64,000 nt of DNA from Arenicola marina (lineage: Eukaryota; Annelida; Polychaeta; Arenicolidae): NCBI GenBank assembly GCA_964019135.1, contig CAXHSH010000416.1:558001-622000 (forward strand), read 5' to 3'. How positions within the stretch are numbered: the stretch's first letter is position 1; the number at the start of each line of letters is the position of its first letter. Under the pieces are notes generated by a model that was not told the origin of the DNA, searched no databases, and saw nothing but the letters and a program-made list of their open reading frames with translations. The position numbers and the translations under genes are program-made. Below are positions 1 through 64,000 of this stretch, piece by piece.

Positions 1-994
1 TTGGCGGATTGGTCAAGGAGGCGTGCAATTATGATGCGGGAATGGGGTATGGTTCGCCGCGATCAAGAGCACTACCGCATGATAATATTAAAGTCCGAAC
101 GACGATTCTTCTCAAATAAGTGGGGATAACCCTTAAACATCGATGCTTTATAATTATCTTTTATTTATCAATATTTTACAGCATTGTGCTGCTATTTCCA
201 AAGTAAGGATAATTATTTGGATATCCCTGCAACAAATGGAAAGAGTTCGATGTGACCAATGTCGTTCCATGGCAAGGTCCGAGTGACCAAAATGTTTGCG
301 GTGGTCCATCGTGCTCCGGTACGCAGCCCTGATCTCCCAGCAGAGGGCGTTCCACTTTTGTCATGTGAACGAGCTCCATCTGCTGGCAGAGTGGCATGAA
401 CCATCATGGCGACAACGACAACCAGACATGCCCGATAAATATTAAACCCGGTGTATTTGCCTTGTCAGATTCATGAAATGGCTGACAAAGTTTTCGGATA
501 GACCGGTCAGTACTTAACAATATAACTTTTGCAGGGAAATGTCCACACAGCATATGAAACTTGACATATACACAGAGTAAACAAACCAGATTGACCGGCC
601 ATGGGCCATGGGGGCGCAGACTAATGGTGTATCTGGACAGAACGGCCGTACGTACTACCAGAACGGCCGTATGGGTTAGGGAGGGTGACTAATCTGCTCG
701 CGGCTCGACCAACTCCAACCACCCTCCACCCATGATAGAGGGTGGTGAGAGACTCACGCCTTTACGCCTTTCAGCCATTCTGCATAGCATTTGGGTCGAT
801 GAACAATTCCACCCATTTGACAGTTGGCAATTTTATAGTGACACATCCTATTTGCCACACTATACTTAAAGTGACAAGGTTTCTTTCTCCAATACGTTCT
901 TGAATTATATGGCATATTTCCCATTAGTGTATGTAAATCAAACAGCAAAACAAAGAAACATAAGTGATTTATCCTGGCTCTTACAGATACTTAC
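1..994. other. Unassigned sequence at window start
   Basis: No gene could be supported here. Short frames exist on both strands around 176-407 and 754-948, but they lack codon-level or domain support. A plus-strand Cys-containing stretch near 220-330 could be an exon but has no convincing splice signals. Inverted and direct copies of 'GAACGGCCGTA' occur near 640-670. Confidence 0.4.
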
Positions 995-1103
995 GGTTCA
1001 CCACAGTCCTAAGCTTCAGCACACTGAAGGGCCTCTTGTCTCCCTTCCCTTTCCAGTTATATAACTTGCCATAGTTATTTGTGATGAGCGCCTTGGTGCT
1101 CAA
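995..1103 (-). CDS. Possible host exon resembling DUF4806-type sequence
   Basis: The minus strand is open across this stretch and ends at a good donor (C|GTAAGTATC reading on the minus strand). It translates to a segment containing 'NNYGKLYNWKGKGDKRPF' followed by 'SVLKLRTVVNR'. The pattern of a short helix, an aromatic-rich 'YxWxGxxxKxxF' core and then 'LKL' is what I recall of the C-terminal block of DUF4806-like animal proteins, many of which are multicopy. The 5' limit is uncertain: a duplicated 'GTTGAGCACCAAGG' and an upstream in-frame stop suggest the acceptor lies close to 1103, or that this is a gene relic. No partner exon was recognised downstream on the minus strand. Confidence 0.35.
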
Positions 1104-1106
1104 CTT

Positions 1107-4100
1107 GACACCACACCTTGGTGCTCAACTCCTCCTGCCCCCGTTGGAGTTCCCGGCTTCCCGATGTCACAGGTACGGGCTGGCTTGTCTGCTCTATTGG
1201 GGATGGTACAGAAGCCATAAAGAATTCTAAGCTGACTTAACATGTGCTGTACAGGAATTATCAGAAAAACCAAATATATACAAGCAAGAGCTTATATTTT
1301 ACCTGAATATTTATCACTATATGCAGGAAACAGACATTAAAAGCACCAATTTGGGGTAAGTGTACGTCCACCTGCTGCATATGCCTTGCTACGCATCTTA
1401 TCCTTTTTTTCGTGTGGGTGGTTATTGAGATATGTTCTTGAGTATGCAATAATCACTTAACTTTTCCTGTGGAATTATTTCTTATATTGTTAATGTGGGT
1501 ACGTAACTATTTATTTTTGAATGATATTGTTGTGTATCGAAGGCTTTGAGATAACACAAGAGATCAAAGAGTTGGTGTCTGGCTTATTGTTGCACGTCTG
1601 TTTTGGACGTAGGTAAGGGAATGAGAGAGATAGAGACAAAGCGAGCACGTTTCTTTTTACTACAAGAGTATAGGGCGCTGTATGAGGGAATAACAAGCTG
1701 TCACAACTTGTGCATTTACACATTACACAACATATATAACATTGATGCAGATGCACATGTTCCTATCAGTATTAGTTAATTGTTTAAATTTATAAATGTA
1801 AACCCAGATTGCATTAACCTTTATTTCTTATTTTAGGTCTCAACTTACAGCAGGCAGAGACTAGAGTTGGTAATGGAATATTACATACCTTCATATAGAG
1901 CGAAATGATATGTTTATGTTGTCGGGTAGAATCAGTCATTTAGCGATTTTCTAATTATATTAATTAATAAAGAGACGAAAAATATCACAGTGTCCGTGGG
2001 TAAATGAGCAATAAAAGTCAACATCCACAATGTTGATAATAGGTGTCATTGGCCTTATATAAGCGTCAGATGAATCTTGCATTAAAGACAATGAACATTG
2101 TCATCAGTTCGCCTGCATCGCGTACCTACTTTAGATTACAAAAATTTAAGCTCCATTATGTGTGAGTGCACCAAACTGACCAAGAGGTATACTATATATC
2201 CATAAAAATATCTTCCTGAAAAGCCCAATTACTTCCTTGATTGACATCCTGAATAAAGAGTTGCAATTGCAGGGTGTTAAGAAAGTGAAAAGTGCCTTTA
2301 AAATATCGAACATAGAATAGTGTATTTGTGTATGTAAAACAGTGTAGCCTTCTTGGCCCTTGAACATAAACATAAATGTGATAGGTTAGAATGTTAGAAA
2401 CATTAATAGGGTTGCATGGACATTTGGTACAATCAGTATCAGGTTATAGGCCAGATTATTTTTTTACCTGTTAAATTTTGGCTGGTAAAAATAAGGGTTA
2501 AGTGCACATGACAACATGGCACCTGCCGACCAGGGCACATTTGGAAATAGCATGCACTTTACAATTTAATTAACAGCAGTGGTACATTTTGTCATATAAA
2601 ATTGTGTGCACGGTGATTTTCTTCTAGATATTATGACCAAAGTAAAGCCCATTGTTCATGGGTAGACAGCACCTGAGTGCCCGCCTTACAGAACAACTGC
2701 CTGCCAAAATAATAACTGCCTACCCATTCGGTGGGTAAGCAGGTCTCTGGCTAATATCCTGGTCAGTAAATATTATAATATATATTCCATTCAATAACTC
2801 TTTTGAACGATTACATCAAACCAATGATCTGAGGTGAAAACTATTAGATGGAAACAAAAAAATTATAATTCAATGAGTTGGGTAGAAATTTAACTTCAGA
2901 CTAAAACCTGTAGTTGCAGGTAATTAATATAGAGCCAAGTATTAGATGTAATAATATCTTAGTCAAATAAGTTAGATGTATTTAAAAATGTCTTTAATTT
3001 GCAATGCATGCTTGCAATATAAATATCAGTATGTAAATGTCTATCGGTAATATTTTATGGTCTCATTACCTGATTACTACAAGGAACATATTTTCCTCAA
3101 TGCTGTCTCATTAAAGATCATTATGCTATGTAAAACCATGCATTTTAAAAATTGTTGACTACCCAAAAATCTGTTGTTCATTCCAATTATTATTTAGCTA
3201 TTATTTTAATTCATTATCAAGCCAATTTTATATATTAAATTCGATCTACACCATATTTGTGAACTGTGGAAATCTCTAAAATTGGTTTAATATAGTAGTA
3301 CAAAATGGTATTAATAATACAAATTTCTTCCAACATACTTTTGTGTACATATGTAGTAAAAAGTATCTCAACATATAAGCTCAATTTTAACTCTCATATC
3401 CATGTAGTGTACTGGCAACTGGAAAATGTTTGCATATAGTCTCATAATAAAGTGAATTCCTGATGCTGAAAAAATCATGATTAGCGTGACCCTTATACAC
3501 TCAGGTGTTCAGTAGCCATGAATCCATGGCTATGGTTGAACAATCATAGCCATGTAGCATTCTATAGTAAAAAAATCAACTTCACATGACAAATTGAATT
3601 GTTTAAGTATAGCTTTCATAATTAGTCTCAACAATGTAAAAGTACTTTTCTACATATAATTACTGATGTATGAACTCTTCCAAAGTTGTTGAACTCTTCA
3701 AAAGGAGCCATAATTGCCTACTGGCATAAAAATGGACAATAACATGCCACCATTTTTTACAGGAAGTTGATCGCTGCACATGTGCAAGGTCATCACATGA
3801 TATTATAAACCATTGTTTTCATATGAATTTCTGGTGATAGACTGGACTATTTTTGCCTTTCAAGAAAGGTTACTTATGTGATTAGTCATTACTTGTCAAG
3901 AAGTAATAAGAAAAGGGTTAAGGTTTGTTTCTGTTATCAAACTTTTCCCACAGCAAAGGAGAATCAGAGCTACACTTGCTCAAATTCGAATAACCCTGAA
4001 ATGGGGTTGTTCCAGACCAGAATTTTACTATGGAATGCGACTAGGCTGTGTGGGCTGAAACACAGGGTTCTGGGCTAGATTTTCAGCATCAGTAGCATTC

Positions 4101-4797
4101 CTGGAACAAGGGTATGGAGTTTGTCTGTAATGATCGAGCTATAATGTGAGACTGAGGCAGGTGTTGTCCGGAAGATCTCTAGAATTTCATATCAGTAAAC
4201 CATTTACTCTAGTTATTGCTGTATGAAACTAGAGTGCAGTGGAAACTTTGAAAAAGACATCTTGCATAATTAAAGCTGTAGTCATTTAAATTTTGTGACT
4301 TAAAGTAATATGTTCTGTACTGCATGTCAAATAAGTATATCTGTCTTGAATTTAAATCCTGAAAGCCTTTAGTTTAGTCGGAAAAGCAAATCTAGCTGTT
4401 CACCGAAGCAGATATTGGTTGCCGGCTTTATATATCCCTGCGCACCTGTTCGACTGAACGAGATATAAAACATACGATTGTAATTTTGAGATACTTTTAG
4501 TCTTGATTCCATTTATACATACATGCATACCATGGTGGTCAACTTGTATGCATGACCCTGTTCAAAGAGGACAGCATTCAGAGTAGGCTTACACTCCCTG
4601 TTGAGACACACTAAATCTGGATCGAAGGTGGGTGTAAGTTCAGCAACTTTAGCTCTAAAGGTGTTAAGGGTTTAAATTGTAATTACCATAATTTTAATTA
4701 ATTTTAATAATGACCTGGGCTGGCCATGCAGCCCTGGAGGGGGGTGGGGGGTGAAACCTGAGGAGTGAATTTTACAATGTCCATGGGGCATATGACA
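1107..4797. other. Non-coding AT-rich stretch
   Basis: This is a long AT-rich region with only short unsupported open frames on both strands and no domain, splice-pair or transposon signature that I could recognise. It may be intronic or intergenic. Confidence 0.5.
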
Positions 4798-4873
4798 GCT
4801 AGGTGGGGGCTAGCCTCGGGAGACCCACTCTGTTCCGCCGTTGCAGAGTGGGTCTCCCGAGGCTAGGTGGGGG
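4798..4873. repeat. Perfect 23-bp inverted repeat (hairpin)
   Basis: The arms 4810-4832 and 4844-4866 are exact reverse complements (left arm begins CTAGCCTCGGGAGACCC), separated by an 11-nt loop. The hairpin is flanked on both sides by a direct copy of GCTAGGTGGGGG. Perfect pairing over 23 bp implies a recent origin or selection. It could be a foldback element or a structured RNA source. Confidence 0.9.
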
Positions 4874-5168
4874 CACGTGTCTGCACGTACCACATGCATG
4901 TATAAGGTGTTTTCTATACATAGAACTATATATACTATAGATATGTCCATATATGTCTCCCCACACCTGCCATACACCCCCTTCCCTTCACTGATTTACT
5001 GTGCCTGCGTATGGTCATACACGTGCATGAGCCTGAGCCGAGTGAGCGATGTGTGCAGAAATCCACCCAAATGGCTTTTTTTATTCAGCACAAATTGGAA
5101 CTGTTTCTGGGTATACTTGTGGTATTCGGGTGCCCATACTTTTGGCCCAGAGTGTAGTTCGCGCGAGC

Positions 5169-5182
5169 GTTGCTATAGCAAC
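5169..5182. promoter_or_regulatory. Palindromic X-box-like (RFX-type) motif
   Basis: GTTGCTATAGCAAC is a perfect 14-bp palindrome matching the general RFX X-box layout (GTTGCNATGGNAAC-like). It lies inside the putative LTR, where transcription-factor sites are expected. A related 'TCGCTATGGCAACGA' occurs near 9003. Binding is inferred only from motif shape. Confidence 0.4.
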
Positions 5183-6989
5183 CGCAACGGTGATGTCACC
5201 GCTTGGGTTGAGTCTAGCGAGGGAGTCAGCGGGGAAGCAGCGAACGAGACAGACGCGCTTTTTATTGCAAGGGATAGTTTTAGTTTCGGGATAACCGCCC
5301 TGCGGAGCAAGGCCAAGGGGCTGGCAGCAGTTTTACCAATTGCTGCCAGGTAAGTGACACCGATTACGGAGTTGTAACTTGTCTTGATTTGAGTTAAGGG
5401 TGTTAAATAAATCATTGAAACTGAACCACTTCGTTTCGCCTCAGTGCCCTCGCCACCACGTGTTAACGTAAGACCGAACTCGGAACGAACACCCAGTTGG
5501 GTTGTCGAAATTAAGCTTTAGAAAGATTAGAACAACACAACGAGCAGTAACATTAAAGTTGAGTAAAGAGACCCTTCCATTACTAAAATATCACATTTGG
5601 TGCGTGAACCAGCGGTCTTTTCACGTGGTTGAGCGACAAGTGGCAACATGGCGGAACGCCGTGGGTTAGAATTCATGGCTAGGATAGAAAGATGGTTGAG
5701 TGACGACGATATAGACTTCCCCGTTCACGGAGAGAGGGTTGGAAATTTAGGCCGTGGGATACATGACAATGTGGGGATTCAGTCCGAGAAGGGTGAGGAA
5801 TATGATTTGAGACCTGTCGAGGCTCAGGTAGGCGAGGACAGCTCAGCTAGGGGTGCGCCTCCAATTTTGTTGCACAATTCTAAGATGGCGGCTCGGCCTT
5901 CTTCCCCAAATCGGCCAGGCGATCACGTGACCGAAATGCCGGCCCCTGATTGGCTCAGGAGTGCGCGTCCCGCCAAAAGCGAGTTTGCGCGGGATTCTCA
6001 GCGGGTTGGTGTTTTAAGGGGAATGCAAGATGGCCGCGCCCATGACACCGTGTTCGGTGAGCAGACTACCCCGGGGTTTCCCAATGTTACTGCTGATGCG
6101 ACAACACCTAAGGGTGTCAACAACCGAACTCAAAGCGTTAGACGGGATGGTTACAGGCCAGAGGGGGTGGGTTATGGGCCCCCAAGCGCTGTGCCGTTCG
6201 CTGGCAACCCCTATCAGGGGCAACTGCATCACTCGCTTAGCGGAGTCTGCACCCAACCCAGCTGACAGGGGCAACTGGCAGCCAGGCCTGGCAGCTATCA
6301 AGCGGCGGGCATTTTCCCTGGTGGCTATACAGGTGTCAGCCCGGCTGGTTACCAAGGAGTGCAAGGTGTATTCCCCGAGCTGGTGGATTGTTCATGGACC
6401 GAGATAGCCTGAATGTTCAGACGTTACAGTCTTGACACTTGTTCTTGTGACTGTAACGTCTGAACTCATCGCGTAGATTTGCTGTTCAGCCGCAAATTTT
6501 CGCCTTCAGCACAAATACTCACATGAGTCCCAAAATTGATATCCTAAACTTGTTCTATGTTAACTTCTTTAGTTCCGTGAGATATGGAAACGTGCCAACT
6601 CGTCGCCAATTTTGTATAAACGACAAGTTTTTATTCTGTGACAAAACTGTTTTGCCGCTTGCCGCCATGTTGATGCCCTGAAGGTGGCGCCACGGCCCAA
6701 AGCGATGTTAGAGGTAACTTTGTAGTATAGTTTTGTACGCTCAGCATTGACATCAGTAAGCAATACGTTGCAGACCTGAATACACCACGTGTAAGATGCA
6801 CCTCGTAAAAAAGTTTCAGAAGCATTACGGCTGCCGTATGTGCACAATGCGGAGCGGGGGTAACCCTGTACTCTTTGCGAAGAAAGACATGGAAGATAGA
6901 ACGATTGTTGTTGCTGGGCCCATTTTCAGGAATACGACGGCCAAGGAGCCTCGCGAGACGATTGACACAGATGAGAGATTGAGGAAGCC

Positions 6990-7078
6990 AGTAGAGCAGG
7001 TGCCCGGAGCGCATTGTCAAACCTGGGACCTATTGATCTAAAGCCCAGCGCGCTATCAACTGAGCTATGGAAACTCCC
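6990..7078 (-). mobile_element. tRNA-derived SINE head
   Basis: On the minus strand the sequence reads as a degenerate tRNA: an A-box-like TAGCTCAGTTGATAGCGCGC, then GGGCTTTAGATC and a B-box-like GGTTTGAC. Mismatches in the stems and lack of a clean acceptor argue against a functional tRNA. The 3' limit of the SINE body cannot be seen. Confidence 0.5.
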
Positions 7079-7385
7079 CGCTGATTTCACATGTAAAAAC
7101 TACAGGGGTAGGAGCGGAGGGTGAATTAAGTGGATTGATGTTATCTAACGTGCCCGGGGCGGATAGCGAGCGGGGTGGATGGGCGGGCACTAGCTGACAC
7201 AAGTAACAGTCTTCTTGTGCATCCGAATTATAAAATGAGACAAAAGTCACATGAGAGGTTTCAGTCGCGCAAGGGGCAAAACAAATAAATTGATTAAAAC
7301 GCTAATGAACCAATGTCAAGCTGTGTAGAAACTGCGACTGACTGATCGCAAGAGATGGGAGCCTTGGCGAAGGGTGTCATCACTT

Positions 7386-7416
<31 letters not shown>

Positions 7417-7417
7417 T
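7386..7417. repeat. (TG)n / poly-G microsatellite
   Basis: A TG run is followed directly by about 15 G residues inside the TA-flanked transposon. Confidence 0.95.
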
Positions 7418-8591
7418 GGTGACGGCTCTGCGGATAGGACACAAGGTACGGCATTGCAATTTTTTTAAGGTAAATATAGAGCTCTTTCCCGCCAAAAAAA
7501 GTATTCGAGTTTATAGTGAAGGTCATCAATTTTTGCTAAGTAACAGTGCTGCGATAGAGTTCTATGGTGTCACCGGATAAACACGTTTGCCATATCACAG
7601 TCGAAACGGCGATGAGTATTACGATTCTTAATTGATAGAATTTCTGCTTATTGTATATTGCCTGGGCTTAGATTTGGCGGATAAAGCTTGACAAGCAACT
7701 TTCACTCACTACACAGTGGCACACACAAATTTGTAAATAAAACATAGTTATAGCCGTAGATATACATAGTATACAATTTTAGAATCGAGTTTTGGCATTG
7801 CGCGCAGGGCGGCCGGGGTGTATTGGATATAAAAAACATTTCATCAGATACGATCATTGGCATGTGGAGACAAAATCAGGAATAAACATTAGCTTCCGAT
7901 CAGTGTCTCATAAATAGACATTTCTGTTATGTCTCTCAAATTTACGGTACTGGGGAATTGTCCTTTTGCATACTTAGAAAATCCGTAGCCAGTAGCCTGT
8001 CTCTCAAACTCCTCTGAGCAGACGACGCACACTTTCCCAGACATGTTACATGGAAGACCACGCTACTTTCCCGGACATGTGTAAAGACCACGCTGTTTAT
8101 CCTTATCCCAAGAAACCATAGCTAAACAAATAATACATTATTAAAGCGGTTTTTGAAGAAAATCGTGCCGCCAAAGGAACGTGTTGTGAAAGACTTTGGT
8201 ACCCCTAAATGGAACTCGTGGTTAAATGTGTCCGAGAAATGATCGTGAGTTTAGGATATCACAAGTTTAGGATATCAATTTTTTGGGATTCATGTGAGTA
8301 TTTGTGCTGAAGGCGAAAATTTGCGGCTGAACAGCAATTCTACGCGATGAGTTCAGACGTTACAGTCACAAGAACAAGTGTCAAGACTGTAACGTCTGAA
8401 CATTCAGGCTAGGACCGAGAGGGCATCTAGTGCCAGGTGGGGAGTGCTTGCCTGTGAACAGGTGAACCTCTTAAGTCCGGCAGATCTGAAACAGGTCTTG
8501 TGGCAGGCTGGGCTGGAGAGGTGCCGAAGAAGGGCCTTTGACGTAAGCTTTTGCATAAATCTAGTGTTTTTACCGTTGCCAACAATATGAC

Positions 8592-8720
8592 AATAGCGCG
8601 AGTTTTCGGGGCGTTAGCGGCGGGGCATTTTCATTATCGGCCCGAGGCCGCTAGGCGGACTGCAATACAGCTTGATGTCGGGCCAATAAAATGCCTAACC
8701 CCATGCAAACTCGCGCTATT
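8592..8720. mobile_element. Foldback MITE-like element
   Basis: AATAGCGCGAGTTTT at the left is answered by AAACTCGCGCTATT at the right, and the inner parts continue to pair imperfectly (GCATTTT...CGGCCCGA with TCGGGCC...AAAATGC). The whole 129 bp therefore folds into a long imperfect hairpin. There is no coding capacity. It is typical of a MITE or foldback element. Confidence 0.65.
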
Positions 8721-8729
8721 ACTATTATT

Positions 8730-10690
8730 ACGAGTTGAATCTAAATTTAAGGCGTTGACTTGTCTCTGCTTCTTTGGTTTAATTTCCGCATGCAACGACC
8801 AAAGTAAAGCATTTTGGGACGGACTGTCTGCAAATCGCAAGCCTTCCGACATATAGTTGGCTAGTCGCCTTTTCATACCATATATATCGTTGCCAAGAAA
8901 CATGGCACGTGCAACTAGGCAACTAGGCATGTAAGCGGGCCATTTAAAGCTATAACTACAATTCTTTTGTGCGTGACGTCATGTTTCATTGTTCTATGCA
9001 GTGTCGCTATGGCAACGATTGTCGTTTGTATGGACAGCAGGGCGGTTCGGGTGAGAATACAACATTTTAGCGGCCTTCAGATGTAATGCTATTGTACTAA
9101 GCTTAGTTAACATGACTACCAACTCGTAATAATCATAATTCGCGTCATTTTTGTATATAATTTGTGCAGTTTCAATCCATTCATAATGTCCAAGGAGTCA
9201 TGCGACCGTTGCTAGGATACTCGCATTGTGACGTCCTGAATATTTGGGATGGATTTTGACCTTATAAGTAACGTAGCAACGATTTCAACTTTCACAGATA
9301 CCGTAGACAGAAATGTATGTATTTATGCTGGTACGAAGGGTGTACGATGTATGAAGGAACCTACGATGTATCTTATGTTAAGTAGAGGTACGAAGGCTTC
9401 GTGAAACCGGATTTACGGGTCACAATCTTCGTACGAAGGTTCGTTCACGTATGAAGGCTTCGTGAAACTGGCCCCTGGTCTCGTAAACAGAGTAGGTGAC
9501 ATTGACCAATGAAAAATGGGCCAATGAATGCAAAGGAATGACAAACAATAGTGAGTGCCCCCTAGCGAGAATGACGAATAAAAAAACTGCCACAATAAAA
9601 ACCAAAAAACCTAAGGGCAGCAATTTTTACAATCTACACAGGGAGACTAGCCTTTAAAGGAGAACGTACGTTCCACTATGGTGGCCACAAAACATGGTAG
9701 ATGTCATTTATTGATACTTTTTGACTTTGATGTAGATGATGTCAAAGTTCAATGTGCCACGTGAGGGTTACAGGTTACTTTACTCTTGTCATGGCTAGTT
9801 TCTAAAACCAGCGTATACCGTTAAATAACAGGGTCAAGCTCACCATAATGAACTTCCCATATACTTCCACCAAGCCTGGTCGTTTCAAAGGATATCCAAC
9901 ATACATCACCACAACACCAGACAAAGGCACAATTTTCAAACCACGAAAACCAAACATAAATTTGCCCCCCATTGCCTCAGGTACTCAATGCCAGACATCA
10001 TGAATAATACCCCACAAATTATATTAAGTAAAACAACAACTCGTACTCTAAAGGGATTCACACAGTATATCAAGAAGAACATCATCGAAACATACACCTA
10101 TGAATGTACCATACAGAACTGTTATGTTTTTTCACAACATGTTTAGCTATAATGGGACATAAATACAGTAGCCTTATGTTATATGCCTTATGCTAAATGA
10201 TTTGCGGTTGTTAATTTATGTTTCGTTATTTCTTTCATACCTTATCATAAAAAAATTAAGTTTTGTTTTTGTTTTTTTGAGGTGGGTTCCATGCCAGCGA
10301 CATTTGTCTTAATGGGACACTCCTCGGCCAATGCAACGTTGTATCCGGTATTAGTGTAACGATATTTTGTTACCATATATGCGTCTCTTTTTATTATTAT
10401 CTACTGTTTATCATCATGTATTCCTTGAAACATGGCATTGGTAAAATAAATGATACTCTCTCCCTCTCTCACCATTTAACGTTGAAATAATGTCACAGGG
10501 AGTTAAATGGCCACTAAACACCAAACTTATAGTGTGGTCTGATATATAGCTATATATATCTATATCTATATATCTATATATATAGATATATAGCTCCGTA
10601 GAATTACATATCGTATAATATTTAATTTTACATCACCAATATATTGTGCGTTGCTGAGGAGGACGAGTTATTAGATTTTCGTCTTATGTC
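8730..10690. other. Non-coding stretch with MITE debris
   Basis: No gene is supported. About 9305-9475 holds several 'ACGAAGGCTTCGTGAAAC' units ending in TGGCCCCTG, resembling termini of dispersed marine-invertebrate repeats. At 10545-10600 there is a palindromic (TATATC)-type microsatellite. Confidence 0.5.
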
Positions 10691-11330
10691 AGTGTGTTCG
10701 GTTTGTCTGTCTGCTTGTCTGTTTGCATGTCACGCATTATCTCTCGAATGCCTGAAGATACCGATCTCCCCTTTTACCAAACATTCCGACAGAAAATCGG
10801 TAGGTCAAGTTTGTAGATGGGCAACGTAACTCAAACGTCAACGTCACGGTGACATCATACGTCCAAAATACATTTTACGCTCTAGCTCTTTTAATATTAC
10901 AGCTATTATCCGCCATTAGTGTAAAAATACTCAGCTCCTCAACATCTTTCGCATTGCTTGCATCAAATGTTACGTAGGATGAGAAGTTTTCGCGTTACGG
11001 GCTTTTGAAAATGTGCAAATAATTTATTTTTTTCAATTAAAAGATAGGGAACTCTCCTTCTGCAGATACAATGCCATAGCCCACTGTCATGCTAAGTTCA
11101 AAGATGGGCCATGTAGGTCAAAGGTCAAGGTCACAGCAAGGAAAGGTCACGAAACATGTTTTTAGCAGTAACTCCGTTAATATTGGGTTCCGCGATCCGC
11201 GGTGTGTTTCAGAGTATTCTTCAGAGTGAGGCGCAAAGGAAATGTGGTCTCAGATTTCACCTTACATTAATATTTTTCGAGTTATTCGATGGCCAAATAT
11301 GAACCGTGTCACGTAACCCCGATTTTCGTC
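10690..11330 (+). repeat. AGGTCA-rich dispersed repeat
   Basis: A (GTCT)n-like start near 10700 is followed by 'GTAGATGGGCAACGTAACTCAAACGTCAACGTCACGG' type text (split copies) and, at 11108-11150, GTAGGTCAAAGGTCAAGGTC. The same layout recurs at 42.06-43.45 kb and 44.40 kb, so it is a dispersed repeat family. The hexamer AGGTCA is the nuclear-receptor half-site, here as direct repeats; function is not implied. Confidence 0.55.
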
Positions 11331-11800
11331 TTCCATCTCAAGCTATGCTTGACGGTCTCGTATTTCTGTCAGTGCATTTAACACTATCAGATGTCGTATT
11401 ATGACCACATTGTCACAAGGTCCTTTAAGTATAAAAGACAAAATTATTAAAAGAGATAGGTGGTAACAATCCAGTTTTTGCCCTTTGGGCAGGTGTGGCG
11501 CCCCAGAGGTCAGAAAAGGTGCACCCCACCAGTTTGCACTAATATGACTCCAAACCAACTCAGTACAACCAAAATGGTTTTGACAAAAAAATCCTACGGG
11601 GCCATTTTTATGACACCTCAGACCACACTTTTACCAAAGGAAACAATTCATTTTACCCGTCCTTCCTAACCGCTCAGCCTTGCTCCCCGCCGCCCCATTG
11701 ATACTGGTTATGACGGGAATCTAGTCTATTACAGGCATCTACTTATCTTGTGACAGTAGTTTATCTACCATACTATATTGGAACGAATGTTTATCTTTAG

Positions 11801-14800
11801 GTGAAGGCCTTGATGCTTGACTGCCATGTGATGACCGCCATTATCTACGGCCGATTTGACCGCAGTTGCTTATTGAACAAGGTAAGCCATCATCCACTTA
11901 GGTTTGACACATACCACAATATGTATGATATCTGAGAACGCTTTGAGAAAGTGTTAAAACTGTACGTACACAGGCATAAACCCTCCCATAATAATAACGC
12001 CAATCATGAATCAAAAACTATTTGCGATGTCGAAATTTTTTGGGGGTTGTTTCTGTATTGAATTACAGATGGATCACAATTGTTATGACTTGGTACTTGG
12101 CGCGGTGCTCGAAGTTGGGAATCACTGCATGGTGATTGCTGGTAACTTTTAACTGAACGTGTATTTATTGTAAAGAAACGCTTGTCCGTGATGAGCAGGA
12201 TTTCTATTTAGCGTATTGAGCCTACCGTTGTGTTCAAAGGTAACAGCTGCTTAGTTCATAACTGTTTTTTTCGAATTGACGATTTTTTTTATGACAGGCT
12301 TTTGAGTTATAATCCAACAAGATAGTGAATTGGAACGCCACCATAGATGGATTAGCGAAAAGGAATACGTGCGATAAGCTGCATTAACAGTATGATCAGA
12401 TACTTCATAAAAAAGTAGAAACAATGATTAGCCGTAGAACGTTGTCAATTGCATGAGCTACGGGCAAGCTTTTCTCGTTAGGTAATCAATCCAAAAGAAG
12501 AGAAACTGATGTATGTAAATCCCATTGGGGAGTTGGGAACCAGGGCACATGAACACATACGAAACTGGAGGTTGGTTTGCACCTTATTATTTACGGGCAT
12601 GCATTTTATGCAATTATCACAACCTTTACTATGGAAAATGAAGGGAAATCGTTATTTTTCTTGTGGTTCTCTGTGATTATTACTTTATTCGCTTTGGACA
12701 CCAGGTTTTCCTGTACGGGACAGCTCTATTTCACTTGGGGCCACTAAGTGCAGATGTATATCTTGTTTACCCGGGACAGCGCGTTCATCTGACAGCGTCT
12801 TGTCTAAAAAATGAAAAAAGAATCGTAGATGGAGGAATAAGAAGTAACACACGTGACATAGACTAGTCGCAAAATAGAGAGAGGGCCCAGAAAACGTGTT
12901 GAAGACTTTTTTTCATTTAAAGTTGGCAACCTAATGTTAGTGCGCTGAATTCGAATATGGAATATGTAACGTATGGCGGTGTCGCAAAGGCTGAGCCCTT
13001 TTTATCCGAACTGGGAGAGGTGGCGAAATTAATTCATGGCTCCACGTAGGTGGAATAGTTGTACAAGTTACGTTGGTCTGGCCATTCCCAGTAGAATGTA
13101 GAGCTGAAAGGTGTGGAATGAATTCCTAGCTCATGGAATGTGGAATAGTTGTACAAGGTGTGTTGGGCAGGCTGCTTGGTGCAAAGTTCATCCCACTTAA
13201 CCTCATTGTTCACTTAGATCCTGTCAATATTCGGCATCAATCAACGTTTAATCATCTATGAAACTGATGTGACAAATACTACGATTACCAACATTATCAT
13301 AAACAATTGCGACTAGCCTAATAAACTGCATTGAGATAAACACATACGCGATCCGAGTTTATCATCAACGAACTGCGCCTCCGCTTCCTTTGCAGAAACT
13401 TCAAGTTCATGCGGTACCGGTCGGGTCCAAGCCGACGTACAAAGTATTCTATGACCGTCACTTGGCATATCAAGCAACTTGACGGACATAACTGCGGTGT
13501 CTTTGTACTGAAGGTACATATTATTATCTTTCGCTTAATATGATACATCGCCGGCTTAAAGTTGTGGAGTTTAGAAAAAAAACTAATTGCCTGCTTTCAC
13601 GAGAAGTACACTACATATAAGGCAGTTCTATCCACTGATTTTGTCCTCCAGGAAAGATGATGTGCTTCTTCGTTGACTGTACCTCATTTACAGTTCGCTG
13701 ACTGTATCCTGCAAAGCAGGAGTCTCGATGAAGTCACCAATCATGTACATTTCATGCAACTTTATCCGAGGGAGATCGCTGTAACCCTTCTCACCCAATC
13801 TGGTAGGTGTTGTTATTTTGATGCTCGTCCGTCATTGAGTTTAATGATTATCATTTATTTTATTTCGAAGCCTCATATATATGTATTTTCTTTACTAGTA
13901 TGAACTGATATGCATATTAAACAAAACGGCTTACGTTTGAGACTAAATCCGATTTTAACCGTGTTGCATGCGTATGAATGCGGTGACCGCGATAGTTATG
14001 ATGGCCTGAACTAACCCTTGATAAGTTTTGTTTATTCCAATCCAAGATGCAGTGAATGCGGTGACCGCGATAGTTATGATGGGCTGAACTAACCCTTGAT
14101 AAGTTGTGTTTATTCCAATTCAAGATGCAGTGAATGCGGTGACCGCGATAGTTATGATGGGCTGAACTAACCCTTGATAAGTTGTGTTTATTCCAATCCA
14201 AGATGCCGTGACTGCGGTGACCGCGATAGTTATGATGGGCTGAACTAACCCTTGATAAGTTGTGTTTATTCCAATCCAAGATGCAGTGAATGCGGTGACC
14301 GCGATAGTTATGATGGGCTGAACTAACCCTTGATAAGTTGTGTTTATTCCAATCCAAGATGCAGTGAATGCGGTGACCGCGATAGTTATGAGGGGCTGAA
14401 CTAACCCTTGATAAGGTGTGTTTATTCCAATTCAAGATGCAGTGAATGCGGTGACCGCGATAGTTATGATGGGCTGAACTAACCCTTGATAAGTTGTGTT
14501 TATTCCAATCCAAGATGCAGTGAATGCGGTGACCGCGATAGTTATGATGGGCTGAACTAACCCTTCATAAGTTGTGTTTATTCCAATCCAAGAAGCAGTG
14601 AATGCGGTGACCGCGATAGTTATGATGGGCTGATCTAACCCTTGATAAGTTGTGTTTATTCCAATCCAAGATGCAGTGAATGCGGTGACCGCGATAGTTA
14701 TGAGGGGCTGAACTAACCCTTGATAAGTTGTGTTTATTCCAATTCAAGATGCAGCGAATGCGGTGACCGCGATAGTTATGATTGGCTGAACTAACCCTTG

Positions 14801-15828
14801 ATAAGTTGTGTTTATTCCAATCCAAGATGCAGTGAATGCGGTGACCGCGATAGTTATGATGGGCTGAACTAACCCTTGATAAGTTGTGTTTATTCCAATC
14901 CAAGATGCAGTGAATGCGGTGACCGCGATAGTTATGAGGGGCTGAACTAACCCTTGATGAGTTGTGTTTATTCCAATCCAAGATGCAGTGAATGCGGTGA
15001 CCGCGATAGTTGTCAGGGGCTGAACTAGCCCTTGATAAGTTTTGTTTATTCCAATCCAAAATGCAGTGAATGCGGTGACCGCGATAGTTATGAGGGGCTG
15101 AACTAACCCTTGATAAGTTTTGTTTATTCCAATCCAAAATGCAGTGAATGCGGTGACCGCGATAGTTATGAGGGGCTGAACTAACCCTTGATAAGTTTTG
15201 TTTATTCCAATCCAAAATGCAGTGAATGCGGTGACCGCGATAGTTATGAGGGGCTGAACTAACCCTTGATAAGTTGTGTTTATTCCAATCCAAGATGCCG
15301 TGAATGCGGTGACCGCGATAGTTATGATGGGCTGAACTAACCCTTGATAAGTTCTGTTAACTCCAATCCAAGATGCAGTGATTGTAAATAAGTAATTTCT
15401 TGCTACAGGAACAGCTCTTTATTAGGATTATTGTCATAATAAAAAGAATGAATGTTCTGCAATACCACATCCAGACGAACAGATGTTATGTAATCGTAAT
15501 GACAAAAATACTTCCATAGGCTCATTGACATTATAATATATTGTCTGCAATACCACACTTTTATGTTATATAGATATTATATAATCATGATGCTAAAACA
15601 TATACATGCATTTTATCATTTCATGCTGATTGGACAATTTTGTGACAATAATTCTTTTAGTTACCATCACATGATTTATGGTCTGAAAGGCACATCATAA
15701 TACCTGTCTCTATGCGATTATTTGTAGGTCAAGTGCGATGGGTGCGTGGCATGGTATCACACCACTTGTGTGTGCGGCATCAATGACCCGTATACTTCTC
15801 TTGTTTTCTTGTGCGGCCGATGTTCCGG
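11801..15828 (+). CDS. Ulp1/SENP-type cysteine protease with PHD finger, partial gene model
   Basis: Five plus-strand exons were found by splice signals and motif. Exon 11801-11881 (phase 0 out, donor GTAAGC) and exon 12069-12141 encode 'LLNKMDHNCYDLVLGAVLEV' and then 'GNHCMVIA', matching the HW-type catalytic His block of peptidase C48. Exon 13396-13513, after the strong acceptor CGCTTCCTTTGCAG, encodes 'WHIKQLDGHNCGVFVLK', the Gln and catalytic Cys block. Exon 13694-13802 continues 'FADCILQSRSLDEV...REIAVTLL', the usual C-terminal helices. Exon 15728-15828 encodes 'KCDGCVAWYHTTC...CGRC', the second half of a PHD finger. Phases show that at least one exon between 12141 and 13396 (probably with the catalytic Asp) and one before 15728 (first PHD half) were missed. 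The Trp of the usual His-Trp pair is Cys. The family deconjugates SUMO-like modifiers; it also occurs in transposons, so element origin is possible. Confidence 0.6.
13972..15378 (+). repeat. 78-bp minisatellite, about 18 copies, intronic
   Basis: The unit (containing GCGGTGACCGCGATAGTTAT and CTAACCCTTGATAAGTT) repeats at a constant 78 bp with few differences, within the intron between the 13694 and 15728 exons. Each unit carries the short palindrome CGGTGACCG. Because 78 is divisible by three, the minus strand shows two long frames of a 26-residue repeat (198 and 242 codons). I treat these as by-products of the period and not as a protein. Confidence 0.95.
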
Positions 15829-18370
15829 GTAAGACTATTGCCCGACATCTTTGACTAGAACGTATCGGATTGCTGATTTCCGTGTCTTTTGCCATATAGG
15901 TTCATGAAAGTAAAAACGTAAAGTACCTAGCATTAGCATTTTTGAACAAGAAAATGCCTACGATTTCGCCGTACCTAGTTCTTTGACCGAGTTTGGAGCC
16001 GAAATGAGTGATCCTGCAAACTTGAGTCATTAACGGTCATGCTCTCTATTGTTAGTGTAAACATGTCTTCACTTAATATCAAGGTAATAAAGTGTTGTAT
16101 GTTTGAGGATTGTTTTGGCATTGTAACTCTTGTGACCCTTCTGAATCTATGATTCATAGATCTGCTTGGTCAGGCAAATCAATCAATATATTAATTAAGA
16201 TACTTGTGCATTGAAGGAGTTTAGTGCTTGCCATCTTAATGCTTGAAACATTATGAGTGATCGTTTGGACAATCTTGCACACCGTAGAGAACAATTAACT
16301 GAATTTGGAGAGGGGCGATACCCCAAGGAAGGTTAGGGAAGACACCAAAAAATATCGGGGGGGGGAAACACCCAAGTAGAGGTGGTACCCCAGGTTTGGG
16401 GAGGGGGAAACCCTAAGTTAGGGAAGGGAAAACACCCCAAGTTGTGGTGGTACCCCAAATTAGGGGAGGGGAGAATCCCTAACTTTTTACTATGCCGATC
16501 TCGACCGACACGACGGTTGAATTGCACAAAGATCAGACGCATATATAGTTGAATAAATTGTGGAAATCGGACAATTTATGAAACAGTTAAATGAGTCCGT
16601 CAAACTTAAGGCCCATCCGGCGCTCGGTATAAATAAACGTTGGCGTCGATCGACAGACAAAAAAAAGGGGAGAGGGGTCCCTTATTCAAGATTATGGAGA
16701 AACTTTTCGTATTAAAGATATTTTATGTTTTTTTTATTGTATTCGGACATTAAATAACACTCCATTACATGTAGCAGGGAACGGATACTCTGGTCATAAT
16801 TAGGAGTAGAGGTATCAGTTGCCACCGTACTCTGCCACTTCGCGTTACATCGTTCGCCGAACCCGATTTCCCTGTCATAGTACAGCGCTGCAAACACTAA
16901 TCTTAAGCCGCGTGGCCGAAGTATATGAAGAACCCGGTTACATGCTTACATTAACAAAGGATTAATCACAAATATACTACAAGATACTACGCAAAGATTA
17001 TCAATGAAAGCAGCAAATTGAATAATTTGTAGGTCTATTATTTATGGAATTATAGCCTTCACAATATGGACGAAATTCAGAAAATTTGTGTTTTCTAACC
17101 ATGGTTCACATATGTCGCACTTTCAAAAGTGGGACATTTGCTTGCAAGGAATATCGAAATTAGTCGCAAAGTTCGGACCTCTCGTATGATGACGTAAATG
17201 TGAGTTATTCTTTCGCAAAAAATGTACTTTGTTTGTGAAGAAATGGTTATTACACGTTAGTTTCTGAAGTATCAAGGAAATTGAACGAGTCATTTCCCAG
17301 AAAATGAAGGAAATGTCCAAATTAGACATAACTTTAGACCCACAGGGTTAGACCAAATGTTGGAATTAGACCCTTGCAATTTGGCTTAAAGAAAGAGTTT
17401 TTTTTGTTAAACATATTACAATTGTAGCATTGTAGCACCTTTGGTTGAGAAATGATTTATTGGTATATATTTTCATTTTTTCTGACATGTTTATCCCTAA
17501 TAAAGGTCTAACAGCTTGGTATCGCTGCGTGCGGTTATGTTTAAGTGTGCACAGGCGCCGTAAATCAACACAAGTCGGGGGGGTGAGCGTGCCCTGCCTG
17601 GGACCTTTTGCCTCTCCTGAGGAAAGAGGGCCTGTATCAGTGTGTGGTGTGTGTGGAGTTTGGGGTGGGGGGGGGCAGGGCTGGTCTGCCTAATTAATAG
17701 AGAAGATGTGTGTGCCTGATTAAAAAGGCCAGGTTATGTAGTGCAGTAACTGATTACGTTCTTATATGATATTTATGTTAGTGTTTAATAAGAGGTTTTT
17801 AATATGAAAAAATTGGGATAGATCTATGTCTTTTTATATAATATATGTTATATCCATTGTTTAACAGTCATAAATATGATACACTTATTTTGACATGTCA
17901 CATCGTTTGCATCCCTTATAAGAATTATAACACTTATTTTGATCACAACCCACATTTTTGCTCTCCTCCAAAATATCCCTCTCCCACATTTTTGTATCCA
18001 TTATTTCCAGGCAATGGCATACATGTTACATTTACTTTGCCACATTTTAATTTTTTACCCTCAACGTATACATCAAATATTTCTTTGGAGAACATCTCAC
18101 ACTTTACCACAATATTACACATTTAATAATTATTTTGACATACCATTTTATGATACATGTGAAATAGCATTGTTCGTATGACATATGTAATTCCAAAGGG
18201 CTATGACATGTACTTTGTTAACCCATGAAGATATAGTATATGGTATTTGAATGTGAGTTCAGGCTTAGTTACTGTAATTAACTAGATCAGTCAATAGGGT
18301 TTATAATTCTGAGACCATGGTTCTCTTTAACACTTTAACTGTTAATTGTTAATTATCTCATATTTCATTG
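15829..18370. other. Non-coding stretch
   Basis: No gene is supported. About 16310-16480 holds a G-rich imperfect array (ACCCCAAGT / GGTTTGGGGAGGGGGAAAC). Near 17640-17690 there is a GT/G-rich tract. AT-rich sequence fills 17700-18360. Confidence 0.5.
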
Positions 18371-18382
18371 TATTACATTACA

Positions 18383-19543
18383 TTATGGCTGACTTTGTCC
18401 TGGGACATGTAAGGCTGAGTCCAGGGCTTGTTCAATCAGCTGATAGCGCTTTACACCCAGTCGTGCATCACTGATTTGAACAAAAGACAAGAATGCTAAA
18501 ATGTTTGTGGCATTTCTTTTGTGGAGAAGGTATCTGATAAATTTGGATATCCCGCTAAGTCCATTGTCACTTCCACCTTCCTCGACAATGCCGGGTGAGT
18601 GTGGATCAGCCAACCGAAATGCTGCAACATTGTTTGTGGCCCCTGCCCTAACAGGGTCCATCAGGAGCCGGAGAAAGGATTCCCGGGCCTGGCCAACAGT
18701 CTTTACCTCGGCTACTGAGATGAGAAAGGAACAGCCTTTGGATGAGACTGTATCACCATGGTGCAGGCTAGGGGCAGAGCTGGTGATTCTTTCTCTTTCT
18801 TCCTTGGGAATAGTTAGCAGATCCCGCGTGGAGGGTGTTGGTAGGGGTTCCCTCTGCTTCTCACCGTTGACATAGAGTTCCTGATTGGTCAGCTTGATCT
18901 TCACCTGCTCCGTTGGTAGGGCCTTCTTCTTCAAGTAATCAACTCGAGCCCCCATACGCCGTCTGTTCTCTAAAATTTCAGTAGGGGATTGTGGTGTAAT
19001 CTTCAATTTGTCGAGGCCTTTGGGAAGTTTCTTACCGAGGAAGATGATATGTTCAGCAGCTTTCTGAGACAGAAGACTGACAACAATTGGTCTAGGCCTT
19101 TTCTGCTTATCAATTTTATAACCCAGTCTGTGAGACCGCTCAATCGCAGGGATGGCGTTGAGTCCAAGTAATCTCTGGAAGACATCAACGACTGTGGCGA
19201 CACAATCTTCAGATGGGTTGGTGGATTCAGGCATGTTGCGCAGAAGAATGTTGTTACGCATTCCTCTACATTTGAGGTCCAGAATCTCCCTTTTCAGTTC
19301 TGAGATTTCATCACTCTGTTTTATCATGAGATTGCGCAGCATATCCAGCTCAGCTCTGATATCCGAAGTCTGATTGTGGTGAACAGCGATCAGATTGGTA
19401 TTTTCACCAGTTTCATCTTCAACAATGGCTAAACGGTTTTGGATTCCAAAAGTACCCTGTATATCTTCATCTATGGTATCCTGTCTTGTAGTAAGTGAAT
19501 CCAGTTTCATATGCAATCCCTCGACCAAGTCTGTGAGTTTATC
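18383..19543 (-). CDS. LINE ORF1 protein with IMPACT/UPF0029-like C-terminal domain
   Basis: The minus-strand frame is open from just below 19546 and runs about 386 codons to a stop at 18383. It begins near DKLTDLVEGLHMKLDSL. Residues about 15-105 have coiled-coil heptads ending in 'LKREILDLKCRGMRNNILLR', the entry to an L1-type ORF1 RRM. 'AIERSHRLGYKIDKQKRPRP' and 'ILENRRRM' match the RRM and C-terminal blocks of L1/Tx1 ORF1p, an RNA-binding trimer. The last 115 or so residues (from 'SKGCSFLISVAEVKTVGQAR') align by eye with the IMPACT/YigZ (UPF0029) fold: GxxF start, 'NNVAAFRLAD', a degenerate acidic-Gly turn, 'ATNILAFLSF', 'ARLGVKRYQLIEQALDSAL'. The family's GG turn is lost. No ORF2 follows; a short (TGTAA)n-like tail follows the stop. 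The 5' end abuts a gag-protease fossil. Confidence 0.75.
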   Translation of the reverse strand, partial: DKLTDLVEGLHMKLDSLTTRQDTIDEDIQGTFGIQNRLAIVEDETGENTNLIAVHHNQTSDIRAELDMLRNLMIKQSDEISELKREILDLKCRGMRNNILLRNMPESTNPSEDCVATVVDVFQRLLGLNAIPAIERSHRLGYKIDKQKRPRPIVVSLLSQKAAEHIIFLGKKLPKGLDKLKITPQSPTEILENRRRMGARVDYLKKKALPTEQVKIKLTNQELYVNGEKQREPLPTPSTRDLLTIPKEERERITSSAPSLHHGDTVSSKGCSFLISVAEVKTVGQARESFLRLLMDPVRAGATNNVAAFRLADPHSPGIVEEGGSDNGLSGISKFIRYLLHKRNATNILAFLSFVQISDARLGVKRYQLIEQALDSALHVPGQSQP

Positions 19544-19549
19544 CGTTTA

Positions 19550-20760
19550 CATTGACGACTCCGTCATATAATATGGATTGTCCACCCGCTCCCTCAATGT
19601 TCAAAAACGCATCCAGTGGTAATATTTCAGTAGCCAGATTTTCTTGTACAAGCCACTTTGCAACCGTGGTTACTTGTGACCCTGTGTCAAGGAGAGCTTG
19701 GCATGATACATTTTCAATTTGAATTTCTTCTAAATTCGATTTTCCGAAGAGATCTACTTTGGGGAGATTTAATGTGGATGTGTTCCTAACGCACTCCGTG
19801 TTCCTCCCTCCGACACGGGTTTTTATTTGTTTAAAGGAAAACCCTTAATGTGTATGTTTGCTCGACATTTTGATACATCATGTCCCCTTCTTTCGCATCT
19901 GGTGCACTTAACCACTTGTTTGTGGGGGGGGGCGTTTTCGCCAGGTCCCTAGGATGCCTGTTGAGGCCCCTTTTGTTCCAAAGAGCGAACCCTACTCGAA
20001 ATCCCAGTGACCGAAACTTCGAGTTTAGCAACTTGATCTATAAGTTAGGACAACTTTGTGAGTACCTCATTATTGGTGTCCATCTGCTAAGGAGCAATCA
20101 TTTTGTTACGATCGGAAACTTTGCTGGAAGTGCTATATTCATGTTCGGCTGTCCTTATGGCTTTTACCAAGTCTTCGTACGACAAGCCAGCGTCAAATTT
20201 ATGCCTAGTGGCGTTTTTGAGTTTTTCATTGACAAGTCCCAGCCAAAACTGGGTACGTAGCATGCTTTTGGCAAGTGGTTCGCTAACTCCGACCTTGTCT
20301 TTTATTTGTAATTCTTCCAGCCTACAACCCCAGATTGTTGGTGATTCGCTAGATTTTTGTTTGGCACTATTAAATTCCTGATACAATTGTTCCAGAGACA
20401 GGATGTTTCCAAAGATAACATCAAACTTTGTTAAAAGGTCAACTACAGTTACCAGCGCTCACCCTGGTATCTCATGACTTGGGCAGCGGTACCTCTCAAC
20501 GAGCGCCGTACGGCTTGAAGAATTGAGCCTGTTGAATAATCCTCTGTTATCAAACATCGAACTTCATATTTACACTGTTTATATGTAAGTTCGCCTTTCC
20601 CAGCATCTCCTGAGAAATTCGGGATTTTAACAAAGTGATCCTGAGGGGGGTGTACTTGACGGGTGGAATCACTGGATGAAATGTCAGGGGATTGTGCATG
20701 GCGAGTGGCCTGCAATCTAGTTATTTGCAGCTCGTGCTCCGCTCTCGCGATTCTTAGACT
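19550..20760 (-). mobile_element. LTR retroelement fossil (gag and aspartic protease part)
   Basis: On the minus strand the parts occur in the order gag then protease. The gag part shows 'KIPNFSGDAGKGELTYKQ' and then 'SMLRTQFWLGLVNEKLKNA', the capsid pattern of Ty3/Gypsy-like and PNMA-type gag. A retropepsin active site follows as 'ALLDTGSQVT'. It is a Metaviridae-like piece with several breaks, lacks reverse transcriptase, integrase and recognisable LTRs, and looks old to intermediate in age. The LINE ORF1 at 18383-19543 lies immediately beyond the protease part, so one element probably inserted into, or was joined to, the other. Confidence 0.75.
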
Positions 20761-21720
20761 TGTTGATCAATGGAATATGAACAAGGTGTATGGATGATAA
20801 CTAATGACAACGCTACACGAGTTATTACACTGACACCTTAATTACCTACAAGTGCAAGTTTCATGCCTCTATACTTTGTAATATTATTGAACACCAGAAT
20901 TTACACTCATAAAACAAATAATGTTACATTCATAGCACAGTCACTCATTTCACTTCATGTCATACCGTGAATTGCCGCCATTCACTAAACATACGAGAAG
21001 GAACAACTGGACTCTCGTTTAAATAGATAGAAAAGTCCAATAAGTAATGTTTATTACTGATGATAACATAAAGGACGTTCACAAATTGTCAATCAAGATA
21101 ACAGGTAATATGCACTCACTCATGGCGGTTAGGGATGCTTCTTAATCAGTAGTGGATCCCGTTGTCCAGGTTCGCCGTGTTGTGAAGAGCTGAGAGCCTT
21201 TGTGATGTATCAGCTGTTGAAGAAATGCACTGAGTTTCACCCAGTGACCGCAATCGGGTCTGATCTGCGGGGGCGGTAGTTCGCGCGGTTTACTGAACAC
21301 AGGTACTGCTCAGCGGGGTCCAGGGTCAGCGGTCTGCTTGTCCCGGACACGATGCACTCCGTCGTCACACGGTCGCTGCCACTACGGTGCTGCTCATCGG
21401 GCGGCCTGGTTCATCATAACAGCTACGGTACACGGACTTGAGCAATTACATCACAAATACGAGGTCGCCGTTTATTTTGGCATGGTAAAGGGTCAGCTGT
21501 GAGCTGAGACGTAGTTATGCGGAACAATTAAAGGTCTTACATTTAGCTATTCAAGGGTAAAAAAAGTTATTTCAATATACTTTATAAACCCACCGGAATC
21601 GCATTGCCTTCGAGCTGGCCGGCACAGCTTCGCATAAACTATTATTTCCAAAAGCCAATTAAAGTCCCACCGGTGACGCCATTGTTGTAGCGACTCGTTT
21701 CATGTAGTTTGGACTGGTCT
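20761..21720. other. Non-coding stretch
   Basis: No gene, RNA or transposon end could be supported. GC rises around 21240-21420 without an accompanying frame. It may include the unrecognised 5' part of the neighbouring LTR fossil. Confidence 0.45.
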
Positions 21721-21939
21721 ATTTCCTGTATATACAGATGGCATTGTCAAAGTATGGTAAGAATGATAGAGCAGTGGACGGTCTGTCCCTGTCGATACAT
21801 ACAATGCAAACTCGAATACCTAATATGAGTTCTAAATATAAAATGAGAATGGATACTAGTAGCATAAATGAAGTACGTAGGCTTACCTGTAAATACAGAT
21901 GGCATTGTCATGGCAGGCCCGTTGGATGAAAGACACCAA

Positions 21940-22060
21940 GCGCCTCGGGCCAATTGGGAAGTTCCCTTTGACCTAATGTGTAATGTGTTCGCTCTGGATG
22001 CGAAGGTTGATGGTTCGAATCCCGCCAGGGGCGGGGGTAGAACTTTAGGCGTCCATTCGG
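21940..22060 (+). mobile_element. tRNA-like SINE fragment
   Basis: GTGTTCGCTCTGGATGCGAA followed by GGTTGATGGTTCGAATCCCG has an anticodon-arm-like segment and an excellent B box (GGTTCGAATCC). The 5' half does not fold as a canonical tRNA, so this is better read as a tRNA-derived SINE head. Just upstream, a short segment containing 'TACAGATGGCATTGTCA' is duplicated (about 21733 and 21896). Confidence 0.45.
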
Positions 22061-22099
22061 GCCTGGGACCAGAAATACTACATTCCTTCAGTGCATACC

Positions 22100-22505
22100 C
22101 GTAATGCATAGTGGCATGTTCATAAAGCACATTGGAATGTTCATAATGTACAACAGTATATTACATTTGGTAAACGACTTCGAGCCAAACGTTTGTAATG
22201 CGTATCAGTATATTCATTATGCACAATGACATTCATGATTCTTAATGATTCATTTAATAGAAAAAAAATACTATTGATAACGTCCCTTCGAATTGCATAA
22301 TGACACGTCAGTACTGAATATTGACATGATCATATTGCATATTGGCATGTTCATAATGCAGAATGCGGTGTTGCAAAATGCCATGTGCATATTGGATTAT
22401 GGAATGTTCATATCGCATAATGTTATGTTCATATTGCATAATGGCATGTTCATATTGCATAATGGCATGTTTATATTGCATAATGACATGTTGTGAATTA
22501 TGGCA
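22100..22505. repeat. Imperfect ~21-bp array (CATAATGGCATGTTCATATTG)
   Basis: Degenerate to near-exact 21-bp units rich in CATAATG and GTTCATATTGCAT, most regular at 22400-22495. The period is a multiple of three, which produces small open frames on both strands that should not be annotated. Confidence 0.85.
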
Positions 22506-22620
22506 TGGATTTAACACCATAATGTTACTGGATAGCACCGATGATATCTTTCAACAGACCCGATGTTCCATGACATGTCAATCTTGCTTCACACAACACA
22601 TCAGACACGGCGACAACGTG

Positions 22621-22914
22621 TGACAGTTTTTATATGTAACGGGGATTCTTGCGGAATAAACACTGACGCTGTCTGTATCGTAGGTGTGTTTATTCCTAAA
22701 CTATATCCGTCACTGTTCAGTCTTGCCTCGGTGAGGCAACGTACAAAACACCTAGAAATAAAAGAATAGACAGTTTTTATATGTAACGGGGATTCTTGCG
22801 GAATAAACACTGACGCTGTCTGTATCGTAGGTGTGTGTATTCCTAAACTTATATCCGTCACTGTTCAGTCCTGCCTCGGTGAGGCAACGTACAAAACACC
22901 TAGAAATAAAAGAA
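22621..22914. repeat. Tandem duplication of a ~148-bp unit with internal hairpins
   Basis: Two nearly identical copies lie at about 22624-22767 and 22770-22914. Each contains the inverted pair GGAATAAACAC...GTGT(T/G)TATTCC and a small TGCCTCGGTGAGGCA hairpin. No coding signal. Confidence 0.85.
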
Positions 22915-23442
22915 AGCGATGGTCACGCGACTTGTGATCGAACATGATCAAACTACCTTAACCATTTCACAATCAATTGGTTCTGGCTGGTTTGATATTT
23001 ACAATACAATACTATATAATATACCTTTGCATGGACACAGTTGTGCCCCTAGAAAGCGGGCTTGCCTGGGGGCACTTGCGCCAACCAAGTGTCATGAGTT
23101 CCGACGTTACAATGTCGCCCCTTCAACTGTCTAACGACAGTAACTTGTTTTCAGGCTAGAACAAGCCATATTTTTTAAATGGCGGTGAGTGACAGAAGGT
23201 TTGTTTCGGTTGAAATTTGTTGGACTGATGAATTCGCAAGTAGCGCGTGGGGTCTTCAATCTTTGTGCGTAACTCTTCATAAATGTATACTGGACATGAA
23301 TATGTGAACGATATGTGCCGTCTCCATCACATTTTTGTGAAAAAATCCAGAAATCTTTGTCACCACCCCTGCTTTCGGACCACAGGCTATGTATGTTAAT
23401 TATCTCTTAGCTTTAACTTCTGGGTCTAAAGGGATTTTCATG

Positions 23443-23695
23443 TATCCATGTCGGGGCAGGGTGCGGCGGGATGGCGGGGCAAGGAGGGGCGAGATGGCGG
23501 GGCAGGGAGGGGCGGGATGGCGGGGCAAGGAGGGGTGAGATGGCGCGGCAGGGAGGGGCAGGATGGCGGGATGGCGGGGCAAGATGGCGGGGCAAGGAGG
23601 GGCGGGATCGCGGGGCCGGGAGAGGCGGGATGGGTCGCAGGGAGGGGCGGAATGGCGGGGCAAGGAGGGGCGAGCTGGCGGGGCAGGGAGGACAT
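23443..23695. repeat. G-rich 21-bp minisatellite
   Basis: Repeats of GATGGCGGGGCAAGGAGGGGC with small variations. One strand is almost free of C outside GGCGGGGC, with frequent G3-5 runs, and may form G-quadruplex structures. The overlapping open frames in several registers are artefacts of the repeat. Confidence 0.92.
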
Positions 23696-24185
23696 GTATT
23701 CCTATACATTGTGTCCAAAAAATGGAGTACTGCAATATTTATTCCATTTATTTATGATAAATAATTCAAATCTGAGCCATTAATTCAAATCTCGCGTTTA
23801 AACATGCAGAAATAGCCTGAGGGTGATACGACATTTTGTGACGTATATGCAGGTCCCGTAATTTTCTGCAAATTTTTAGTAGACACCCATGCGTATCTGT
23901 GATAATGGAGACTCCATGGAACATGGGACGTATTGGCGATGCGTCCCATTAGATCTCGTAGTAAAGTTTTGAGCCAGCCCGGCTCAAGCGATAATAAATG
24001 GAACAATATCGAGGCTTCATAGTTGGATTGGCTGTTGGATAATGGCATTTTAGCGTCCCAAAATTACTGGTTCGATTTCAATGCCATTCGGGCAACATGA
24101 TGTCAGTAACATTGGTACATATTCCACCACATATGATTAGGACGTCAAATCTTCGATTTTACGACATCAATCACTACGTTCGTTT

Positions 24186-24369
24186 GTGTGTGTGTGTGTG
24201 GGTGTGTATTTTGGCCTTGTGCGATCGTTTGTTATCGATTTTGATGCCTTGTGAGATCGTTTCGCGTTGTGAGATCGATCTCACAAAGTATGTCAGAAAT
24301 GTCATAAAACACGTCCTAGTGAGATCGTGGAATTTTGATCTCACAACCCTTGTATGTGTGTGTGTTTAG
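24186..24369. promoter_or_regulatory. Upstream cluster of TTGTGAGATC motifs
   Basis: Between two (GT)n tracts lie TTGTGAGATC at about 24259 and 24267, a GTGAGATC near 24319, and inverted GATCTCACAA at 24277 and 24337. At 24267-24286 two copies meet as a perfect 20-bp palindrome, TTGTGAGATCGATCTCACAA. The same 10-mer recurs in introns of the downstream gene and beyond its 3' end. It lies 200-350 bp upstream of the predicted promoter of that gene. Confidence 0.7.
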
Positions 24370-24439
24370 AGTCATCGTCTGATAAGTCAGTGTGTTAACA
24401 CCAGACGGCAGCACCAAAGCGACCCCATTGGGATGTTTT

Positions 24440-24540
24440 ACGCACAGTTATGCAATTAACCAATCACGAGCTAGCTGGCGGTTTCGTTCAGCCAATCACG
24501 TCGCGCCACCTTTTCCCCGCCCGATTTCAAAATGGCGGCA
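24440..24540 (+). promoter_or_regulatory. Predicted TATA-less promoter of the SET gene
   Basis: Two CCAAT boxes in the same context (AACCAATCACGAG near 24458 and AGCCAATCACGTC near 24491) are followed by a GC box (CCCCGCCC near 24517) and a YY1-like AAAATGGCGGCAAC near 24530. This arrangement is typical of a CpG-type animal promoter with the start site at or near the YY1 motif. Confidence 0.6.
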
Positions 24541-24591
24541 ACGTGCTGGACGAGGTGATTTCTGGACGGCGTCGAGCATCCACTAGAAAAG
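24530..24591 (+). other. Predicted non-coding first exon of the SET gene
   Basis: The segment ends at a strong donor (AAAAG|GTAAGTTCT at 24592). The only ATG opens a frame of eight codons (MAATCWTR) before a stop, so the exon is probably 5' untranslated. Joining to the exon at about 27.5 kb is inferred from order and orientation. Confidence 0.45.
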
Positions 24592-24599
24592 GTAAGTTC

Positions 24600-27508
24600 T
24601 AGAGTCAATTAGGCTCTGCAAATGTAATGCAACTGATGATTAAGGACATTCTTCATGTCATATCATAGTTTTATGCACATTTTTGAGCAAGTGCGTCATG
24701 ATAATTTGAAAATGGTGAAGCGCGCCAAACGCTGCACGGCGCCAAATCTGGGTTCACGGTCGCGGTCCAATGTCAAGATGTTTTTCGCTCTGGATAAATT
24801 GTTCAGCGTGTTGAGAGCCATGGTCATGGATACACAAATGGTTATATTAGATCTATGCCAGTCTGACTGCAATGAACAGATTCACGGCCACAGGCACAGA
24901 TAAACAAGGTCTACACTGGCTACAGACTTGGTGGGGGGGATCTTAAAAGTTAAATATCGTTGATGACGTTTCATGAATCGTTAGATTGCATATTTTGAAG
25001 TATGTTTGGCTTCTTGGGTTAGGGTCAGTTTTGGATTTGGGTTAGTGTTAGAGTTAGTAGATAAGCCTATCATAAGGTTGGGATTAGGGTTGGGATGCCT
25101 CAAGGGTGCGGTTTAGCCTCGACCTTGCCACACTCCCAGCGAGAGACTGGTACCCGGACTCGCCTTTCAAATGGCAGTTCCCACTGCCTGGTTCACGTCA
25201 AAGTCGCGAAACAAAACACCACCTGGCGGTCTCATAAACTTTTGAGATTGTCACCTTGTCAACACTGACAACACCACAGATCGCTGTGTCTTGTCCGAGT
25301 TGTCGTTTGCTACAAATGCTTGCCTTGCTCACTGCTTTAAATCACAGTGACGCTAAGGGCCGCAAGAAAACGGACAAACTAGAACCTGAACCAGAATTAC
25401 CGATAAGTGTTGCTTAACTCATTACAGAAAACCTAATAATTCTATGCCATTCGCCAGTTCTTGGTTACTTATAAACCTGTCACAGTCTCACTCTCACAGA
25501 GCCTTTATTGGCCCTTGTTACAAATAACAACAATTGTCTTGTTTTAATAGAACAATGCCACAATTAAATTAAGGTTGCTGCTAGAGTGATACATCTGCTT
25601 GATGACTGACACTGACAGTCAATTGCGGAGATAGAAAAAGGTATTCCTCCCCCCCCCCCTGGTAGATATCTAAAAAATAAATCCGGATAACCCTATCAGT
25701 TGTGATTAGCTAAAGTGGTGTACACTATATAATTTATAAGATTAAGAAGTTAAAAGCATAATTTTTGACATTCAAAATTATACAAACGAAACAAAAATTA
25801 TACAAACAAAACAAAAATTATACAAACGAAACCAGTATGTACAGGTACACATGACATACCCCTGCCCTAAACTCAGCATTTTTTGTAACCCTAGGGGCAT
25901 GATGATGTTCCAATGTAGCCCCGTTTGATGTCGTTAATGGTTACGGCAGACTGTTAGACATAGAACAATATAAAATCCATAACAAGCCATCTAATGGGGC
26001 TAGTTCCAATGGTGCTAATGTTCTAAGGTACAAGCCATATAATTAATCTAATAACAGACAATATTGTTAAACTATGTAATAATATTTATTTCCATGTTAT
26101 CTTATGCCTGCCTGTATATATTAGCTGAATGGATAAGATATTATTAATATGCATAATATATCCATAATTGCCCTACCGGTAACTGATTTTGAATGAAAAT
26201 AAGTTATTTTTATCAAGATCAGGGGCCTGTTTCACTAAGAGTTATGAGCTCGTAACCGTTATCTTTCCCATGTTAAAGATGTGATTTCTCATAACTTTAC
26301 GAGCAACATGAATATGTAATGGGTCGTAATTACTAGTGCATATTAATACATTTGGGATTGATTTTTTAGCCAGATTGTTTTACATTGAGGTCTGCATATA
26401 ACATATAATGGAAACAAAGAATTTCCTTCTTCACCGATCCTGCAGCTCTCTTTTAAAAGTTACGAGTTCTTAGTGAAACGATACCCAGCTATCATGGTGA
26501 TTTGCATTTTTGACAGAAGTCAAGATACTGGTAACCATCATATATCTCTTCAGTACAAATTTCAAATGGATATGAAAGCATTTTTTTTTTTAAATAATCA
26601 ACATTTCATGTTGTTTTTAATTAAGGTTGCCAAAAAATTCAGTTCATCTTCCTTATAAAGAAACTATTTTAAACTTAATGATTGTATCTATATGACTAAA
26701 TAATTTATTTAATTTTAAGACCAGGATCTGTGATATGTACATGCAGCTTCTAACTAGCAGACAGCTGCTAAGCCAAAATGGCATTTTCTGCCATCTTTAC
26801 CATTTTTAGGCCTTACAGTTTGTGTCTAATGTGAATATTATTCATTTGTATGATAATGCATGACATGCACAGTTTTTAAAATTCGTGGGAAATATCTGTA
26901 AATGTGTTTAACACTTACAAATAACAATTTTAAATGGAAATATCAGCAATTATATATGGGATGCATGTGCACATGAAAACTGCCAAACTTGCCATTCTTC
27001 TCAGATATACTCATGTGATGGTATGTCAGTCTACAACACTATAACAATCTGATTTGTTGCAAAAAACTTGTGCTCGCTCTTTTAGTCTTTACTATATGAC
27101 ATATATATAGTAGCATATAAACAGTCAAACATACTTTCAGTGCAACTTGGAAGAGAAAACTTATCAATCTTAACTTAAAACTATACTCTTGCAGCAGTAT
27201 TTTTAGCATTTTAATTATGATAATTCACTAATTTCAACATGCACACAGTCAAACAATTTGTCCAAGATATTGGACAAACAATTGTCCATGCAAACAATTA
27301 TTTTGTGACTCGTGATAGCTAGAGGTGGAAAATAACTGTATGTGTTAACATAGGTGGAAAGGTGCTTTTCTTAATTGGTTGGCAAGTCCTATTCTTTTAT
27401 TTTATCTGCAAAAAGCTAGTCAAATATAGCTATTGCTATCCAATATAAAATTGTGTGAAGTGAAGCTTCTACTGAGTTAATTTTCGATTATAAATTGCTA
27501 AAAATTAA
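24600..27508 (+). other. Predicted first intron of the SET gene
   Basis: No exon is recognised. The stretch holds TTAGGG-like imperfect repeats at 25017-25110, a short C run near 25650 and three copies of a 25-bp ACAAAAATTATACAAACGAA unit at about 25775-25832. A MITE lies at 26221-26486. Confidence 0.45.
26221..26486. mobile_element. MITE with 'GTTTCACTAAGA' inverted ends
   Basis: The left end reads GGGGCCTGTTTCACTAAGAG and the right end reads, inverted, GTTTCACTAAGAACTCGTAAC. The pairing covers about 25 bp with a small insertion. No coding capacity. The target duplication is not clear. Confidence 0.6.
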
Positions 27509-29099
27509 ATGCCAGGATTTGTCTCCTGGATAGATCATTCAACTTCATCTATGGAGAGAAAAAAGAGGTGCAGACCAGGCTTCCTGCAAGCTGAGGCAGA
27601 GGCTGAGGCGGTCAAGTTTGTCCGGATTGCTGCCGACAAGGCTGGGACAGAAGTTCAATTTATTGATGACTTTATAGGTATGGGTTGTACGGTAATGTAA
27701 TTATTCTTCACTATGATATACATTATATCAGGGTGCGCACAGGCTTGAAAAGAGCTTGATTTTTGACTGATGCCTGGAAAAGGTCATAAAAACAGAAATG
27801 GGCCTTGAGGTCGATCCAATGTACTTGAATTTGCTTGAAAATAGGGCAGTTACAATGAAAAGTGATTGATTTCAAAAAGGACCAGTTAAACCCTAGACCG
27901 GGCAAATGTTCGCGACGTGGGCCCACTTACATTAAAAGTGCTTAGTCATATGTTTTTCCTATATTATATGCACAGTCGCTAGCTCGGCGGTGTGGTGTTC
28001 AAAGCTGCAGCGCTTGGCAATTGATGAACATGCATGATTATTCCAAAATCATTTGTTGTCATTCATTATTTCCGCATATCAAAGATTGTATGCATATAAC
28101 ATTTAGTCCCAAGTTCGGCAATTTGTATGCTTAAAATAGAACAGAGAAGGTAAAAATTGTCCTTGAAAAGTCCTTAAATTTTTCTAGGGCTTGCCTTAAA
28201 AGGGCTTGAATTTGATGGAACCTTGCCTGTATGAACCCTGTATTTGGTGGAACTGTGAAGCTTGCATGTGGTATTGACAACTGCTTAAAGAGATATGAAA
28301 CGGTGCAATCTTATGAAAAACCTATTTTTGAGGCAGCGATCATAACTACCGGTATATGCATTCTATATTCCGGTATTTCATGATTTATGACTTATGATAA
28401 AGAAATTAAGTTAAGTGGGTCTAATTGAAGTTAAATAACTTAAATTAATCATTATTATTGTTTTCTAATGTTTTACGTTTTTCCCTCATCAGGCTCTGGT
28501 GTATTTGCCACTACCGCATTCCGGCAATATGAGTTTATATTGGAATACAGAGGGGAATGCATAGAAAAACAAATAGGAGAAAGGAGGCTTCAAAATTCCA
28601 ACAGTGGAGGATCTTTTCTGTACTTTTTTCAACACAGATCCCGTACATGGTGGTGAGTGTTTAATAAAAGTATATTCACACTATGTATTATATTGAATTA
28701 GACACTTTTTATCACTGGCAATTAAAAGATTATTATGATATTGGCTTAATGAATGAATCTCTTTTGTGTCACTCTTTGATGTAAGTTGCATCCATTTATT
28801 TGTTCACATCGTATGGAGTTTGTATGCATGTTTTAAGTCACTGCACCTAACTTGTATTTGCATATATATCAAAACTGAGGTTATTTCCTACACGTGTTTG
28901 CAGCATCGATGCCACAGAGAGCTCTGGTAGGGGCAAATTCCTCAATGACGAACACAGAGCGCCAAATGTCAAGACCAAAGTAGTTACTGTAGATGACAAG
29001 CCAACAATATGTCTTTTTGCATCAAGAGACATCACGCAGGGAGAAGAGCTACGGTACAACTATGGTCGCCTTCCTACCGGTGAACTGTTCTGGAGGAAG
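27509..29099 (+). CDS. SET-domain exons (SET8/KMT5A-like)
   Basis: Three joined exons give 'GSGVFATTAFRQYEFILEYR', then 'FLYFFQHRSRTWWCIDATES', 'KFLNDEHRAPNVKTK' and 'CLFASRDITQGEELRYNYG'. These are the family's GxG cofactor loop, the FxYxF...DAT strand, the N(H)S-type pseudoknot and the catalytic YxYG. KMT5A enzymes monomethylate histone H4 Lys20; here the NHS triad reads LND, as in the divergent KMT5A-like proteins of fish, so substrate is uncertain. Exon joins are phase 1 at 27677/28493 and phase 2 at 28652/28904. The usual W-R after the YxYG is present as 'LFWRK' before the donor at 29100. Confidence 0.82.
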
Positions 29100-32000
29100 G
29101 TAAATGTATAAACTGTGGACCGCTTTAATGCCGCCGTCGATGATTATTGATTCTATTTCCTGACAGTTAACAGAAAACTTATTTATTTCATTTGAGTATT
29201 GCACATAATAATATGAGTGGGATTGTTGTGTCAATTGGCGGTTATCATATATTAATTACGCTAATCTTTCATTGTCAAATCGGGGCGGCCCGACAGCTCA
29301 GTGGGCAAGAGCGCTCGCATTGAGCGATCTGGCCACCTGAGAGCCTAACGGCACGTGGGTCGATGGTTCGAGCCCTGCTGTGGTCATGTCTATGTGATCG
29401 CAGGATAAAGATCCCATGTCCTTCTTCGCAAAGAGTAGGGGGTTACCCCGGGGATATGGCTCCACTCTCCCTTCCTTCTCCCATTGACGCGATATGAATG
29501 ATCAAAAGTGGTTAAAGCGTTCTGAATAGTCAATCAATCAATCAATCATTGTCAAATCTTGCGCTCATGGGTAGTCTGCTCTATTACAATTATTAAACAG
29601 AAAGCGAAAAAGCTACACCAGAGTAGGTCAGGTAAGCTTAGTCTTTTATTGCCATTAAGTAAAAATGTGTTGTTTTGCATACGTTTATTGAAATATAAAA
29701 TATATGCTTAATTTTATTTCTTTAAGACCTTTTGGGATTCTTCAATTGTTTTTCTTTGCTGTTCACATATTGTAATATTTACGATATCAATACATGTAAA
29801 GCACCTGTTTGTTATCATTAAGACTATGTCTCCAGACGATGCCTTCTTTCGTATATAGTTAAAAATAATTTCCATATATATGTAATAAGTTTATATTTGC
29901 CTTTATCCAGTTTAACTCAAATGTGCTATCTACTGGGAGCAGTATATTTATGGTTCCAGTGGTCAGTAAGAAATATGGAACGGGACCAGTCACAAACCAG
30001 TTGGTATAACCTTGCCAACACTGACTGGTTTAATTGATTGTAAATAAAAAAATTCCATTGCTTAATGTAGGCCGATATTGTCTGGGTTTACCATGTACTT
30101 TATAGTTCTTAGACAGGTATCAGAATATGCTCGCGCCGGGTTTGACGAATCCTTATTATTATTGCAGCCTGTTCAGGGATTGTGGAAGGGAAGGAGGCCT
30201 CCTGTGAGATGGACATGGTGTCGGACCCCGTATGCCAGAATACAACTGACCAGCGCAAGTCACCCGAGATCACACCAGGCAACAGGTAAGCAGTGAAACA
30301 TATGCTAATTAGGATCACGCCACATTGTTTTCTGATATCAAAGCATTAATTCGACGGCCGCTTGTACACACTATATCGAATAAAACTGTTATATTGCGCT
30401 GCGTTTTAAAAGAAATGATTTTGTCCTTGCAGTGAAACGAGTGCTATGGAAGGATCTGTACGAGATGGGGATGAGGCAGAAATCCCAAAACCAGGTTAGT
30501 ATACCGATCTCTGTGTTACTGTACTAATGTTACTGTGCCGATGCATGCATGCCTACTTAGTTCAGAGACTGTATGTCATTTCAATTAGTTACAATGCTTA
30601 CGCAGTGGATAGGGTCTGCTTAGCCTTGTGAGATCGTTTATATCATTTTGAAACAGTAGGACATTGGCTATATGCTCAGCATGAAAATATCTACCACATC
30701 TCTGTAAGCTGGTAGTGTATGTGGATACTGGATTGATTATCAGAGACATGTCTGAAGGAAACTTGTAAACAAATTGAACTGTCTTGTTTATCCGGTCTTC
30801 CATGTCTGGGTTTGAAAACGATCTCAGAAGGTTACTGCTTGTGCTACACATTTGTTAAATGAAGTTTCGTAGTTTTGCAACTTTGGTCAATACACTGTGA
30901 ATGTCGTGGTTAAATTGTGGGATTATACAAGATGACCTCATATATATACTAGATGACTAAAGTAGCTAAAACGGTGAGCAAAATTGATCAGACAATCTGA
31001 AGGTCGACCCAGGTTGGAAGGTGGAGCTTGCTTTAAATGTTGTATATGTGTTTCCTTGTGAGATCATATATCCTACATGGCTCTATGGCGGCATGGACAC
31101 CGATTAGGCTCACTGAAATGAGATGCTTGCTCCTAATTAATACAGGGAGCGTTTCATAGTTTATTGGTGAAACGTCTTATCCCATTATAGCTGGATGTAC
31201 AACAAAGTGGCCTAAATGACCCTTGTGAGATCAGGTGGCTCCATGGCGAATCATTTAGTCACCTGACATGTATTGTTGCTGTACGGGATATATTGACATT
31301 GCCTACCCAGATATTAAGGATTGTACATATGTCGATGATTTTGTCAATATGTAGGTCTTGGGATACTTCTTTGTGGTCAGCAATCAATTTACAATTGTGA
31401 TGTTACTGCTTGTGAGATCACGCGATAAAGTGTTACTTAGGCTAAAACCACATAGATTTGTGACAAAGTTGAGTTTTGATGCCTTTTGTGACGGGATAAG
31501 CTCATCGTGAATATAATTTTACCATTGCTTGGAAGGCCAATATTGTTTGGGTTTACCATGTACTTTATAGTTCTTAGACAGGTATCAGAATATGCTCGCG
31601 CCGGGTTTGACGAATCCTTATTATTATTGCAGCCTGTTCAGGGATTGTGGAAGGGAAGGAGGCCTCCTGTGAGCTTGACATGGTGTCGGACCCCGTATGC
31701 CAGAATACAACTGACCAGGCCAAGTCACCCGAGATCCCACCAGGCAACAGGTAAGCAGTGAAACATATGCCAATTGGGATCACGCCACATTGTTCTTTAT
31801 ATCAAAGCATTAAATCGACGGCCGCTTGTAAACACTATATCGAATAAAATTGATATATTGCGCTGCTTTTTAAAGGCAAAGATTTTGTCCTTGCAGTGAA
31901 ACGAGTGCTATGGAAGGATCTGTACGAGATGGGGACGAGGCAGAAATCCCAAAACCAGGTTAGTATACCGATCTCTGTGTTACTGTACTAATGTTACTGT

Positions 32001-35000
32001 GCCGATGCATGCATGCCTACTTAGTTCAGAGACTGTATGTCATTTCAATTAGTTACAATGCTTACGCAGTGGATAGGGTCTGCTTAGCCTTGTGAGATCG
32101 TTTATATCATTTTGAAACAGTAGGACATTGGCTATATGCTCAGCATGAAAATATCTACCACATCTCTGTAAGCTGGTAGTGTATGTGGATACTGGATTGA
32201 TTATCAGAGACATGTCTGAAGGAAACTTGTAAACAAATTGAACTGTCTTGTTTATCCGGTCTTCCATGTCTGGGTTTGAAAACGATCTCAGAAGGTTACT
32301 GCTTGTGCTACACATTTGTTAAATGAAGTTTCGTAGTTTTGCAACTTTGGTCAATACACTGTGAATGTCGTGGTTAAATTGTGGGATTATACAAGATGAC
32401 CTCATATATATACTAGATGACTAAAGTAGCTAAAACGGTGAGCAAAATTGATCAGACAATCTGAAGGTCGACCCAGGTTGGAAGGTGGAGCTTGCTTTAA
32501 ATGTTGTATATGTGTTTCCTTGTGAGATCATATATCCTACATGGCTCTATGGCGGCATGGACACCGATTAGGCTCACTGAAATGAGATGCTTGCTCCTAA
32601 TTAATATAGGGAGCGTTTCATAGTTTATTGGTGAAACGTCTTATCCCATTATAGCTGGATGTACAACAAAGTGGCCTAAATGACCCTTGTGAGATCAGGT
32701 GGCTCCATGGCGAATCATTTAGTCACCTGACATGTATTGTTGTTGTACGGGATATATTGACATTGCCTACCCAGATATTAAGGATTGTACATATGTCGAT
32801 GATTTTGTCAATATGTAGGTCTTGGGATACTTCTTAGTGGTCAGCAATCAATTTACAATTGTGATGTTACTGCTTGTGAGATCACGCGATAAAGTGTTAC
32901 TTAGGCTAAAACCACATAGATTTGTGACAAAGTTGAGTTTTGATGCCTTTTGTGACGGGATAAGCTCATCGTGAATATAATTTTACCATTGCTTGGAAGG
33001 CCAATATTGTTTGGGTTTACCATGTACTTTATAGTTCTTAGACAGGTATCAGAATATGCTCGCGCCGGGTTTGACGAATCCTTATTATTATTGCAGCCTG
33101 TTCAGGGATTGTGGAAGGGAAGGAGGCCTCCTGTGAGCTTGACATGGTGTTGGACCCCGTATGCCAGAATACAACTGACCAGGCCAAGTCACCCGAGATC
33201 ACACCAGGCAACAGGTAAGCAGTGAAACATATGCTAATTGGGATCACGCCACATTGTTTTCTGATATCAAAGCACTAAATCGACGGCCGCTTGTACACAC
33301 TATATCGAATAAAACTGTTATATTGCGCTGCGTTTTAAAGGCAAGGATTTTGTCCTTGCAGTGAAACGAGTGCTATGGAAGGATCTGTACGAGATGGGGA
33401 CGAGGCAGAAATTCCAGATCTAGGTTAGTATACCGATCTCTCTGTTATTGTACTAATGTTACTGTGCCGATGCATGCATGCCTATTTAATTCAGAGACTG
33501 TATGTCATTTCAATTAGTTACAATGCTTACGTAGTGGATAGGGTCTGCTTAGCCTTGTGAGATCGTTTATATCATTTTGACATAGTAGGACATTGGCTAT
33601 ATGCTCAGCATGAAAATATCTACCACATCTCTGTAAGCTGGTAGTATATGTGGATACTGGATTGATTATCAGAAACATGTCTGAAGGAACTTTTAACTAG
33701 TTCAACTGTCTTGCCTATCCGGTCTTCGATGTCTGGGTTTGAAAACGATCTCAGAAAGTTACTGCTTGTGCTACACATTTGTGTTTCATAATTTGACATT
33801 GTGGGTTTTTTAGGGTTTTACTTTCAGACAAATGAGGCATTTCGCTTGCAACGTTATGTTGTTACACTTCTTATTCTTTAAATGCATCACCATATACCTG
33901 TTTATATATAATACTTGCCGTACAAACATGCCGTAAATATTATGTTGCAGATATTCTAGTTGATGGAGAAAACATCATCCCGGAAAGCGAGGATAGCAGC
34001 AGTTCCATTGAGTTTCCGTTAATAGTTGACAGAAGGATTAAAAGAAATATCACAGAAGCGGGAAATGATGCTATTACGATACCAACGATATTAAAGAGAG
34101 AGTATTCGGTTACTGGGCTGAAGAAGAAGTCCTTTCGAGTTTGGAACGTAGTTCATTATTGCCTATACTGTGAATACAATGGAACCAATATAAGTAGACA
34201 TCTACGGAACAAGCACAACACAGAGGCGGACGTCCTGCAAATTCTGGAATCGGTTGATGTGGACCATGACGAAAAGAAACATAAAGAAACAGCAGCGAAA
34301 AAAATGGAATTGCTCAGAATGCGTGGCGATCATAAGCATAACATTTCTGTTCTGGAGAATGGGCAGGGCAACATTGTACTCGCACGTCGCAAACATGAGG
34401 AAGAATTTAATATCGATGACTTTGGACCCTGTCCAGAATGTTACTCATGGATGTCTTTGACTGAAATACCCCGCCATCAGAAAAACAGATGTATGGCCAT
34501 TTCACTCCTGAAGACTCGGCATGTCGTGTTGTCAGCCAGTAACTTAACAATGCGCTCCAAGGTGCTGAAGGGTGATCTGGGTGATGAGTACCACGGGGCC
34601 TCGAAGATTTTGAAAGAAACTGTTCTCGACCAGATGCATCGAGGTGACGTTAAAGACACTGTGGTGTCCGACAGGCTCATCATTCGACTAGGCGAGGAGT
34701 GGCTAGCAAAGTGCAGCCGTAATGCTCTAAGAAGAGCGAACTATACATCGAATCGGATGCGTCGGGTGGCGAGACTGCTGTTGGAATGCAGAAAGATCAT
34801 GCCCCAGATACACAGTATGGAAAATTTTCTTATACCACATTGTGTTGACACAATTGTACAAGCAAGTATGACTCTGTCCGGATGCGAAAGCCAGTTTGAT
34901 ATGAAAACCCCTTCCGTTGCTAAGGGACTCAGAGAAGACCTTGTACGACTGGCGCAAGCAAAGGAATTGTTTGCCATCAAAGAAGGGGATAAAATAAAAC

Positions 35001-38000
35001 AAGAGGAGGCAAACCAATTCATTACTGTTTTGGAAAAGGAATGGTTGATAAAGATCTCCATCACGGCGAATGCTGTATCGCAGGAACGAAATTTCAACAA
35101 GAAACCGGAGCTGCCAGATCCAACTGACTTAAAGAAGCTTACGGATTATATTAAGGGCAAGCTACAGGAAGCTACATACGATACTAAAGATCCGACCTGG
35201 AAGACCTACGGAACGTTGGCCGCATCAGTACAGGTGCGCTTAGCAACCTACAACAAGAGGAGGCCCGGAGAGGTGGAGGGCATCATGTAAGTCCAACTTC
35301 CCGCCCGTGTATCCTGGACCAGTCAGTCACTTCAGTAACAGTCTTATAAACGCACTAACATTTCTCACTGATAGATTTAATATATATCGAGGAGATTAAA
35401 CTTGTTTGAGGGTTTATATACGCACGCTTCCAATCTTCTTCGCGTTCAGATGCAACTGCGTCGTAGTCGCATCTCGTTATGGCGCTGATTCTTCACATAT
35501 TTAATATTGAACAGAATGTTGTCGGTTTTAACAGTTGCCGGTTTTTTTGTTATTGGTATGTGTAGGACATTAATCAATATCGTATTGTGTTCCAGGCTTG
35601 AAGTGTACAACAAGGAAGCTGCTGCAAAAGAAGATCTACATCCTGACTGCTTGGCTCAGTTATCTTCTTTGGAGAAAGAATTGGTGAAAACCCAGAAGAT
35701 GATAACAGTTCGAGGGAAGCGTGGTGCCCCTGTGCCTGTCCTTATTCCCCAAGACTGTGTGAAGGCTCTAACTTTCCTGACAAATTCAAACGTCAGGGAA
35801 ACGGTTGAGGTGAACCAGTCAACAAACGATTGGGGAGATCACTTTCTCTTTGCGAACAGAGGTAAGAAGCTTTTATTATGAACATCAGGCCACATTTTTT
35901 GTTACTGCTTTAGGTCTGTTGTGAGTAGCTGGTAATGTGGGGCGTGGGGGGGGGGGGGGGCTTGACTGCGATAATATGCGTCATGTAACTGATCTTTTGA
36001 CCAATTACGTGATTTCCGAACTTTTTTTTCTTTAAAATTCAGTTTATTTAGCATTCTCTACTGACATCGGCAGCACGTTTTATGCGCTCCTCTTGTACGC
36101 GTTAAGGATTTTATTTGCCAACAGGGAAAGCTGTACTGAGAGTTTGTGACTCAATGAGGAGGATCACTGAGGAGGCCCACACTGACATGGACTTCATGTA
36201 TATCCATCGTCTCCGATGCACCGCACTGAGAAAGTATCTGGCAACGACCACGCAGGTAAGAGTTATTTTACTTGAGCTATCCTATGAAGTCATATTTAAT
36301 AATGATGCCATAAGTTCGAGACATCTAGTGGCAGGTGCATACTGTCACTGATGTTTGTTATGATAGGTGGCAATGAGGTATAAAAATCACTGTATCCGAT
36401 ATTAAGCACTTACTCCACCACTCACACAATAGATTGTTGGAACTGATTTTGTATTCCATATCTTATCCCATTGTTATTTTAGGACCAATATCACTCTATA
36501 CTTATGCACTTGATTATATGCTTAATTACGGAAGGCGCATTTTAGCCAAACATGTGCACAGGCATGTGCACAGGTTGTCTACGATAACCAATACTCAATT
36601 ATTGATTTCAACTGATTAGAAAAATTACATTATGAGAACATCGCTAATTTTCTTTTTGCGCAGATGCTTGATCTAAATGACGCCGAACTGCAGTGGGTCA
36701 TCAAGCATCTTGGGCACACGATGGATGTCCATCAAACTCATTATAGATGCCTTGAAAGCATATTGGAACGTGCCAAAGTTGCAAAGCTGCTAATTCTTTG
36801 CGACAATGGACAGATTGGAAAGTACGCTGGAAAGCGTCTGGATGAGGTGATGTTTGACGGTAAGTTTTACGTAGAAACATTTATGTATGCATTACTAATC
36901 ATGTACGAGTATCTTGCCTATCGTCTGTTGCATTTTGGTTTCGGGTGTAGCCGCTTATGCCGCAGTGGCGTTTAGCATGCACGCCTCCTGGATCTAGATT
37001 ATATCACTTTATGTTTTGACAATTTCGACATCGCAAATTTGATCAAGACTTTATGACAGTAACATACACGACATTGGTAAAGACCAACACCGTATATTCG
37101 TTTAAAACCTACTCGACAATGCCTGAACATAAAACTACTACGTTCTGTATTGCAGAGATCCAACTTCCCAGCGATGATGGGACGTCCGTGGAAGGTATGT
37201 TTAATATGAGAACATTTTAAAATATAAGCTTAGCAACAATCTAGATCTCGCCGACATGAACATGCGCGTCCTTTTGAGAGTGAAGCTTACATGAATGAAT
37301 ATCATGTGTAGTGATATCAAGTGAATGTTGGTGAATATTTTTCTTTGTCTTTTGATAGATAGAATAAATATTGATAGGCGCCTTTTAAAGTAAACGTCTC
37401 ATACCGATCGATAATTGTTATTTCAGCCGCGTCAGAAGAGGGTGGCGATAAAGACTGGACGCCTCCCACCAAAGGGGTCGGCTTCACAGAGAAAGGTGCA
37501 GTTTTCTCTATATTTGAGACCGAACCGAAACCTATTGCAAACTCTGTTTCAGCGATCTACACACCCGGTAGCGAACGTTTGGTTCAAAATGGCGCGAAAT
37601 CTGATGAACGTAGCCTTATTCTTCCTGTTTGTCCAGAAGTTCCCCCCCCCCCCTGTCTTGGATATCTTCCGATTCGGGATGGTCAAGTGATATTATCTAG
37701 ATTTAGGTGGCGAGCTTGCTAATGACCAACCCCTTTGTAAGTCTCTTGGTACGCGGTCTGACCATGTGAACTCCAGACAGACTGATAATTCGAAGTATTT
37801 TTACGACACGTGAACGAATCAGCGTACCGTGTGAACCCGGTATTTAGCGAATATCCGACACAGCATGCGACTAGTCAAGTAAACCACCAATTTGTAAACG
37901 CCCGTGCGCCTAGTAGAACGTTTATATGTTGGCTTTGACTTTTACCCAAAAGGCTTATATATTACAATATTTTACATTTCTGAAGTGCTATTCACTTTAA

Positions 38001-38653
38001 TAAAACATTTATTCATTAATTACTATGTTGTGCGCGCATGCAAACCATTGCACCTAAATGTGGATTAGTATTTAAAGTTGTATTATTCTTTTCGGAATAT
38101 TCTAGTGATGAGGAGTGGGACGCCCCCGCTAAAGGCCGAGGCAAGGGACGACCCAATGCGGCGCAGGGCAAAGGTAATAATAGTGTAGCTATACAATATA
38201 CATGTATTTAACATTTCACATACGAAACCAATGCCAAAGGGTAAGTCTGTCTTCTTCTAAAATAGACCACAGTTTATACTATACAGAAATCGTATTTTGC
38301 GTATGAATGTCATATAAACGCAAAGCATATTTAGGCACATGTTACAAATGAGAAAACGTCCGCCTGATCGAACTTTGCACGCAAAGACATAACGCCATTT
38401 CATTTATAGTTTAACCTGACCGTAAGATGTTTGGGCTGTTTTTTACACAGCTCGAAACAGATGGACGGCTGCCGAAGAGAAAGACGTCCGAGACGTCTTT
38501 AAAAGCTTCCTAGAAGAACACGTTGTGCCTAACAGAAAGGACATCGAAGACGCCAGGCCGCTTTTCACATGTAACACTGTGCGTGAGATGCCGTACAGAC
38601 GCATCGTGTACAAGTGCAATAATATACTAGCCACAATGAAGAAAAGGATGTAG
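27509..38653 (+). CDS. SET domain - tyrosine-recombinase-like - Myb/SANT protein (multi-exon host gene)
   Basis: Predicted exons: 27509-27677, 28493-28652, 28904-29099, 29911-29965, 30168-30285, 30433-30494, 31633-31750, 31897-31958, 33097-33214, 33362-33423, 33951-35286, 35596-35861, 36125-36255, 36664-36859, 37156-37194, 37427-37495, 38106-38173, 38451-38653. All have GT-AG borders, and phases agree at nearly every join. The 37495/38106 join is out of phase, so a different donor (the frame stays open to about 37731) or a missed exon is likely there. Start is ATG 27509, or 27551 in the same frame. Order of parts: SET8-like methyltransferase domain, three 60-residue repeats, a large unassigned region with Cys/His pairs, tyrosine-recombinase-like catalytic block, Myb/SANT-like C-terminus. 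Related long proteins combining the last two parts are familiar from fish. Expected site of action is nuclear chromatin; this is inference from domains. Confidence 0.75.
27729..28240. mobile_element. 512-bp inverted-repeat element in SET gene intron
   Basis: The ends are CAGGGTGCGCACAGGC and GCCTGTATGAACCCTG, a 16-bp imperfect inverted repeat. The body is rich in 'CTTGAAAAG..CTTGAATTT' blocks seen widely in animal genomes. The CAGGG start is typical of non-autonomous hAT-like elements, but an 8-bp duplication is not obvious. Confidence 0.55.
29282..29545 (+). mobile_element. Complete tRNA-derived SINE, (CAAT)n tail
   Basis: The head carries an A box (CAGCTCAGTGGGCAAGAGCGC) split here as GACAGCTCAGTGGGC and AAGAGCGCTCG, and a B box GGTTCGAGCCC near 29364. 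A unique body follows and a (CAAT)n tail ends at 29545. A 13-bp target-site duplication, TCATTGTCAAATC, flanks it at 29269-29281 and 29546-29558. It sits in the intron between the 28904 and 29911 exons. Confidence 0.88.
29911..29965 (+). CDS. Short linker exon inferred from phase
   Basis: The SET exon ends in phase 0 and the repeated exon starts in phase 1, so an exon of 3n+1 bases is needed between them. 29911-29965 (55 bases) has acceptor CTTTATCCAG, donor GTAAGA, an open frame (FNSNVLSTGSSIFMVPVV) and exactly this phase. It is a prediction from splice logic only. Confidence 0.5.
30050..33785 (+). repeat. Tandem 1,464-bp duplication, 2.55 copies, carrying an exon pair
   Basis: Copies start near 30050, 31514 and 32978; the third ends near 33785. 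Exons and introns are almost identical over the whole unit, so the duplication is recent. Each unit holds a 118-base and a 62-base exon (30168/30433, 31633/31897, 33097/33362) that splice in phase to add one 60-residue block ('CSGIVEGKEASCE...' and 'ETSAMEGSVRDGDEAEIP'). The acidic, low-complexity character suggests a flexible linker. Each full unit's following intron also carries four TTGTGAGATC motifs. Confidence 0.92.
33951..36859 (+). CDS. Large region ending in a tyrosine-recombinase-like catalytic block
   Basis: Exon 33951-35286 encodes 445 residues with two Cys/His clusters ('HYCLYCEYNGTNISRHLRNK' and 'PCPECYSW...IPRHQKNRC'), probably zinc-binding. Exons 35596-35861, 36125-36255 and 36664-36859 follow. 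Across the last two the protein reads 'IHRLRCTALRKYLATTTQ', then 'LQWVIKHLGHTMDVH' and 'THYRC'. This is the HxxR ... LGH ... Y layout of tyrosine recombinases (phage-integrase fold, as in Crypton transposons). The first catalytic Arg and the Lys were not located with confidence. The family's domesticated members in animals are usually transcription-related. Confidence 0.65.
37156..38653 (+). CDS. C-terminal exons with Myb/SANT-like end
   Basis: Two small exons encode parallel motifs, 'DKDWTPPTKGVGFTEK' (37427-37495) and 'DEEWDAPAKGRGKGRP' (38106-38173), which look like an old internal exon duplication. The last exon (38451-38653) encodes 'RNRWTAAEEKDVRDVFKSF' and ends KKRM before TAG. The spacing of Trp, Glu-Glu and Phe matches a Myb/SANT-type helix set often found at the end of the fish recombinase-like proteins. 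The frame of exon 37427 stays open without a stop to about 37731, so a longer exon form is possible. Confidence 0.6.
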
Positions 38654-38674
38654 AAGGATTGGCGACGACACTGC

Positions 38675-41296
38675 TTCTGCGGAGACTGACCGGCCCCAGA
38701 TAAAACGGCGGGGTGTAGGCGTTACTTCCACTGGAGAGACTGACTGGTCCAGGATACAGGGACGGGGGCGTTACTGCTGCTGGAGAGACTGACTGGTCCA
38801 GGATACAGGGGCGGGGGCGTTACTGCTGCTGGAGAGACTGACTGGTCCAGGATACAGGGGCGGGGGCGTTACTGCTGCTGGAGAGACTGACTGGTCCAGG
38901 ATACAGGGGCGGGGGCGTTACTGCTGCTGGAGAGTCTGACTGGTCCAGGATACAGGGGCGGGGGCGTTACTGCTGCTGGAGAGACTGACTGGTCCAGGAT
39001 ACAGGGACGGGGGCGTTACTGTTGCTGGAGAGTCTGACTGGTCCAGGATACAGGGGCGGGGGGGTTACTGCCACTGGAGAGACTGACTGGTCCAGGATAC
39101 AGGGGCGGGGGCGTTACTGCTGCTGGAGAGACTGACTGGTCCAGGATACAGGGGTGGGGGCGTTACTGCTGCTGGAGAGACTGACTGGTCCAGGATACAG
39201 GGACGGTGGCGTTACTGCCACTGGAGAGACTGACTGGTCCAGGATACAGGGGCGGGGGCGTTACTGCTGCTGGAGAGACTGACTGGTCCAGGATACAGGG
39301 GTGGGGCGTTACTGCTGCTGGAGAGACTGACTGGTCCAGGATACAGGGGCGGGGGCGTTACTGCTGCTGGAGAGACTGACTGGTCCAGGATACAGGGGTG
39401 GGGGCGTTACTGCTGCTGGAGAGACTGACTGGTCCTACAGGGGTGGGGGCGTTACTGCCACTGGAGAGACTGACTGGTCCAGGATACAGGGGTGGGGGCG
39501 TTACTGCTGCTGGAGAGACTGACTGGTCCAGGATACAGGGGTGGGGGCGTTACTGCTGCTGGAGAGACTGACTGGTCCTACAGGGGTGGGGGCGTTACTG
39601 ACACTGGAGAGACTGACTGGTCCAGGATACAGGGGTGGGGGCGTTACTGCTGCTGGAGAGACTGACTGGTCCAGGATACAGGGGTGGGGGCGTTACTGCT
39701 GCTGGAGAGACTGACTGGTCCAGGATACAGGGGGGCGGGCGTTACTGCTGCTGGAGAGACTGACTGGTCCTACAGGGTTGGGGGCGTTACTGCCACTGGA
39801 GAGACTGACTGGTCCAGGATACAGGGGTGGGGGCGTTACTGCTGCTGGAGAGACTGACTGGTCCAGGATACAGGGGTGGGGGCGTTACTGCTGCTGGAGA
39901 GACTGACTGGTCCTACAGGGGTGGGGGCGTTACTGCCACTGGAGAGACTGACTGGTCCAGGATACAGGGGTGGGGGCGTTACTGCTGCTGGAGAGACTGA
40001 CTGGTCCAGGATACAGGGACGGGGGCGTTACTGCCACTGGAGAGACTGACTGGTCCAGGATACAGGGGCGGGGGCGTTACTGCTGCTGGAGAGACTGACT
40101 GGTCCAGGATACAGGGACGGGGGCGTTACTGCCACTGGAGATACTGACTGGTCCAGGATACAGGGGCTGGGGCGTTACTGCTGCTGGAGAGACTGACTGG
40201 TCCAGGATACAGGGGCGGGGGCGTTACTGCTGCTGGAGAGACTGACTGGTCCAGGATACAGGGGCGGGGGCGTTACTGCTGCTGGAGAGACTGACTGGTC
40301 CAGGATACAGGGGTGGGGCGTTACTGCTGCTGGAGAGACTGACTGGTCCAGGATACAGGGGCGGGGGCGTTACTGCTGCTGGAGAGACTGACTGGTCCAG
40401 GATACAGGGGTGGGGGCGTTACTGCTGCTGGAGAGACTGACTGGTCCTACAGGGGTGGGGGCGTTACTGCCACTGGAGAGACTGACTGGTCCAGGATACA
40501 GGGGTGGGGGCGTTACTGCTGCTGGAGAGACTGACTGGTCCAGGATACAGGGGTGGGGGCGTTACTGCTGCTGGAGAGACTGACTGGTCCTACAGGGGTG
40601 GGGGCGTTACTGCCACTGGAGAGACTGACTGGTCCAGGATACAGGGGTGGGGGCGTTACTGCTGCTGGAGAGACTGACTGGTCCAGGATACAGGGGTGGG
40701 GGCGTTACTGCTGCTGGAGAGACTGACTGGTCCAGGATACAGGGGGGCGGGCGTTACTGCTGCTGGAGAGACTGACTGGTCCTACAGGGGTGGGGGCGTT
40801 ACTGCCACTGGAGAGACTGACTGGTCCAGGATACAGGGGTGGGGGCGTTACTGCTGCTGGAGAGACTGACTGGTCCAGGATACAGGGGTGGGGGCGTTAC
40901 TGCTGCTGGAGAGACTGACTGGTCCTACAGGGGTGGGGGCGTTACTGCCACTGGAGAGACTGACTGGTCCAGGATACAGGGGCGGGGGCGTTACTGCTGC
41001 TGGAGAGACTGACTGGTCCAGGATACAGGGGTGGGGGCGTTACTGCTGCTGGAGAGACTGACTGGTCCTACAGGGGTGGGGGCGTTACTGCCACTGGAGA
41101 GACTGACTGGTCCAGGATACAGGGGTGGGGGCGTTACTGCTGCTGGAGAGACTGACTGGTCCAGGATACAGGGGCTGGGGCGTTACTGCTGCTGGAGAGA
41201 CTGACTGGTCCAGGATACAGGGGCGGGGGCGTTACTGCTGCTGGAGAGACTGACTGGTCCAGGATACAGGGGCGGGGGCGTTACTGCTGCTGGAGA
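38675..41296 (+). repeat. 49-bp minisatellite, about 53 copies, in the 3' UTR
   Basis: The unit GGAGAGACTGACTGGTCCAG + GATACAGGGGCGGGGGCGTTACTGCTGCT is repeated with variants (a shorter form lacks the AGGATA; TGCCACT replaces TGCTGCT). Higher-order alternation of long and short forms is visible at 39400-41100. The array starts 22 bases after the stop codon at 38653 and precedes the poly(A) signal near 41544, so it appears to be transcribed as 3' UTR. Confidence 0.93.
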
Positions 41297-41543
41297 CATG
41301 GGGAGTGTGCGTGAGGTGTTACTGTTACTGAAAACCACTTCTATGATACAGGGGGGAGGAGATGCGGCGTTGCTATTTGAGACTAGGGGCAGTATATTGC
41401 TACAAAAGAATGTATATTGTTCCCGCTGACTGGGGCTTAATATTGACTGGTGCAAGAGTAAATGCGAAGTAATACAAACATGATGTATCGGCCTAAAATT
41501 AAATTGTTGGTTGATGTTTGTTCTAAGTATGTAGTTCTTTCAA

Positions 41544-41549
41544 AATAAA
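41544..41549 (+). terminator. Poly(A) signal AATAAA of the SET gene
   Basis: AATAAA within CAAAATAAAATAATTTCATTG is the first good polyadenylation signal after the minisatellite, giving a 3' UTR of about 2.9 kb. Confidence 0.5.
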
Positions 41550-41610
41550 ATAATTTCATTGCATTCTATTGCAAAGGTATTTTGATCTACATATGTTTTT
41601 TGTTCACAAG

Positions 41611-41970
41611 CTTGTGAGATCCTGTTGCTAATAACACGCCTTGCGAGATCAATGTATTTGACCTTGATCACACGCTTGTGAGATCCTGTTGCTAATAACA
41701 AGCCTTGCGAGATCAATGTATTTGACCTTGATCACACGCTTGTGAGATCCTGTTGCTAATAACAAGCCTTGCGAGATCAATGTATTTTACCTTGATCACA
41801 CGCTTGTGAGATCCTGTTGCTAATAACAAGTCTTGCGAGATCAATGTATTTTGCCTTCTGAGATCACCCTCTGAGATCAGGAAAGCTGTGCGAAGTCCTT
41901 GTGAGATCGACCTCAGAAGGCTTCGAGGGATGCATTTTCTGATCTCACAACCCGTTGATCTCACAACTCA
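41611..41970. repeat. 64-bp tandem array built of TTGTGAGATC motifs
   Basis: Four copies start at 41611, 41675, 41739 and 41803. Each contains CTTGTGAGATCCTGTTGCTA and CTTGCGAGATCAATGTATTT. A further TTGTGAGATC lies near 41903 and inverted GATCTCACAA copies lie at 41941 and 41957, followed by a long (GT)n run. The order (motif cluster, inverted copies, GT run) mirrors the upstream cluster at 24186-24369. Confidence 0.9.
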
Positions 41971-41999
41971 CACATACGTGTCTGTGTGTGTGTGTGTGT

Positions 42000-43560
42000 G
42001 TGTGTGCGTGCTCTGTAGGTCGCAAAACGCAACATTTCGTTCTGTAGTTTAATTTTCGACATGGCGCGGTCAAGTTCGTTAGCGGGTATGTACGTCAAAG
42101 GTCAAGGTCACGGGATTTTTTTTGTTTATTCCTTAACCATTGGTTGATAGGACCAAAAATCGGGAAAGTCGCTATAACGTTCACAGTTTCATTTAATTAT
42201 GCTGTACATTATGTCACGTATTTAGCCCGTAGGTAACTTGTACAACGTCTTTGAATTTTGCAAATCGCCTAATTAGTTAAGACCCTGCGAGAACTATTAA
42301 CTATTAAGAACAACTAGACAACATCAATGATGGGTGGCCGGGGACTCGTCACTTGGCTTATCAAGATGTCAACACAGCGCGGCTCGCTAATCTTGTTGTA
42401 ACATTACAGCGAGGATCTTCACTGTCGCGAGCTGTGCTGTGCAGGTCTACTGTTGTGTGTGTGTGCGGGGGGGTTGGGGGGGGGGGTCAAGCTGGGGTGT
42501 TGGGATGATTCAGTTGTTTGCTATGAAACTAATGTGCATGGTAGGGACGTAGACATGTAGACCGAAACTGAATAAATGGGCAGTTTGGTTTCAGACGTCT
42601 ACCGAGCGAGATCGTTGAGCCTGGGGGCAAAACTGAAGAGTGACTTTTACTTTTGGGATGGGCTAACAATTGAGAGGATGCTCACTATAACGACAGTTAT
42701 GGAGCTGCGGGATCTGAGGGGTCAATATTGAGGCATAAAATCTGGATTTAAGAGGCTAAATACGAATTTGAATGGTCAAATCTGAATCTCACAGTGTGTC
42801 TGTGCACTCTGTGTAGGCCACAAACGCAAGATTTCGTCGTATAAATTTACTCATCGGTATCCGAGCAAGTTCGTTAACGGGGTCTGTAGGTCACAGGTCA
42901 AAGTCACAGTCAAGTCAACTGTTAAGATCAAGGTCATTGTAGTGGACCGAAGACATAATCTGGATTTTACATTTTACGTCATCTCACCCTACGAATGACG
43001 CAATCTCGTTACTTTATCTGCATTCATGTACTCACAACAATATCGACGGACTTACGCTAGAAAACATGTTTCGTTACCTTGACCTTGCCGTGACACTGAC
43101 TTTGGATGTGTGACCTTGATCAATATGGTCGTCCGCGCCCAAATACTGTCATGCCCTACGCAAGGCGTCGTTTGTCTGCCTTGTCCCCTTCATGGAGAAA
43201 TTCAGGAATCATTTTCCCGCCCAAATCCTCTCATAGGGTTTAATGTTAAAGTTTAGGATTTTTTCGCAGAAAAACTATTCTAGCGATTTGCAAAATCTAT
43301 AAACGTTATAGCGATATGCCGATTTTGTTGTCCTATCTATCAGTAGTTAAGCAAATTTCAGAAAATTCCTGTGACCTCGACCTTTAGGTTACGTTGTCCA
43401 TCAGACAACTACTATGTCATGAAGTCCATGTATTTGATGTGCTCAGATTGTGGCATCAGTTCTCAGATATACCGGGAGGTCAATTGCATGGCTGGCAGGG
43501 TTGAGCGCTGAGACCTTCCTTAGTTTTTTCAACGTTTGCGTGATCGGCTCAGCTCTGTCA
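42000..43560. repeat. AGGTCA-bearing dispersed repeat copies
   Basis: Similar text recurs with 'GTCAAAGGTCAAGGTCACGG' near 42094, 'TAGGTCACAGGTCAAAGTCA' near 42887, 'TTACCTTGACCTTGCCGTGA' near 43075 and 'CTGTGACCTCGACC' near 43368; a further copy lies near 44405. Both orientations occur. No coding frame is supported. Confidence 0.55.
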
Positions 43561-43754
43561 CTCGTGACACCGTCTGGGAGTGCCAGTACGCCATTTTAAA
43601 TACAGTGCCAGTCCCGTAGAGGGCAGACTACCTTGGGGACAGGTCAAGACAGGACACCCGGCATCACAGGAACTACCCACATCACGGCGTCCAGCGGCGC
43701 TGCTGCTGCTCGGCCGGATCGTCCGGGGTTGTTCCCTGGTATCCCTGTTTTCAC

Positions 43755-44050
43755 TTGTTAACTGTTGCCTCGTTGTTACTGAGGCTGCCGTCCATGCCTC
43801 GTTGTTACCGAGGCTGCCGTCCATGCCTCGTTTTTGCTGAGGCTGCCGGTCATTGCGGGGACGTCGCTGGATCTGCCGTTCATCGCCGGGACGTCGCTGG
43901 ATCTGCCGTTCATCGCTTGGGACGTCGCTGGATCCGCCGGTCAACGCCGGGACGTCGCTCGATCCGCTGGTCATCGCCGGGACACGGCTGGAGCCGCCGA
44001 TCATCGCCTCAGCATTGCTGGGGCTGCCGTTCGTGCCTGACTATTTCTGG
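43755..44050. repeat. 30-bp minisatellite, two related blocks
   Basis: Block one repeats CTCGTTGTTACCGAGGCTGC + CGTCCATGC; block two repeats GGGACGTCGCTGGATCTGCC + GTTCATCGCC. Open frames in four registers over this stretch follow from the 30-bp period. Confidence 0.88.
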
Positions 44051-45068
44051 GGCTGTCGCTCATATTCAACCATAGTTCACGTCTGGCCATTACAAATTAT
44101 CCTATACGTTACCTAATGTAAATAAATATTATACTTTATTACAACCCGTTTTGTCCATGAATATTCACTTCGTGACATACTACTACTTTGCACTCGATCT
44201 GTCGACTGGCCGTGGGATTGTCTCTGTAAAAGGAGAGGTCGATAGCTTGACCTATCAAAAACAAATCCAAAATTAACATTTTCAAGAACCCGTAGCGTGA
44301 AACTATTCATCCCACGTAAAATCTGAGTATTATTTGTATGTTTCTAATCTGTAATCTATCTGTAATATTAAGCGAGCCTGGTCGGAAAATGTGTTTTGGA
44401 AGTATGATCTTACCGTGACATTGACCTTTGAGTTACGTGGCCCTACGAACTTGATCTGTCGATGGTAAAAGGAGAGGTTTAAATCGTAGATTTTCGTCTT
44501 AACGAAACCGTCATACTATGACGACTTTCGTGTCATAACAAACTGACCCTACCGACATAATGAGTATGATCGACATTTAAACCGGTACCTGCATCTACGT
44601 TACTTGGTTTTGAAGCTTATGCTCACATTTTCAATTATTGTGTATAAATAATGCTTCAGCGCGCTATGGGATGCCAATAATGAATATGTGGGAAAGGCCT
44701 CGTTATCTTGTTCTTGTTGCAGAGACTCCTGAGGTGGTTTCCTACAGGCGAAAGAAAAAAACACGGTGTGTTTCGTAGAAAATGTGCTGCATCTGCCTTT
44801 TAAAGCTGGGCCGTTCATGCGTAATCGTAGAATCACCCGGTAATAATGGAATACATTTTATTCGAGTGAACCCAGTGGCATGAATCCTCTACATTTTGCC
44901 CAACATTGTCGTGGTTGGTTGTCAAATACATTTCAATTGAAAGGACAGTATGGATCACTGCGGAACTTCGTGTAATTGAAACTCATATTTCACCATTGGT
45001 TGAGGCAACCGGCAAGCCCCCGAAGAAAGACACAGTCGTTGACGTCCACAACGCATCCCCGAGTCCCT

Positions 45069-45463
45069 GAGTACGATGGACTGGAAGGCTATAAAGTATA
45101 GAGCGTGGACCCTATATCAGCAGAGACGGACACAATTTGACAGTCGTACATAACGTCTTTATGTTTGATCTTAATTGTGATGTAAACGTGATGGTTACAT
45201 AATTATCTTGTGTTGAGTGGATATGGAATATAACTTGACATAGTATTAGTACTTTTAGTCCGTTTGTGCAGAATGGAGCAAGTTTGCGTGGATTTGTATG
45301 TTAAAATTGTAACCAGTCCCTTAGTATGAGGGACTGTAAGGCTATAAACTATAGAGCGTGGGGCCTCTATCAGCAGACGGAAACAAGTTGATAGTCGTAC
45401 ATAGCGTCTTTATGTTTGATCTTAATTGTGATGTAAATGTGATGGCTACATATCTTGTGTTGC
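45069..45463. repeat. Pair of ~145-bp direct repeats
   Basis: 45069-45217 and 45321-45463 share GGCTATAAA(G/C)TATAGAGCGTGG, TCGTACATA(A/G)CGTCTTTATG and TTGATCTTAATTGTGATGTA at the same spacing. They differ by small indels and substitutions. No coding signal; possible old element ends. Confidence 0.75.
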
Positions 45464-45644
45464 GACCGGGGGGTGGGGGGTGAGAATGCTTTCCTTTTTA
45501 CACCGGCGAGAGGGGGGGTGGGGGTATTTTGGATGGGTCCCATCTGACACTAATTAGCTAACTGCGTGTATAATCTTCGCGTGTATGTGAATACGGAAGG
45601 TTATTATCAAATTTCTCCCATTTGCAGATGCCCAGGCGTTATGA

Positions 45645-46810
45645 AAAAAACATGTGGTCCGCAAATGGACGGACGAAGACCTCGACCGGGCACTGGCGGA
45701 TAATAGGAGCGGAAAGAGGTCTGTGCGAAAAGCCGCAGAGATATATGGGGTGCCACGGAGCACGATATCGGACTATCTTTGCGGCTCCTCGCTCCCTGGC
45801 TGCTCCCTCGGCAGGCCACCTGTCCTTCCCCCCAAGGCTGAAGAGGCCCTTTTGACCAAGACCCAGGAGGCTGCTTCCCAGGGCCTAGGAGTCAGCAGAC
45901 TCCAGTTAATGTTGAAGGCTGGTTAGGATCTATTTCCCAATGTATTGATGCAACTTGAAGATTATTTTGATTATAGATGAAGTCGCTGTGTTCATGTAAT
46001 ATTAAGTGTTGCGTATTTATGAGTAAAAGCATAAGGAAAGTAACAGTTGATGCTTCAAGTGTCAGTAGGTGCAAATGCATTATAGATGAGAAATTGAAAG
46101 CTGAGAACTAAGTTCAGTGGCGACTTCGATGGCAGTCACTATAATGTGGCAACAACGACTAATACTATTTCTAAGCTGCGGATATACCTGTTCAACCCGC
46201 CTGTCCTTCTGCCGCCGGGTGTCTTCAGCCCCTCAAACATTTACGATCAGCCTGCTCCAAACGATATGCACTAATATTTCGTATTTCACGTGATTAATGC
46301 TGTGACATTGCTTTACTTCGTGCAGGTCAATTAGCACGATAAATACAGTTGACCACTCCCTTTCGAGATGGCGTCCCGGGAAAGGAATGGTGGTAAGGAG
46401 TCAAGAGGCGCCACCCCGACATGACCATCAGGCGCTCAGAAGCCACGTCGACGGTGCGTCTACATGCAATGAATCTCCCGGTTGTTGAAAAGTACTTCAC
46501 GGACTTAAACGACATTTTGGTGGGTCTGGGTCTAGCTGACCATCCATCGGCTATTTGGAATGCGGACGAAACCGGGTTTCAACTGCAGCACAAACAACAA
46601 ACCAACTTTGGTTTGTGCCAGAAAAGGCACGAGGGCATTGCCTGGTCGAACGGCGAACTCGAAAGAGTCCGTCAGTGATCTCGTCTGCGGCAATGCCTAT
46701 GGTGCTAGAATGCAGGCAGCGCAGGGTGCAGGCATTCACATTTTGGCTCTTTATTTTTTTGTGGGTCAACTTACGGGTCGATTTGTCTGCAACCCGCAGG
46801 GTTAGAGGTG
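45645..46810 (+). pseudogene. Decayed pogo/Tigger-type transposase
   Basis: 45654-45926 encodes 'RKWTDEDLDRALADNRSGK' and 'SVRKAAEIYGVPRSTISDY', a Psq/CENP-B N-terminal helix-turn-helix. After about 400 bases of unrelated sequence (intron or insertion) the second part appears near 46360: 'PGKEWW' then 'GVKRRHPDMTIRRSEA' and 'HPSAIWNADETGFQL', the latter carrying the first Asp of the DDE nuclease. At least one in-frame stop (TAA near 46394) and a frame change after 46600 break it, and the C-terminal Asp/Glu-Asp blocks are missing. Terminal inverted repeats were not identified. It is a dead DNA transposon copy. Confidence 0.75.
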
Positions 46811-46929
46811 GTTTGGAAAGGAGACAATTCAATAAAAAACCGCCTTTAACCAGCTCCATCCTTTTGGGCAGCAAATGTCGCACTTTTTTGCCAGATTTTC
46901 GTGTCCGTAGGGTTAGCATTTTTAGGGTC

Positions 46930-47480
46930 CGGGCGAGTGCTAGAACTTGATTTTACTTTAAATGGGGTCGAGTTACTTGTGAAATTTGTAAAAGCGCGTC
47001 TTAAAATAACTTAATACCTGCCCACCAGAGACGGCAACATATGTCGCATTTACTACAATTAGTTATACCTGGTTGGTAATTAATTAAAAAATGACATGTA
47101 CCAGTATATATTACAAGGTATATATTTGCATATAATATTTGCAAACTGATATTAAACAATGTTATTTTTAACCTGATAGTATGTAGCAAAATAAGGAGAA
47201 TTTCATATATTGTATTTGCTGCTTTTTGGAGGTTTGCATGAATTACACAATAAAGCTAGCATTCCAAGATGTGCTTTCTTGTTGATATGCTATTCTTGTT
47301 GATATGCTATTCTATATCTAGAAACGCGTGTGATAACGTTAAAGACAAACACGGTGATATATATATTGCATATTAACCATTTATTGTCTCATAAGTTTAA
47401 TAGTCTGAAAAAATAAAAACAATGAAGCAATATATCATAGGAGGCAGCTGGACAGCCAAAAGATGATAAACGTCGCATTA
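46930..47480. other. AT-rich non-coding stretch
   Basis: No gene is supported. A short tandem (CTTGTTGATATGCTATTC) lies near 47278-47315. Confidence 0.5.
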
Positions 47481-47503
47481 CTTATCCTTTTAATTTTCTT
47501 GAG

Positions 47504-47620
47504 TTAACTCCTTGCTATCTCAACCAGTCTTCTTTCACCGGCATTGCCACCAGTGTTTCCTTTTGGTTGAAACTCAAATGCAAGATTCCTCTGAAGGCGC
47601 GAAGCTGGTTTTCTTGATAT
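47504..47620 (-). CDS. Possible terminal exon, unrecognised
   Basis: On the minus strand a strong acceptor (TTTTGTCTTTCCAG) is followed by 38 codons ('ISRKPASRLQRNLAFEFQPK' at the start, ending IARS) and a stop at 47504. A minus-strand AATAAA lies near 47386. The residues match no family I recognise, and no upstream exon was found. Confidence 0.3.
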   Translation of the reverse strand: MSRKPASRLQRNLAFEFQPKGNTGGNAGERRLVEIARS

Positions 47621-47624
47621 CTGG

Positions 47625-50600
47625 AAAGACAAAATAGATTCTTTAGTTGATGGCAGTCTCTGTTTGTCCAGCAGTTAACATATGTACACAATTGTGTCTT
47701 AAAACCCTACATTTGATTACTTAAATATTTTGATGTAAGGCTGAAATTACATAGAGTTATAAATCTGCATCTTATGTTTACATTTCCTGTTCTCTGGTTA
47801 ATTCCCGGTAAGACTATGCATTACTTGGCACATTAACCAATTATATTGGTATACAACAATATGATATGTTATTCTAAACAATTAAACATATATTATTCAA
47901 TCTCATCTTTTAGTTCTAATAACAGATTTGTTATGAGTAGCATAGAATAGTTTCTTTGAGTTATTAGAGTATTATAGATGTTAAATATGAATAAATATGC
48001 AGTTATGGTATAATCTATATAATATATCTAATATTAGTAAGAAATATTATTACTTTCGAAACTAAATAAAAAGTAAAAAACTTTTTTTTATAAATATAAA
48101 GTTAATGACTCCATTTATAAAGATACTCCATTTATAACCATTTATTAAAGAATTAATATTATTGTAATTAAGGCAAGCAAGGCCAGCTATATATCTGGAG
48201 TATACTGCCTATTTTTTAAGAAGAAGTTCTCTGCGTGAGAAACTTCCGTGAAGAAATTCCTGTAACTCCTAAGCCTCCTACACAAAAGTAAAATAATAAA
48301 TAAATAATATAATTAACCATTATAATACAAAATTATAAATACATGTATCATTAGGAATAATAGCAGTAGCTTAGCCTAAGTTACACTAGAATTTAAATGT
48401 TATACTTAATATTATATACTAGATCTTATACTTAATTTTATATAAAATAACCATAATTAACGCTTAAATTATAGATTCTTACTGGCTCTTTGCTTGGCTG
48501 TAGTTTAGAGGGATAGTTTTGTGGGGCATATGTAAGAATGGTAAACTGCCAGCCACAAGCTTAAACCTTTTGCCTTTTTTCTTAATCATTATTTTATATA
48601 AAATTTTCTTTTCCCTGAACATAACTATTTCGACTTGGTTAACAAGAATATTTATCTACAGCAATAACTTTGGTATATATACACTCATGTATATAACCAG
48701 AAGCTTAACAATTATTTATTATCAAACTAATTTTTTACTACAATTAAATTTAATTCAGACTACTTCTTTATTAAAATAATTATTTTGACTTGATTACAAA
48801 AATATTCTGACTTGATTTAAAATAAATATTATCTAAAATAACTGTAAATATACGGCTTAAATGCAGCCTCTTTGACAACATTCTTGTACGTAACCCTCAT
48901 TGTCAGAGCAGTAAACAGTAAGATCATGCAGATGGTCATGTCACATGCAGGTGGTGGGGGGGGGGGGTAAGGGGTATTTCTGTTTACGTGTGAATGGGCT
49001 TCATTGCACTGTGAACTGGGAATAAGGAAAAATAATTCTTCGTGACCTGGGATTGAGGTAAACTTATTAGCCAGACCATCGTAATCATGCATGCAAGGAT
49101 TGTCATTAATTGTGAACTGGTAATTTTAATATTAGATAACTGTGAATAAGGAAATCGAGAATTTCATATCATGTATCCACCCTTTGCTTTCTATACTGGG
49201 AGTTATCAGTTTAATTCTTCGTGACCTGGGAATAAAGAAATTTATTCTTCGTGATTTTGGAACATGACTGCCCCTTGCCCCCCCCCCCACCCCCCTCCCC
49301 CTCAGTCATTGTCATTGGTACCAAATGAAGAACAGTTGAAGTTTGAACAGGTCACAGGCACAGTAAATCCCCCCTCCCCGGCCTCCCCCCTCTACTGATT
49401 TACTGTGCCTGTGGAACAGGTTGAAGTGGGCCAAAAACTCCCCGACGCCGTGATCGAGGCAAAACTGTCAACAGGCATTTCGGGACTCGTCTCAAAGTGG
49501 TGGCGATCGGGGTCAAACTCTTTATCGACACGTCTAACCGCCGCAATAGGCTGTTTTCTCCATTCTTCCAAATCACCGCCCTTGTTGAGAAAAGACACGT
49601 AACTGATATTTGTGGTTCAAACAACCAACCACACAGCAATGCTTGCCGCCCATAGCGTTTCCCGTTTGTTGTCGTAGGTGATAATTGGAGAAGCGCGTTT
49701 TCAATGCCTCCCGGTGAGGACGCTGCAGTCCGTCCAAGATCACAAACTCATTATAGTGCGTGACGTCACGAGTCGGCGGTCCCTTTCATTTATTTCTATG
49801 ATTTTGGTAAGGAAGGCCGGCAGTCAAAAAGACCGTCGGATTCCGCTTATTTTGATACCCGCGGAAAAGAACTAAGCAAGGCAGGGGGACCACCGGTAGG
49901 AGCTTAATTAAGACCAGGGATTTAATACAGCTGGTAGTAAAAATAAATAACAATTCTGAAATTCTGCTCCCGGCGTTTGTTGAGTTCCTCACGTTAGTTT
50001 AACATTTAAACCGCAGGTTGTGTGAGAAGTACGATTTAATTGTACAGGTATTTCTCTAACCATCGGGTTGCGGCGAACAAATACCACACATGTACATAGA
50101 TTACAGATTACAGTGTTGCCAATGACAATGGTACAACACATAACCGAACATGGAGTTTACTTCAAATTAATTAATTAAAATTATAGTGTCGGGTATGGAC
50201 ACCCGCACCTTTCTAGAAATGTATTGATAACTGCCCTTTCATTGAAGGGATATGTTCCGCCATGTAATTTGATCAACCTTAAAGTAACCTCAGGGTTGTG
50301 TCATAATGACATTGATGGTTAACATGTGTGGTTTAAGTCTTTTTGTGTGTAATGCTTCAAGTGATTGGAGTGTTTTTGTAGTCCATGTCTTGCTTTGAGT
50401 CTTTATGTGCGTCTGGCTATAGCTAATGATTAACCTTAAAGTAACCTGTGTGTGGTCATAATGGTGAACATGTTTCCCATGAATAGCAATTTTCAGGTTC
50501 AATTTCAAATAATAAAGCACACAATGTGTTTTAGATATGATTGTTTTCAATGGTCATGTGTGTCTTGGACAATGGTTTCTAACAAAAGAAAACACAATTT

Positions 50601-50860
50601 TTTTTATTTATGATCGTCACTCCTAACCAGTTGAAGAGCAGAATAGTTTGTGCACTGCACTTGGAGGATACTCAACTAATGAATAAAAGTTACAAGCGAG
50701 TGACTTTGGATTCATTCATATAAATTGCAATTACAAAGGATATGGTCTTATAACAAAATATCCTAAACAATTAGTAATAAAATAGCTAAATAATAAAGAC
50801 TAGTGCTTAGTTGTTTTGTAAGAATTTTTAAGAATAGAGCCTGAGAAACCATTATCAGGA
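47625..50860. other. AT-rich non-coding stretch
   Basis: Very AT-rich to 48850, then C-rich short tracts near 48950 and 49270. A related phrase 'ATTCTTCGTGACCTGGGA' is repeated near 49035 and 49213. No gene is supported. Confidence 0.45.
49353..49413. repeat. 16-bp perfect inverted repeat with C-rich loop
   Basis: CACAGGCACAGTAAAT (49353-49368) pairs exactly with ATTTACTGTGCCTGTG (49398-49413). The 18-mer ACTGATTTACTGTGCCTG at 49394 also occurs at 4990-5007 after a similar pyrimidine tract, so both belong to a dispersed repeat. Confidence 0.85.
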
Positions 50861-50894
50861 TAGCAGCTTTGTTAGACTGAATGCTGATGCTATC

Positions 50895-51056
50895 ATGGAT
50901 AAGTGGGAAAGAGAAGCCAGAGCTGCATCAAAGACTCAGAAGCTTAGAAATATACTGTACGATGAGCTTAACAGACTGACGTTTGACTCCTTTAGAACAG
51001 GACGGCATAAAAATGTTCCTCTCCCGGGAAAACTCTTATATATGTTCTCTTTGTAA
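50895..51056 (+). CDS. Possible exon, unrecognised
   Basis: An open frame (upstream open to about 50866) reads 'MDKWEREARAASKTQKLRNI' and 'LYDELNRLTFDSFRTGRHKN', with a helical, charged composition unlike the AT-rich surroundings. It ends at a stop at 51054 unless a donor at TTT|GTAAGG is used. It may belong with the exons at 51411 and 51911. Confidence 0.3.
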   Translation: MDKWEREARAASKTQKLRNILYDELNRLTFDSFRTGRHKNVPLPGKLLYMFSL

Positions 51057-51410
51057 GGAAAGCTGGCCGTCTTTCCTTGGTGTCAACCAAAGTGTGTCAG
51101 CTGTTGCCATTTAAAATAATATATAATAATTTGATATATAAATTTATTGGTACTGATAGTACAATATATTTTTTTCTCCATTGAATATATTTGCAGTTAG
51201 GTCCGGATTGAAATCGGAAACTTATAATGGCTGAGCGTGATGTGAGTGGCGATCAGCTTTCCATGTTATTCATGTAAAATTGTATTATTTATTGTTTTGA
51301 TATATGAACCAACATGCTCAGTAAATTTTAACCTTGGGCTGAATTTAACATAGTATATGATTGTATAGCTTTTTTTTTCATAAAGCTCTGGTGTGCAATC
51401 TGTTGTGCAG

Positions 51411-51482
51411 GGAGAAGAAACTGTGAAGCAAATGAGTATCTCTAGGACATTGAGAAGACAATGGCAGTATGTCAAAAGCAAG
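51411..51482 (+). CDS. Possible internal exon, unrecognised
   Basis: An acceptor (GCAATCTGTTGTGCAG) is followed by 24 in-phase codons (ETVKQMSISRTLRRQWQYVK) and a donor AAG|GTAATG. The splice sites are convincing; the function is unknown. Confidence 0.4.
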
Positions 51483-51910
51483 GTAATGCAGTCCTCATGC
51501 TTCCTATGACAAGATCAAGGAGTGGCTTGGCCACTTGGCTGTTGAAAGAGACCTTACCACCAAAGGCGATTTGTTGGCCGTATTCGACAACAATCAAATA
51601 TTGCGTAGAGCATGGAATGTAAAATCATACACCAAATTTCATTGTCATAAATGCACCATCGTGGCCTTTTCAAGATAAATGAAGGGAATTTGCAATATGA
51701 ATGTAACACTGTACCCTCAGTTTGGCAGTTGACTGGCACAAATCAAATATGTTGATGAAAGAGAAAATGTACGACAGACTCATTCCAAGGAGTTGAAGCT
51801 ATTTCTGGGTGATATGATGGCACAAGTGGTGAAAGAACAAATTCAGGTGGATTCAGGCGAAAGGAAACATTGTGACCGTGTTGATGATAAAGTAGTGGAA
51901 AAGACTGCAG

Positions 51911-52144
51911 ATACCCTCTTTCGCCTGCGGACAAAGCTGCGTCTCTAAAAACAAGGTACTGTGTCCAAATCCAGAATGTAAAAAAAACCTGAAGGCGGCC
52001 AAGGCGGAAGCTATGGGATTAGATGCCGGAAACACATTCGAGAAGAAACTGGCGCCGCCGCCGATGAAGCGGTTTATTTCCACCGCGGCCCACCTCTTGC
52101 CAGTCAGTATTCAAGCATGGTCTTCGGCGGTCCCCAGTGGATGA
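51911..52144 (+). CDS. Possible C-terminal exon with Cys cluster
   Basis: After the acceptor-like GACTGCAG the frame reads 'FACGQSCVSKNKVLCPNPEC', a CxxxC...CxxxxC pattern that could bind zinc, then 'KKNLKAAKAEAMGLDAGNTF' and ends at TGA 52142. Lys/Ala-rich helices follow the Cys cluster. I do not recognise the family. The stop is about 100 bp before the LINE, so the LINE inserted just downstream of this gene if it is real. Confidence 0.4.
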   Translation: MPSFACGQSCVSKNKVLCPNPECKKNLKAAKAEAMGLDAGNTFEKKLAPPPMKRFISTAAHLLPVSIQAWSSAVPSG

Positions 52145-52239
52145 TGTAAAGATTTATATGTGTATGAATGTTGGTTACTATATCGCATTTCGTGACAAGA
52201 CGTGATATATCGCATTTCCTGACAAGTGACATAGGGCAT
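52145..52239 (+). repeat. Short-period 'GCATTTC.TGACAAG' repeat flanking the LINE
   Basis: Upstream of the LINE, ATATCGCATTTCGTGACAAG, ATATCGCATTTCCTGACAAG and AGGGCATTTCTTGGGAAG occur in series. Downstream (58711-58800) the same text resumes: TTATATGTGTATGCATATTG and ATATCGCATTTCGTGACAAG. The LINE therefore split, or landed between, units of one repeat. Confidence 0.75.
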
Positions 52240-52565
52240 TTCTTGGGAAGTGTTCACTTCACATCAAGCTGTCACGCCTGGCAATGTGAACACAGTTTCA
52301 ACTTTGCTCTGGGTTTACACAGATATTACGGAGGTTTATGACACCGACAGATGCACATACCCTACATTATATGTTGCATGAGGATATAGAGATTACACTG
52401 GATTACCCGCCACGCACTGCAAGCCTCGCATATGCGAGTTTTTGCCATTTTCCCGTCATATCTGGACGACCATTGCACTTGTTTTTCATCTTGATGCTGT
52501 TATATGCACCTGCATTTTGTTGACAACCGTGTGGAAATATCGAGCGCTGTACATTTCAGCTCGGA

Positions 52566-54518
52566 TTGAAACACGAGTCACCGGATTATTGCACCCTGCA
52601 CGACGAACAAAATCTGCTCAATATGGTTGAGCCGATTTTCTTCAAAGGCTGCGACTTAGTCGAGCTTCTTGAAACCGGAAACAAAATTGAGACACCTACA
52701 ATATACGAGGTCTGTGAAGCCGTCAGGAAAGCTACCAGCCGCGCGCCTGACGGCGCCCAGGCCCCTGAGATAACCAGGCGAGATTGCTGGCGGATTTACA
52801 TGTCGACTAAAGCTGACCGAGCCGAACTACTTGTTCGCCGCCACCTACGGATAAAAGACATACAGGTTGATCTGTATGACAAAAATCCGTATGTAACCAG
52901 ACAAGCCACCCCCTATGAACAGCGGGAAAAAATTACCATTAGGTACCTGCCAATGTCAGTGAGTAACGACGAAGTTGCAAAGGTACTGAAAGAAAAAGGC
53001 GTAAAGCTGACTTCACCAATCATGTATGCCAAAGCCCGAAATCCCGATGGCAAACTCACCGACTATAAGAATGGAGATCGGTATTGCTACGCCGAGGCCC
53101 CCATCGACCCTCTGGTGCCACGCCAGATACGTGTGGTGGGAATGAGATGTAAAGCCTACCACCAAGGACAATTCTCTATCCCATGCAAGGCGTGTGATAA
53201 AAATGGACACAAAGCTGGTGACAAAGATTGCCCGGCCCTGAACAAGGATGATGATGTGACTGTTTTTAAAGATCACAATATGATATTGTCAAACTTCCAC
53301 AACACCGATATCCATGTGTTTGGAGAAAGTTTTAAGAGCGTAGAACACGCCTACCAATGGAAACGTGCAACAGATCTTGGAAAAGCAGAACTGGCAGAGA
53401 GCATAAAAGCAGCATGCCACGCTGGGGATGCCAAAAAATGCAGCAGAGACCTACCAAAAGAACTAGTAGAATCATGGGAAGACAAAAGAGAAGATGTCAT
53501 GAGACATCTAATACGCACCAAAGCAAAGCAGAATGAACACTTCCGTCGCGCGATCCTGGATTGCAAGACCCAGATCGCAGAAGCAACAACCGATCGAGTG
53601 TGGGGAAGTGGACTCAGGGCAGACCACACAGCCATCACAAAAAGCGAATTTTGGCCGGGAATGAACTTACTCGGAAAAATAATGATGGAAGTTAGAAAAG
53701 AACTAAATGAAGTCACGTCACACGACAAGGAGCCTATCCACACCGCGATGACCGACTCCGCACCATCGGGGGAGAAACCCCCCCACACCGCAGCGGCTGA
53801 CTCCGCACCATCGGGTGAGAAACCCTCCCACGCCGCGGTGGCCGACTCCGCGCCACCGGGTGAGAAACCCTCCCACGCCGCGGTGGCCGACTCCGCGCCA
53901 TCGGGTGAGAAACCCTCCCACGCCGCGGTGGCCGACTCCGCGCCATCGGGTGAGAAACCCTCCCACGCCGCGGTGGCCGACTCCGCGCCATCGGGTGAGA
54001 AACCCTCCCACGCCGCGGTGGCCGACTCCGCGCCATCGGGTGAGAAACCCTCCGACGCCGCGGTGGCCGACTCCGCACCATCGGGTGAGAAACCCTCCCA
54101 CGCCGCGGTGGCCGACTCCGCGCCACCGGGTGAGAAACCCCCCCACACCGCAGCAGCTGACTCCGCACCATCGGGTGAGAAACCCTCCCACGCCGAGGTG
54201 GCCGACTCCGCGCCATCGGGTGAGAAACCCTCCGACGCCGATGTGGTCGACCCAGAGACCCAAGAGCGTGGCAGAAAAAAACATCGAGAGTTCACCGCTG
54301 CTCGAAGAGCTAACAACATCAACGTAGAGCGCTCTGCGTCAAAACCAACAATCAGCAATGCTGATAAATCTCAAACTGCGATCACCTGCTATCTTCGGCG
54401 AGAGCTTAGCCGTCAGAGGTCCGTCTCCAGCAAAAGGAAACTATCTGATAATTCTCCATCCGGAGCAGCCAAGCAAGGCCGAACAGATGAAGAGCCGCAA
54501 GAGAAAGACTATGGCTAA
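52566..54518 (+). CDS. LINE ORF1: RRM-like, zinc knuckle, NADAR domain, 15-residue repeats
   Basis: 650 residues. About 60-205 resemble the RRM-like N-terminus of ZCCHC3-type ORF1 proteins ('KITIRYLPMSVSNDEVAKVL'). A zinc knuckle 'CKACDKNGHKAGDKDC' follows at about 206-222. Residues about 236-380 match NADAR (YbiA-like) hallmarks in order: 'ILSNFHNTDI', 'FKSVEHAYQWKRATDLGKAE', 'SWEDKREDVMRHLIRTKAKQ', 'TDRVWGSGLRADH' and 'GMNLLGKIMMEVRKEL'. NADAR enzymes are glycosidases acting on ADP-ribose adducts, including ADP-ribosylated guanine. The expected catalytic-region Glu, Trp and WG are present. Then come eleven exact-length 15-residue repeats ('DSAPSGEKPSHAAVA') and a basic tail. Start could also be Met 52623. 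Confidence 0.88.
   Translation: MKHESPDYCTLHDEQNLLNMVEPIFFKGCDLVELLETGNKIETPTIYEVCEAVRKATSRAPDGAQAPEITRRDCWRIYMSTKADRAELLVRRHLRIKDIQVDLYDKNPYVTRQATPYEQREKITIRYLPMSVSNDEVAKVLKEKGVKLTSPIMYAKARNPDGKLTDYKNGDRYCYAEAPIDPLVPRQIRVVGMRCKAYHQGQFSIPCKACDKNGHKAGDKDCPALNKDDDVTVFKDHNMILSNFHNTDIHVFGESFKSVEHAYQWKRATDLGKAELAESIKAACHAGDAKKCSRDLPKELVESWEDKREDVMRHLIRTKAKQNEHFRRAILDCKTQIAEATTDRVWGSGLRADHTAITKSEFWPGMNLLGKIMMEVRKELNEVTSHDKEPIHTAMTDSAPSGEKPPHTAAADSAPSGEKPSHAAVADSAPPGEKPSHAAVADSAPSGEKPSHAAVADSAPSGEKPSHAAVADSAPSGEKPSHAAVADSAPSGEKPSDAAVADSAPSGEKPSHAAVADSAPPGEKPPHTAAADSAPSGEKPSHAEVADSAPSGEKPSDADVVDPETQERGRKKHREFTAARRANNINVERSASKPTISNADKSQTAITCYLRRELSRQRSVSSKRKLSDNSPSGAAKQGRTDEEPQEKDYG
53753..54247 (+). 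repeat. 45-bp coding minisatellite, 11 copies, inside LINE ORF1
   Basis: Units of 45 bp with at most a few substitutions (GACTCCGCGCCATCGGGTGA at the start of each). The period keeps the frame and also opens three antisense and one alternate-sense frames of 160-335 codons, which are shadows. Confidence 0.97.
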
Positions 54519-54850
54519 TCCAAATAACAACCTCCGAAGACCTAACGACGACGACCTGGAAGTGTCAATGGACTACGATTACATATTCGTATTAACGAGT
54601 GACTGTCACCAATGCGTTTAAGGCATTAATATTATGAGTATATTTTCACCTCGTAAAATGAAACGAAAAATGTCGGAAGCCAATCGTGAGTATGCAAATG
54701 TAAAGCTTATACATGTGAAAACTACACGTCAGCATGTGAGAGCTGACAGTTGCAAGCACTGTATCTCAAGACCGCGTGGCTATAAATATCAACAGCTCCT
54801 TGCTACAAAGGGACAATGTATTTAAGACCAAACAGTTGTGCGATAATACA

Positions 54851-57800
54851 ATGAGCAAATCTGATAAATTAACGGTAGTTTCTTTAAACTGCAGGGGACT
54901 TCGAAACCCGATAAAAAGATCTGCAGTACTACAGTTTCTAAAGGACCAAAACGCCCATATCTCTTTCCTTCAGGAAACTTTTATTACTGATGACATAACT
55001 GAGAAATTTAACGCCGACTGGGACGGAGAAGCTTTTCACTGTGTGAGCGACTCAAGTCATAGTAGAGGTGTGTCCATTCTGTTCCATAACAAATATAAGC
55101 CAAAAATTAAGTCGTGTCACAGAAGCAATGAAGGGAGAAAGCTCCTGTTAAACATTGAACATGAAAACGATCTATATACCTTGGTTGTAGCTTATGCCCC
55201 TGATAAAGGTAGAGCGATATTCCTTAAGAAACTATCGATCTGGATTAAGCGCCATGCTTGTAATCTAGATAATCTAATCATAGGAGCAGACCTGAACACG
55301 GTTGACAACACTATTGATAGGACATCAGGTAATCTCGACCAAAGTTCTTCCCAATTTTCTAAATTTAAATCTGCATTAGACTTAAAAGATGCTTGGCGAT
55401 GTAAGCATCCCAATGACCAAAAATTCACATATGTACATCCGTCGATAAATGGAACGATGTCACGTATTGACTATGTATTAGCTTCCCGCTCAGTAAATGT
55501 CAATGTAAGCAAGGCTGAAATCAAGCCGGCACCCGTACCCGACCACAAAGCCGTTATCTGTACAGCAACCCTAGCTGAAAACAAGCGAAATCGGGGAAAG
55601 GGCTACTGGAAATTGAACAATTCATATCTTGAAAAAAAGGAGTACACCAAAAGCGTTTCCGAAATCATATCGGAAACGCTTAATGAATACGAGGATATCG
55701 TATCGCATAAGACCCTCTGGGACATCTGCAAAATAAAAATTAAAGAATACTCTATCACGTTTGGAATAAGAGCAAAAAGACAAGCAACCAACGAGATCCA
55801 AAATTTAGAGAACAAAATAACCGAAATTGATAACGCGATAGCGAAACATTTCAATACAGATTTACAAGTTGAACGTAAACAGCTGAAATCAAACTTAGAC
55901 AACATAACGATCACCAAAGCGCAAGGTGCCCAAATTCGCTCTCGAGCTGAATGGGTGGAAAAGGGTGAGCGTAACACAGCTTATTTCATGCGCCTAGAAA
56001 AACAACGCCAATCGAAAAACAGAATTGACTGTCTTATTTCAGAAAACGGCAAGTGCCTAACATCCGATAATGAAATATTGTCTGAAACGGTAACGTTCTA
56101 CAAAAAACTGTATCAAAGTCGAAATCCCGAAGAGCAAGAGATAGACAAATATCTAAAGAATATAGATAAGCATGCAGTCCTTGACGATATATCAAAATCC
56201 AAATGTGAAGGTCCCGTCACGGCAAATGAAATTGACGAGGCAGTCAGTGGGCTTAAGTGCAACAAAAGCCCAGGAAATGACGGCCTCGGTTCTGAGTTTT
56301 ATAAGACGTTTTCAAATCAAATCAAGCCAATCCTTGTTAATGTGTACAATGAATCATATCTGCAAGGTGAATTGAACTACTCCCAACGAGGCTCTCTACT
56401 ATCATTAATTCATAAAAAGGGACCAAGAGAAAATATTGCAAACTACCGACCTATCAGCCTAGCGAATACCGACTACAAGATATTAGCGTTTATACTTTCA
56501 AATCGTTTACAAAAAGTGTTGGATAAAATTATCAGCAAGGACCAAACAGCATATATTAAAAAGCGCTTCATTGGAACAAATATCAGACTCATTCAAGATC
56601 TGATACAACATGCAGATACAAAAGACAAAAAAGGTCTGCTATTATTTCTCGATTTTGAGAAAGCTTTCGATTCGGTAGAGTGGCTGTTTATAGAAAAAGT
56701 ACTCAAAAAGTTCAGGTTTGGAAATGAATTCATTAAATGGGTCCAGACTTTATACAACAATTCTTATCTGTACGTAAAAAATAATGGGCATATGTCAGAA
56801 AGCTTTCAAGTAAACCGAGGTGTCAAACAAGGATGCCCCCTCTCAGCTCTACTTTTTATCATCGTAGTCGAAATCTTATCTATTAAAATAAAAAGCAATA
56901 AAAAAATAAAAGGCTACCGCATTAAACAACATGGTGAAGAAAAAACAGTGAAACTGTCTCAATATGCCGACGATGGCACACTGCTACTGCAAGATGCAAA
57001 TCAAATAAAATTTGTATTAGAAGAAATTGATGCTTTCTCAAAAAGGGCTGGACCTCTGTTAAACAAAAGCAAAACAATTGGAATGTACTTAGGCAAAGGC
57101 AAGCACAAAGATATTACTATTAATGATATAAAAGTTGTAAGCACTCCCATAAGATACCTTGGAATATACATTGGACAAAATCTAGCCAAATGCAATGAAC
57201 TAAACTGGGAAAAAAAGATAAAACAAATAGAAGATGAGATTGAAAACTGGCAAACTCGAGAACTTACCATATTTGGAAAGGTAACCATTATCAAAACACT
57301 TCTTGTTCCTAAAGTAACATTCGTAGCGACACATACAGCTATACCAAACGACCAAACGATCTCGCAGATCGACAAAATCCTATATAATTTCATTTGGGGA
57401 AAAAGCGATAGACTGAAACGAAAGCAATTAATACGTAAAATAGAACAAGGCGGCATAGCAATGATTGACATAAGATCCCACTTTCAAGCCATAAAAGCAT
57501 CATGGGTTAAAAGGATCGTCAACGTTGACGAAAATTGGAACTTTCTAGCCCGATCGCACTTAAATAGTCTTGGAGACGACTTCCTTTTTCTGAAATTTAA
57601 AAATATCAATAAGCAAAACCTACCACAAATTAAACTTCTGCCTAAATTCTACCAAGAAGTATGCGAATCCTATAGCCAAAGCAAAGAAGAAACGCGACCT
57701 ATTGTATTTGAAAACCTGCGTGACGAAATACTCTGGGGAAATTGTTTTATTTCGTACAAGAAAATATGCGGGAAAAACTGTTGCCTGCTTTTCAAGTCCT

Positions 57801-58174
57801 TCATAGAAGTAGGGATCATACGTATAAGAGATTTGGATTTCTCAATGGGGAAACTATGTGAGCTCTCACTACACGAAAGAGTGAAAGACAAGAGGAATAT
57901 TTTTGCTGAGATATCTCTTCTACGGCAGGCTCTTAAACCATATAAAGACGTTATAAACTCGGAGACGTCATACGCCTCATGTCCATATGCAACTGCCCCT
58001 CTAGCCGCCCCGATCGCCGACGTCTCGACTCGCGCATATTATGAAATATTTATTGCGAAGAAAAGTGAAGTACCGAACACAGAAGTAAAATTATCAAATC
58101 TTTTCAACCGCCTCGATATTAATTTTGCTGATGTATATAAGAGGAAAATTAAGGATATTCCAGACAGAAAATAG
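54851..58174 (+). CDS. LINE ORF2: endonuclease and reverse transcriptase
   Basis: The frame is open from 54776; ATG 54851 (MSKSDK) lies just before the endonuclease and is the likelier start. Endonuclease motifs: 'VVSLNCRGLRNP', 'SFLQETFI', 'VVAYAPDKG', 'IIGADLNTVDN', 'SRIDYVLAS', 'VPDHKAV'. Reverse transcriptase motifs: 'KSPGNDGLGSEFYKTF', 'NYRPISLANTDYKIL', 'LLFLDFEKAFDSVEW', 'GVKQGCPLSALLF' and the active site 'YADDGTLLL', followed by 'PIRYLGIYIG' and thumb. All catalytic residues I looked for are present. The frame ends at 58174, but its expected C-terminus continues in another frame. Confidence 0.93.
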   Translation: MSKSDKLTVVSLNCRGLRNPIKRSAVLQFLKDQNAHISFLQETFITDDITEKFNADWDGEAFHCVSDSSHSRGVSILFHNKYKPKIKSCHRSNEGRKLLLNIEHENDLYTLVVAYAPDKGRAIFLKKLSIWIKRHACNLDNLIIGADLNTVDNTIDRTSGNLDQSSSQFSKFKSALDLKDAWRCKHPNDQKFTYVHPSINGTMSRIDYVLASRSVNVNVSKAEIKPAPVPDHKAVICTATLAENKRNRGKGYWKLNNSYLEKKEYTKSVSEIISETLNEYEDIVSHKTLWDICKIKIKEYSITFGIRAKRQATNEIQNLENKITEIDNAIAKHFNTDLQVERKQLKSNLDNITITKAQGAQIRSRAEWVEKGERNTAYFMRLEKQRQSKNRIDCLISENGKCLTSDNEILSETVTFYKKLYQSRNPEEQEIDKYLKNIDKHAVLDDISKSKCEGPVTANEIDEAVSGLKCNKSPGNDGLGSEFYKTFSNQIKPILVNVYNESYLQGELNYSQRGSLLSLIHKKGPRENIANYRPISLANTDYKILAFILSNRLQKVLDKIISKDQTAYIKKRFIGTNIRLIQDLIQHADTKDKKGLLLFLDFEKAFDSVEWLFIEKVLKKFRFGNEFIKWVQTLYNNSYLYVKNNGHMSESFQVNRGVKQGCPLSALLFIIVVEILSIKIKSNKKIKGYRIKQHGEEKTVKLSQYADDGTLLLQDANQIKFVLEEIDAFSKRAGPLLNKSKTIGMYLGKGKHKDITINDIKVVSTPIRYLGIYIGQNLAKCNELNWEKKIKQIEDEIENWQTRELTIFGKVTIIKTLLVPKVTFVATHTAIPNDQTISQIDKILYNFIWGKSDRLKRKQLIRKIEQGGIAMIDIRSHFQAIKASWVKRIVNVDENWNFLARSHLNSLGDDFLFLKFKNINKQNLPQIKLLPKFYQEVCESYSQSKEETRPIVFENLRDEILWGNCFISYKKICGKNCCLLFKSFIEVGIIRIRDLDFSMGKLCELSLHERVKDKRNIFAEISLLRQALKPYKDVINSETSYASCPYATAPLAAPIADVSTRAYYEIFIAKKSEVPNTEVKLSNLFNRLDINFADVYKRKIKDIPDRK

Positions 58175-58602
58175 CTGCCTTTAACTTTAAAGTAATTAAT
58201 CAAATCTTACCCTGCAAAAGAAACCTTGTGAAATGGGGAAAAATTGAATCTGACTTGTGTGACCGATGTGGACTCCCAGAAAATACTATGCATTTGTTAC
58301 ACGATTGTTATTTCTCGAAAGAAATTTGGAAACTGACATCAGAGCTGCTGAGCGTTAAAATTAGTTTAAAGGAAATTATTCTCGGCGTTCAGAATAAATC
58401 GATCAACTTTGTAATATCGGTGCTATCATTTCTTTTATACAAAGACTGGCTTCTCCACACTAAAGACGGTGCTAGCCGAGAGAGTACTAAGTCAAAGGCA
58501 TTTCTCAAGCGTGAATTAATGACAAAAGCAAATGTGTATATTTTGTTAAATTGGACCGATGTTGGAAGTATTCTTCGTTTTATAAGCACGATCATGTTTT
58601 AA
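58168..58602 (+). pseudogene. Frameshifted C-terminus of LINE ORF2
   Basis: In the frame of 58168 the protein continues 'KIAAFNFKVINQILPCKRNL' and 'LCDRCGLPENTMHLLHDC', the usual CCHC-like C-terminal zinc module of L1/Tx1 ORF2, to a stop at 58602. A single-base length change near the A run at 58168-58171 separates it from the main frame. This is either one inactivating mutation or a sequencing error in a homopolymer. Confidence 0.85.
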
Positions 58603-59009
58603 TTCGAACCTCTGTCAACTGATTTTATATGTTTTGGTGAATAAAATCCTTATAAAAAAAAAAAAAAAAAAAAAAATTCTTGGGAAGTGTTGCAGTTGTG
58701 CGGGTTACGTAAAGACTTATATGTGTATGCATATTGGTCACGATATCGCATTTCGTGACAAGTCGTGACATAGCGCATTTGTTGACATAGCGCATTGTAC
58801 CAGTTCGAGAAATGATGTTTCCACGACAGTCCGGATGAATAGGTCTTTCGTTGCACTTGCCGCATTTGTTGTCGTGTTTGACAACGAGATATATAATATT
58901 AATGGTAATCTTATTAGCCTCACTTATTCTAGCGACGACAGCGAGACCGTTATAACGCACTTTTCTATTCTGTCATCATTGAAAAGTAGGTCGCAAGAAT
59001 CCACCATTT

Positions 59010-60150
59010 GTGACGTTTAATGTTTCACCTTTTCTCCTTAAGCGGACATTGTTTGATAGAAAAAAGACGTCTCTTAATGTTTCAATACAGGCCGGCCGTG
59101 TAGCTGACTCTGTAACTGTCGAACCGCTTGTGGCCCCTGGGCCTGACGGCCCTGTAGCTAGCGGTGCTGTAGCTAGTGGCTCTGTAGCCGATAGACCAGT
59201 ACCTGAGGCTTATGGGATTATTCCCCCTACCACAGCTAGAGTTGGTGGTCACGTGTCGCCCAGTTCAGTCCCTATGTCCTTTCTCATGGCCTCTAGACCA
59301 CAAGGTAGGAAGCTCCGTCTGTTTTCAGGAAACAGAGTGATAGGGAACGGGGAAGTAGACTACACCACTTGGCGATTGATGGCCCTACAGAATTTTGACC
59401 CGGAGATTCCTGACTCGGAGGTCAAGCGGGCTATGGCCAGAGTCTGCTTAGACCTGCTTTGGAGCATGTTGGGTATCTGGCCCACAGTCCCACGTGCACA
59501 GCTAAACAGGTATTCGACCTGTTAGAGAAGCTGTATGGTCAGGTGCAAGATGGACATGACCTGCTGGTCAAATTCTTTGGATTATACCAGGGGAGAAGGA
59601 GGTAGCAGCTGACTACCTTCAGCGGTTGTTTGCAGCCACATCGGAGGTCAGGGCCCAGAAAGGAATTTCTGAGGGGGAGCTACCTCGCATGGTGGTGAAA
59701 CAGTTCAGTCGAGGTTGCCAGGATGAGTTCCTGTTGCAGCGTCTTAAGGTAGAGGAGTTGGATGATTCTCCTCCTTGTTTCGCTGACCTGCTGCTGGCAG
59801 TGAGAAGGGAAGAGGCCAGGCGGGAGGAAAAGAAAGTGAGAACCTAAACGGGTCGTGTGTCAGCCAGCTCAGGCCGTTAGGGATGAGGCGAAGTCTAAGG
59901 AGGACCCCACTATGGAGTCGATGCTTCAGAGCCTCCAGAAGCAGCTAGATCAGCTCCGTTCTGAGTTGTCATGTTACAAGGGCCAACTGGACAAACCTGT
60001 ACTTCCTCCTAGGAACACTGAGAAAAGGAATTTCAGAGGGTTTTGTTATCGTTGTGGGGAAGATGGGCACATGTCTGCCCGCTGTTAAAATGTTCCTAAG
60101 CCTGAAGCTGTCCAGGCCAAACTCCTGTTAAGATCCCAGACTAAAAAGAC
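59010..60150 (+). mobile_element. LTR retroelement fossil (gag part with zinc knuckle)
   Basis: A PNMA/Gypsy-type gag is recognisable in pieces: 'KLRLFSGNRVIGNGEVDYTT' with 'FDPEIPDSEVKRAMARV', then 'KGISEGELPRMVVKQFSRG', a coiled segment, and a CCHC knuckle 'CYRCGEDGHMSARC' near 60045-60088. It is broken in several places and has no visible protease, reverse transcriptase, integrase or LTR. Family: Ty3/Gypsy-like, of the gag type also domesticated as PNMA. Moderately old. Confidence 0.72.
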
Positions 60151-60289
60151 CCCAAACTAAGGTTGGTTCCCAGAGTAGGGAACTGGGGACCAGGGATAAT
60201 TCTAGCCCCATCAAGTGGAGACACGGAAGCAGGAAAACTGAGCTAGTTGGGGATCCCAATGAAGGTGAGATTCTGGTGGATCAAGTAGG

Positions 60290-60870
60290 CTTGTGCTTCA
60301 TGCCAGTGACAGTAATTCCAATCCCACAATTGTCACTAACCCTTGGAATATTTCTAGAGTACTGGCCTATATTAACCAAGTTAAAATCCAAGTCAGCACT
60401 GAGGCTTATTGGCACTGAAAGAATGCGTCATCCCGCAATTTGCACCAACCTTTGGAACCTGTCTCTGCTGTAATGGTAAATATTCCCCAAGTTACAAATC
60501 CAAGTCAGCACTGAGGCTTAATGCTACTGAAAGAATGCCCCATCACACAAATTGCACTAACCCTTGGAACCTGTCTCTACTGTAATGGTAAATATTCCCC
60601 AAGTTACAAATCCAAGTCAGCACTGAGGCTTAATGCTACTGAAAGAATGCCCCATCCCACAAACTGTACCAACCCTTGAAACCTGTCTCCACTGAAGTGG
60701 TAAAAATATCTCAAGCTACCAATTCATGTCAGCAGCACTGAGGCTTGAAATAATGTCCCATCCTACACATCTTATGAACGTTTAGAACACATCTCCATTA
60801 TACGGGTTGATATATACCAAGCCACAAATTGTCAAACACTAAGGTTTAATACTCAGACTGAAATGTTTCT
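60290..60870 (+). repeat. ~112-115-bp tandem array, about 5 degenerate copies
   Basis: Landmarks GAGGCTT recur at 60401, 60513, 60625 and 60740. Each unit includes CCTTGGAACCTGTCTC and CAAGTCAGCACTGAGGCTTA. Divergence rises toward the 3' end. Confidence 0.85.
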
Positions 60871-60879
60871 CATCCCACA

Positions 60880-62690
60880 ATGTTGGTCAGTCTAATAAAC
60901 AATACTGCTAATAATGTGTCCAGTCTCATAAATAAAAGATTGCACAAATATAGATCTTCTACTGAATAAATGTATCCCACAAATCCTGTCAATCTAATGC
61001 ATAAACCAGATTTGATTAATCCGTTCAATTCCAGATATATGTGTAGGTCAGTATCAATAATAATTAACTCTCTACAAATAAAGATCTAAAAGCTAGTTAC
61101 AAATAATATCACAAAGTAACACTTAGATCTACTTTTATCAGAATATGAAAAGAAAACTCAAATTTTAATTTACCCCAGTTCAAAGTTATATTTAGGATAT
61201 AATACTGCAAGATCTAGCTAGCACTGGTTATAACAGTAGATAGCCAAAATCTAGATCTAACTACGCTTATTAAATTAAATCAATATAATAAAATAAAATA
61301 TTATCAATCTAAAGAATCTAATTAAATTAAGTTTTAATTAAATTTCTAGTTTTATTTTTTACTTATGCTATGGATTTACTTTAAATTTATTATAATAGCA
61401 AGCAGACTAGTATAGATTACTAAACTTTTCCCAGACCCTGGGTTGTTCAGATAATCATTATAACGTAGTCTAGGATTAACTATTTTAATCGTCTGTAAAT
61501 CGAAGCTTTTTAAATTGAAATTTTTTTTTTACTAAAGGATAGATTCAATTTCAGCCTTAGGAGGGTGTTTGCTTACCTACCACCACTAACAGGTGATTTT
61601 TTACCATTTCCACATAAACATGAACATTGTCAATAAATCTGTCAAACATTCACAAGACACTAACTTTTTTGCTGTGACCACATCACTGCATGTACTTTAG
61701 AAGATAAAAGAGTGCAAGATATATTTCTAGTTAATTTTGTCTGATTATTTGATCCAACTATGTATTATACCCTTGCAGAAAAGGCGACATTGTGTATTGT
61801 CGACCAATCTACAACTACGTGTACATGCACAAAGACCCTAAACTCATAAAGTTTGGTACAAGTACAGTATCGGGTCTGCAAAACACTATAATAACAATAT
61901 ACACGTTTTTATATAGCGCTTTTTCATGCCAACACACGTTCAGCTCGCTTCACATATTACTCCAGGCACGGCTGTACACAATAACACCTGCTCAATTCCT
62001 CAACGGAACATACAACCCAGATACGTGCTACAAGGCCAACGCATTACTGCTCGGCCACCGGTCCTCCCCGCTACGAAGATAACCCACAACGTTGTTGATA
62101 ATTATCTTCTTCATTGTCACACTTATACCAGAATCACTCTTTTCTACAAACAGATTCTTCACTCCATCAGCACCACCACGCTGATAGGCAAGCTTCAAAT
62201 GTTTAAGGTATGACGTTATCGCAGTATTTACTAGGGGGCCCAACAATTTCTGAAACCTGCCCAGCGCGAATGCGCAATAAACTACGCCCAGTCTTCTTAA
62301 ACATGGTCACTACCCAAAAATAGAAAACTATAGCCAAATGTCCTGGCGTTATCTCCCTTTTTCTTTTCATTACTTAGTCCACTTCATAATCCAATGAGTC
62401 GCTTGGGACTAGCCCTGTTGCATGCCCCTCCCTGGCTTATCCGCTCTGGGGAGCGGGCCGGAGGGCCATAAAGTAAATATTCAAATTTAGCGTTGATTAA
62501 AAAATGTGCACTCTTCGGGCGGCGATTACAGAAAAGTACACACATAAACGGTCCTTATCGATGTGTCAATTTGTTCTTCATACCTTAATAGTTCGGTCGG
62601 CAAAGTGATTAAATACAGACAAATGTGACCACTTTTCGTACTGGCAAAAGTTTCTAACAACAATTTTTTACAACTTCTCCTCGCGGCTAT
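60880..62690. other. AT-rich non-coding stretch with a dispersed repeat
   Basis: No gene is supported. At about 61900-62050 'TTTATATAGCGCTTTTTCAT' with 'CAGCTCGCTTCACA' resembles a dispersed animal repeat (SINE-like body). The overlapping small frames there are not supported as genes. Confidence 0.45.
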
Positions 62691-62712
62691 GTTGCTGTTA
62701 CGTCACAGTTCT

Positions 62713-62806
62713 CGTCGATCTCCCGGCAGACGGAGCTCGTTCCTCGCATCACAATCTTCCCTAGGACTATGGCGTAAGCGTATCGCCCTCTGCCGGGAGA
62801 TCGACG
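62713..62806. repeat. 18-bp perfect inverted repeat (foldback)
   Basis: CGTCGATCTCCCGGCAGA (62713-62730) is the exact reverse complement of 62789-62806, with a 58-base loop. Possibly a solo MITE remnant. Confidence 0.88.
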
Positions 62807-63049
62807 TATTCATGTATAGCTTCGTCTCTCTCCCCATCGACAAGCTACAGACAGACTGCTCGAAATGCAGGGATTCTTGAAAGGTAGTGGGCAATAAATT
62901 TTTCGACGAAAACATGCGAAAAATGTGTTGACAATGTTGGTGGATTTATTGTAGAACAATAAGAAATTGACAGCGGCATCTACAACATTGGCATATTTTA
63001 ATCGAGTTCTCGAGACCAGATGAGAAGGGGAAGAACGAGTCTCTTTACA

Positions 63050-63375
63050 CCGTTCAGTGACCATGGTGAAGCCGCCTTGGAGATCCCATGGTACCGTCCA
63101 ATGTCCATTGTAATGTCGTATTCTAGAACCCATGTCACCACCCAGTGACCATGGTGATGTAGTCTTGTTAACCCCATGGTTCCACCCGGTCACCACGGGG
63201 ACGTCGTATTCTGGATCCCATGGCATCGCCCTGTGGCCATGGGGATGTCGTATTCTGGATCCCATGGCATCGCCCTGTGGCCATGGGGATGTCGTATTGT
63301 GGATCCGTTGGCACCGTCCTGTTACCATGGAGACGTCGTATTCTGGATCCTGTGAGCCCAGTGACCATGCACTGA
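63050..63375. repeat. 44-bp minisatellite
   Basis: The unit GTCGTATTCTGGATCCCATG + GCATCGCCCTGTGGCCATGGGGAT is exact in two copies (63203, 63247) and degenerates outward to about seven copies. Each unit carries CCATGG palindromes. Confidence 0.88.
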
Positions 63376-63379
63376 TATT

Positions 63380-64000
63380 TATTATTAAAATCGTTTAATC
63401 GCATCAGAATTATTAAATACACTATCAAGGGGATGTTCCCACATATTCATTCACCGGAATACACAAATGTACTGCAGTAATACGCGACAAAAGATTGATT
63501 TTAGACCCATAATAAGGTTACACACCAACTGGTCGCATCCCCATAATAAGTAATAAAAAAATCCTCATTTACAAGTCAACGCTTAAACTAAACTGTTAAC
63601 CAGGTTTTCATAATTCTGCCATATGAAGATGGCATACAGTAATGAATTTACTTAGTTTTAAAGACGCCATGAGAACGGAATTACACGCGCTATTAATACG
63701 AGAAATAATAATTTTGGGGTCTATAATTACATTAAAATTATATTGTATGGCCGAATTATTTATCGGAGTGTTTCATTTCACCACTTAAAACACGATATTT
63801 CGGTACGACCAGCGCTGATTTCTCACCATTCGCAAGCTCATGAATATCTCATGAATATACCGGAAATGACGTTTTGTACTGGACTCGCAAAATAAACAAA
63901 CGTGTGAAATGGCCACGAGTGATTTGAGTTTGGGATGAGCTAGAGCGAGAAATTTGTTTCAGTGAGTTCAATAGATGTGACAGCAAGGTGGAATTTGATG
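63380..64000. other. Unassigned window end
   Basis: No gene is supported. Near 63838-63862 'CTCATGAATAT' is repeated directly (TCATGAATATCTCATGAATA). The sequence from 63860 becomes less AT-rich and could be a promoter-proximal region; a short frame at 63909 (MATSDLSLG) stops at once. Confidence 0.35.

What the first reader, a model, noticed from the sequence alone, without database searches (positions are those of the whole stretch)
52566..54518. LINE ORF1 carrying a NADAR (ADP-ribose glycosidase-type) domain
Seen: a young LINE ORF1 with RRM-like region, zinc knuckle and then a segment with all NADAR landmarks (SVEHAYQ, W..KR.DVM, VWGSG, G.N.LG..MMEVR). Known: NADAR/YbiA proteins cleave ADP-ribose linkages, including on guanine, and ADP-ribosylation is an antiviral and DNA-damage mark in animals. 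Inferred: the element may strip host ADP-ribose marks from its RNA, cDNA or RNP. I cannot tell whether this fusion has been described.
Basis: partly seen in the sequence, partly recalled or inferred. Interest (0 to 1): 0.88.

Follow-up and report, generated by a model that had tools for sequence, protein, structure and literature searches.

The report
Retrotransposon ORF1 with a NADAR domain
A young jumping gene carries, in the protein thought to package its RNA, a domain related to enzymes that cut ADP-ribose off DNA bases, and its relatives in the same genome that were examined carry it too; such a fusion was noted once before in oyster, and why jumping genes would need it is an open, testable question.

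The parts
52240..52254 (.). 5' copy of the 15-bp target-site duplication
   Evidence: exact match to 58677-58691
52255..58676 (+). LINE element, 6,422 bp including A tail; 5' leader 52255-52622; its first ~20 nt are not shared with the eight fetched sister copies
52623..54518 (+). ORF1, 631 residues from ATG
52623..53171 (+). two RRM-like folds (P0001 residues 20-202)
   Evidence: AlphaFold model; PDB fold matches to tandem RRM proteins over model residues 1-183
53184..53231 (+). zinc knuckle C207-C210-H215-C222
   Evidence: sequence; nearly invariant columns in A1
53271..53705 (+). NADAR domain, P0001 residues 236-380; E260, R267, K290, R294, W304, R308, E339, D343, W346 align with E43, K50, K75, R79, W89, R93, E125, D130, W133 of the oomycete NADAR
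53738..54251 (+). 45-bp minisatellite, 11.4 copies, coding a 15-residue repeat tail
54776..58174 (+). ORF2 main frame (first in-frame ATG 54851): endonuclease PF03372 and reverse transcriptase PF00078, L1-like
58228..58602 (+). ORF2 C-terminal part (weak zf-RVT match, E=0.011, below cutoff) in another frame, after a frameshift
58677..58691 (.). 3' copy of the target-site duplication

Best explanation
This is ORF1 of a recently active L1-like LINE whose RNA-binding protein (tandem RRM plus zinc knuckle) carries a YbiA-type NADAR domain, most likely a working ADP-ribosyl N-glycosidase. Shown by computation: the domain, its fold match, its kept catalytic residues in this copy, its retention in the loci examined and purifying selection between families. 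Inferred: the RRM/knuckle part holds the element RNA, so the NADAR is delivered to the RNP and nascent cDNA; there it removes ADP-ribose attached by host transferases (guanine N2 adducts are the best-documented NADAR substrate), protecting the element in the way macro and NADAR domains are argued to protect animal RNA viruses.
Against: No activity was measured. Two adenine-side contacts (Y84, D86) are not kept (YbiA lacks them too). Family L083/L084/L086/L087 has D, M, V, L at E43, K50, E125, W133 yet intact frames and near-identical copies, so catalysis is dispensable in at least one lineage; L082 has G at E43 and one search shows some copy of family F5 with K there. Among the 14 RRM-knuckle proteins, K50 is V, M or A in five, W89 missing or changed in three, D130 changed in five. 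Own-genome families F5 and F6 lack W89 and R93; the L1-type proteins mostly lack R79, R93 and D130. Host unnamed, so no host transferase is identified; E. coli YbiA acts on riboflavin intermediates, and NADARs outside DarT operons acted less efficiently in the DarT1 setting. Within-family NADAR dN/dS runs from 0.12 to 1.52 on very few differences: no support from that level.
Confidence: 0.5

Rival explanations
1. The NADAR acts as a non-catalytic reader or scaffold that binds ADP-ribose, NAD-capped RNA, nucleic acid or ADP-ribosylated host proteins, to tether the RNP; catalysis is optional.
For: One intact, recently amplified family has lost all four key residues; 5 of 14 RRM-knuckle relatives lack a basic residue at K50; E88A in E. 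coli C7 NADAR had only a minor effect in vitro.
Against: 13 of 17 own-genome rows keep E125 and W133, and 120 of 120 listed L1-type proteins keep both glutamates; binding alone would not obviously need both (inference).
Confidence: 0.2
2. The domain acts on small molecules (riboflavin intermediates, free or cyclic ADP-ribose, NAD-derived immune signals) rather than on marks on the element.
For: E. coli YbiA is a riboflavin-intermediate N-glycosidase (passages); TIGR02464 is the best NCBIfam model; phage NADARs are argued to target small ADP-ribose derivatives (PMC9503650 passages).
Against: Fusion to RNA-binding ORF1 proteins of two different folds suggests action at the RNP (inference); no benefit of riboflavin clean-up to a retrotransposon is evident (inference).
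Confidence: 0.17
3. The domain processes the element's own RNA intermediate (ends or caps), as proposed in passing for Ectocarpus and oyster elements.
For: Proposed in PMC12477816 (passage); the NADAR protein SNA-3 is required for nematode SL1 trans-splicing and mutation of key NADAR residues inactivates it (PMC9303266 abstract and passages).
Against: No biochemical RNA-end activity of NADAR appears in what I read; the window has no Rfam match at gathering threshold, which says little.
Confidence: 0.1
4. A neutral passenger or an assembly artefact.
For: Within-family substitution ratios reach or exceed 1 in places.
Against: NADAR in 62 of 62 examined loci on many contigs, dN/dS far below 1 between families, relatives in other data sources.
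Confidence: 0.02

Closest known systems
Tx1 LINE ORF1 NADARs of Crassostrea gigas (Repbase; noted in PMC12477816, main-text passages seen, supplement not seen)
   Same: LINE ORF1 carrying a YbiA-family NADAR domain
   Different: I had no oyster sequences to compare; the passages I saw give no active-site, selection or structural analysis of the oyster elements
[quoted passage not shown]
   Same: retrotransposon with NADAR
   Different: LTR element, domain in Pol; that paper suggests possible acquisition by horizontal transfer, with almost only bacterial hits
E. coli YbiA (2b3w) and oomycete NADAR (8bau)
   Same: fold and most catalytic and contact residues
   Different: not fused to RRM and knuckle domains; substrate of the LINE domain unknown
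L1-type ORF1-NADAR proteins found here (P0013, P0016-P0134)
   Same: ORF1-type RNA-binding protein followed by NADAR
   Different: human-L1-like coiled coil-RRM-CTD instead of RRM-zinc knuckle; NADAR in another part of the tree
Macro and NADAR domains of animal positive-strand RNA viruses (PMC9503650 passages)
   Same: argued to erase host ADP-ribosylation for a parasitic RNA element
   Different: viral polyproteins; sequences not compared here
Esterase and PHD domains of CR1/L2 ORF1 (PMC4120745 passages, PMC3905857 search listing)
   Same: extra domain fused to LINE ORF1
   Different: different domain and chemistry

Membership tests
NADAR superfamily | profile match above curated cutoff | tested here: met
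   94.3 bits vs 35.1, E=1.3e-26
NADAR superfamily | YbiA fold | tested here: met
NADAR superfamily | distal-ribose glutamate (E43) and basic residue at K50 | tested here: met
   E260; R267 in place of K
YbiA subfamily | glutamate, not Asp or His, at the E125 position | tested here: met
   E339; definition from PMC11543638
ADP-ribosyl glycosidase (function) | hydrolysis of guanine-linked ADP-ribose | not testable with these tools
   needs an enzyme assay
LINE, L1-like | APE-type endonuclease plus RT nearer to L1 than to R2 | tested here: met
   human L1 ORF2p 332.7 bits, best R2 78.6 bits; PF03372 and PF00078; only a few LINE clades are represented among solved structures
LINE, L1-like | A tail and target-site duplication | tested here: met
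   15-bp duplication
Tx1 clade | RT phylogeny within Tx1 | not tested
   no Tx1 reference sequences at hand
Type I ORF1 (RRM immediately upstream of CCHC) | RRM followed by CCHC knuckle | tested here: met
   model and C207-C210-H215-C222; last spacing is 6 instead of 4; definition from PMC4120745 passages
Type II (L1-like) ORF1, for the proteins P0013, P0016-P0134 | coiled coil, RRM, CTD | tested here: met
LINE, for the proteins P0013, P0016-P0134 | adjacent ORF2 with RT | not tested
   only proteins, no contigs, were available

The most novel reading that the evidence does not exclude
ADP-ribosylation of retrotransposon nucleic acid or RNP is an animal defence against LINEs, and unrelated LINE lineages (RRM-knuckle ORF1 and L1-type ORF1) have each armed their RNA-packaging protein with a NADAR eraser; guanine-N2 transferases of the CARP-1 kind would be the obvious host weapon where the host has them, and families that lost the active site have either escaped that defence or turned the domain into a reader.
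Probability: 0.3. Interest if true: 0.88.

Novelty: new member of a known kind. Interest (0 to 1): 0.62.

Why it matters
NADAR domains are reported in many invertebrates, but their role in animals is stated to be unclear (PMC11125620 passages). A retrotransposon that keeps one under constraint across family splits is a natural experiment: if catalytic mutants lose retrotransposition only where ADP-ribosyltransferases are active, ADP-ribosylation is an anti-transposon defence. The family that lost its active site gives a built-in contrast.

Tried and rejected
dN/dS from public relatives was not possible (the searches return proteins only), so own-genome loci were used. Single-origin test: the ML trees put the NADARs of the two ORF1 types in different, well-supported parts among bacterial and phage NADARs (14 RRM-knuckle, 24 of 120 L1-type, 17 references; 20, 15 of 120, 23), but the AU test does not reject one LINE clade (p 0.066; p 0.239); separate gain is favoured, not shown. 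References were picked mainly by similarity to the window NADAR, so the tree is not a survey. Site-specific insertion was considered (known for some Tx1 elements, recalled) and not supported: the window and eight sister copies have unlike flanks. My duplication finder reported one for 2 of those 8; in the printed flanks I see 9-15 shared bases in five more and none in L036. tRNA-Leu calls inside ORF1 lie in the minisatellite and were set aside. L002 was dropped from all counts because its frame is broken. A pattern scan of viral contigs with the window NADAR gave no relative; an alignment scan gave two. Whole-protein alignment reads the E339 column as 11 of 14, which I put down to register shifts; the domain alignment reads 13 of 14. 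Earlier description: searches were 'NADAR'+'retrotransposon', 'NADAR domain', two of 'Tx1/ORF1/NADAR', 'DUF1768'+'retrotransposon', 'YbiA'+'transposable element', three of 'NADAR/LINE/ORF1p/ADP-ribose' (listings of 20 of 104, 15 of 15, 20 of 101, 0, 2 of 2 and 10 of 92 papers); among what they listed, only PMC12477816 was seen to report the fusion. Subscription papers and Repbase are not held. A count of NADAR (PF08719) in the host genome was asked for repeatedly and never answered, so host NADAR genes and any L1-type NADAR elements there are unknown.

Full report
What is there. The frame at 52566-54518 (+) is open for 650 codons, with the first ATG at 52623. It is ORF1 of a LINE at 52255-58676: an exact 15-bp duplication flanks it (52240-52254 and 58677-58691) and it ends in an A tail. 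ORF2 (54776-58174) has an APE-type endonuclease and a reverse transcriptase far closer to human L1 ORF2p (332.7 bits) than to R2 (78.6 bits). The end of ORF2 lies in another frame (58228-58602), so this copy is broken there.

Active site. Schuller and colleagues (PMC11543638, section 12 read) name the ADP-ribose contacts. By alignment with 8bau, E43, K75, R79, W89, R93, E125, D130 and W133 are identical in the window (E260, K290, R294, W304, R308, E339, D343, W346), K50 is R267, and the adenine-side contacts Y84 and D86 are not kept. In E. coli C7 NADAR the K to R change kept hydrolysis in vitro but not rescue from toxin. The E125 glutamate marks the YbiA subfamily.

Relatives in public data. 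With residues 20-385 as query, NADAR included, 12 proteins pass E 0.001 and all 12 carry PF08719; 11 of them share the RRM-knuckle architecture, the twelfth is P0013. With only the RRM-knuckle half of P0002 as query, 5 of 5 hits carry it, one of them the query itself and two new. Across the 14 RRM-knuckle proteins (window included), E43 is kept in 13, K75 in 13, E125 in 13 and W133 in 14, but K50 is basic in only 9, W89 is kept in 11 and D130 in 9.

Own genome. The ORF1 search gave 89 matches that fall into several families. I fetched 41 further loci, chosen for long matches (rows with many stops were passed over): eight sister copies of the window element and 33 loci of other families and single loci. 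All 41 and the window hold one unbroken frame that aligns through the NADAR region; one (L053) ends inside it. As a fairer test I searched with the RRM-knuckle part alone (153 matches) and fetched 20 more loci, most of them covering most of that query. All 20 have NADAR sequence downstream; in 8 it lies in one frame with the N-terminal part, in the other 12 stops or frameshifts have broken one or the other, and in L088 only a 48-residue piece was found. So 62 of 62 examined loci have it; about 90 rows, many short but some long, were not examined.

Selection. Among eight own-genome representatives (five families and three single loci; the family that lost its active site is not among them), codon-model dN/dS for NADAR is 0.029 (last log value) or 0.068 (checkpoint), and 0.062 or 0.075 for the RRM-knuckle part; lnL for NADAR is -3666.2 free and -3890.5 with the ratio fixed at 1. 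Silent sites are saturated, so the value is rough. Between the window family and the nearest family 86 of 145 NADAR differences fall at third positions and 44 codons change residue, where the same number of random changes alters 90 on average and never under 80 in 200 trials. Within families the ratios scatter (NADAR 0.12 to 1.52, RRM-knuckle 0.00 to 1.26) on very few differences, as expected for copies that decay after insertion. At the protein level NADAR (mean pairwise identity 0.39) is about as conserved as the two RRMs (0.34 and 0.41), less than the knuckle (0.53) and far more than the tail (0.14); in the L1-type proteins NADAR (0.53) exceeds RRM (0.43) and CTD (0.48).

A counterexample. 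Four loci of one family (L083, L084, L086, L087), with frames of 454-515 codons and two to five nucleotide differences over 166-170 codons, have Asp, Met, Val and Leu at the E43, K50, E125 and W133 positions. Most of those few differences change the residue, so no constraint is visible at that level. This family amplified recently without a NADAR active site. Of 17 own-genome rows tabulated, 12 keep E43, 13 a basic K50, 13 E125 and 13 W133.

How it probably works. Shown by computation: fold match, catalytic residues, constraint, fusion to RNA-binding-type domains. Inferred: ORF1p coats the element RNA, so NADAR rides on the RNP; its substrate is ADP-ribose put there by the host, on nucleic acid or protein. 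NADARs remove ADP-ribose from guanine (PMC11543638, PMC11125620); six edible clams have guanine-N2 DNA ADP-ribosylating activity, one enzyme (CARP-1) having been cloned (PMC11209040, passage); [quoted passage not shown] ZAP/PARP13 restricts human L1 (PMC4441479, abstract and headings), with its zinc-finger domain sufficient by a section heading, so it supports ADP-ribosylation as a defence only loosely. Whether this host has such transferases was not tested.

Novelty. The fusion itself is in print: PMC12477816 (passages) reports NADAR in ORF1 of several oyster Tx1 LINE families and in Ectocarpus Gypsy elements and suggests RNA processing. In the listings of six searches of the held library I saw nothing on the L1-type fusion, on active-site retention in LINEs or on selection. 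The window element is a new member of that known kind; the L1-type ORF1 and the family without an active site are new variants of it, found outside the window.

Noticed in passing
window 18383-19528 (-): Another L1-like coiled-coil ORF1 (by eye) with an extra C-terminal segment; it reminded me of the UPF0029/IMPACT domain (recalled), but Pfam and NCBIfam gave no match.
   Followed up: partly
L090:1903-6582 (+) and L091:1818-4337 (-): RRM-NADAR proteins with frames of 1560 and 840 codons; L090 continues into a long Gly/Asn/Ser-rich repeat tail; NADAR is the only Pfam match at E 0.1. Whether they are LINE ORF1s was not checked.
   Followed up: partly
L083, L084, L086, L087: NADAR ORF1 family with the key active-site residues replaced but intact, nearly identical copies.
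   Followed up: yes
window 30588-30854 and 32052-32318; 31492-31758 and 32956-33222: Identical or nearly identical frames 1,464 bp apart suggest a local tandem duplication.
   Followed up: no
window 53787-53883 and 54057-54152 (-): ARAGORN tRNA-Leu calls inside the ORF1 minisatellite, very likely false.
   Followed up: no
window 45645-46675 (+): Frames that look like a pogo/Tigger-type DNA transposon (recalled resemblance, not searched).
   Followed up: no
L006: Bacillus phage NADAR gene with a macro-domain gene two genes downstream.
   Followed up: no
window 38710-41296 and 13975-15381: Large minisatellite arrays of 49-bp and 78-bp units.
   Followed up: no
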